This document shows, piece by piece, positions 1 through 36,422 of a stretch of 36,422 bases of DNA (position 1 is the first letter of the stretch; each line of letters starts with the position of its first letter). Source of the DNA: a bacterium (lineage in GTDB: Bacteria; Patescibacteriota; Minisyncoccia; UBA6257; GWB1-50-10); NCBI GenBank assembly GCA_021812365.1, contig JAKANQ010000006.1:1-36422 (forward strand). The letters run 5' to 3'. The notes under the pieces are model-generated. The model had not been told where the DNA came from, did not search any database, and saw only the letters and a program-made list of their open reading frames with translations. The translations under genes were made by a program, and so were the position numbers.

Positions 1-753
1 TCCGAGGCGAACGCCGCAAAGCGGCTCTCCGAAGGCGGAGACCACAGCGCGTTCACCAAGGAATTTTTGGAACGCCATTCGGCGAGCTTCCGTCTCACCG
101 CGCGCGGCCGCAAGCAGGCCCGCCAAGCGGGAATCTGGATTCGCGAGAATCTCGGCGCGTTCGACCGCTATATGACCTCGGAGTACCTCCGCGCGATGGA
201 GACCGCGGGACATCTCGGTCTGCCGAATGCCAAGTGGCTTGCCGAGTTCTACCTCACCGAACGCGATTGGGGAAGCCTCGAGCTTTGCCCCGAGAACGAA
301 CGGCAGGAGAAGTTCGGAGAAGCGCTGAGACGCCGCGAGGTGGAGCCTTTTTTCTGGCGTCCCCCTGACGGCGAATCGTTCGCGCAGCTCTGCCTTCGGG
401 TGGACCGAGTACTGCACACGCTTCACCGCGAATGCAGCGACAAGCGGGTCATCATCGTCTGCCATGGCGAAGTGATGCGGGCCTTCCAGGTGCGCATCGA
501 ACGTCTCTCGCAGACGCGTTTCAAGGAGCTCGCGTTCTCACGGGAACCCGAGAACCACATCTACAACGCGCAGATCATTCACTACACGCGAAGGCATGAA
601 GATATTCTTTCGCCTCACGCGGACTGGGTGCGCATCGTGCGCCCTACCGAGAACCCTGTCTGGGATTCGGGCTGGCGGCAAATCACCCGTCCCCGCTATT
701 CGAACGCTGATCTCCTTGAGGTCGTCTCGCACACTCCCCCGATGATTCACTGA
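1..753 (+). CDS. Histidine phosphatase (phosphoglycerate mutase-like) family protein, 5' end outside window
   Basis: Frame is open from base 1 (SEANAAKRLSEGGDHSAFTKEFLERH...). RH, LTxxGxxQA, TSEYLRAMETA and VCHGEVMRA motifs of the branch-1 histidine phosphatase fold. Confidence 0.8.
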   Translation, partial: SEANAAKRLSEGGDHSAFTKEFLERHSASFRLTARGRKQARQAGIWIRENLGAFDRYMTSEYLRAMETAGHLGLPNAKWLAEFYLTERDWGSLELCPENERQEKFGEALRRREVEPFFWRPPDGESFAQLCLRVDRVLHTLHRECSDKRVIIVCHGEVMRAFQVRIERLSQTRFKELAFSREPENHIYNAQIIHYTRRHEDILSPHADWVRIVRPTENPVWDSGWRQITRPRYSNADLLEVVSHTPPMIH

Positions 754-771
754 CGTCATCGCATACAATCG

Positions 772-803
772 ATTCCCCTCCGCAATCTGGAGGGGAATTT
801 TTG
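772..803 (+). terminator. Rho-independent terminator
   Basis: ATTCCCCTCC-gcaatct-GGAGGGGAAT followed by TTTTTG. Confidence 0.8.
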
Positions 804-825
804 TTATACTGAGGTATCAACCGCC

Positions 826-1464
826 ATGAATCTGGGAATCGCCATCATCTCCATCACCGCGCTCGGATATATAAGTAATTGGCTGAACTGGCACTTCTTG
901 AATTACAAGCTCATCCAGTGGCTCTACTATCTCGGCACCCTCGTGCACGAAACCTCGCACGCGCTCCTCTGCCTTCTTACGGGCGCGAAGATAAAGGAGT
1001 TCTCCGTCTTCTCATCCGAGCCGCATGTAACCCACTTGGAACCAAAGATACCATTAGTTGGGAAACCGCTCATCTCTCTCGCTCCCATCTTTGGAGGGCT
1101 CTCATTCCTCTACGTGATGAATCACTACCTTCTCGCAAACTATTTTACGATTCCCTCGTTCTCAGGATTTCATACCGTACTCCCCGAGATAGCGAGCTTC
1201 CTCGCACAAATAAATCTCCTGCAATGGCAAAGCTGGGTGATGCTCCTCGTCTTTATGAATCTCGGCGCGATGCTCGGACCCTCCCCTTCCGACCTCAAAA
1301 ATATCTGGCCATTCCTGCTCCTCTTTTTCCTCTTTACCATTCCTTTTGGTACAAACCTCATCTCGCTCGCAATACTCCTTATCCTCACCAACATTCTCCT
1401 TCAAATCGCACTCATATTCATCATCAAAATCCTAAAGATTATTGGAAGTGTTGTGCGCCTATGA
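826..1464 (+). CDS. M50-like membrane zinc metallopeptidase
   Basis: Multiple hydrophobic segments; HETSH (HExxH) motif near the N-terminus and a GPSPSDLKN segment resembling the second M50B site. Confidence 0.65.
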   Translation: MNLGIAIISITALGYISNWLNWHFLNYKLIQWLYYLGTLVHETSHALLCLLTGAKIKEFSVFSSEPHVTHLEPKIPLVGKPLISLAPIFGGLSFLYVMNHYLLANYFTIPSFSGFHTVLPEIASFLAQINLLQWQSWVMLLVFMNLGAMLGPSPSDLKNIWPFLLLFFLFTIPFGTNLISLAILLILTNILLQIALIFIIKILKIIGSVVRL

Positions 1465-1498
1465 AGCGTGAGTTGTATTCTTGCTGAACACATACAAA

Positions 1499-1520
1499 AA
1501 CCCCGCCGATGGGCGGGGTA
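1499..1520. terminator. Bidirectional hairpin terminator between convergent genes
   Basis: aaaaaCCCCGCCgatGGGCGGGGtaattctattttt between convergent CDSs. Confidence 0.8.
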
Positions 1521-1523
1521 ATT

Positions 1524-2087
1524 CTATTTTTGGTATGCACGCATAACCGCGGCACTGACCGTCTGATGAAGCGTCGAATAAATCTCAAATTGTGAACAAA
1601 GCACCGCTCTGAAATTCTTCTCGATGACCGAGAGTCCGGGAAAATTGCGTTCCGCACCGATCACCACACGAGCATTCTCATACTTCATCCGCATGCGCCA
1701 CTCACCAAGCTCTCCGTACGTGTCACGAGCATAAGGCCCATCTTTGGGATCACGCGGATGTTCCCTATCCTCGCATCCCAGCCAAAACATGATGGCACCG
1801 CTTTTACTCGCACGCTCGAGATAATGACGCTCCCAGAGCGTCTGGTTTTCGAATTTATCATTTTCACCCGCCAGCGCATATTTCCAAAGCTCATGCTCGG
1901 GTGGAAAACGACAGGGACAAGCAATGACGTGGTCGCCGTCATACGCATTGATGTACTGAATTGCCAACGTCTGCCAATTACCGCCACCGCGTATCGGTCC
2001 CGCAAGAAAGATGACTCTTTCATCCTGTGGCAATGTGTTAATCAGCCGATTCGGAAGGATAAGTCGTATGCTCATCGCGCACTCCAT
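1524..2087 (-). CDS. Nucleoside 2-deoxyribosyltransferase-like protein
   Basis: N-terminal VIFLAGPIRGGGNWQ..A, internal FWLGCED, then GELGEWRMRM...VVIGAE pattern of the family; alternative start MSIRL at about 2075. Confidence 0.55.
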   Translation of the reverse strand: MECAMSIRLILPNRLINTLPQDERVIFLAGPIRGGGNWQTLAIQYINAYDGDHVIACPCRFPPEHELWKYALAGENDKFENQTLWERHYLERASKSGAIMFWLGCEDREHPRDPKDGPYARDTYGELGEWRMRMKYENARVVIGAERNFPGLSVIEKNFRAVLCSQFEIYSTLHQTVSAAVMRAYQK

Positions 2088-2258
2088 GTGAGGTTCTACC
2101 TTCCTTATATCCTAGTTAACAAAATGAGTAAATGCTTGTCGAAGACCGTTTTTTTTGGTACTATCTCTTTGCTAATATATGATTGTCTAATGGACGCGAA
2201 ACGCATGGTCGTTACTCGTTCGGAAATGCAAGAACGTTAATATATTTGTGCTCATTGC

Positions 2259-2329
2259 TGCGGGATCGTCTAATGGTAGGACAGCGGACTCTGAATCCGT
2301 CAATCTTGGTTCGAATCCAGGTCCCGCAG
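2259..2329 (+). tRNA. tRNA-Gln (anticodon CTG)
   Basis: Cloverleaf: acceptor TGCGGGA/TCCCGCA, anticodon arm GCGGA-CTCTGAA-TCCGT, T arm CTTGG-TTCGAAT-CCAGG; discriminator G; no encoded CCA. Confidence 0.9.
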
Positions 2330-2398
2330 CAATGAACGGAAATAACGTTCTCGCACTTCCTCTCTCGCTCGACCAAAGGACGACCGGACTCTGAATCC

Positions 2399-2418
2399 CT
2401 GCCTACCGGCAGGCAGGC
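2399..2418. repeat. Palindromic insert 1 (CTGCCTACCGGCAGGCAGGC)
   Basis: Self-complementary (CTGCCTACCGGCAGGCAG core); splits the anticodon-stem region of the tRNA-Gln copy. Confidence 0.75.
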
Positions 2419-2440
2419 GTCAATCTTGGTTCGAATCCAG

Positions 2441-2461
2441 CTTGCCCCGAAGAAAGCGGGG
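2441..2461. repeat. Palindromic insert 2 (CTTGCCCCGAAGAAAGCGGGG)
   Basis: CCCCG-aagaaag-CGGGG hairpin; splits the T-stem just before the 3' acceptor strand. Related palindrome at 22005-22025. Confidence 0.75.
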
Positions 2462-2581
2462 GTCCCGCAGCAAGTGAGCGAAGGCGAATGGCAGCGACTG
2501 AGCAAAAGCGACGACTGAGCGCGAACGAGGAAGTACTAAGCACGGCAGTGCATGTGTATTAGCGGCAAGTATAAATAAAAT

Positions 2582-2623
2582 TAGCACTAAATACCCGTCT
2601 ACATAGACGGGTATTTAGTGCTA
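2582..2623. repeat. Perfect 20-bp inverted repeat with 2-nt spacer
   Basis: TAGCACTAAATACCCGTCTA-CA-TAGACGGGTATTTAGTGCTA. Confidence 0.95.
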
Positions 2624-2787
2624 CATGAGATAGGCTTAAACGGAAAAGGATTTGTATTAATAACAATTGGATCCCGCAAAATTTATTTTTCCCTTTACTT
2701 TTGTCAAAAATAGGAGTATAATGATAAATAAGATAATGATTTAAGTAATAGCAAAAGTAAAAATATTGTTTACTAATTAAGGGATAT

Positions 2788-2816
2788 TTGACATAGCTGC
2801 TACCTATTGATATTAT
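2788..2816 (+). promoter_or_regulatory. Sigma70-type promoter for the HTH array
   Basis: TTGACA, 17-bp spacer, TATTAT, about 40 bp upstream of the first HTH ORF. Confidence 0.7.
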
Positions 2817-2852
2817 TGAAAGGTTAGAAAAGAACAAAAAACAACATAAAAT

Positions 2853-3077
2853 ATGGATAAAAACCAATTAGATTCAACCAATAAGCTACTAAAGGTAATA
2901 GTCGCTTTACTCCTCAAACGCAAAGATCCGGAAACGCTTACTCTTCGGCAGCAGATAGAGATATTAAGCAATCTAGCCATGAAACCGGCCGAGATCGCCG
3001 AAATACTGGGTCGTAGCAACACCTACGTCAACAAAGAGCTTACTGGCATTAGAAAAGGCCGAAAATCAAAAGAATAG
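2853..3077 (+). CDS. Small single-HTH protein (array member 1, 74 aa)
   Basis: LLKVIVALLLKR helix then MKPAEIAEILGRSNTYVNKEL HTH and basic tail. Confidence 0.75.
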   Translation: MDKNQLDSTNKLLKVIVALLLKRKDPETLTLRQQIEILSNLAMKPAEIAEILGRSNTYVNKELTGIRKGRKSKE

Positions 3078-3083
3078 ACAAAT

Positions 3084-3257
3084 ATGCCAAAAACTAAATC
3101 AAAGGAAAATCCTACGGATGAGTTGCTGCGCGATTTGATGATAATTCAGTTAGGGCTGGCTGGCCTTACCCAGCATCAGATTCGTGAAATCGTCGGCGTA
3201 GACATTCATCGGGTGAATCGGATAGTCAAACACTTCAAGAAAACAAACCAAAAATAA
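3084..3257 (+). CDS. Small single-HTH protein (array member 2, 57 aa; below ORF-track cutoff)
   Basis: Translated by hand: MPKTKSKENPTDELLRDLMIIQLGLAGLTQHQIREIVGVDIHRVNRIVKHFKKTNQK*. Same helix + HTH + basic tail layout; starts 6 nt after member 1. Confidence 0.75.
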   Translation: MPKTKSKENPTDELLRDLMIIQLGLAGLTQHQIREIVGVDIHRVNRIVKHFKKTNQK

Positions 3258-3258
3258 C

Positions 3259-3441
3259 ATGACAAAAGATAACAAAATCGAAGAAGAGCTGGATGTTGCG
3301 GTGGATCTTCTTCGCCGCTTACTAGCTGTGGAGCTTTATAAGAGCGGAACCACTATGGATGTCATCGCAAAAAATCTCCACATCTCTAAATCAAAGGTCG
3401 TAGAAATGTTGGATGGAGTAAAAAAAGAAAATGGAAAATAA
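3259..3441 (+). CDS. Small single-HTH protein (array member 3, 60 aa)
   Basis: LRRLLAVELYKSGTTMDVIAKNLHISKSKVVEML; starts 1 nt after member 2 stop. Confidence 0.75.
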   Translation: MTKDNKIEEELDVAVDLLRRLLAVELYKSGTTMDVIAKNLHISKSKVVEMLDGVKKENGK

Positions 3442-3667
3442 AGTTCTTTCGGATATTTCAAAGAAGCTGAACGTTTTAATTTCGTTATCAATCCGTCAAT
3501 TGATTGGTGATAAGGAATTTGGCGGAAAGGCCGGGCGAAAACAAGGAGTTGGTGACCTCGCTAGACATCTCTTTGGTATGGGATTAGATGCTAAAGATAT
3601 TGCCGAAATCACTGGCGCTCCGCTTCAAAGTATCAGAACATTGCTGACTCCAAAAAGACAAAAATAA
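3431..3667 (+). CDS. Small single-HTH protein (array member 4, 78 aa)
   Basis: LNVLISLSIRQLI... LFGMGLDAKDIAEITGAPLQSIRTLLTPKRQK; overlaps member 3 by 11 nt. Confidence 0.75.
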   Translation: MENKVLSDISKKLNVLISLSIRQLIGDKEFGGKAGRKQGVGDLARHLFGMGLDAKDIAEITGAPLQSIRTLLTPKRQK

Positions 3668-3671
3668 TACT

Positions 3672-3836
3672 ATGGAAAAGAAAATGGTCGAACTGCTGGA
3701 GAATATCAAAAAGCTATTAATTCTAGATCTCGTCATTCGTGACGTACAAGCAAAGGACATCGCTAAGGTACTTGGGGTAAACAAGAGCACTATTACTAGG
3801 ATTGTCCCGGCTCGCAAGGTTAAAAAGTCAAAATAA
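3672..3836 (+). CDS. Small single-HTH protein (array member 5, 54 aa; below ORF-track cutoff)
   Basis: Translated by hand: MEKKMVELLENIKKLLILDLVIRDVQAKDIAKVLGVNKSTITRIVPARKVKKSK*. HTH_23-like. Confidence 0.75.
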   Translation: MEKKMVELLENIKKLLILDLVIRDVQAKDIAKVLGVNKSTITRIVPARKVKKSK

Positions 3837-3838
3837 TC

Positions 3839-4621
3839 ATGGAGTTACAGGAGTTAGTTGCTCGAGCACGCATCCTATTTAAAGGGGCGTCGAAACGCGT
3901 CCTTGTTTTTGAGTTGGTTAATGGAAAACGATCAGCAAAAGAAATCGCTCGCAAGAGTGGGCGTGGACTTTCTACTACATTGCACGATTTGCAGAAGATG
4001 AAGGACATGGAACTCCTTGCATACCGTAAAGATTCTTTGGGCCAAATAGTAAGAAAGTCAGATTCTGTTGTTTACGAAAAGCATCCAATTTTGAAACACT
4101 TATCAAGGTCTTATTTTAATGAACCCACATCATTACCACAAAAAAATAAAGCCACCAACAAACGAACCTTATCGATGCGTGCGGTAAAAACACCAACCGA
4201 GCAAGAAATTCTAGATATATGTCGTTCCGGCGAAGACCAACTATATGAATTCAAAAGTGCCAGAACTGATACTAAAGCAATCTCGAAAGAGGTCTGTGCC
4301 TTTGCTAACACACATATGGGTGGAATAATTTTCTATGGAATCGAGGACGATGGCTCAATTGGAAATGCTGACATGAAAAGGCAGATTTTTGACCAAAAAA
4401 TTCAAAACTCAATTCGTAATACAATTTCCCCATCTATTTCTGTAAAAATAATTGAGAAGGATGTTATTGGGTATAAAATCTTTCTAGTCGTTATTCCGCC
4501 ATGGAATAAAAAGGATGTTCATCAATATGAGGGACGAGTTTATTTGCGCCACGGAACAAACGTCTTTACTGCGAAACCAGAAGAGCTGAAACAATTACAT
4601 AAGGGGATTTTTATTATCTAA
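3839..4621 (+). CDS. wHTH + Schlafen AlbA_2 domain protein
   Basis: N-terminal KRSAKEIARKSGRGLSTTLHDLQKM wHTH; C-terminal ExxLYEFKSA...ISKEVCAFANTHMGGIIFYGIEDDGSI...YLRHGTNVFTAKPEEL, typical AlbA_2. Starts 2 nt after HTH member 5. Confidence 0.85.
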   Translation: MELQELVARARILFKGASKRVLVFELVNGKRSAKEIARKSGRGLSTTLHDLQKMKDMELLAYRKDSLGQIVRKSDSVVYEKHPILKHLSRSYFNEPTSLPQKNKATNKRTLSMRAVKTPTEQEILDICRSGEDQLYEFKSARTDTKAISKEVCAFANTHMGGIIFYGIEDDGSIGNADMKRQIFDQKIQNSIRNTISPSISVKIIEKDVIGYKIFLVVIPPWNKKDVHQYEGRVYLRHGTNVFTAKPEELKQLHKGIFII

Positions 4622-4680
4622 AGAATTTTATGAATATCCACAAAGCAAAGGTCGAAAACATAGAAACTAAATAAATTATT

Positions 4681-4983
4681 ATGAGAGTAAATAATATTAA
4701 TGGCACAAGTAAAAATATTTGTAGGTGCGGAAGTTGGCTTAAGCACTGGGGTAGGTATAGCGGTCAAGCGTTATATAAATTTTGTTCTGTAAAATTTTGC
4801 CAACAAAATGCGGAGGTTGGCGCACATGTTCAAATTGTAAATTCTTACAATAGCAACTGGTATATTATTCCACTTTGCAAAGCACATAATGCAGAGAAAA
4901 AACTCTTGGATATTGGTGACGGAATAAAACCCGTATCTGCAAATATCAGCGAAACATGTGGCAGGGAAACATATTTGGGATAA
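4681..4983 (+). CDS. Small Cys/His-rich HNH-like zinc-binding protein, function unknown
   Basis: CRCGSWLKHW...FCSVKFC...VGAHVQ...WYIIPLCKAHN: paired cysteines, GAHV and CKAHN suggest a treble-clef-like fold. Confidence 0.55.
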   Translation: MRVNNINGTSKNICRCGSWLKHWGRYSGQALYKFCSVKFCQQNAEVGAHVQIVNSYNSNWYIIPLCKAHNAEKKLLDIGDGIKPVSANISETCGRETYLG

Positions 4984-5009
4984 ATATTGAGGCTAAAAAA
5001 ATCTAAATA

Positions 5010-5036
5010 AAAAGATGCGTTAAAGCATCTTTTTAT
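5010..5036. terminator. Bidirectional terminator
   Basis: AAAAAGATGC-gttaaa-GCATCTTTTTATTTT between convergent genes. Confidence 0.8.
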
Positions 5037-5545
5037 TTTGAGAAAATCACGCCCAAATCGTAAACATCTACTTTCTTATCCCCGTGAAATCCATGAGAAT
5101 CAAGAGTTCCCTGCTTTTCGTGTATTTCAAAAATTAGTTTCAGATATTTACCGAGCACAAGTCGAGGAATTTTATACTTCCCTTCCTTTCCAAATTGGTC
5201 ATTATACCACTCAAACGGATCTTTTCCTCCCTTGCTTGCATTGCATTTCCTACACGCTAAGACTTGATTATCAATCGTATCTAAATCAATTTTGACACGT
5301 GGAATAATATGCTCCCATTCCAAATCACCTGTTGCATTACAATATGCACATTGTTTCTCATCCAAACATAGCATTTTATTTTCACGCAAAATTGAAGATG
5401 GATGCATCGCTCCATCTCGTAACTTGCAAAAAGAATGCATTACAAATGCATAATTTTTCCTATCATGCACCGCACTCTCCGCAATAAGCTTTGCATATTC
5501 CCAGTAGATTTGTTCTCTTATTGTTTTTACTATTGGCGGTGGCAT
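5033..5545 (-). CDS. HNH endonuclease
   Basis: CAYCNATGDLEWEHIIPRVK...LDTIDNQVLACRKCNASKGGKDPFEW: canonical HNH with CxxC pairs. Confidence 0.9.
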   Translation of the reverse strand: MPPPIVKTIREQIYWEYAKLIAESAVHDRKNYAFVMHSFCKLRDGAMHPSSILRENKMLCLDEKQCAYCNATGDLEWEHIIPRVKIDLDTIDNQVLACRKCNASKGGKDPFEWYNDQFGKEGKYKIPRLVLGKYLKLIFEIHEKQGTLDSHGFHGDKKVDVYDLGVIFSK

Positions 5546-5551
5546 ATTCCT

Positions 5552-6337
5552 TTATTTTAATGTTTTCACCGCCCTCTCCTGAATGACTGCGTGAGCGGAG
5601 CCGAAGAGAACGAAGACACTCTTCCCTGCCAACCACTGCTTCTCAATCTCAAGCGCGATATGTGCATTCCGCAGATGGCCTGACGCTCGTGATATATCGT
5701 TCAATACCGAATCGTGGTAGATGGGCACTGCCGCGCGAATCAAGGTCTCTCGCTCATTTTCCGAGAGCTCCCTTTCGAATATCTTCTTGTGCATTGCGGA
5801 ATAGAATGCGAATGAGTCCGATGCGCCGGGAATCCGCTCTGCAGTAGAACGCACGGCTTTTTCAATGACCTCGTCGTAGCTCCCCATAGTTCCACTGCGA
5901 AGCCACGCGCCCGCGCTCCGTGCAAAGATGAAGTAGGTTACAAGGTCCTTATCGAATAATGCTTTCAGTTTCAAAAACTCCTCCCCAAGAGGAAGGTCCG
6001 CCGATTGATACGGAATATCGCGAGCCTTGCACCACATCGCGAGCAATCCCACCTCGCCGAATTTTGTGATTACTTCCTCTTTCGAAAGAGTATCTAGAGA
6101 ATATCCACCGCGCCCCTCAATAAGCGCCACTCTCTCTCCCGCACTTTGTGTTACAAATCGCTTCCAATATTCTTCCAATACATTCCACTGCGGGTCGTGA
6201 GGGTCGCTGCTATGGCGCACACCAAAATAAAAGATAGCCTTGTCTCCATCATGAACCTCAAATGTATAGGGACTGGGATGCCCCTCAGCGAATCGCTTTT
6301 GATACTCCTCGTCGCTCAATAACAGTGATAGATCCAT
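5552..6337 (-). CDS. TraB/ChaN-like uncharacterised protein
   Basis: YFGVRHSSDPHDPQ..., ALIEGRGGYS, late VFVLFGSAHAVIQERA; weak motif resemblance only. Confidence 0.4.
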   Translation of the reverse strand: MDLSLLLSDEEYQKRFAEGHPSPYTFEVHDGDKAIFYFGVRHSSDPHDPQWNVLEEYWKRFVTQSAGERVALIEGRGGYSLDTLSKEEVITKFGEVGLLAMWCKARDIPYQSADLPLGEEFLKLKALFDKDLVTYFIFARSAGAWLRSGTMGSYDEVIEKAVRSTAERIPGASDSFAFYSAMHKKIFERELSENERETLIRAAVPIYHDSVLNDISRASGHLRNAHIALEIEKQWLAGKSVFVLFGSAHAVIQERAVKTLK

Positions 6338-6382
6338 AGCGTGGTATACAAAAAGTATAGATGGATACGTGTGAAATAAAAA

Positions 6383-6403
6383 GAGGAGAGCATTGCTCTC
6401 CTC
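6383..6403 (-). terminator. Rho-independent terminator of the radical SAM/precursor operon
   Basis: Minus strand GAGGAGAGC-aat-GCTCTCCTC followed by TTTTTATTT, about 10 nt after the peptide stop codon. Confidence 0.85.
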
Positions 6404-6412
6404 ACCGCACTA

Positions 6413-6607
6413 TCATTTGCCTCCGGGGGGTGGCGTGGGAGACCAGTCCTCCCAGTCGTTGTGCTGGGGCGAGTTGTTCCAGTCGGCCCAGTTGTTCCCC
6501 CACGCGACGGAAATTCCGTTCTTCGTGGTGCTGTTGATGGGCGGGAGCACAGCCGCTCGCGCGAGCGCTCCCTTCACTGCGGTACTGCCTCCACTCAACA
6601 TTCTCAT
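6413..6607 (-). CDS. Candidate RiPP precursor peptide (64 aa)
   Basis: MRMLSGGSTAVKGALARAAVLPPINSTTKNGISVAWGNNWADWNNSPQHNDWEDWSPTPPPGGK. ATGA start/stop overlap with the upstream radical SAM gene; Trp-rich tandem [N/D]WxDW motifs; terminator just downstream. Confidence 0.8.
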   Translation of the reverse strand: MRMLSGGSTAVKGALARAAVLPPINSTTKNGISVAWGNNWADWNNSPQHNDWEDWSPTPPPGGK

Positions 6608-7731
6608 GGCAATATCCTTTCCGCCGATTCCGTCGGCGCGTGACCGTTTTGATTGGAAGAAGACAGGAGATCATGAACGGTCTCAAAGATCTCGAGTCTC
6701 GCCTTGCAATAGACATACTTTCCAGTCGTCTCATCCCGCATCGCGGTACAGCCGTTGTTGCATGCAGCCCTCCATTCACAACGTACACAATCTTCGGTTA
6801 TGGTTTCGGCGCACGCAGCGTGTGCCATAGATGCCGGGCCATTCAGAATCTCGAGAAGGCCTTCCTCCTTCAGATCGCCAAGCAGATGCTTTTTGTCGCT
6901 CGAGAGTCGGTCGCACGGCCAGATCAGTCCGTCCGCATCAAGGCAGAAATAACGTGCACACGCACCATTGAAAGAACAATTCTTCGCCCGGTGACCGGAC
7001 ACGCCTGTAATCACATTCTCGATCTCTCGCACCGAAAGGTTCGCATTGTCTCTCTTCAGCCACTCATCCAAGAGAATGGAATGGGCTTCTACTACATCTT
7101 CGTTGCGAACGCTCTCGGCGGACAATTCGTTCGACTGACTTGAGCCATCCATGAAAAAATTGATGGCTAAGCTCCTCAATCCTTCTTCGTCCACGAACAA
7201 CGCGAAGTCATCCGCGAGAGTGCTCACACCGCTTCGCAGAACGGTCTGAATCACCCCCGGAGAAATGCCGCTCCTCCGCAGAATCTCGATACCGCGCATT
7301 ACGTCATCGAACGACCCGCGGCCACCCGCATTCGGTCGCTGGCTGTTATGTTTTTCTCTCGTTCCGTCGATGCTCACACCGACACGGAAATTGTGCGTAC
7401 TGAAGAACTTCGCCCACTCATCCGTGATGAGCGTGGCGTTCGTCTGAATCATATTCACAACAGTATCCCCACTCTTCTTGTACTTCTCCTGAAGTGCAAG
7501 AGCGGCCTCGTAGTATCCGATTCCGGCAAGGAGCGGTTCCCCGCCATGCCAGACAAAAGACATCTCGCCGGAAAAGATACTGAAATAGTGTTCAAAGAAA
7601 CGCTCCAAAAGCTCAAGCTTCAACACCTTCGGTGTTTTCTGATTGAGCCCGTGATAGAAACAGTACGTGCAGCGGAGATTGCATTGATCGCCGACCGCTT
7701 TGATGATGGCGGCGCGCCTCTTAGGCTCCAT
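6604..7731 (-). CDS. Radical SAM/SPASM peptide-modifying enzyme (anaerobic sulfatase maturase-like)
   Basis: CNLRCTYC (CX3CX2C); WHGGEPLL; GVSIDG; SPASM cysteines CARYFCLDADGLIWPCDR...CVRCEWRAACNNGC. ATG at 7731 with AAGGGGG RBS preferred over the track start at 7746. Confidence 0.93.
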   Translation of the reverse strand: MEPKRRAAIIKAVGDQCNLRCTYCFYHGLNQKTPKVLKLELLERFFEHYFSIFSGEMSFVWHGGEPLLAGIGYYEAALALQEKYKKSGDTVVNMIQTNATLITDEWAKFFSTHNFRVGVSIDGTREKHNSQRPNAGGRGSFDDVMRGIEILRRSGISPGVIQTVLRSGVSTLADDFALFVDEEGLRSLAINFFMDGSSQSNELSAESVRNEDVVEAHSILLDEWLKRDNANLSVREIENVITGVSGHRAKNCSFNGACARYFCLDADGLIWPCDRLSSDKKHLLGDLKEEGLLEILNGPASMAHAACAETITEDCVRCEWRAACNNGCTAMRDETTGKYVYCKARLEIFETVHDLLSSSNQNGHAPTESAERILP

Positions 7732-7767
7732 AAGTTCCCCCTTCAATTGTTAAAAAATACTGAGATT

Positions 7768-7796
7768 ACTATACGGAAAATAATAATGTTCGTCAA
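7768..7796 (-). promoter_or_regulatory. Sigma70-type promoter for the radical SAM operon
   Basis: Minus strand TTGACG, 17-nt spacer, TATAGT, upstream of the radical SAM start. Confidence 0.7.
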
Positions 7797-7859
7797 TGAT
7801 TTCCCGCTTTCTCACTACATGAGAGCTGCGTCTCCATGCGACTTGCTACAATAAATGAT

Positions 7860-8339
7860 ATGGACCTTATTCCAAGATCACGAACCGTTTTTTGGTTCAC
7901 CATCATACTCCTAGTGGTCGGCCTCGGAATATATACATTCAATAGATATTACATATTTAAAGTGGGACCGAAACCGATAGGCGGACAGATGGACGCGCAC
8001 GGCTGCCTCGTTGCCGCGGGTTACTCCTGGTGCGATAAGCGACAGACCTGCATCCGACCTTGGGAAGAATATTGCACCGCCACGATGCCGAAAACGGCGG
8101 TCTTCAACTGCGACGAACAAAAGAATATCAGCGCAAAATTCTATATCGGCGACGATAAGTATGTGGACCTCACCTTAAGCGACGGGAGAAAGCTCTCAGT
8201 CCCCCACGCCATTTCGGCATCGGGCGCGCGTTACGCGAACGCCGATGAATCATTCGTATTCTGGAACAAGGGCAATACCGCGTTCGTGACCGAGAACGGC
8301 ACCACCACATTCTCGGGCTGCGTGACTCAAACTCAATAA
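7860..8339 (+). CDS. Membrane-anchored MliC/PliC-like C-type lysozyme inhibitor domain protein
   Basis: N-terminal TM helix; GCLVAAGYSWCDKRQTCIRPWEEYC module; then VFNCDEQKNISAKFYIG..VDLTLSDGRKLSVPHAISASGARYANADESFVFWNKGNTAFVTENGTTTFSGC, the MliC SASGxRY...FWxKG pattern. Confidence 0.75.
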   Translation: MDLIPRSRTVFWFTIILLVVGLGIYTFNRYYIFKVGPKPIGGQMDAHGCLVAAGYSWCDKRQTCIRPWEEYCTATMPKTAVFNCDEQKNISAKFYIGDDKYVDLTLSDGRKLSVPHAISASGARYANADESFVFWNKGNTAFVTENGTTTFSGCVTQTQ

Positions 8340-8352
8340 AAGAAGTATCAAA

Positions 8353-8376
8353 AACCCCGTCGCATGCGACGGGGTT
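8353..8376. terminator. Bidirectional terminator
   Basis: AACCCCGTCGCATGCGACGGGGTT with flanking A/T runs between convergent genes. Confidence 0.75.
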
Positions 8377-9151
8377 AAAATGTTCTGCTCACCTTTATCC
8401 AAACGGTATATGACTTTGACGCGGGCTGATAGAGCGTTCGCGGTGGATCATTCGAAAGACTGTGTACCCATACGAAATGAGAACTTCCGAATTCCATCGC
8501 TTCGTATGAAATACTGACCTTACCCTCATCAGGAAATTTGACCCCGAACTCCACAAATGGAGAGGCGTGGTTTTTCGGTTTGAGACTCGCGTTTTCATAT
8601 CCCAAAGAATGCAGGAACGCGTGATCCGAAGAGATGACGGGAAGCGTGGTTCCGTAATGCACGAACAAACTTCTTCCCGAGGAAAGTTCGCGCGTGATTC
8701 GCGTGCCGAAGCGCAGCGAAACGACATTCCAGAACTCGCCGCCTGATGTTCGAAACCACGCCCTGTGGCTTATGCCGAAGAGCGACCCGAAGGAAGCCTT
8801 TCCGATACTCCCCATCCGCACATCGCCCAACAGTTCCTCATACGTGCCGAGGTATCCGCTGTTCGTCGTGGACGGCTCATTCGTAAACTGTTTGGAGCCG
8901 TCGTAGCGGACAAGTCCGCCCCACAATTCAACATTGCCATACACGAAAAAATGCTTGCGGGAAACGAGCGTGCGCTCAAGCCCGACTGCATAGAGCGGTC
9001 CGTGTTCATTCATCGAACGTTTTCCGAACTCTATCTCCGTCCAATCGTAGTACCCCGCTTTCAAATAGAGATTCGAATGCTCGCACACTTGCGCCCGCGC
9101 GAGCGGAAAGAAAAGGAAAAAGACCATGCCGCACATACAGAGCTTCCTCAT
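8375..9151 (-). CDS. Secreted beta-barrel-like protein (OMP-like)
   Basis: Signal peptide MRKLCMCGMVFFLFFPLARA; alternating amphipathic strands; C-terminal ...YTVWIKVSRTF with terminal Phe as in outer-membrane barrels. Confidence 0.5.
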   Translation of the reverse strand: MRKLCMCGMVFFLFFPLARAQVCEHSNLYLKAGYYDWTEIEFGKRSMNEHGPLYAVGLERTLVSRKHFFVYGNVELWGGLVRYDGSKQFTNEPSTTNSGYLGTYEELLGDVRMGSIGKASFGSLFGISHRAWFRTSGGEFWNVVSLRFGTRITRELSSGRSLFVHYGTTLPVISSDHAFLHSLGYENASLKPKNHASPFVEFGVKFPDEGKVSISYEAMEFGSSHFVWVHSLSNDPPRTLYQPASKSYTVWIKVSRTF

Positions 9152-9255
9152 CGCACACCCCCTTGAGTCAGGTGAATTGAGTTAAGTTTCTGCCGAAATG
9201 ATGACACAAGGCCTATCGTTGGTCAATTGCGCGGAGAGTGAGGTATACTTTTCAT

Positions 9256-9624
9256 ATGGACAAAAATAAGTCACTCGCGCACCATCTCATCCGAAGCTTC
9301 CAAGACGCATTCCGCGGTCTCGCCTTCGTGTGGAAGGAGGAACGAAATTTCCGCATCCAACTTTGCATCGCGCTTCTTGTCATTGCGGGCGGAGTCTGGC
9401 TCCATTTCGATTATATCGAGATGGCACTCCTCGTATTTGCGATACTGCTCGTGCTTACTGCGGAAGTTACGAATACCGCGTTCGAAGATACGATGAATAA
9501 GATAGAACCGAATCAGGACCCACTCGTGGGAAAGGTGAAGGATATCGCCGCGGGTATTGCCGCATTGAACGCGCTTGGCGCGGTCGTTATCGGTACCATC
9601 ATCTTCATCCATCACTTCCTTTAA
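9256..9624 (+). CDS. dgkA: Diacylglycerol/undecaprenol kinase family protein
   Basis: SFQDAFRGLAFVWKEERNFRIQLCIA...ELLVLTAEVTNTAFEDTMNKI-type signature (here ILLVLTAEVTNTAFEDTMNKI); start MDKNKS preferred. Confidence 0.9.
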   Translation: MDKNKSLAHHLIRSFQDAFRGLAFVWKEERNFRIQLCIALLVIAGGVWLHFDYIEMALLVFAILLVLTAEVTNTAFEDTMNKIEPNQDPLVGKVKDIAAGIAALNALGAVVIGTIIFIHHFL

Positions 9625-9674
9625 AAAGGATTCTTCTTTCTTGCCGTTTTCCAGCGGGCCAGTATGATTAACGT

Positions 9675-10946
9675 ATGCACGAATTTAAACGATTGAAATT
9701 GAAGAACGGAGTGCGCGTTATCCTGGTTCCTCAAAAACAAAGTCTTGCCACGACGGTTGCGGTGCTCGTGGAAGCAGGCTCAAAATACGAGGTAAAAAGC
9801 AATAATGGCATCTCCCACTTCTTGGAACATATGTGTTTCAAGGGCACCACAAAGCGTCCGAAGCCGATGGACATCGCGAAGGACTTGGACTCGCTCGGCG
9901 CGCAATATAACGCGTTCACAAGCCAGGAATACACGAGTTATTACGTGAAGGCGCGCAACGAGGTATTCGATGAAACGCTCGAAATAATCGCGGACCTGTA
10001 TATGAATCCGACGCTTGATGCTGCGGAGATCGAGAAGGAAAAGGGTGTGATAGAAGGCGAGATAAATATGTATGAGGATATGCCCCAACGAAAAGTATGG
10101 GACGTCTTTATGGAACTCCTCTATGGCGACCAGCCTGCGGGATGGAATATCGCGGGACCGAAAGAGACGGTGAAAAAATTCACGCGTGACGACTTTACCT
10201 CGTATCGCGGAAAACATTATCTTGCGCAGGCCACTTCGCTTGTGATAGCCGGCGGCTTCAACGAGAAGGGAGTGATGAAGAAAGTAGAAACCTATTTCTC
10301 AGCTCTCGAAAAAGGCAAGAAGGATGGGAAGAAGAAAGTGATGGACAAGCAATCGACACCCGCGGAAAAGATACATTTCAAAGAATCGGACCAGACGCAC
10401 CTCGTGCTCGGCTTCCGTGCCTTTGATGCGTATGACGAGCGCAAGTACGCGCTTCAGGTTCTCTCGGACATCTTAGGCGGTGGTATGAGCTCTCGCTTGT
10501 GGCAGACGATTCGCGAGGACATGGGAGCCGCATACTATGTGAACGCCGCGCCTGATTTCTATACCGACCATGGCCTCATCGCGATGTCAGCGGGCGTGCA
10601 CCATAATAAAGCACGCGAAGTGGTGACGGCGGGACTGAAGGAATTCGAACGTATGAAAAAGGAATTGGTGTCCCCCGCGGAACTCTCGCGCGCGAAAGAC
10701 CACCTTATCGGCAATTTCTTCCTCTCACTCGAAGGATCGGACCAGATAGGTTATTTCTACGGAGGACAGGAGGTAATGAACATGAAGCTGCACGATCCGA
10801 AGCATGTTGCAAAAGCAATAAAGGCGATAACCGCGGCGGATATCCGTGCCATCGCTCGCCAGTTATTCAAAGAAAAGACAATGAATTTTTCAGTGGTTGG
10901 TCCGTTCCGCAACACATCGTTCGGTGATATACTCAAACTATCATGA
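9675..10946 (+). CDS. M16 family (pitrilysin-like) zinc peptidase
   Basis: HFLEHMCFKGT (HxxEH), downstream Glu region, GGGMSSRLWQTIRE motif. Confidence 0.93.
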   Translation: MHEFKRLKLKNGVRVILVPQKQSLATTVAVLVEAGSKYEVKSNNGISHFLEHMCFKGTTKRPKPMDIAKDLDSLGAQYNAFTSQEYTSYYVKARNEVFDETLEIIADLYMNPTLDAAEIEKEKGVIEGEINMYEDMPQRKVWDVFMELLYGDQPAGWNIAGPKETVKKFTRDDFTSYRGKHYLAQATSLVIAGGFNEKGVMKKVETYFSALEKGKKDGKKKVMDKQSTPAEKIHFKESDQTHLVLGFRAFDAYDERKYALQVLSDILGGGMSSRLWQTIREDMGAAYYVNAAPDFYTDHGLIAMSAGVHHNKAREVVTAGLKEFERMKKELVSPAELSRAKDHLIGNFFLSLEGSDQIGYFYGGQEVMNMKLHDPKHVAKAIKAITAADIRAIARQLFKEKTMNFSVVGPFRNTSFGDILKLS

Positions 10947-11956
10947 TAGAAACAAGAAAGTTCGAGATAGGCTGGGGTGCATTGTGGCGCTTATTCGCGT
11001 TTGTGCTGATTGCGTTCACGCTTTTTGAGGCACGCGGAATAGTTGGCGCACTGCTCATCTCAATGGTCATATCAATCGGCCTTGACCCGTTGGTGAAGTT
11101 CTTGGAGAAGCACAAGATACCCCGTATGTTGGGAACCATAATGTCCTTCATCGCGGGGCTGTTGCTCTTCTCACTCGTGCTCTATTCAGTGATGCCCGTG
11201 GTGATCGCGGAAATGGGAAGCCTTTCCTCATTCGTGAGCGCGTTTCTTTCGTCATTTTTGAAGATGAATGCGCCACAGCTCTCATTCACCTCTCTCCCCA
11301 GCAACCTCAATGAGACGCTTGGGTTCTTGGGCTCGGCAAGCGCCTCGGTGAGCGGTCTGGTTCAGGCGGTATTGGGAAATATGCTTCTTCTCTTCGTTAT
11401 CGTGGTGTCCGCATTCTATCTCACGATAGAGAAAGACGGTCCTGAGCGTTTTCTCACGAACATCGTTTCAAAAACTCACGAATCAACGGTGCTCAATATA
11501 TTCAACAACTTCAAGACCAAGATTCAAAAATGGTTCTTTGGACAGCTACTCCTCAGCGTCATCATGGGCACGATAGTCGGTACCGGACTTTGGCTGATAG
11601 GCGTGCCCTACTTCCTCGCCATTGGAATATTAGCGGGCGTTTTGGAACTCATTCCCATGGTTGGCCCTATCCTTGCGGGAGCGACGGGCGTGCTCGTAGC
11701 CCTTGCCGCATCCGTGCCGCTTGCGATATACACACTCATCTTCTTCATCCTCATTCAGCAGCTTGATGGTAATGTGCTCTTTCCCCTCATCATGGGCCGC
11801 ACGATGCGGGTCCATCCGCTTGTCGTGATGCTCTCTCTTCTTATAGGATGGAATATCGCGGGATTTTTCGGAATCATACTCGCGGTCCCTTCGGCGGTAT
11901 TGATTCAGGAGATATTCAAGTATGTCGGCGACAGGAAAGAAGGAAGGGCGGAATAA
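10943..11956 (+). CDS. AI-2E family transporter
   Basis: Polytopic; GxxxLIPMVGPILAG, QQLDGNVLFPLIMGRTMRVHPLVVMLSLLIG, PSAVLIQEIF. Confidence 0.9.
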   Translation: MIETRKFEIGWGALWRLFAFVLIAFTLFEARGIVGALLISMVISIGLDPLVKFLEKHKIPRMLGTIMSFIAGLLLFSLVLYSVMPVVIAEMGSLSSFVSAFLSSFLKMNAPQLSFTSLPSNLNETLGFLGSASASVSGLVQAVLGNMLLLFVIVVSAFYLTIEKDGPERFLTNIVSKTHESTVLNIFNNFKTKIQKWFFGQLLLSVIMGTIVGTGLWLIGVPYFLAIGILAGVLELIPMVGPILAGATGVLVALAASVPLAIYTLIFFILIQQLDGNVLFPLIMGRTMRVHPLVVMLSLLIGWNIAGFFGIILAVPSAVLIQEIFKYVGDRKEGRAE

Positions 11957-11975
11957 TCGAAGAAGTTCAATACCA

Positions 11976-13430
11976 ATGGAACAAAAGAATTTTTATATCA
12001 CCACTACCCTCCCCTATGTGAATTCGAAGCCGCATATGGGACACGCCCTTGAATTCGTTCAAGCGGATGTCATCGCGCGGTATCAAAAGATGCTCGGAAA
12101 AGCGCTTTTCTTCAATACCGGCACGGATGAACACGGACAGAAGATATACGAAAAAGCGATTGCGGAGGGAAAGGACCCGCAGGCGTATTGCGATGAGTAC
12201 GCGGAGAAATTCAAAGTGATACTCACAAAACTCAATATCCTCTCGGAGATACATTTCATCCGTACCACCGACCCGCACCACATAAAGGCTGCTCAACACT
12301 TTTGGAAACTGTGTGAGGAGAATGGAGATATCTACAAGAAGAACTACAAGGTGAAATACTGCGTAGGATGCGAACTTGAAAAGACAGACTCGGAACTCGT
12401 GGATGGAAAGTGCCCTATTCACCCGAACCTTGAACTGCAAGAGATAGAAGAAGAGAATTATTTCTTCAAATTTTCCAATTACCAAAGACCGCTTTTGGAT
12501 TTCTATGAGAAGAATCCGGATTTCGTGGTCCCTGATTTTCGTTTCAATGAGATAAAGAACTTCGTCGAGGGAGGCCTTATGGATTTCAGCATCTCGCGCG
12601 TGAAGGAAAAGATGCCCTGGGGCATACCCGTACCGGGAGACGAGGCTCAGGTGATGTATGTATGGTTCGACGCGCTCATCAATTACATCTCAACACTCGG
12701 ATGGCCTGAGGACTCGACACAATTTGAACGCTTCTGGGGAACCATTGAAACACCGAATGCGTTGCAAATCGCGGGAAAGGATAATCTCCGCCAGCAATCA
12801 GCGATGTGGCAAGCGATGCTCCTCTCGGCAAAACTCCCAACCTCGAAACAGATCATCATCCACGGATTCATCACAAGCGAAGGACAGAAGATGTCGAAGA
12901 GCTTGGGAAACATCATCGACCCGTTCGAAGTGGCTGAAAAATACAGCACGGACGCGCTGCGCTATTGGCTCACGCGAGAGATGAACACCTTTGAGGATGG
13001 CGACTTCACATGGGACAGATTCGCGGAAAGCTATAACGGGGGTCTTGCGAATGGACTTGGTAATCTTGTAAGCCGCGTAATGAAGATGGCATTCACAAAT
13101 GAGGTATCGGTCACGCGGGAAATGGACTTTGCGACGGATGCCGCGTTCGAATCATTCCGCTCGCATTTGGACAGGTATGAGATAAAGAAGGCGGCGGATG
13201 AGATATGGAAACTGATAGCTGAACTTGATAAGAAGATACAGGAAACAGAACCCTTCCGCCTCGTAAAAACGGAACCAGAAAAGGCGAAGGAGATAATCAA
13301 GGAATTACTGGCAGAACTTTGGAAGATAGCATATATGACGGCCCCCTTCCTTCCCGAAACGAGCGAAAAGATATTCTTCGCGCTTAGAAATCCGAAAGAA
13401 CTGCCAATGCCGCTCTTTCCCCGAATGTAA
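11976..13430 (+). CDS. metG: Methionine--tRNA ligase
   Basis: FYITTTLPYVNSKPHMGHALEFVQADVIARY; GTDEHGQKI; KMSKSLGN. Start at 11976 (MEQKNF) preferred over 11922. Confidence 0.95.
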   Translation: MEQKNFYITTTLPYVNSKPHMGHALEFVQADVIARYQKMLGKALFFNTGTDEHGQKIYEKAIAEGKDPQAYCDEYAEKFKVILTKLNILSEIHFIRTTDPHHIKAAQHFWKLCEENGDIYKKNYKVKYCVGCELEKTDSELVDGKCPIHPNLELQEIEEENYFFKFSNYQRPLLDFYEKNPDFVVPDFRFNEIKNFVEGGLMDFSISRVKEKMPWGIPVPGDEAQVMYVWFDALINYISTLGWPEDSTQFERFWGTIETPNALQIAGKDNLRQQSAMWQAMLLSAKLPTSKQIIIHGFITSEGQKMSKSLGNIIDPFEVAEKYSTDALRYWLTREMNTFEDGDFTWDRFAESYNGGLANGLGNLVSRVMKMAFTNEVSVTREMDFATDAAFESFRSHLDRYEIKKAADEIWKLIAELDKKIQETEPFRLVKTEPEKAKEIIKELLAELWKIAYMTAPFLPETSEKIFFALRNPKELPMPLFPRM

Positions 13431-13436
13431 AGAAAC

Positions 13437-13459
13437 ACCCCTGCCAAATGGCAGGGGTT
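13437..13459. terminator. Bidirectional terminator
   Basis: ACCCCTGCCAAATGGCAGGGGTT between convergent genes. Confidence 0.75.
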
Positions 13460-13463
13460 GTTG

Positions 13464-14105
13464 TTAATCCTTCTTCATAAACTCGATCACTTCCGCAAAA
13501 TTATTGGCGACGAGGTCGGGATTCGCATCGCGAATCCGCCGTTCCGAAGCGTATCCATGCGTCATACCGATAGTGACGAAACCGAGCGCCTTCGCGCCGC
13601 GAAGCCCCATAGGGTCGTCGTCCGCATACATCGATTCCTCGGGAAGCAGGTCGAGACCCGCAAGAATCTCATTCTTGCGATACGCACCGCCGAACACGCC
13701 ATCAAAGAAACGGGTGAGATTGAATTGTCGAAGCCTTTGCTCGACTATCTCCTCCACCTCGCCGGTCACAAGGAGCACCTTCATTCCCCTCGCCTTGAAA
13801 AGCGAGAGTGAGTCCACTGCGCCAGGATGCAATTCGACGGAATCCCAATGAGTCTCCAGCACATTCCTTCGAATCCCATTTAACGTTTTCTTCAACTCTT
13901 CCATACTGTCACCTGGCGGAATCCCGTGATTCAGGTAGAAATTCACCCACTCCTGCGACATCTCCTCGCGGTACTCCCGAAGCGTCGGTGCCGGAAGTCC
14001 GAACGTCGAAAAGATGAGTTTCACGCTTTCATAGACAAGCGGCAGATCGTTGATGAGAGTTCCATTCCAATCACAGACAGCGGTCTTCACGTGCTTTAAA
14101 CACAT
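13464..14105 (-). CDS. HAD family hydrolase
   Basis: VKTAVCDWNGTLINDLP (DxxGT), LLVTGE, MYADDDPMGLRGAKALGFVTIGMTHG; start MCLKHV at 14105 preferred over the longer track ORF. Confidence 0.85.
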   Translation of the reverse strand: MCLKHVKTAVCDWNGTLINDLPLVYESVKLIFSTFGLPAPTLREYREEMSQEWVNFYLNHGIPPGDSMEELKKTLNGIRRNVLETHWDSVELHPGAVDSLSLFKARGMKVLLVTGEVEEIVEQRLRQFNLTRFFDGVFGGAYRKNEILAGLDLLPEESMYADDDPMGLRGAKALGFVTIGMTHGYASERRIRDANPDLVANNFAEVIEFMKKD

Positions 14106-14189
14106 GGTGTCCCTCCTCGTTTTGGGGAAATTGATGTGTATATGAACTTGGATTATAGTAGAGCAATCGAATTCAAAAAACAATAACTT

Positions 14190-14978
14190 ATGAAATTCAC
14201 GCATTTCGATGCACACACACACGTTCAATTTCCCGCATACGACGTAGACCGCGCCGAAGTGATAGAGCGCGCGTTCAATGAAGGAATTGGAATGATAAAC
14301 GTCGGCTCCGATGCCGCAATGTCGAGGCACGCGATAACGCTCGCTCACAAATACGAGAATGGCGTATACGCGACAGTGGGCCTTCATCCAAGTGATGCAA
14401 ACGAAGGCTTTGACTACGAAGCATATAAAACACTCGCACAAGACGAGAAAGTGGTCGCCATCGGCGAATGCGGACTCGATTTTTTGAGAATCACTGAAAA
14501 AACTGAAATCGCACAAGACGCTCAGAAGGCCATCTTCTTGCAACAGATGAAACTCTCATTCGAAGTCAAAAAACCGCTTATGATACACTGCCGCAACGCA
14601 ATGCCCGAACTCATAATACTTCTCAAAGAGCATAAGGAAATGCTCGTCCCCAATTCAGTGGTGCATTTTTTTTCGGGAACCGCGGAGGAGGCGAAAGAAC
14701 TGCTGACACTCGGTTTTTATTTCACATTTGGAGGAGTCATCACATTTGTCCACGATTACGACGAAGCGGTGAACACTATTCCTGTCGACCGCCTCTTAAC
14801 GGAAACGGACGCACCGTATGTAACACCGGTTCCCCATCGAGGAAAAAGAAATGAGCCGTTATTCGTCCTCGAAACAGAGAAGAAACTCGCGGAGCTCAAA
14901 GGAATCTCTGAGCAAGAAATGGCCGCACAAATAATAAAAAATGCGGAAAAGGTCTTTTCGATAGACCTTTCCGCTTAG
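14190..14978 (+). CDS. tatD: TatD family deoxyribonuclease
   Basis: FDAHTHVQF; VGLHPSD; AIGECGLDF; MIHCRNA; LLTETDAPYVTPVPHRGKRNEP. Confidence 0.95.
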   Translation: MKFTHFDAHTHVQFPAYDVDRAEVIERAFNEGIGMINVGSDAAMSRHAITLAHKYENGVYATVGLHPSDANEGFDYEAYKTLAQDEKVVAIGECGLDFLRITEKTEIAQDAQKAIFLQQMKLSFEVKKPLMIHCRNAMPELIILLKEHKEMLVPNSVVHFFSGTAEEAKELLTLGFYFTFGGVITFVHDYDEAVNTIPVDRLLTETDAPYVTPVPHRGKRNEPLFVLETEKKLAELKGISEQEMAAQIIKNAEKVFSIDLSA

Positions 14979-15016
14979 TGCAAGTGCGCGAGATGCTGCA
15001 AGATAATGAAAAGCGG

Positions 15017-16093
15017 CTAGCGCACCAAACTGCTCACCCGTTCAGTGAGAAAGCGGAGCCATTTTGAAAACAGAAAAAGGAATCCGAAACCGATAATGAG
15101 GCCGAGCCATGTAGGAACAAATTTGAACCAGAATCCATAGCGATAAAAAAGCGGCCAGTGCAAGAGATATATCTCAAATGAATAGGCGCCCACAAACCCG
15201 ACAAATCTTGAACGGAGCGGAAGCGCGATGAACGCGAATATACCCGCCACAACCGCCGCCAAGCTTACCCATTGTTCTGAAGGCAGTCCTATGGCCGCGT
15301 TAAAAAGAATATATGCGAAAATGGACGAGAAAACGACGAAGAATACCGGACGCCGCCATCCTTTCATATATTCTCGAATCGAAGGACCGTGAACCGCAGC
15401 AAATTGCGCGAGTGCGATGCCGAGCGGAAAAGACATCCAATGAACTCGATAGAGACTCTCAATTCCCTGATCGGCGTGCGGAAGCGCTCGCATGAATATG
15501 AATGAAAAGAACGCCATGAGGAGCGCGGAAAGGTAGGGATGCTTTCGTGTGGCAATAAGAGGAAATAGGAGATAGAAGAAGAAAAGAGGCGTAACGAACC
15601 ACAGAGATGAATTCACCGCATGAAATATATCGGAACTCGAAAACCAACCGAAAAAGCTTTGAACCACGCTCACCACGGGATATGAGATATGCAAAAGGAA
15701 GAAATCCAAGAAATACCACGCGATAAGCGTGAGCCACAGCGGAATGATTATCTTCAAAAATCGTTTTTTATAGAACCGCATCACGCCCTCACCCTTCTTC
15801 AAAAAGGACATGGTGAGTCCGAATCCGGAGAGTAAAAAGAAAAAATTCACCGCAACACCGCCCGCGATTGAAAACGGAAAGAGAAATTGTGAGTTTGCGG
15901 AAAGGAAATACCCCACATGAGAAAACACGATGGCAAGTATCGCATATCCCTTGAGCTCCGTAGTCGTTTCAAGTCCTAATACCCCCTCCTCATTTCGCTT
16001 TTTCAAGGTGAGAAAAATGGCACCGATAAGTGCGATGCTAAAAAGTACCGTCTGTAGGATAGGATTGGATACGTAGAGTTGCATAGTTACCAA
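15017..16093 (-). CDS. Acyltransferase family 3 (OafA-like) membrane protein
   Basis: About ten TM segments; ELKGYAILAIVFSHVGYF; GGVAVNFFFLLSGFGLTMSFLKK. Confidence 0.85.
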   Translation of the reverse strand: MVTMQLYVSNPILQTVLFSIALIGAIFLTLKKRNEEGVLGLETTTELKGYAILAIVFSHVGYFLSANSQFLFPFSIAGGVAVNFFFLLSGFGLTMSFLKKGEGVMRFYKKRFLKIIIPLWLTLIAWYFLDFFLLHISYPVVSVVQSFFGWFSSSDIFHAVNSSLWFVTPLFFFYLLFPLIATRKHPYLSALLMAFFSFIFMRALPHADQGIESLYRVHWMSFPLGIALAQFAAVHGPSIREYMKGWRRPVFFVVFSSIFAYILFNAAIGLPSEQWVSLAAVVAGIFAFIALPLRSRFVGFVGAYSFEIYLLHWPLFYRYGFWFKFVPTWLGLIIGFGFLFLFSKWLRFLTERVSSLVR

Positions 16094-17304
16094 TTGACCG
16101 AGCGCTTCACGGGCGGAGCGAAATCAAGACACACATCGCACATCCCGCAATTTCCATTCGGATATTTTTCTCCGAAATATTGCAGAAGCATCTTTCGCCT
16201 GCAAAAATTCGCAGTGCAATAGGTGACCATAGTTTCCAACTGCTGCTCGGCAATGCGAATCTGATCGGGGTCCGTTTTTTTGCTGATGAAATACTCATGC
16301 TTCATCTTATCGCTGTAACTGAAGAATAGAATACACTCTGCGGGCTTCCCGTCGCGTCCCGCACGGCCGGTTTCCTGATAATATCCCTCTATGTTCTTCG
16401 GAAGATCATAGTGGATGACGAATCGCACATCGGGTTTATCGATACCCATACCGAACGCGATGGTCGCAGTGATGACTTGCGCATCACCCTTCATGAAGGA
16501 GCTCTGACTTTTCTCGCGTTCTTTCTGCGGAAGTCCCGCGTGATACGCGCGAGCACTCACGCCATCTGCGGAAAGATCCTTTGCAAGCCGTTCAGCCGAA
16601 GCGCGGCTATGGCAATAGATGATGCCCGACTGTCCCGCGTGGTCTTCTATGTAGCCCAGTATCTCCTCATAGGAGTTTTGTTTCGGGCGAATTGAATAAT
16701 GGAGGTTCTTCCGGTCAAAGCTTCCGCAAAACAGGGAAAAATCATGGAACTCAAGCTGTTTGATGATATCAGCCCGTACTTTAAGCGTGGCGGTAGCAGT
16801 AAGGGCAATTATCGGAACTTTGGGGAAAAGGCCTCGTATGAGCGAAATATTGCGATATTCGGGCCTAAAATCGTGTCCCCATTCGGAAATACAGTGGGCC
16901 TCATCAACCGCAAAAAGAGAGATGGGAAGAGAGCTCAAAAAGTCCATGAATCCCTCCTTTAAAAGCCGCTCGGGGGCGACATAAAGAATCTTTATCTCCC
17001 CATTCCTTAACCGTTCTTTTATTGCGCGCTCTTCGCGAACGCCGAGACTGCTATTCAGATATGCCGCGGGTATCTCGCTCCCCTCCAACCCGGAAACCTG
17101 ATCCTTCATAAGTGAGATAAGCGGAGAGACGACAAGCGTGATGCCCGGAAGCATCATTGCGGGAAGCTGATAGCACAATGATTTTCCCCCTCCCGTAGGA
17201 AGAAGCACAAGCGTATCCTTTCCTTTCAATACGTTCTCGATGGCATCTTTTTGAATGGGCAAAAATTCATCAAATCCAAAATGTTTTTTGAGTCGCTCGT
17301 ACAT
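16087..17304 (-). CDS. recQ: RecQ-family ATP-dependent DNA helicase (short)
   Basis: LPTGGGKSLCYQLPA; DEAHCISEWGHDFRPEY; ALTATAT; QETGRAGRDG; Zn-binding CRRKMLLQYFGE...CGMCDVC; ends without RQC-WH/HRDC. Confidence 0.93.
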   Translation of the reverse strand: MYERLKKHFGFDEFLPIQKDAIENVLKGKDTLVLLPTGGGKSLCYQLPAMMLPGITLVVSPLISLMKDQVSGLEGSEIPAAYLNSSLGVREERAIKERLRNGEIKILYVAPERLLKEGFMDFLSSLPISLFAVDEAHCISEWGHDFRPEYRNISLIRGLFPKVPIIALTATATLKVRADIIKQLEFHDFSLFCGSFDRKNLHYSIRPKQNSYEEILGYIEDHAGQSGIIYCHSRASAERLAKDLSADGVSARAYHAGLPQKEREKSQSSFMKGDAQVITATIAFGMGIDKPDVRFVIHYDLPKNIEGYYQETGRAGRDGKPAECILFFSYSDKMKHEYFISKKTDPDQIRIAEQQLETMVTYCTANFCRRKMLLQYFGEKYPNGNCGMCDVCLDFAPPVKRSVNW

Positions 17305-17451
17305 GAATCTTGATTATGCCGCATTTGCAGAATCGATGCAAAATAAAAGATGAGAACCGATTGACATTTCAGAAAAGGAAGAACACATTGAATATAGAAC
17401 CTCCACGTGCCGCGCGCGGCACCCACCTTAACAAACGCACAGGAGACGCTC

Positions 17452-18087
17452 ATGACATGCCGGCTGTTGTTTATTCCCTTATTTTTCCTTTGCTCGCTTC
17501 TTTTATCTGCAAATGCGCCGCCAAAACCTGGCGATACCCGTTTGTCAAACAACTTCCTGAAGGACATTGAAGTCGTAAATGATCCAAAATTCATTCTAGT
17601 CACTCATTTCGAGATAAATGTTCCGAAGTCATACGTGCACGAAGAACAGCTCGACAGGTTCCGCCTCAAAAATGGACCGCTTTTCAACCGATTCAGCGCT
17701 TCGCTCTCAGACAAAACATGGGCCGATGCGGCCGAACCGCTCAAGCCCGGAAAGACCTACGAAGTGAGCATCTTCTCTTTCGCGGAAGAAGTAACCTATC
17801 AAGACTGTAAGAAGTTCTGCGAAAGCAAGGGAGCGCTCCTTGCGGGAGCACAGGGGCTTTCACTTCTTTGGGAGATGAAGAAGGATCAGTTACCGCTCGA
17901 TAAGGCGCTCCTCTCATTCAACAATCTTGACGCGTATCCCACTGAAACAAAGAAGGGGGAATCCATCTACATACTCCCCTTCATCGCGCGATTTTCGAAT
18001 GGAAGCTGGTGGCTCGAACTCATCACCGTGAAGAAAAAACTGAACAGCGATTACTGTCTCGTCTGCTTCTTTAAGAAGCATAAATAG
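17452..18087 (+). CDS. Secreted protein of unknown function
   Basis: RBS AGGAG, signal peptide MTCRLLFIPLFFLCSLLLSANA, followed by terminator. Confidence 0.6.
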   Translation: MTCRLLFIPLFFLCSLLLSANAPPKPGDTRLSNNFLKDIEVVNDPKFILVTHFEINVPKSYVHEEQLDRFRLKNGPLFNRFSASLSDKTWADAAEPLKPGKTYEVSIFSFAEEVTYQDCKKFCESKGALLAGAQGLSLLWEMKKDQLPLDKALLSFNNLDAYPTETKKGESIYILPFIARFSNGSWWLELITVKKKLNSDYCLVCFFKKHK

Positions 18088-18090
18088 ATT

Positions 18091-18118
18091 GGGACCTCCG
18101 AAAGGAGGTCCCTTTTTG
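18091..18118 (+). terminator. Rho-independent terminator
   Basis: GGGACCTCC-gaaa-GGAGGTCCC-TTTTTG. Confidence 0.85.
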
Positions 18119-18207
18119 TTGTATCTATACCTTTACAAAATACGCATATTATGTAACAATATTTTTGCGGTAATGCACCTTAACAAGCAACCGCAAGGAG
18201 GAATGAC

Positions 18208-18537
18208 ATGCAGGGAAAAACCACTTTCCGAGCGAAGGTGATGGTGAAGGGCGAGAAGGAAGCTGAAGTCTTCTACACGATGCACACGAGGCCGAGCCTC
18301 AGCAAGATCTGCGGATGCAAATCCGGAACGAAGATTTCGACCGTCGTCATCGTCGTGAAGAAGATTGTCATGGACGGCACGCGCCTGTCCCACAAAGACC
18401 ATACCGCGAAGGCCGCAGCCCGCGAAGTGCGCTCCGCCATGAAGGATGGAGGCGCGCTCTGCGAATCCTGCCTCGGCACGCTCCGTGAGCGAGCCCTGAA
18501 GCCCGACTCGAAGGGTCAGACCTTCATGGCACGCTAG
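18208..18537 (+). CDS. Small hypothetical protein (109 aa)
   Basis: AAGGAGGAATGAC RBS; terminator directly downstream. Confidence 0.6.
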   Translation: MQGKTTFRAKVMVKGEKEAEVFYTMHTRPSLSKICGCKSGTKISTVVIVVKKIVMDGTRLSHKDHTAKAAAREVRSAMKDGGALCESCLGTLRERALKPDSKGQTFMAR

Positions 18538-18543
18538 CGATAT

Positions 18544-18568
18544 CCCCCGCACATTGCGGGGGTTTTTA
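18544..18568 (+). terminator. Rho-independent terminator
   Basis: CCCCCGC-acatt-GCGGGGG-TTTTTATT. Confidence 0.85.
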
Positions 18569-18608
18569 TTATGTAAAAAGGTGGTCTTATCGGAAGATAC
18601 GGGGTATC

Positions 18609-19595
18609 ATGATACAAATGTTACTCGACGACGTCACAATCAAAATATCCGCAGGAAATGGAGGCAAGGGCAAGGTTTCTTTCAATAAGAACCTTATGGA
18701 GCTTGGACCTACTGGCGGAACGGGAGGCAATGGCGGAAGCGTCTATTTTGAAGGCGTATCCGACTTGAACGCGTTGAACAAATTTCGTTTCAATAAAGAT
18801 GTGAAAGCGGAGAATGGTCAGGATGGAAAAGCTCAGTTCAATGATGGACACACCGCGCCAGACCTCGTATTAAAGATTCCCGTGGGTACCATCATCCATG
18901 ACCTCGATAATGGCACTGACCGCGAAATAGTGAAGATCGGCGAGCGAATGCTTATTGCAAAGGGCGGCAAGGGCGGCAAGGGTAATTTTCATTTCCGCTC
19001 TGCGCGGAATACGACGCCAAAGCAATCGCAAGGAGGCCTCCCCGGAGAACATACGACCGTGCGTCTTGAATTGAAATTGATAGCCGACGTAGGTTTCGTC
19101 GGACTCCCCAACGTAGGTAAATCAAGTTTGTTGAACGAACTCACTCGCGCAAGCGCGAAGGTCGCGAACTATCCATTTACCACGCTTGAACCGAACCTTG
19201 GAACTCATTTTGAACTCATCCTTGCTGACATTCCAGGACTCATCGAGGGTGCTTCGCTCGGAAAAGGACTTGGCATAAAATTTCTTCGGCACGTTGAGCG
19301 AACCAATACCCTTTTCCATTTCATTTCCGCCGAATCGGAAAATCCCGCAAAGGATTACAAAACGATTCGCAATGAACTTGGAGCATATAATAAAGAACTC
19401 TTGAACCATAAGGAGTATCTCTTCCTCACAAAAAGCGACATGGTATCCGCTGAAATGATAAAGGAGAAGATGAAGATACTTACAAAACTGAATCCAAATG
19501 TGGTAGCCATCACCATCTATGATGATGAGAGCATTAAGGAAGTCACAAAAATACTAAATATTCTTGAAAAGGAGAAGCACGCGAACGAAGAATAA
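18609..19595 (+). CDS. obg: Obg/CgtA family GTPase
   Basis: Gly-rich Obg domain (SAGNGGKGKVSFNKNLMELGPTGGTGGNGGS); G1 GLPNVGKSS; G3 DIPGLIEGA. Confidence 0.95.
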   Translation: MIQMLLDDVTIKISAGNGGKGKVSFNKNLMELGPTGGTGGNGGSVYFEGVSDLNALNKFRFNKDVKAENGQDGKAQFNDGHTAPDLVLKIPVGTIIHDLDNGTDREIVKIGERMLIAKGGKGGKGNFHFRSARNTTPKQSQGGLPGEHTTVRLELKLIADVGFVGLPNVGKSSLLNELTRASAKVANYPFTTLEPNLGTHFELILADIPGLIEGASLGKGLGIKFLRHVERTNTLFHFISAESENPAKDYKTIRNELGAYNKELLNHKEYLFLTKSDMVSAEMIKEKMKILTKLNPNVVAITIYDDESIKEVTKILNILEKEKHANEE

Positions 19596-19598
19596 AAA

Positions 19599-19624
19599 AA
19601 TCCGCCCGAATGGGCGGATTTTTC
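19599..19624. terminator. Bidirectional terminator
   Basis: AATCCGCCCGAATGGGCGGATTTTTC. Confidence 0.8.
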
Positions 19625-19625
19625 A

Positions 19626-20534
19626 TTACACGTGGAGGTACTTTCTTACGGCGATGAAACTGGAAGCGATTCCCATACCCGTACAAAAAAGCAGTTGATA
19701 CATGAATAGCGATACGTAATTCCCAGCAAAATACATACTAAGATTTATCTCGGGAACAAAACTGTGCACATACGGCGCAATAAAATTTATCATCGGAATC
19801 ATTATCACGAAACTTGTAATCGCCGCGATGAATCCATAGATGATACCCTCAACAATGAAAGGACCCCGAATGAACGAATTGGAAGCACCCACAAGACGCA
19901 TGATATTTATCTGATCGCTTGCGGAAAAGATAGCAAGACGAATCGTGTTGAATGTCACCACAACCGCGAGAATCGAGAGGAATATCGTAAGTGCGATACC
20001 ACCATTACGCATCGTATCAAGCAATCCGATGAGTCTATTGATGACCACCTGATTCTGCGAATAGGTTATCTTCTCTATCTGGTCTGCGAGCGTTTTTGCC
20101 TCAAGATAGCTCGCAATCGATTTATACTCTCTCGGATCCTTTGCCTTGATATTAAGCGACGCAAGAAGCGGATTGGTATCCAACTCTTCAATTGCCTGAC
20201 CAAGTGCGGGATCATCCGCATGCTTATTCTTAAAATCGGAAAGCGCGGCCTCCGCAGATACATATTCCACGCTCTTCACCTCATCAAGACTCTCCAATGA
20301 TTTCTTGATATTCAAAATATAATCCTCGGACGCGTTACTCTTAAAATAAATGCTGATGTCTATCTTATCCTGCAATGAACCAAGAGCGGTCTTCCCCATC
20401 ACGTTGAAGAGCACGAGCCCCTCGAATACGATTGCGGCAAGTATCATGATGCCTATCGTAGAAACCGAAAGCCAGCCATTCCTTACAAATGCCTGCCATC
20501 CGTATTTTATTATGCGCGTAAGTGTGACTATCAT
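19626..20534 (-). CDS. ftsX: Cell division protein FtsX
   Basis: N-terminal TM, extracellular domain, three C-terminal TMs (FNTIRLAIFSASDQINIMRLVGASNSFIRGPFIVEGIIYG); follows ftsE. Confidence 0.93.
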   Translation of the reverse strand: MIVTLTRIIKYGWQAFVRNGWLSVSTIGIMILAAIVFEGLVLFNVMGKTALGSLQDKIDISIYFKSNASEDYILNIKKSLESLDEVKSVEYVSAEAALSDFKNKHADDPALGQAIEELDTNPLLASLNIKAKDPREYKSIASYLEAKTLADQIEKITYSQNQVVINRLIGLLDTMRNGGIALTIFLSILAVVVTFNTIRLAIFSASDQINIMRLVGASNSFIRGPFIVEGIIYGFIAAITSFVIMIPMINFIAPYVHSFVPEINLSMYFAGNYVSLFMYQLLFCTGMGIASSFIAVRKYLHV

Positions 20535-20537
20535 AGA

Positions 20538-21221
20538 TTAGTCTAAAATGAATCTCCCATTTGCTTCGTCCTTTATAACCATACCATTTTCAAGCGTAAT
20601 GACACGCTGTCCCAACGAATTCACTATTTCCTTATCGTGAGTCGCCAAGATGACCGTGCTGCCTAATTCATTGATCTTAGTAAGAAGCTTCACCACTTCC
20701 CACGTGTTATAGGGATCCAAATTGCCCGTAGGTTCATCGGCTATCAGCACGTCTGGCCTATTGATCATCGCGCGGGCAATCGCAACACGCTGCCTTTCAC
20801 CTCCTGAAAGTTCCGCGGGGAAATTCTTCTCCTTCCCTTTCAATCCCACCATATCCAAGACCTGAGGCACATACTCGGTAATTTCCGACTGCGGCCTGCC
20901 GGCTACCTCGAGCGCAAATGCCACATTCTCGAATACAGTCTTCTTCATGAGCAGTCTGAAGTCCTGAAAGATGACGCCAATATGCCTCCTCAATTCCGGC
21001 AACTCGCTCGACTTCAGCTTGGTCACCTCATAAGTACCGAAAAATATCTGCCCTTTAGTCGGCTTTTCCTCGCCAATCAGCATTTTGATGATGGTCGATT
21101 TACCCGCTCCCGAACGTCCCACAATGGACACGAACTCCCCAGGCTGAATCTTAAAACTTACCTTATCAAGCGCTACCGTACCGTGACTATACGCCTTCGT
21201 GACGTTTTGAAAGATGATCAT
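20538..21221 (-). CDS. ftsE: Cell division ATP-binding protein FtsE
   Basis: Walker [35 protein letters not shown]; begins [11 protein letters not shown]. Confidence 0.95.
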
Positions 21222-21299
21222 AAGCTAAAATAAGACTAAAAAATAAACGCGAAAACGTTCGATTCCTACCGTTTAATGGTAGCACAAAACGGGATTTGA

Positions 21300-21986
21300 T
21301 TAAAGCAAATCAAGATTTCCAGCTAACACTTCCTCCACTTTAGTCATTTTATTTCCCGTGCGATGGTCTTTCACCTGCTTATACGGGTGCAAAATATATG
21401 AGCGAATCTCATGGCCCCATTCGGGTTTCACGCGCGTTCGCAGATTGGCAATATCCTTTTCATGCTGCTCTTCCGCGAGATGCAGAAGTTTCGCCTTCAT
21501 CATATTCAGCGCTCGCTCCTTATTCGCTGCCTGGGAACGTTCCTCGCGTGATGCGGTCACCACGCCCGTCGGAATATGCACGATGCGAACCGCGGTCTCA
21601 ACCTTGTTCACATTCTGCCCTCCGGGACCTCCCGCGCGGCTGAAATCTATCTTTAGATCTTTCTCAGGAATCTGCACGTACCGCGCCTCCACTTCGGGAA
21701 GTTCGGGCAGAACCTCCACAAGCGCAAATGAAGTATGTCGCAGTTTTTTCGCATCATAAGGCGAGATGCGCACAAGCCGGTGAACTCCTGATTCACTCTT
21801 CAATCGTTCAAAAACCCCAGGACCTTTAAGGCCGAGGGTATCATCATTTATATACTGAAGTTTCCATTGCTTCTTTTCCGCGAACTTCGCGTACATCTTA
21901 AGAAGCATATTCGCCCAATCCTTGGCATCATCGCCGCCCGCACCCGCAAGCACTGAGATGGTTATCGCATTAGGATTAAAATTCAT
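21300..21986 (-). CDS. prfB: Class I peptide chain release factor, RF2-like, lacking domain 1
   Basis: [47 protein letters not shown]; 228 aa; starts where domain 2 normally begins. Confidence 0.85.
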
Positions 21987-21993
21987 ATCAATG

Positions 21994-22035
21994 GAGCCAA
22001 TGGGTCCCGCTTTCAGCGGGGCGACCCCTCACAAG
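21994..22035 (-). repeat. tRNA-Thr 3'-end duplicate plus palindrome
   Basis: GAGCCAATGG (21994-22003) repeats the tRNA-Thr 3' acceptor strand, next to palindrome TCCCGCTTTCAGCGGGGCGAC (22005-22025). Confidence 0.7.
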
Positions 22036-22059
22036 GTTGATCTAACGGATAGTAATATG

Positions 22060-22132
22060 AGCCAATGGTCGGATTTGAACCGACGACCCACGCTTTACGA
22101 AAGCGTTGCTCTACCAGCTGAGCTACATTGGC
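22060..22132 (-). tRNA. tRNA-Thr (anticodon CGT)
   Basis: Minus strand GCCAATG TA GCTC AGCTGGTAG AGC A ACGCT-TTCGTAA-AGCGT ... GTCGG-TTCAAAT-CCGAC CATTGGC T; no encoded CCA. Confidence 0.95.
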
Positions 22133-22224
22133 TTATAAGAAAACAAACAGTATTTGAGCAAAAACAAGCTATCATTCAATTCATGAATTTTGTACCCGCC
22201 GCCTGGTGGCGCTGGGCACTGTGC

Positions 22225-22251
22225 TCGCCTTCGCTCACTTGCTACATTGGC
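22225..22251 (-). repeat. Partial tRNA-Thr 5' end fused to a 19-nt repeat shared with the tRNA-Gln locus
   Basis: Minus strand GCCAATGTAGC (tRNA-Thr 5' end) runs into AGCAAGTGAGCGAAGGCGA, identical to plus-strand 2469-2487. Confidence 0.75.
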
Positions 22252-22284
22252 GTAATAGCAACATTACGAGTATACAATGCGAAA

Positions 22285-22304
22285 ATCCCACAGTAAAGTG
22301 GGAT
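22285..22304 (-). terminator. Terminator downstream of rnpB
   Basis: ATCCCAC-agtaaa hairpin with GTGGGAT; minus strand ends in TTTTC. Confidence 0.7.
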
Positions 22305-22311
22305 CTTCGAG

Positions 22312-22667
22312 AAGTAACCCATAAGCCGGATTCTGTATCACCAATCTTACGATTGATTAGTAATAATTCATCTGGACCCTCGATTGCTCTCGGGTTCTAG
22401 CGACTCTTTCTTGAATTGCTTCAAGAACACGGTCTTGCACTCGGGTAAGGATTTTGCCGTTTCACCTCCACTTTCTTGTCCCTATCGTGGAGTTGGACCA
22501 ACTACGTCGGGATTGGGTCCTCCTTAGCTTTCGCCTTGGACGTCACTGTTCGCACCTCTATCCTCGCGGACGACGGGCGTTACCCGCTACCTGCATTCGC
22601 GCTTGCGCGCGAATTGAGTGTCCGGACTTTCCTCTCTGCCGAAGCAGAGCTATTACTTGTGTTACTT
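22312..22667 (-). ncRNA. rnpB: RNase P RNA (class A)
   Basis: Minus strand GAGGAAAGTCCGGACACTC, later GAATCCGGCTTATGGGTTACTT; ends pair as P1 (AAGTAAC/GTTACTT). Confidence 0.93.
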
Positions 22668-22703
22668 CGAAAGAAATTATAGCACAAATTCGGAAAAAAG
22701 CAA

Positions 22704-23123
22704 CTACCGCTCAGCGCGCGCGTCCAAGGCCTTATTCACCATCGCGTCAGCCTCCTTATTCTTTTCTCTCGGAATGTGAACGAAAGAAACGGAATGAAAG
22801 CGCGAAATGAGCTTTTTCGCCTCTAAAAAGAGCGGTTTGAGCCCTTCATTCTTCACCTTATATTCCCCCTTCATCTGCTTCACGATGAGCTCGCTGTCCA
22901 TTCTCACCTCAAGGTCCACCTTCGCCATATCAGCCTCATCCGTGCCCTTTTTTGCGTGTTTTAGGGCATATACAAGCCCGCTGTACTCGGCTATGTTGTT
23001 CGTCGTCTCGCCGATATATTCCCCATGCATATACGTCTCACCGATGACCACGCCGAATGCGGCGGGACCGGGATTCCCCCTCGCACCTCCATCGGTATAT
23101 GCAATCAGTTTTTTATGCGCCAT
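22704..23123 (-). CDS. rnhA: Ribonuclease HI family protein
   Basis: LIAYTDGGARGNPGPAAFGVVI; NNIAEYSGLVYAL; VRMDSELIVKQM; start MAHKKL preferred. Confidence 0.92.
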   Translation of the reverse strand: MAHKKLIAYTDGGARGNPGPAAFGVVIGETYMHGEYIGETTNNIAEYSGLVYALKHAKKGTDEADMAKVDLEVRMDSELIVKQMKGEYKVKNEGLKPLFLEAKKLISRFHSVSFVHIPREKNKEADAMVNKALDARAER

Positions 23124-23983
23124 TATTTTTTTTCTAAGATTGTCCAAGGAAATTTGCCTGTAAATGGTATTTTAAATCCCGCCGCATTCTTATGGCCGCC
23201 ACCGTAATATTTTTCGGCTATTTTTGCAACATCAAACGAACCAATTGAGCGAAGCGATACATGGAGTACGTTGTCAGATTCATACCAAACAATTGCAAAG
23301 GGTGGATATTTTTTTGCAAGCTGATTTCCTATTTCCGAAGTAAATCGCTTTGAGGCAAAATTGACCGCGCGCACTTTATGCCCTTCAAACAAAACATGGT
23401 CCGCGGTTTCAAGTGAATCATTCACAATGCGTTCAAAATACATATCTACAATCTTTCCTTGTCGAATACACTCTTTTCTTGTGTTTGTATTTTCAAGTTT
23501 CTTCGCAAGCGTATTCCAGATTGAAAAATCAAACGGGTACACGGTGATATAGCTTAAAATTTCTTTATAAAATGGAAGTGAGTGTTTCCAAAGGTCGCCA
23601 TCCTCCACATACTTCAGCAATCGTGGCACTGATTTTTTAGGATGAAAATATTTCCACGCAAGCACTGCGCCGGAATGTTCGTTATCGAATATATTCTGAG
23701 AAAAGGCCTCTACGTCGGCTTTCGCACTTTCATGGTGATCGAGCACCACTACGCTCTTATTCGTATCCATGAGCATTTGAAGCGTTGCCTTTGGATAACT
23801 GTTATCAATGACATATATCTCTCTCCCTTTCACCTCCGTCTTGGGAAACTCACGGGGATCCAGGGCAATGTATTCCGCCTTGTTCTTGAACTTCTTCCAC
23901 GCCGCCCACGCGCCGCCGAATCCATCAGGGCAATTTCTGTGATAGATGACAACAATTTGCTTCATCCCGTGTGAGTTTTTCAT
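23123..23983 (-). CDS. DHH family phosphoesterase
   Basis: YHRNCPDGFGGAWAAW; VLDHHESAK; C-terminal YYGGGHKNAAGFKI (DHHA1 GGGH). Confidence 0.9.
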   Translation of the reverse strand: MKNSHGMKQIVVIYHRNCPDGFGGAWAAWKKFKNKAEYIALDPREFPKTEVKGREIYVIDNSYPKATLQMLMDTNKSVVVLDHHESAKADVEAFSQNIFDNEHSGAVLAWKYFHPKKSVPRLLKYVEDGDLWKHSLPFYKEILSYITVYPFDFSIWNTLAKKLENTNTRKECIRQGKIVDMYFERIVNDSLETADHVLFEGHKVRAVNFASKRFTSEIGNQLAKKYPPFAIVWYESDNVLHVSLRSIGSFDVAKIAEKYYGGGHKNAAGFKIPFTGKFPWTILEKK

Positions 23984-24267
23984 TTTTTGATTATTTTTTA
24001 ATAATGACTTTTGTTTTTCTATGATTTACACCCGACAAGTCTGTAAAACTCTAACGGGATTCATGAGAATCTAATTATAAATCCAAACAATAAATAAAGA
24101 AACAAAATAAGATTTAGCGCTTGAATTGTCATTTCTTTGGCCACAGCGAGCCAATCCTTGCCTTGAAGAACATCCCGCAGACTACGCAGGTAGTCGAGGG
24201 GGAAGAAATTTTTCAGCAGAAAAATATTCTGGTTCCGAGAGGCAAGGGATGCGAGCAGTGCGTAAAA

Positions 24268-24296
24268 AAAGAAACCCTTTCGGGTTTCTTTTTCTT
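24268..24296. terminator. Terminator downstream of rpsI
   Basis: AAAGAAACCC-ttt(c)-GGGTTTCTTT. Confidence 0.75.
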
Positions 24297-24734
24297 TTAA
24301 CGTTTGCGCCACTGCTGCGGTCTTCGTGCTTTGCGAAGTCCCGGTTTCTTGCGCTCTACCATACGAGGGTCGCGCTTCAAATATCCAAGAACCTTCAAAG
24401 GAGTGCGCCACACGGGATTCATAAGAACCAACGCGCGGGAGATTCCGAGACGAATGGCATCCGCCTGTCCGGCGACACCGCCTCCCAAAGCCTTCACCGT
24501 CACGTCGTACTCTTTCATCGAAAGCGTTTCGAACGGCGCAAGCACTACGCGGCGCTGCTTCTCAACCGGAAAATAGTCTTTAAGTTCCTTATCGTTGATG
24601 ATGACGCTGCTTCCGGATTTCACCGCATGCAAGCGCACGCGTGCGACCGCATTCTTGCGGCGGCCCGTTGCTTCGAAGTAGCGGCCCCCTTTCGTTGTTT
24701 TTGATGTTTTCGTAGTTTTTGGTGGCATAGTCAT
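24297..24734 (-). CDS. rpsI: 30S ribosomal protein S9
   Basis: YFEATGRRKNAVARVRL; GGGVAGQADAIRLGISRAL; C-term RMVERKKPGLRKARRPQQWRKR. Confidence 0.97.
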   Translation of the reverse strand: MTMPPKTTKTSKTTKGGRYFEATGRRKNAVARVRLHAVKSGSSVIINDKELKDYFPVEKQRRVVLAPFETLSMKEYDVTVKALGGGVAGQADAIRLGISRALVLMNPVWRTPLKVLGYLKRDPRMVERKKPGLRKARRPQQWRKR

Positions 24735-25075
24735 TAATCAACAAACTTCATGCGCTTCATGCGCTTTGCCGACAATTTATTCTTCGGAAGCATGAGACGG
24801 ACCGCGCGGCGCAAAACCCACGCCGGATTCTTCTCGAATGCATTCTCGAATTTCGTTTCTTTCAAGTGGCCCAACGGACCGCCATGTTTGTAGTACATCT
24901 TCTGCATCGCCTTCTTGCCGGTGAGCTCAACACCCTTGATGTTCTTCACCGTGACGGAATCAGTGCCCTCTACGCGAGGCGTATAGTTGGGATTTTTCTT
25001 TCCTTGCAAAATAGTCGCAATCTCAGATGCGAGTCTTCCCAATTTTTTTCCTTTTGCGTCAATTTCGTATTCCAT
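24734..25075 (-). CDS. rplM: 50S ribosomal protein L13
   Basis: DAKGKKLGRLASEIATILQGKKNPNYTP; KMYYKHGGPLGHLKE; AVRLMLPKNKL. Confidence 0.97.
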   Translation of the reverse strand: MEYEIDAKGKKLGRLASEIATILQGKKNPNYTPRVEGTDSVTVKNIKGVELTGKKAMQKMYYKHGGPLGHLKETKFENAFEKNPAWVLRRAVRLMLPKNKLSAKRMKRMKFVD

Positions 25076-25077
25076 AG

Positions 25078-25428
25078 TTATACAAGTTCAATTGTTGCCA
25101 TCTGTGAAGCATCATGCTTCCTCAATTTCGCGATCTTCGTCACGCGCGTGTATCCGCCTTTTCGGTCAGCATAGCGAGGTGCAATCTCATGGTAAAGCTT
25201 ATAGGCGGTCGCTTTCGGAAGGTGCCTCATGAGCAAACGAAGCGAGGCGACGGTCTGCTTCTTTCCATGCGTGATCAAACGCTCCACGAATCCGCGCAAT
25301 TCTTTTGCACGAGCCTCCGTAGTCGTTATCTTCTCATGCTGGATGAGGTTATGCGCGAGTCCTTTTACGAACGCTTTGCGCTGGCCTTTCTCCCTTCCAA
25401 ATTTTTTTCCTTTCTTTGCGTGGCGCAT
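25078..25428 (-). CDS. rplQ: 50S ribosomal protein L17
   Basis: MRHAKKGKKFGREKGQRKAFVKGLAHNLIQHEKITTTEARAKELR; RYADRKGGYTRVTKI. Confidence 0.97.
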   Translation of the reverse strand: MRHAKKGKKFGREKGQRKAFVKGLAHNLIQHEKITTTEARAKELRGFVERLITHGKKQTVASLRLLMRHLPKATAYKLYHEIAPRYADRKGGYTRVTKIAKLRKHDASQMATIELV

Positions 25429-25429
25429 A

Positions 25430-26173
25430 TTATTTCTTCTTCGCTTTCTTTTCCTTAGGTTCCGCTATTTCGGTCTTCGTGACCTCCAATGTCGACAATT
25501 TTTCAAAATGATCTTTCAAGATGCTATCTGCCTTGTGAAATGCTTCCGAAGGCGTGATAGAACCATCAGTCTCGATTTCCATGACAAGCTTGTTGTAGTC
25601 GGTCCTATCCCCCACGCGCATGTTCTCAACGGAGAATGTGACGCGCGTTACCGGAGAGAATACCGCATCAAGCACTATCGTGCCCACCGGCAAACGCTCA
25701 AGCTTTCGTGATTCCGAAGGAACATATCCAAGACCCTTCTCTACCGTAATCTCAAGGTCGAGATCCGCGGTCTTCTTTGAAAGCGTCGCAAGATGCAAAT
25801 CGGTATTGATGATTTTTACAAACGCAGTTGACTCAATGTCGCCCGCAGTCACCTCCTCCTCGCCCTTCACGTGGAGCTTCAATACCTGAGGCTCATCCGC
25901 AAAGAAGTGGAAGCGAACTTTTTTCAAATTAAGCGAGAACTCAACGATATCCTCAACCATTCCAGGCAATACTGAAAATTCATGGTCAATGCCCTTTATC
26001 TTGATCTGGGTTATTGCCGCGCCCGGAAGAGACGAAAGCAAAACACGGCGCAACGAATTACCAAGCGTCACTCCATACCCGGTATAAAGTCCTTCAATGT
26101 GAAATAACCCGATGTTGTGTTTCTCGGATATCTTTTTCACCTCTACCGACTCACTAAGATGCGCGTATTTCAT
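25430..26173 (-). CDS. rpoA: DNA-directed RNA polymerase subunit alpha, no C-terminal domain
   Basis: FHIEGLYTGYGVTLGNSLRRVLLSSLPGAAIT; SVENMRVGDRTDYNKLVMEIETDGSITP; 247 aa, ends in a Lys-rich tail. Confidence 0.96.
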   Translation of the reverse strand: MKYAHLSESVEVKKISEKHNIGLFHIEGLYTGYGVTLGNSLRRVLLSSLPGAAITQIKIKGIDHEFSVLPGMVEDIVEFSLNLKKVRFHFFADEPQVLKLHVKGEEEVTAGDIESTAFVKIINTDLHLATLSKKTADLDLEITVEKGLGYVPSESRKLERLPVGTIVLDAVFSPVTRVTFSVENMRVGDRTDYNKLVMEIETDGSITPSEAFHKADSILKDHFEKLSTLEVTKTEIAEPKEKKAKKK

Positions 26174-26200
26174 AATGTTGATTTGGTTATTATTTATTGG

Positions 26201-26800
26201 TTAGCGCGAATAGAACTGTCCGACCAAATTGATATCAAATGGGAACCTGCTCTCATCTGAGTTTGATGAAGCGACACACTCACCTTTTAAGTTTTCGGCG
26301 TCTATCTTCAACCACTTCGGAATGTCGACTTCCTTCAAGCGTTCCTTGATTCCCTCGAACAACTTCGAATCTCGTGATTCCGGACGAATCTCAACGACAT
26401 CACCCTCGGACACGTGGAATGAGGCAATGGTCACCTTTCTTCCATTCACAAGAATGTGGCCGTGCGAGACCATTTGACGAGCGATTCTCGGCGACTTTGC
26501 AAATCCGAGCAAGTACGTGACGAAATCCAAACGCTGTCTGAGATTCGTCTCTATCTTCTCTCGCGGTCCGCCAAAAAGGCGTTCCATCTGGTGATTGCTC
26601 AAGCCGAAATAAAACTGAATCTTCTGCTTCTCCTGAAGCTGTTTTCCAAAATCGGAGATATTCCTCTGGCGCTTTGCACCGTGCTGACCGGGGCGCTGAG
26701 GGCGACGTACTGATACGCATTTCGGTGAATTACAACGATCCCCTTTGAGAAAGAGTTTCGTACCGAGCGACCTCTCCTTTTTTTCTTTGATGCTTCGCAT
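26201..26800 (-). CDS. rpsD: 30S ribosomal protein S4
   Basis: RPQRPGQHGAKRQRNISDFGKQLQEKQKIQFYFGLS; S4 domain RQMVSHGHILVNGRKVTIASF. Confidence 0.97.
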   Translation of the reverse strand: MRSIKEKKERSLGTKLFLKGDRCNSPKCVSVRRPQRPGQHGAKRQRNISDFGKQLQEKQKIQFYFGLSNHQMERLFGGPREKIETNLRQRLDFVTYLLGFAKSPRIARQMVSHGHILVNGRKVTIASFHVSEGDVVEIRPESRDSKLFEGIKERLKEVDIPKWLKIDAENLKGECVASSNSDESRFPFDINLVGQFYSR

Positions 26801-26809
26801 GATTTAAAA

Positions 26810-27259
26810 TTAAATTCTCCTTACTTTTCGCGGCCTTGGTCCGTTGTGAGGAATCGGGGTCACGTCCTTGATGCTCAAGATCTCAAATCCTTTTGCCGCA
26901 AGAGAGCGAACCGCCGAATCACGACCTTTTCCAATACCGCGCACGAAGATATCGATTTTGACCGGGCCTGATTTCTTTACCTTTTCAGCGATAGCCTCCG
27001 CAACCTTTGATGCCGCGAACGGCGTCGCTTTCTTAGGACCAGAAAAACCGAGAGAACCCGCGGAAAGCCACGCTACCGTGTTTCCTTTTTCATCCGTAAC
27101 CGTCATTATGGTGTTATTCAAAGAAGCCTGGATAAATACCTTTCCTTTCTCAACGCGCAATTTTCCGGATTGCTTTACCTCAGCCACTGCGGCTTCAACT
27201 CCCGTTGATTCCTTCAATGCCTTTTCGTTTGATTCTTTTGCAACTTTTTTCTTTCCCAT
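26810..27259 (-). CDS. rpsK: 30S ribosomal protein S11
   Basis: IQASLNNTIMTVTDEKGN; C-term DVTPIPHNGPRPRKVRRI. Confidence 0.97.
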   Translation of the reverse strand: MGKKKVAKESNEKALKESTGVEAAVAEVKQSGKLRVEKGKVFIQASLNNTIMTVTDEKGNTVAWLSAGSLGFSGPKKATPFAASKVAEAIAEKVKKSGPVKIDIFVRGIGKGRDSAVRSLAAKGFEILSIKDVTPIPHNGPRPRKVRRI

Positions 27260-27273
27260 AATGTTTTAATACG

Positions 27274-27657
27274 TTACCTCAATTCAACTTTTCTCTTTCC
27301 GCTGCCGGCCGTTTTTCTTACATTACCGCGCACAGAGCGTGAATTGGTCTTCGTTCGCTGCCCGCGTACCGGGAGACGGCGCATATGGCGAATACCCCGA
27401 TATGCCTTAATTTCCTTCATTCGGGCAATGTTGTGCTTTACCAGCTGACGGAGTTCTCCCTCTATCTTATAGTCCTTCTCCATCACTGATTGAATCTTAT
27501 TGATGTCATCCGGCGTAAGGTCCTTTGCAAATTTCTTTGAATCCACCTTTGACTCCGCGATGATGCGTGCAGCGCGCGCACGACCGATACCATAAAGGTA
27601 CGTGAGTGCCACGCCTACTTTCTTGTTATCCGGGATGTTTACACCAACGATTCTCAT
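27274..27657 (-). CDS. rpsM: 30S ribosomal protein S13
   Basis: MRIVGVNIPDNKKVGVALTYLYGIGRARA; GIRHMRRLPVRGQRTKTNSR. Confidence 0.97.
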   Translation of the reverse strand: MRIVGVNIPDNKKVGVALTYLYGIGRARAARIIAESKVDSKKFAKDLTPDDINKIQSVMEKDYKIEGELRQLVKHNIARMKEIKAYRGIRHMRRLPVRGQRTKTNSRSVRGNVRKTAGSGKRKVELR

Positions 27658-27666
27658 AATTTAAAT

Positions 27667-27780
27667 TTAGCCTTGTCTTTGTTTGTGTTTTTTAGTGTCA
27701 CAAATCACATATACCCTCCCTTTGCGACGGACGGTTTTGCATTTCAAACAGATTTTTTTTACTGATGCTCGTACCTTCAT
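27667..27780 (-). CDS. rpmJ: 50S ribosomal protein L36 (below ORF-track cutoff)
   Basis: Translated by hand: [37 protein letters not shown]. Confidence 0.96.
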
Positions 27781-27837
27781 AATATAAAAAATGCCCTTTT
27801 GCGAACACCGCAACAATATACCTGATTACTCAGAATA

Positions 27838-28059
27838 TTACAACCTTCTGACAATCCTACCCCTCCTTTCGTCGTAAGGGGTCATTTCAACGACAACGCG
27901 GTCTCCGGGAATCACCCGAATGCGATGCAGTTTCAATTTTCCACCTAAACGCGCCAAGACCTCCTGTTGGCCGCCATCAAGCGTCACTCTGAAGAGTAAG
28001 CTTGGTAAAGCCTCGAGAACTACGCCATCGCGTTTTATAAGATTTTTGTCTTGGACCAT
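27838..28059 (-). CDS. infA: Translation initiation factor IF-1
   Basis: KRDGVVLEALPSLLFRVTLDGGQQEVLARLGGKLKLHRIRVIPGDRVVVEMTPYDERRGRIVRR. Confidence 0.96.
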   Translation of the reverse strand: MVQDKNLIKRDGVVLEALPSLLFRVTLDGGQQEVLARLGGKLKLHRIRVIPGDRVVVEMTPYDERRGRIVRRL

Positions 28060-28142
28060 TTAGCTATTTAATTTTTATAGCGAGTTCAATTATATGAATA
28101 AACCTAAACGAAGTCAAGTAGACACTGCGCATACCCCTTCTA

Positions 28143-29819
28143 TTACTTCACAAAAACATCAATCCTTGAAAGATGAGTCGGCACGGAACTTACCCAAAAC
28201 GGCCAAAACGCGATCTTGGCGCTATCCAGACGAGGAATGCCCAAAATAGTCATCTCCGCGGCAGACTTTTTCGCCCCCAATATACTCTTCTTTATTCCAT
28301 CTATATCGATAGTGGGCACGAATGAAACGGAACTTGTCACATTGAGTAAGATGGTTCCATTATCAAAATCGAAGACCGGATTTCCATAATCAACTGAGAA
28401 GGAATCTACGGTGTCCGAAGCCGTATCTGGGGTGCGCGCTTTATTCACAAGCGCGTCTTTCAACACGCCCTCATCGAACGCGAGCTGCCTCATCTCACCC
28501 TCCATAAAAAGATTGAATTGTGTTGAATCCTGCGCATTCATTTGTTCTTCGCTTTTCGTGACCGTGAATGAAGTGCTGCTCGCGAATGTTTTCAACTTAT
28601 CCGCCATTGCCTGGATACGCATGCCAAGAGACGACTGCAAGGCGGTACTCACTTCCGCTTCCGCGCTGCTTCTGTCCGCGGCTGAAAGTTTTGGCCTCTC
28701 ACCCACAAATCCACCAGTCATTGGAGCCGCTGATTCGGCGTAAAATCCTTTATAACGAGGCGTCCCCTTGAATCCGGGAATGGTCCAATGCGCGTCAGGC
28801 TGTATATTATACTCATCGCCAGGCTTGTCTGCGGTCACCGCAACCTCAATCTTTGAGGGGGTCAATTTTCCGCCAATGACCTTCGCGCCCGGAACGGCAA
28901 CTGCCTTATTCAATCTGAATATCTTGCCATCAGATGACTCAAATCGGGTCGACTTCACAAGAAGCTGGGATGCCGAACTGTACGCGTTGTAAATGGTAAG
29001 ATTTCCCGTAGCGTTCAAAGAAACAGTCTCCTTGCCGCTTGCAGGAAAGCTCTTGGTCAAATTCCCACGCTCCACGAAAAGCTCGCCAGGAATCAATATC
29101 GTATTGCTCGTGGTGGAAACAAGCTTATAGTCCTTCCCTATCTGAACCGTGGTATTCGATGACACGACCTCCCGTTTCAAAAAGAGCGTGATGGTAGCCT
29201 TCGGCAAAACGGCAAATGCAATCCACAGAAATCCCGCAAGAACCGCAAATAACGAAACAAAAAAGAGAATCGTCTTTTTCCGAGATTTGGGAGGACGAGG
29301 AAGCTCCTCTTTTGGTTCAACGGATCGTGAAATATCAAATGACTCCTCATGCGATATCTTTCGGAAAAAGGTGGGGGCTTTTTTTTCTAGAACATCTACC
29401 TCCTCTTCTTTAAATACCGGAGTATTGATACCCACTTCTTCTTCATCGATATGCGTGGTCCTTATTTTGACGGTCTTTGATTGAGATGCCGGTTTTGCCT
29501 GTGGCTCCGCTTTAGGAGCACGACGCACAATGCCGTCCGCCACCGGACGTCCCTTTCCCTTTTCAGGCATATGCGACGCGATTATCTTTGCGCGCAACGC
29601 GAGCTCAAGCACGCGTTCATCGCTTGATTCGATTGAGAGCGCCTTTCCCGCGGTATCGCTCTCACGCTTCAGCGCGTTGAAATTACTCAATGAGTGGCTT
29701 ATCGCCGCGTCTCGCGGTATGACGAGAATCACCGCAAATGTAGGGGCGTGAATTATCTTATCTACCGCAACATCGGTTCCATCGGTTCGATTGAGAAGTA
29801 TCTTGGTTTCGTTTTTCAT
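28143..29819 (-). CDS. Single-TM protein with large extracytoplasmic region, unknown function
   Basis: One TM (KKTILFFVSLFAVLAGFLWIAFAVLP) after a charged N-terminal region, then beta-rich Ser/Thr-rich ectodomain. Confidence 0.6.
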   Translation of the reverse strand: MKNETKILLNRTDGTDVAVDKIIHAPTFAVILVIPRDAAISHSLSNFNALKRESDTAGKALSIESSDERVLELALRAKIIASHMPEKGKGRPVADGIVRRAPKAEPQAKPASQSKTVKIRTTHIDEEEVGINTPVFKEEEVDVLEKKAPTFFRKISHEESFDISRSVEPKEELPRPPKSRKKTILFFVSLFAVLAGFLWIAFAVLPKATITLFLKREVVSSNTTVQIGKDYKLVSTTSNTILIPGELFVERGNLTKSFPASGKETVSLNATGNLTIYNAYSSASQLLVKSTRFESSDGKIFRLNKAVAVPGAKVIGGKLTPSKIEVAVTADKPGDEYNIQPDAHWTIPGFKGTPRYKGFYAESAAPMTGGFVGERPKLSAADRSSAEAEVSTALQSSLGMRIQAMADKLKTFASSTSFTVTKSEEQMNAQDSTQFNLFMEGEMRQLAFDEGVLKDALVNKARTPDTASDTVDSFSVDYGNPVFDFDNGTILLNVTSSVSFVPTIDIDGIKKSILGAKKSAAEMTILGIPRLDSAKIAFWPFWVSSVPTHLSRIDVFVK

Positions 29820-29820
29820 A

Positions 29821-30993
29821 TTAATTCTTTATTGCCGCAGAAGGAACGAGCCATCGCGCGCGCCTTCTCAGTAATTGATTAAGAAATGCATACTGAGGAT
29901 GAAGATAAGGATATCCCAAAAGCACGAACGATTGATGCTGCCATTCAGAAGCCTTATCATGGGCTGCCTCCCCCATCTCGAACTTCATATCCCCCCCGAA
30001 CCACTCCTCCGAAAACGAAGCTTTGGTAAATCCCATCTCGTCCATAAGCGTGGTAGGAAACATGACACTGGAACGAAACGCGTATTTCACGAGTGACGTT
30101 TTTCCGATTCCCGCTTCTTTGAGAAAAGGAGCGAGCATTCCCCTCAGCGCATTTGCCTCTTCTTTTGCAATTCGCTCAATGATACGCCGAACTTTTTCCG
30201 ATACTTGGTTCTTAGTATAGCGCGTTAGCATCTCCGAAACAATCGATTCATTCACACCGAAAAATTTCGCGAGCGAATGCGTGATATGGCGAGTACCCCA
30301 TTCACATCTTCCAAGATACGAACTCTCATTATTGAGGGTCGCGTACACCTCGGCGGCGGTATCGGTGATATCCACAAATACATTTTCGCCATTTAGCGCT
30401 TCGGAAAGGATGGTACCGCGCTCAATCACGATGATATTGCCCTTCACGAATTTTGATATCTTCTCAAGCGGTTCCAAAAGAGCGCGAGGAACGAATGTGC
30501 CGCGAAATCGTATCGCTACATCCCTTCCCGAAAAATCAAGCGGATTGAACACTTTATGGTCCCCCAGCGAGACGCCGCACACCACGATATTCGCAACCAC
30601 GGGCTCAAGCTCGGTAGTGCCGAATTTCTTCGCGGCAAAAGGACGATATTTATTCAAAAAACTCCAGAACGCCTTGAAAAGCATCGCATCAAGTTCGCCC
30701 TCATTGATAGGCTCGGTCGGATAATCTCTTACCACATGCGCAACTCCTTCAATGGTGGTCGCGTTAGCTGCGTCGAATGCGAAGATGGCGCGGTCGTATC
30801 CGGAAGACCTGAACGAGGGGTGCGCGAGCGCTTCGAGCGATTCGATGTGGTGCCTATCGCTCAACGTAACAGTCCTTGTATGCGTGTTTGAAAACGCGTG
30901 TGTGACATAAAAACCGCCCTCAAATTGCTCGAGAAGAAGTATCTTCTCCGTGTTCTTTGAAAATGCGGACGTTACGCGTGCGAATAAATTCAT
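29821..30993 (-). CDS. PilM/FtsA-like actin-fold protein (tentative)
   Basis: Spaced VFVDITDTAAEVYAT and GTRHITHSLAKFFGV resemble PilM-type phosphate-2/SHS2 regions; weak. Confidence 0.4.
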   Translation of the reverse strand: MNLFARVTSAFSKNTEKILLLEQFEGGFYVTHAFSNTHTRTVTLSDRHHIESLEALAHPSFRSSGYDRAIFAFDAANATTIEGVAHVVRDYPTEPINEGELDAMLFKAFWSFLNKYRPFAAKKFGTTELEPVVANIVVCGVSLGDHKVFNPLDFSGRDVAIRFRGTFVPRALLEPLEKISKFVKGNIIVIERGTILSEALNGENVFVDITDTAAEVYATLNNESSYLGRCEWGTRHITHSLAKFFGVNESIVSEMLTRYTKNQVSEKVRRIIERIAKEEANALRGMLAPFLKEAGIGKTSLVKYAFRSSVMFPTTLMDEMGFTKASFSEEWFGGDMKFEMGEAAHDKASEWQHQSFVLLGYPYLHPQYAFLNQLLRRRARWLVPSAAIKN

Positions 30994-31018
30994 CTCCGCT
31001 CTTATTATACCACCAAAA

Positions 31019-31579
31019 CTAAACGAGTATCTTCACCTCTGCAAGAAAACGCTCATAGAGATCAAGCACCCTTTCCGCATCTTTCGCGGCAAGCAAAAAG
31101 TTCGGTTCGTGAGCGATCTGATTTCTTATCTTATGCGCGCGGAATATACCGTTCACCACATTCTGGTTCAAGCCGATATGATTGAGTCTTCCAAAACGCT
31201 CCGCCACATCGCGCCCGACAAATCCAATCTCTTGTATCAATTCATCCACCAGCGCATCGGCATTCATGATGGCCATTGTATATGACGCGGGCGGCGTAAC
31301 GCGCGCATCCTCGCGAAGTTTTTTCCATCGGTCGATATACCTGTCGCGCACGCCGGACTTCTTCAAGAGTTCCGCAACAGTCGGAGGGAGCGCTTTCAGG
31401 TCCACCTTGATACGGTATGAAAGCCCAATACGGAAAAGCAACACTATTCCGACAAGGAGCGCGAGGTCAAGAGATAAGAAAAGATATTTGACCGAAAAAT
31501 AAATGAAAAGCCAATCGACGCTTTGAGACGCGCCCATAAATCCATTTATTACCGAAAAAAGTTGGGTTGGCGGGTTCAT
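31019..31579 (-). CDS. Membrane protein of unknown function
   Basis: Two N-terminal TMs; overlaps the next upstream gene by 4 nt. Confidence 0.6.
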   Translation of the reverse strand: MNPPTQLFSVINGFMGASQSVDWLFIYFSVKYLFLSLDLALLVGIVLLFRIGLSYRIKVDLKALPPTVAELLKKSGVRDRYIDRWKKLREDARVTPPASYTMAIMNADALVDELIQEIGFVGRDVAERFGRLNHIGLNQNVVNGIFRAHKIRNQIAHEPNFLLAAKDAERVLDLYERFLAEVKILV

Positions 31580-32991
31580 TTCGATGAAGATTCTATGCCT
31601 GTTCTAAACTTATCCAAATGCTCCTCCTCGCCGAAAATGGGAAGTCCCGAAGGAGGACCGGCCTTCTTGCTTTCAACGCGTCGCATATGAGGAGCGGTAA
31701 GCACCACGGAAGACGGCGGATGGAAGATGGTCGCGAGCTCATCGATAGAAAGCTCAAAATACTTACTATCGAGATTCCAATCATAGAAAAACGAGGAAAG
31801 AAGCGCCGCGGTGAATGTTTCGGGCGGATTCACGCGCTCACGCAAATTATGCAGCATTCTCTGCTTCCTATATTCCAACCGTTTATTCAAATTCACATGC
31901 GGCCAATCCCACTTATCAACCTTGGTCGCGGTCTCCGAATTTCCCTTGAATGAGTTGAGTTTCGGCGACGCATACTGGTTGAAGGCGCCAACAATACCGC
32001 CGCGCGCGAACGCGGAACCTGATTTCATGAGCGTCACGGGAGCGATATACCCTATGCGAATCAGCGTATTGAACGCCGATTTGGTGAGCTTCCTTTCGAC
32101 GGCGGCTATCATATCGCTCTTTCCAGGCGTGGCGGGAAGCGGCACTTTCGCATCGCCCGCGTCTACAAACTTCAATTCGCGCAATTTATCCAACACCTTC
32201 TCCCATTTTTTCGCCCAATCTTTCGGCGCAGGCGAGATGATTATCTGAATGCACGCGACTTCTTCTTCGGTCAATTTTCCCAGCACTTCAAGGAATACCG
32301 CAATGGGATCGGATTGCTTTTCAGCAGATTCGAAATCCGCGAATGTCTTTATCGGATATGCGTCTTCACTGCCCAATTTCATTTCCGTTCCCCAAATATC
32401 CATTTCGCGCGCGTACATCTCCGCGGTGGTTGCGGGGAGATTGCGCATATAATCAGCCACCTCGCTTACCTCGACGTCGGGATAATTGGAAAAGAACGCC
32501 ACCTCAACTAGGTGCCTGTTCTTCTTTGGTATACGCAAATACAAATGCATCTCGCCCTCCAACTTCACGATCTCAAGCGCTGACCAAATGGGAACCTGTC
32601 CATCCAAATATTTTTCATGCCAATTTCCGGGACCGCTGCCAAGCATATGAAGGGAACCAAGTACCTGCGCCATTGCCTTCGGACTCTTATCCATTTCGCG
32701 CGGAATGCGAATTTCAAGTAATAAAAATTTTTCGGCGGCCATTTCCGCCTTTTTAAATTTCTGCTGGCGCCAGTGAAGAAAAAGAGCGCGGAACAATTCA
32801 AACAATAGGAAAAAAAGCCAGAACCACCACGTGTAGAGGATGAATTCCCTGATAAGCGCGAGGATATTGATGGATGGGAAAACGGGAGCGGCTGCGACAA
32901 ATCCCATAAGCACGATAAAAAGCCACACCTCCCAATTGGAAAGGATGTTCACCACCACATCCACACCATGGCCAAAAGCTTTTCCGAACAT
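31576..32991 (-). CDS. Membrane protein of unknown function, possibly secretion-related
   Basis: Two N-terminal TMs then large soluble region (LLEIRIPREMDKSPKAMAQVLGSLHML...). Confidence 0.6.
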   Translation of the reverse strand: MFGKAFGHGVDVVVNILSNWEVWLFIVLMGFVAAAPVFPSINILALIREFILYTWWFWLFFLLFELFRALFLHWRQQKFKKAEMAAEKFLLLEIRIPREMDKSPKAMAQVLGSLHMLGSGPGNWHEKYLDGQVPIWSALEIVKLEGEMHLYLRIPKKNRHLVEVAFFSNYPDVEVSEVADYMRNLPATTAEMYAREMDIWGTEMKLGSEDAYPIKTFADFESAEKQSDPIAVFLEVLGKLTEEEVACIQIIISPAPKDWAKKWEKVLDKLRELKFVDAGDAKVPLPATPGKSDMIAAVERKLTKSAFNTLIRIGYIAPVTLMKSGSAFARGGIVGAFNQYASPKLNSFKGNSETATKVDKWDWPHVNLNKRLEYRKQRMLHNLRERVNPPETFTAALLSSFFYDWNLDSKYFELSIDELATIFHPPSSVVLTAPHMRRVESKKAGPPSGLPIFGEEEHLDKFRTGIESSSK

Positions 32992-33069
32992 AGCGTTATT
33001 TGTTCATTCTAGCACGAAAAAAGATGCGCACCAAACGAATTCCGCCCCTCATTGAGGGGCGGAATGTCA

Positions 33070-34083
33070 TTATGCTTCTTTTATATGGTACTTCCCGTCA
33101 TCCAATCTCTTGAAGTGCTTGCGGTTCTGAAGGCTCAAAAGAATCGTGTTCTCCTTCAAAAATCGCTGTTTGTTCACGAGAGTCACCACTTCGTTCGATG
33201 AAAGCGGTCCCTTCTTCTTCAAAAGACTCACTATCACTTCGCGAACGGTACCAGGCTCAAATCCATGCTCTTTCAATCCATACATTCCGCGTCCTACGAG
33301 CACAAAGCGCGTATCCTTGATGAGTTCGTTGTGAACGGTCTGCACGTGCGCGCGTTTCTTATCCAAGCCGTACTCATTGATGAACTTCGCCACATTCTCG
33401 AAGTGAAGCGGCTGTCCATGCTTCTTCAAGACGAGATATGCTCTGTCCCGAATCGTCTTCGGTTCTATCTCCGCCCATTCGCGCAAACCGACATCACCAA
33501 ACACGTTCACGCCAAAATGCTTGGGAATGGAAAGGAAGTGCGTTGATGAAAATTCTTTGCAAAGAGGCAAATAGGTCTTCTCGCGAATTATCTGATTCTT
33601 ATCTCCGTTCTTGAAGAACTGAGTTATCTGTTTCGTAAAATCGAGGAATCGCTTCTTCGCCGCATCATTCACATACCAAAAGGCATGAAAATTATCATCT
33701 TCTTTGTGATACAGCGGAGCTCCCGCAGTTACAAAGATAAAACGCAATTTCTGATCGATATACTTCGTCTGCGTATCAGCTATGGTCTTTTTTATCTCTT
33801 TTACAAAATCGTCATCGCGATGCACTCCATCCACCGACTCAAGATATTTCACCGCAAGATTCACAAGCTCCTTCGCATCCTCGCGGACGCTCTCGCGTAT
33901 CTTTCCTATTGTCTGTTCCTCTATCTGGCGGACGCGTTCTCGCGTAATTCCCAACTCATCGCCAATCTCCTGCAACGTCGCGCGCTTGCCGTTCTTCAAA
34001 CCAAAACGACCCGCGAGAACCTTGCGTTGTTTAGGCGTAAAACCCTCGAAAAGCTCATTGATGAATTGGTCGATGTTTAACAT
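33070..34083 (-). CDS. Sigma-70 region 4 + HARE-HTH domain protein
   Basis: FTPKQRKVLAGRFGLKNGKRATLQEIGDELGITRERVRQIEEQTIGKIRE (sigma region 4); FVLVGRGMYGLKEHGFEPGTVREVIVSLLKKKGPLSSNEVV (HARE-HTH-like). Start MLNIDQF preferred. Confidence 0.8.
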   Translation of the reverse strand: MLNIDQFINELFEGFTPKQRKVLAGRFGLKNGKRATLQEIGDELGITRERVRQIEEQTIGKIRESVREDAKELVNLAVKYLESVDGVHRDDDFVKEIKKTIADTQTKYIDQKLRFIFVTAGAPLYHKEDDNFHAFWYVNDAAKKRFLDFTKQITQFFKNGDKNQIIREKTYLPLCKEFSSTHFLSIPKHFGVNVFGDVGLREWAEIEPKTIRDRAYLVLKKHGQPLHFENVAKFINEYGLDKKRAHVQTVHNELIKDTRFVLVGRGMYGLKEHGFEPGTVREVIVSLLKKKGPLSSNEVVTLVNKQRFLKENTILLSLQNRKHFKRLDDGKYHIKEA

Positions 34084-34195
34084 AACTTTATTTGTTTTGT
34101 TGATTCTAATACACCGTAATTCAAGTGTCAAGTCAACCCCACCCCCAAACTCTCCAAAAATGTCGAAATGGGAACGTTAAAAAAGGTACATAAAA

Positions 34196-34222
34196 AATCC
34201 CACCTTTTCCTGAAAGATGGGA
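34196..34222 (-). terminator. Terminator downstream of secF
   Basis: Minus strand TCCCATCTTTCAGGAAAAGGTGGGATTTTTT. Confidence 0.7.
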
Positions 34223-34244
34223 CTCTTACACCAGTATTTTCCTT

Positions 34245-35147
34245 CTAATTTGCGGAATTCTTTCCCCACAAGTACAAGATAGGACTTGCAAGGAAAATGG
34301 AAGAATACGTGCCAAACACCGTTCCCACAAGGATAGTGAGAATGAAATAGAAGAGCGAGCTTGGTCCGAAGATGAGAAGTGCGACCAAAACGATGATGAG
34401 CGTCAACGTCGTATTGATGGAACGAGCAAACGTCTCACGCACGCTGATATTGATTATCTCGGCGAGCGTAATTCCCTTTCCCCTGTGCGTCAAAAGATTC
34501 TCGCGAATCCTGTCGAACACCACAATGGTATCGTGAACCGAGAAGCCCATGACCACGAGCAACGCGACGATGAAATTAGTGTCTATCTCAATGCCTTTGT
34601 ACCATCCCAAAAATGCGAGGAAACCGGTAGGAATCACCACATCGTGGAAAAGTGAGATAAGTGTTGCAAATCCGTACTTCCACGAGGACACGGGCTTGGA
34701 AACCTTGCGGAATGCGTACGCAATATAGAATGAGATACCCACCAACACCGCGATGATGGCCTTTATTGAGCGATTGCGAAGCTCAACGCCTATTGTGGGG
34801 CCGATGCTTGAAAAATTCTGCTCCTGAAAATCACCGAGCGTCGCGAGCGCCGCTTTATAATCCGCGTGCTGCTGTTCGGTCAGGTCCTTCATACGAATGA
34901 TGAAAGAACCGTCCGACGTCTGGCGAACCGAATCTTCCTTGTCGTTGGTAAGTTTCTCAATGGCGTTTTTCACCGCATCAGTGGTGACTGCGGGATTTCC
35001 GAACTTCACTTCCCATTGCGTTCCTCCGCGGAGATCTATTCCCTGCTTCAAACCAAGCGTTCCCACAAGAATGATGCTAAGAGACACCATTACAATGGAA
35101 AAGCCGAGAAAGATATTTCTGTTTTCAATTAATTTAAAGTTTTTCAT
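34245..35147 (-). CDS. secF: Protein translocase subunit SecF
   Basis: GIDLRGGTQWEVKF; VVMGFSVHDTIVVFDRIRENL; RSINTTLTLIIVL. Confidence 0.96.
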   Translation of the reverse strand: MKNFKLIENRNIFLGFSIVMVSLSIILVGTLGLKQGIDLRGGTQWEVKFGNPAVTTDAVKNAIEKLTNDKEDSVRQTSDGSFIIRMKDLTEQQHADYKAALATLGDFQEQNFSSIGPTIGVELRNRSIKAIIAVLVGISFYIAYAFRKVSKPVSSWKYGFATLISLFHDVVIPTGFLAFLGWYKGIEIDTNFIVALLVVMGFSVHDTIVVFDRIRENLLTHRGKGITLAEIINISVRETFARSINTTLTLIIVLVALLIFGPSSLFYFILTILVGTVFGTYSSIFLASPILYLWGKNSAN

Positions 35148-35152
35148 AATCG

Positions 35153-36415
35153 TTATTTAAGGAATGCGCGCAACATGAGACGCGTAGTGGTGATTGCGCT
35201 GAACATACTGAGTACGACTCCGATGAACAATGAGAGTGCGAATCCCTGCACAAAACTTGATGTGAAGAAATACAGCACGCCCGCGGTGATCATCGTAGAA
35301 ACGTTGGAATCCCTGATGGATGTCCACGCTCTGCGAAATCCTTCTTCGATCGCTGCTGCATGCGGAATACCTTTCTTCATCTCCTCTTTTGTCCTTTCAA
35401 ACACAAGAATGTTGGCATCAACCGCCATGCCGATGGAAAGAATAAATCCCGCGATACCTGAGAGCGTCATCGTGATAGGAATCAATTTGAACACGCCCAT
35501 GGTGATGGCCGTATAGAAGATAAGCGCGATGGATGCGAACACGCCAAGCATGCGGTAATAGATCATCATGAATATCATGACCGCAAGCGTTCCTATCAAG
35601 CCCGCAAAGATGGCTTTTGCAAGCGAATCCTTGCCGAAATCGGAACCAATAGTCTGCTGATTCACGAGCGTGATAGGCGCCGGCAACGCGCCCGCGTTGA
35701 AGCGCTCAACGATCTGGCTCGCGCGCGCGATAGTGAACTGTCCCGTGATGCGCGCCTTTCCTCCGGAGATGGCTCCCTGCACGCGAGGACAGCTATCCTG
35801 GATGCTATCGGGAATGATGGGCTGACCATCAATGAAAAGACAGATGGGTTTCCCGACATTCTTGGCGGTAAGATTCTCAAAAAGAGTCGCGCCTGTATCG
35901 TTCAATGAAAAATCTATCTCGGGAACGCCCGTATTCGGGTCGCGTCCTATCTGCGCGCTATTCACATAACGCCCATTCAGGGCAGTGGGTATGAATGAGA
36001 CCGAACTGCTCGCTTTCTCGTCCTGCGCAACCTCCATGAACTGGAGGAATGGCGTCTGGCCGATCATCTTGATTGCCTGATTCACGTCCTTTACACCCGC
36101 GAGCTCAACCACAAGACGATTGCTTGTGCCAACCTTCTCCGTGTAGACTTTCGGTTCCGCAACGCCGAAAAGGTTCACGCGTTTCTCAATGACATCGCGA
36201 AGACCGCGTATCACGGAATCCTGTTCCGCGGGCGCAACGTTATCTACATTGATCTCGTACGTGAGAGATGAGCCTCCGGCAAGATCAAGTCCCAGGCTCC
36301 AAGGCCTGAATGAACTTATCTTCTGCCACAAGGGCTCATATGAAAAAACGCCGGCAACGACCGATACGGCGACAATCAGCGTTAAAAACGCAACCATCCT
36401 CTTTCTATCGTGCAT
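35153..36415 (-). CDS. secD: Protein translocase subunit SecD
   Basis: LGLDLAGGSSLTYEI; SIGMAVDANILVFERTKEEMKKG; EEGFRRAWTSIRDSNVSTMITAGVLYFF. Confidence 0.97.
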   Translation of the reverse strand: MHDRKRMVAFLTLIVAVSVVAGVFSYEPLWQKISSFRPWSLGLDLAGGSSLTYEINVDNVAPAEQDSVIRGLRDVIEKRVNLFGVAEPKVYTEKVGTSNRLVVELAGVKDVNQAIKMIGQTPFLQFMEVAQDEKASSSVSFIPTALNGRYVNSAQIGRDPNTGVPEIDFSLNDTGATLFENLTAKNVGKPICLFIDGQPIIPDSIQDSCPRVQGAISGGKARITGQFTIARASQIVERFNAGALPAPITLVNQQTIGSDFGKDSLAKAIFAGLIGTLAVMIFMMIYYRMLGVFASIALIFYTAITMGVFKLIPITMTLSGIAGFILSIGMAVDANILVFERTKEEMKKGIPHAAAIEEGFRRAWTSIRDSNVSTMITAGVLYFFTSSFVQGFALSLFIGVVLSMFSAITTTRLMLRAFLK

Positions 36416-36422
36416 AGTAAAA

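Follow-up and report, generated by a model that had tools for sequence, protein, structure and literature searches.

A candidate three-gene RiPP cassette of Patescibacteria with a radical SAM/SPASM enzyme, a Trp-rich precursor and a TIKI/TraB-type protein

Triceptides of the GrrM/OscB (TIGR04261) and YxdB types rely on a stand-alone radical SAM/SPASM enzyme and an adjoining small precursor gene with aromatic-x-Asn/Asp motifs. OscB, with the substrate motif W-x-N/D, links Trp to Asn or Asp, and YxdB, with the motif Y-x-D, links Tyr to Asp, in both cases between residues i and i+2 (PMC11002830). The logic of the three-residue cyclophane is common to the XncB/XyeB (TIGR04496) and FxsB (TIGR04269) systems, and Trp-rich cores are also processed by the dynobactin and darobactin maturases DynA/DarE. 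In CPR bacteria, graspetide loci have been described in which SPASM proteins and Tiki/TraB or zincin peptidases stand beside peptide-modifying enzymes, the peptidases being proposed to remove the leader (PMC8939145); this survey was the sole relevant find in the open literature searched on Patescibacteria with triceptides or SPASM proteins.

The window analysed here, a stretch of 36,422 nt, is part of a 626-kb, 98%-complete genome, and the named genomes with close relatives of its radical SAM/SPASM (rSAM) enzyme are Patescibacteria. CPR bacteria have very small genomes and live on other microbes, and little has been established about their effects on hosts and rivals; to our knowledge, there is almost no other secondary metabolism in Patescibacteria. 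We propose, with a probability of about 0.72, that the window encodes a three-gene RiPP cassette in which the rSAM enzyme installs Trp-to-Asp/Asn i+2 cyclophanes and a TIKI/TraB-type protein removes the leader. The features of this locus are the following.

5552 to 6337, minus strand: 261-aa protein of the TIKI/TraB superfamily, 46 nt past the terminator, possibly the leader peptidase (or an immunity hydrolase)
6383 to 6403, minus strand: strong rho-independent terminator or attenuator between the precursor and the TIKI gene
6413 to 6607, minus strand: RiPP precursor peptide, 64 aa, overlapping the enzyme gene by ATGA and conserved beside homologous enzymes
6437 to 6502, minus strand: core region W36-P57, in which crosslinks from W(i) to D/N(i+2) may form at W36-G-N, W40-A-D, W43-N-N and W52-E-D
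6557 to 6580, minus strand: putative leader recognition motif AVKGALAR, aa 10-17, of the family pattern A[VIL]x[GARS][AT][LFI]xR
6604 to 7731, minus strand: radical SAM/SPASM peptide maturase of 375 aa (from ATG) with a fold like that of AnSME and without an RRE domain
7768 to 7796, minus strand: putative sigma-70-like promoter TTGACG-17-TATAGT, matching at 10 of 12 positions and suitably located ahead of the enzyme start

This gene arrangement is directly observed and largely bears out the original prediction, which had named the rSAM/SPASM ORF, its ATGA overlap with a 64-aa peptide, the C-terminus of that peptide and a terminator about 10 nt after its stop. The ORF lies on the minus strand and encodes CX3CX2C together with the full SPASM cysteine set, its stop codon TGA shares ATGA with the ATG of the peptide, the peptide ends in GNNWADWNNSPQHNDWEDWSPTPPPGGK as quoted before, and the terminator was found at 6403-6383 with the sequence GAGGAGAGC-AAT-GCTCTCCTC-TTTTT. 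Judged from the sequence, the ATG at 7731 seems a likelier enzyme start than the alternative TTG at 7746 (ORF 7746-6604, 380 aa), because a Shine-Dalgarno site AAGGGGG (7743-7737) sits 5 nt upstream of it. The proposed promoter was confirmed in sequence and placement, but not in its weight as evidence: it is the best of 4 such matches in 3.1 kb, where shuffled sequence gives 4.1 by chance, so the match alone proves nothing. Two further claims had to be revised. The order of enzyme first and peptide second, thought to be unusual, is the usual one in all W/Y-type loci that could be ordered except L052 and L066. Neither a transporter nor a protease had been seen alongside; we likewise saw no dedicated transporter among the neighbouring genes scanned, which cover only part of them, and thus infer export by a general route, but the co-conserved TIKI/TraB gene at 6337-5552 is a third cassette gene that the earlier reading had missed. 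Almost every homologous locus has a hairpin similar to the terminator 3' of its precursor, whether or not a TIKI gene is present. In the window, the position of the terminator between precursor and TIKI gene leaves their co-transcription uncertain.

The 64-aa peptide is real and far beyond a chance ORF. Its conservation beside homologous enzymes, a condition set beforehand, was fulfilled, as the same leader motif occurs in many Patescibacteria. Small ORFs with this common motif and a core rich in aromatic residues, Asp and Asn adjoin homologous enzymes in Liptonbacteria (L051), Wolfebacteria (L047, L050), WWE3 (L048), Parcubacteria (L124) and Taylorbacteria (L052). Tyr-rich forms come from Harrisonbacteria (L062), Yanofskybacteria (L061), Zambryskibacteria (L055) and Yonathbacteria (L065). 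When the leader pattern was run as a regular expression over 3205 ORFs of 30-130 residues from 22 loci, 12 matched and all 12 were precursors, two of them (L056, L067) identical in sequence; the precursor of L052 was detected in this way alone. Since the motif had been derived from most of these loci, a hold-out is the fairer test, and locus L159, retrieved in a later genome search, combines the leader motif with a TIKI gene and a core that reads YYADYTDFTD. In the loci measured, the precursors have Shine-Dalgarno sites, and the distance between enzyme stop and precursor start ranges from -11 to +46 nt, except in one WDKG-type locus (L006) whose precursor overlaps the enzyme gene by 110 nt. 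None of the precursors tried has an NCBIfam model. Among viral contigs, only distant enzymes were found, and no clear precursor was found in the closest one (L137).

Two of the sister loci carry apparently damaged enzyme genes. In Liptonbacteria (L002/L051, G050:C30), the enzyme lacks the first ~66 residues including CX3CX2C at an abrupt junction, and in Wolfebacteria (L047/L031, G218) it contains an in-frame TAA; the precursors of both and the TIKI gene of the former are intact. Both copies may reflect decay or assembly error.

In order to describe the core, we took the C-terminal 30 residues from each of 15 precursors and shuffled the non-aromatic residues. The residue two positions after Trp, Tyr or Phe is Asp or Asn in 43 of 66 cases, compared to a shuffled mean of 20.2, and 43 was reached in 0 of 5000 shuffles. 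In five hold-out precursors, the count was 16 of 28 against 9.2 expected (p = 0.003). Both p-values overstate independence because the precursors are related by descent, and the hold-out test is biased towards the result, as the presence of aromatic-x-[D/N/K/R] units was part of the choice of its peptides. At the aromatic position, Trp, Tyr, Phe and His interchange while D/N at +2 is kept. The Omega-x-[D/N] periodicity, like the conservation of leader and core, is an observation and not an inference. The pattern is not absolute: in about a third of cases the +2 residue is another one, as in W55-S-P of the window core, which does not fit W-x-D/N, or in W-E-S and W-E-Q elsewhere. An enrichment of D/N at -1 was dismissed as a second motif; it vanished without an aromatic residue at -3 (15/38, background 0.31) and arises because the units repeat with period three. 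The family thus contains an aromatic-X-X motif, with a conserved Asn/Asp as third residue, in a short precursor adjoining an rSAM/SPASM enzyme, and meets the membership test on both counts. In triceptides, this third residue is typically Asn or Asp, or else Lys, Arg or Ser, and the aromatic+2 rule fits their crosslinks between residues i and i+2. One further patescibacterial precursor (L060, 7161-7400) has mixed aromatics (WSGDHSDHIDHNMPYGDYIDSH), and its sequence suggests His-x-Asp as well as Tyr-x-Asp units.

The enzyme could also be a RiPP maturase that modifies the Trp-rich core in another way, by a Trp-Trp ether or C-N link, a dynobactin-like four-residue cyclophane or a carbon-centred change at Asp. 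This would agree with the WxxW pairs of the window core (W40/W43 and W52/W55, i/i+3) and with the second-best NCBIfam score of the enzyme, which went to DynA (225 bits), followed by DarW (165). However, WxxW is dispensable, as several cores have isolated aromatics and Tyr, Phe or His replace Trp, and D/N at +2 is kept where no aromatic residue stands at +3 (25/41, background 0.31). The DynA score is only half of the cut-off (450), the precursor is unrelated to those of DynA/DarE, and the period of three is not the dynobactin/darobactin pattern. We regard such other modifications as unlikely. Thioether products were rejected, including those of ranthipeptides, sactipeptides and PapB-type enzymes, as the cores have no conserved Cys.

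The window enzyme matches Pfam Radical_SAM (2.8e-19) and SPASM (6.5e-5), with C17/C21/C24 forming CX3CX2C and C252, C258, C273, C315, C318, C324, C328 and C342 as SPASM cysteines. Its best NCBIfam score is for AnSME (TIGR03942; PDB 4k36-4k39), with which it shares the pattern of cluster-binding cysteines, and the AF2 model (pLDDT 88.9) is closest in fold to AnSME 4k37/4k39 (Foldseek TM 0.83-0.86) and then to ChlB 9gm3 (0.82). That the nearest solved enzyme is AnSME and not a cyclophane synthase speaks against the crosslink reading, and it could support an anaerobic sulfatase or protein maturase with an incidental small ORF next to it. The original prediction was to fall if the enzyme grouped with true sulfatase maturases, and it withstood this: the enzyme reached 262 bits at a cut-off of 349, compared to 462 for a control AnSME beside a sulfatase (L079) in the same search, and it falls in a separate clade. 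The window's genome (G000, 98%-complete) has no PF00884 sulfatase, a family found in 10 of 14 control genomes. In L162, of the same phylum, an AnSME-like enzyme does have a sulfatase neighbour, so the method can tell the difference. A peptide with leader and core conserved across many lineages is also no incidental ORF or chance partner. The sulfatase maturase was rejected on these grounds, and this explanation is largely refuted, with very little probability left to it.

Membership in the described peptide-modifying families was not met either. Scores for XyeB (89 bits, cut-off 450), FxsB (101, cut-off 370), AmcB (132, cut-off 425) and DynA as well as YhhB, PapB and DarE are all far below the curated cut-offs, and no Xye or Fxs precursor is present in the window system. 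The same holds for GrrM/OscB (132.4 bits, cut-off 310), to which the enzyme is less close than to AnSME; AmcB and GrrM/OscB are the best-scoring of the triceptide families. The family further differs from GrrM/OscB and YxdB in its leader motif, in a core that is not a Gly-rich repeat, in having Trp and Tyr cores in two clades, in the TIKI or zincin partner and in its occurrence in Patescibacteria.

In a maximum likelihood tree of 45 enzymes, which includes no characterised triceptide enzyme, Trp-type enzymes form one clade (100/99) and Tyr-type enzymes another (100/99). The latter is sister to enzymes beside a third precursor type (NWRGxLSNWxKC) from bins labelled Bacilli, Rickettsiales and SR1, and all three types together form a clade (99/99) that is separate from a group (100/99) of ten of the eleven enzymes labelled AnSME. 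Trp and Tyr enzymes alone as one clade, as they were first labelled, were rejected (p-AU 3e-7), and two enzymes labelled Tyr-type (L060, L066) were placed outside both clades. The enzyme clade thus tracks the Trp or Tyr type of the core. Conserved precursors, the +2 D/N statistics, this match of clade and core and the absence of a sulfatase make the reading as W-x-D/N three-residue cyclophanes well supported, but it is chemically untested and the crosslink remains an inference.

The third gene encodes a protein of 261 aa that recurs beside homologous enzymes and precursors. Nine aligned members share the invariant residues G39xxH42, E74, R223 and G246xxH249, and thereby meet the membership test for TIKI/TraB, which asks for two GxxH motifs as well as one conserved Glu and one basic position. 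TIKI proteins include endopeptidases, and a known one cannot do without its set of His and Glu residues and a basic residue close by (PMC6254334); H42, E74, R223 and H249 match this layout in order and approximate spacing. Four of nine relatives match Pfam TraB_PrgY_gumN, the best at 8.5e-6 with 26.2 bits and a cut-off of 26.8. The window protein itself has no Pfam match, a Foldseek search of its AF2 model (pLDDT 93.3) against the PDB gave nothing significant and a sequence search against the PDB nothing relevant, so that the assignment is based on motifs and relatives. Some TIKI homologues stand alone: of 16 in the order, several have no RiPP enzyme seen nearby. TIKI homologues also lie near an MvdC/D-like ATP-grasp gene (L133, L134). 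A second cassette in the Liptonbacteria genome mentioned above (L042/L013, G050:C10) has a divergent rSAM enzyme, followed by a protein that appears transglutaminase-like by eye and next by a TIKI homologue that shares 56% identity with that of the window.

Loci without TIKI usually carry, often convergently, a protein of ~300 aa with HExxH and a Glu ~35-60 residues on, invariant in 17 of 17 aligned members, for which Pfam gave only sub-threshold SprT-like matches. Near the enzyme in 43 deduplicated loci, TIKI was found in 12, the zincin in 19, neither in 12 and both in 0 (Fisher p = 0.0003), so that the mutual exclusion of the partners is plain. Some loci with neither are short contigs or stretches, the Fisher value counts related loci as independent, and three partner changes suffice on the enzyme tree, which means that part of the exclusion is inheritance. 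Nevertheless, exclusion where enzyme and precursor are of one type points to an interchangeable leader-peptidase slot, and the best explanation for the exchange of unrelated families is a common task. Leader removal would be the simplest such task, with immunity possible.

TIKI and zincin could instead be immunity or product-inactivating hydrolases, a reading that would replace the peptidase step only and not the crosslink. Erythromycin esterase-type relatives of TIKI can destroy compounds, resistance was raised as an option for such a homologue in the graspetide survey (PMC8939145), and the terminator separates the TIKI gene from the precursor. On the other hand, we saw neither a further peptidase nor a peptidase-transporter next to these genes, the one-for-one exchange of two unrelated peptidase-like folds fits a cutting job, and leader removal has likewise been proposed for TIKI and zincin in the CPR graspetide loci. 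We consider immunity a possibility, yet the less probable function of the two proteins. The graspetide loci belong to the same radiation but differ from the window cassette, in which no modifying enzyme besides the SPASM protein was seen; the precursors here lack the graspetide T/D motif. A graspetide was rejected as product, as no ATP-grasp ligase was found among the window genes scanned, which do not cover every ORF but comprise all neighbours of the cassette between 3839 and 10946.

In the pathway that we favour, cyclophane formation followed by leader removal, the rSAM/SPASM enzyme would bind the leader helix motif of the precursor. A 5'-deoxyadenosyl radical would then abstract H from the C-beta of Asp or Asn, and a bond to the Trp indole two residues back would give up to four strained three-residue cyclophanes at the sites listed above (-2 Da each). 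The TIKI/TraB-type hydrolase would then probably remove the leader, perhaps between PPINSTT and the core; its position is taken by an unrelated HExxH zincin in the sister loci. Crosslink chemistry and sites, leader binding and the peptidase role are inferred, as no chemical or expression data are available, and the same is true for export and biological activity. A peptide directed against a host or rival is plausible for an epibiont, its activity being untested. If confirmed, the crosslink chemistry would be of a known kind, in a triceptide-like RiPP family whose enzyme clade has no NCBIfam equivalog. Precursor family, enzyme clade, lineage and swappable peptidase slot are new as judged by the open literature searched, with overlap with the 2022 JACS triceptide landscape paper not excluded. 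The mutually exclusive partners make the leader-removal step directly testable. A compact cassette conserved across several Patescibacteria lineages is a testable candidate for small-molecule signals or weapons, and the enzymes are natural candidates for Trp-, Tyr- and perhaps His-selective cyclophane biocatalysis with short precursors. As to a broader proposal, an unnamed, Patescibacteria-wide clan of cyclophane-type RiPPs whose leader is cut by either TIKI/TraB or a Pfam-unknown HExxH...E zincin, we see the chances as evenly balanced; if it is true, the use of a TIKI-fold leader peptidase would be shown for the first time in a RiPP pathway.

Related precursor types were observed elsewhere. 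Precursors of ~26-37 aa ending in NWRGTLSNWIKC (or NWNGPLGNWRKC) lie beside related rSAM enzymes in five loci (L053 7053-7154, L054, L057, L058, L059) from the bins labelled Bacilli, Rickettsiales and SR1; the nearly fixed core, terminal Cys and very distant labels suggest gene transfer or mis-binned CPR relatives. In four loci (L004, L005, L006, L064), one of them in the window's own genus (G001), a precursor ending in WDKGPWDKGHWANRK (W-x-K and W-x-N units) lies downstream of an AnSME-like rSAM enzyme accompanied by an HExxH zincin. Precursors ending in WKDSGWARN (L161 1303-1422), WKNTGWLRN (L165 2537-2686) and WKKNGWLKN (L171 856-990) also adjoin an rSAM enzyme and a zincin.

Other genes of the window deserve mention. 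Three large ORFs of 558, 390 and 471 aa, with a 186-aa ORF between the last two, lie on the minus strand at 28143-32991; they have no clear Pfam family, apart from a weak match of the first to the GlxA beta-barrel. An HNH endonuclease gene (5033-5545, minus strand) is located 6 nt downstream of the TIKI gene, and its HNH domain most resembles the ones found in IscB/Cas9. A divergent gene immediately upstream of the cassette (7836-8339, plus strand) encodes an MliC-type lysozyme inhibitor (Pfam 3e-16), a protein unexpected in a CPR bacterium with a small genome.

Follow-up and report, generated by a model that had tools for sequence, protein, structure and literature searches.

Probable relics of mobile elements that insert into tRNA genes and leave a working copy in a Patescibacteria genome

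Mobile ORFs of fungal mitochondria, described in atp6 of Allomyces and in atp6, atp9, cox2, and nad3 of Glomus, replace the C-terminal end of a gene and leave the native end behind (PMC3630166). These endonuclease elements enter an essential gene; the replacement end that they provide is functional and sometimes foreign, and the native end persists as a displaced remnant (PMC3630166). They are the closest precedent for the loci described here, which unlike them are bacterial, involve mostly tRNA genes, have 5' and/or 3' remnants, carry hairpins in the remnants, and mostly lack an ORF. Free-standing GIY-YIG and HNH homing endonucleases are also small endonuclease ORFs beside conserved target genes, but here a remnant and an intact target lie on either side of the ORF, and the occupied allele keeps an intact target (with cleavage putative). 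REP/REPIN and MITE-type repeats are likewise short, non-coding, hairpin-forming, dispersed, and without genes of their own; they differ from the elements described here, in which the outer arms match each target gene and the gene is regenerated. Mobilization of the REP/RAYT kind was rejected because the Y1 (RAYT-type) transposase, PF01797, is absent in G000-G003, the four congeners among the 99 genomes (98 relatives) of our survey set. Rickettsia palindromic elements are small palindromes inserted within functional genes of reduced genomes; palindromes and genomes are similar here, but the palindromes sit in displaced remnants. Insertions resembling group I introns in tRNA genes are seen in tRNA-Thr of relatives: at L128 (G007) the anticodon arm/loop is split by an intron-like insert of ∼200 nt, and L079 (G076) is similar. 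Unlike in these cases, tRNAs in the window are uninterrupted and the inserts lie outside the functional gene. A search of the literature on tRNA remnants, homing endonucleases, and palindromes at tRNA genes in Patescibacteria/CPR, with subscription journals mostly outside its coverage, yielded no such description. To our knowledge, invasion of essential genes by elements that leave a working copy has been described only in fungal mitochondria.

The window, the whole stretch of 36,422 nt analyzed, is the 36-kb contig C5 of a genome of 626,283 bases in 25 contigs (98% complete) from a Patescibacteria (Parcubacteria-type) organism with a very small genome (626 kb). Many contigs (C2, C3, C4, C6, C8, C14, and C15) end at a distance of ∼100 nt from a tRNA gene, which would be expected of loci that vary in the population or are repeated. 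The window has two tRNA genes identified by ARAGORN, tRNA-Gln(CTG) and tRNA-Thr(CGT), and each is located within remains of an older copy of itself. Features of the tRNA-Thr locus, read along the minus strand, are as follows.

22241-22251, minus strand: 5' end left from the older tRNA-Thr (5' remnant), GCCAATGTAGC, immediately 3' of the promoter region (gene start at the same position in G003 and G002)
22225-22243, minus strand: 19-nt sequence AGCAAGTGAGCGAAGGCGA, adjoining the 5' remnant and common with 2469-2487 (repeat search, I12)
22133-22240, minus strand: upstream flank of the insert, 108 nt, not in sister species (comparison with relatives)
22059-22132, minus strand: intact tRNA-Thr(CGT), within remains of the older tRNA-Thr (ARAGORN; Rfam RF00005, 71.5 bits)
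22003-22059, minus strand: downstream flank of the insert, 57 nt, with a hairpin at its end (sequence; comparison with relatives)
22006-22022, minus strand: hairpin GCCCCGCTGAAAGCGGG, directly adjoining the acceptor remnant (exact-match search)
21993-22002, minus strand: 3' end left from the older tRNA-Thr (3' remnant), CATTGGCTCC, immediately ahead of prfB, at the place of the gene end in G003 (comparison with relatives)

The same-genus sister G003 represents the empty site, in which the promoter region is followed by a single intact tRNA-Thr, the bases CC, and prfB; in G002, tRNA-Thr is likewise directly 3' of the promoter. In the window, the order is promoter, the first 11 nt of tRNA-Thr, 108 nt, intact tRNA-Thr, 57 nt, the last 10 nt, and prfB. 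Relative to G003, both ends of the old tRNA-Thr thus keep their ancestral places and the functional copy is between them, flanked on either side by unrelated DNA. A tRNA end of 9 to 11 nt could by itself be a chance match, but the comparison with relatives shows that these are not. A sequence-only reading of this stretch had reported a second tRNA-Thr 3' end about 60 nt past the tRNA; it is there, at 57 nt and with hairpin GCCCCGCTGAAAGCGGG between, and the 5' remnant is 108 nt upstream. The intact tRNA in the nested loci sits inside the remains of an older copy and is not a gene to which stray tRNA ends have been added. Upstream of tRNA-Thr is an RNase P RNA gene (class A, rnpB; 22307-22668, minus strand) that the default Rfam scan misses because its score of 99.6 bits is just under the gathering score of 100. 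The adjacent prfB (RF2; 21300-21986, minus strand) is without the first part of the N-terminal domain, with a PCRF profile match that begins at profile position 100. Because orthologs beside tRNA-Thr in G003 (L104) and in L105 have an apparent start at approximately the same point, the short prfB looks like a feature of the lineage.

The tRNA-Gln locus is nested in the same way, with features on the plus strand.

2180-2193, plus strand: 5' end left from the older tRNA-Gln (5' remnant), TGATTGTCTAATGG, decayed, with an orthologous remnant in G003 (comparison with G003)
2222-2265, plus strand: left inverted-repeat arm around the intact tRNA-Gln (repeat I6, in which 2243-2265 pairs with 2322-2344; pairing of 2222-2239 with 2343-2360 was read from the sequence)
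2259-2330, plus strand: intact tRNA-Gln(CTG), within remains of the older tRNA-Gln (ARAGORN)
2322-2360, plus strand: right inverted-repeat arm around the intact tRNA-Gln (repeat search and reading of the sequence)
∼2376-2470, plus strand: 3' remnant of the older tRNA-Gln, from the anticodon arm to the 3' end (sequence; comparison with own flanks)
2398-2417, plus strand: 20-nt palindrome CCTGCCTACCGGCAGGCAGG inserted in the 3' remnant (genome search)
2441-2461, plus strand: CTTGCCCCGAAGAAAGCGGGG, a 21-nt hairpin insert in the 3' remnant, located where T-stem and acceptor meet (sequence; exact-match search)
2469-2487, plus strand: 19-nt sequence common with the Thr locus, adjoining the 3' remnant (repeat search; exact-match search)

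The intact tRNA-Gln is therefore the middle of an inverted repeat, and the long 3' remnant is interrupted by two inserts, the palindrome and the hairpin. The same nested layout, without the palindromes, is present at a second tRNA-Gln of this genome (C9:49149) and at one in G001. At the orthologous locus in G003, the upstream region is the same; next come a 5' remnant, which has its palindrome at the D-arm, and an intact tRNA-Gln identical to that in the window. Downstream of the locus in the window are genes for a Schlafen/AlbA_2 protein (3839-4621, plus strand) and an HNH endonuclease (5033-5545, minus strand).

The two loci have a hairpin and a 19-nt sequence in common, as had been claimed from the letters alone. 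The hairpin motif GCCCCGNNGAAAGCGGG occurs exactly at two places in the 626-kb genome, both at these loci, against a chance expectation of ∼0.001 for a 15-base pattern (by arithmetic); it is at the T-stem/acceptor junction in the Gln copy and directly against the acceptor remnant in the Thr copy. Repeat I12 bears out the run of the tRNA-Thr 5' end into 19 nt identical to 2469-2487, and within it AGTGAGCGAAGGCGA has exact matches in the genome at 2473 and 22225 only, both adjoining a tRNA remnant. With two exact sites each for the hairpin and the 19-mer motif, the observation is real and not due to chance. Across the 98 relatives there are five exact copies of GCCCCGNNGAAAGCGGG, none beside a tRNA, and at least two (L401 and L402) resemble ordinary terminator hairpins. 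We therefore rejected the hairpin motif as a dispersed family. The proposal of a dispersed family of small elements that acquire or target tRNA ends holds as a general statement, on genome-wide and order-wide counts, but its marker was wrong: what recurs is the layout, with an intact gene, a displaced remnant, and hairpins at matching tRNA junctions, along with two other families of cores and GIY-YIG ORFs in equivalent places, not the GCCCCGnnGAAAGCGGG hairpin and the 19-mer. The palindrome seen at 2398-2417, CTGCCTNCCGGCAGGCAG, is found at five places in the genome, and at each a tRNA is no more than 350 nt away; such zones make up 4.2% of the genome. A hairpin, CCCCGCTGAAAGCGGGG, is also present in G060 (L403, 1501-1517), directly before the apparent start of a GIY-YIG ORF.

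Remnants are widespread among tRNA genes of the genome. For each of 43 tRNA matches (one of them a partial gene where a contig ends), the comparison was with the 600-nt flanks of the same gene, other tRNA genes being masked, and flanks of other tRNAs served as the control. A copy of own sequence of at least 11 nt is nearby in 18 of the 43, against 2.5 expected, and a copy of at least 14 nt in 12, against 0.17 expected. Some of these loci have coding sequences. At tRNA-Tyr and tRNA-Ser(GCT), a GIY-YIG ORF separates the 5' remnant from the intact tRNA; at tRNA-Cys, an HNH ORF comes after the tRNA. The other tRNA-Gln locus in G003 and the tRNA-Gln loci of G004, G022, and G045 likewise have a GIY-YIG ORF that lies between 5' remnant and intact gene. 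Of the best 30 GIY-YIG loci, 12 are within 150 nt of a tRNA, and seven of these also have a remnant of at least 11 nt; about half of the 30 are without a tRNA nearby, indicating that many such ORFs are elsewhere or are of other kinds. The ORF list has no endonuclease ORF between remnants and tRNA at the Thr and Gln loci of the window. Relative to a homing element with gene regeneration, an intact target with a displaced remnant at the ancestral position is present at both loci when compared with G003, whereas an endonuclease ORF is found at tRNA-Tyr and tRNA-Ser of this genome and at tRNA-Gln of relatives and not at the window loci.

Twelve tRNAs of the genome have a downstream element that belongs to one of two uncatalogued families of ∼100-nt hairpins, alpha and beta, and all 12 alpha and beta matches in the genome are directly 3' of a tRNA. 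The order is tRNA, terminator, the T-loop and T-stem strand of that tRNA copied in inverted orientation, a core of ∼80 nt, and a direct copy of the tRNA 3' end, often with a second terminator at the far end. One arm of the element is hence complementary to the T-arm of its own tRNA and a displaced tRNA 3' end is located beyond. Searches of the cores against Rfam yielded no match, with only tRNA and RNase P at meaningful scores, and the Thr and Gln loci of the window do not match alpha/beta core models R1 or R2. The beta model is found in 53 of the 99 genomes with up to 15 copies each, and the alpha model in 30 with up to 20 copies, some in tandem. Named genomes with beta are almost all Parcubacteria-type Patescibacteria. 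A tRNA was detected shortly upstream on the same strand in 25 of the best 30 beta loci; the beta loci L097 and L098 also follow a tRNA, the last bases of which overlap the model match, and at L079 the element comes after the 3' end of a tRNA-Thr that contains an intron. In named GTDB genomes, 44 of 80 matches to the beta-core pattern are at most 250 nt downstream of a tRNA, compared with 2.3% of random positions.

Arms of beta elements correspond to the gene at which each is located. Across 69 unique insertions, which cover 18 tRNA isotypes, the left arm matches its own tRNA over a mean of 10.0 nt and other tRNAs over 5.3 nt; the summed match of 693 exceeds the maximum of 421 among 2000 permutations. 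On the right side, an exact 12-mer of the own T-stem and acceptor is present in 51 of 69 insertions and in none when other tRNAs are used. The same layout is found for several beta copies away from tRNAs, at fusA, typA, rplK, rnhA, and mnmA, and probably at rpmG (L33). At the gene encoding EF-G, the intact product is 704 aa and the displaced copy is 77/78 identical, with a second fusA case also observed; TypA is 603 aa (copy 38/51), the RNase HI copy is 71/74, and L11 and MnmA have the same layout. Because the layout recurs at protein genes, the beta family prefers conserved genes and not tRNAs as such. Other beta copies are intergenic repeats of a different subtype that are not at tRNAs. Loci such as L137, L146, L164, L185, and L208, in Taylorbacteria/Kaiserbacteria-type genomes, have intergenic beta flanked by other hairpins.

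Occupancy varies among congeners. At tRNA-Arg-TCG, alpha is present in the window genome and G002, and beta in G001. At tRNA-Asp-GTC, alpha is present in the window genome and G001, and beta in G002 and G003. Two sites are empty in the window genome: tRNA-Gly-CCC, which has beta in G001 and alpha in G003, and tRNA-Ala-CGC, which has beta in G002.

Hairpins that are conserved and lie downstream of tRNAs could be functional RNAs of tRNA transcription units (terminators, or processing or regulatory RNAs), with tRNA-like ends kept because they pair with the tRNA. Covariation in the beta core is indeed strong, with 91% of cells paired versus 33–64% when slid and double changes in 21 of 29 pairs, and both families are on the same strand as the tRNA with an arm complementary to its T-arm. 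If RNA were the selected molecule, however, G:U pairs should far exceed A:C pairs. The ratio of G:U to A:C is 24:14 in core pairs and 192:15 in tRNA stems of the same genomes (p = 7e-6, an optimistic value because related sequences are counted as independent), and the near balance in the core favors a constraint or a copying process at the level of DNA. RNA-level constraint on the beta core is thus not favored, even though the fold covaries strongly. Moreover, occupancy and identity of the element switch between congeners at the same tRNA, beta is antisense at the 5' ends of fusA, typA, rplK, and rnhA, and the nested Gln and Thr layouts are left unexplained, so that we consider a function as RNA unlikely.

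That tRNA genes were simply duplicated in tandem and then decayed, and that small palindromes came to lie in the dead copies, is rather improbable. Genes for tRNAs do duplicate and the palindromes sit in remnants. But conserved alpha/beta cores and endonuclease ORFs are present at the junctions, the arms are inverted copies, and protein genes share the layout. Furthermore, the remnant of tRNA-Gln in G004 begins TGCCGGA whereas the intact gene begins TGCGGGA, and in G050, remnants have TGCCGGG..CCCGGCA against TGCGGGA..TCCCGCA in the intact gene. Because the acceptor stems differ, the intact tRNA-Gln in these genomes is not a local duplicate of the broken copy.

A displaced tRNA 3' end beside an intact tRNA is the classic trace of islands and phages that integrate at tRNA genes, and the loci could be scars of such events (attL/attR of a tyrosine recombinase). 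We regard this as very improbable. Unlike elements that use a tRNA attB site, those described here are only ∼100 nt, have an inverted arm derived from the target, and also hit protein genes. Inserts of 100-300 nt, as well as those of 57 and 108 nt in the window, are without an integrase; 5' remnants and breakpoints in the D-arm and T-loop are present; and the same core has different ends at different isotypes. The beta core also had no match in 2.9 million viral contigs. Artifacts of assembly or binning at repeated tRNA sequences are hardly credible. Several contigs of this genome do end ∼100 nt past a tRNA, but many genomes obtained independently in different studies have the same layouts, and breakpoints are orthologous in congeners.

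We suggest instead that the Thr and Gln loci are probably relics of mobile elements that enter tRNA genes and rebuild the gene they break, a reading made throughout from genome assemblies. Ends of tRNAs at ancestral positions, with an intact copy of the same isotype between or beside them, recur at many tRNA genes, and several protein genes that are conserved have the equivalent arrangement; congeners differ in occupancy; and the elements have conserved cores and target-matched arms. In the proposed mechanism, a conserved site in the gene would be cut by an endonuclease, which at loci with an ORF would be GIY-YIG or HNH, with double-strand breaks predicted in the T-loop for alpha/beta and, for the GIY-YIG type, in the D-arm or anticodon arm. 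Repair would install the element with a functional replacement of the gene or its distal part, the host would survive, and the displaced remnant would stay beyond the inserted element. Where an ORF exists, the mobilizing nuclease is plausibly the GIY-YIG or HNH protein. Alpha and beta would be non-coding forms with the T-loop as target, and the Thr and Gln loci would be ORF-less and partly decayed cases. The left arm may match its target because repair synthesis copies the broken end or because selection keeps a DNA hairpin closed. A guide role for this arm in an RNA-guided (IscB/TnpB-like) system was set aside, since the regenerated gene would stay a target. There is no coding relative at the same breakpoint for the Thr locus. 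Being without an ORF and an alpha/beta core, the window loci connect to the family through their layout, breakpoints, and orthology, and we file them as relics that work like homing elements and not as members.

More tentatively, alpha and beta could represent a new class of non-coding DNA hairpins that invade conserved genes (tRNAs of every kind, EF-G, TypA, L11, and RNase HI), rebuild them, and write a target-specific inverted arm at each site, with their GIY-YIG/HNH relatives acting as natural cut-and-rescue elements that bring a functional foreign tRNA. Essential genes are supposedly safe from insertion, yet these elements appear to specialize in essential, highly conserved genes and to be tolerated in very small genomes by leaving a working copy. 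They would in this respect resemble engineered cleave-and-rescue drives and would account for peculiarities of Patescibacteria assemblies, namely odd fragments of tRNAs, palindromes, and contigs that often break at tRNA genes. How the arm comes to match its target is a clear question of mechanism, and one that is testable.

Different kinds of insertion are also found stacked at single loci. At L307 (G001:C15), tRNA-Gln is followed by a beta-like element and then by a decayed 3' remnant, so that two kinds of insertion are combined. The stack at L248 (G015) consists of tRNA-Gln, a GIY-YIG ORF, a 3' remnant whose T/acceptor junction carries a hairpin, and a beta-like element that bears the CCTGCCTGCCGGTAGGCAGG palindrome.
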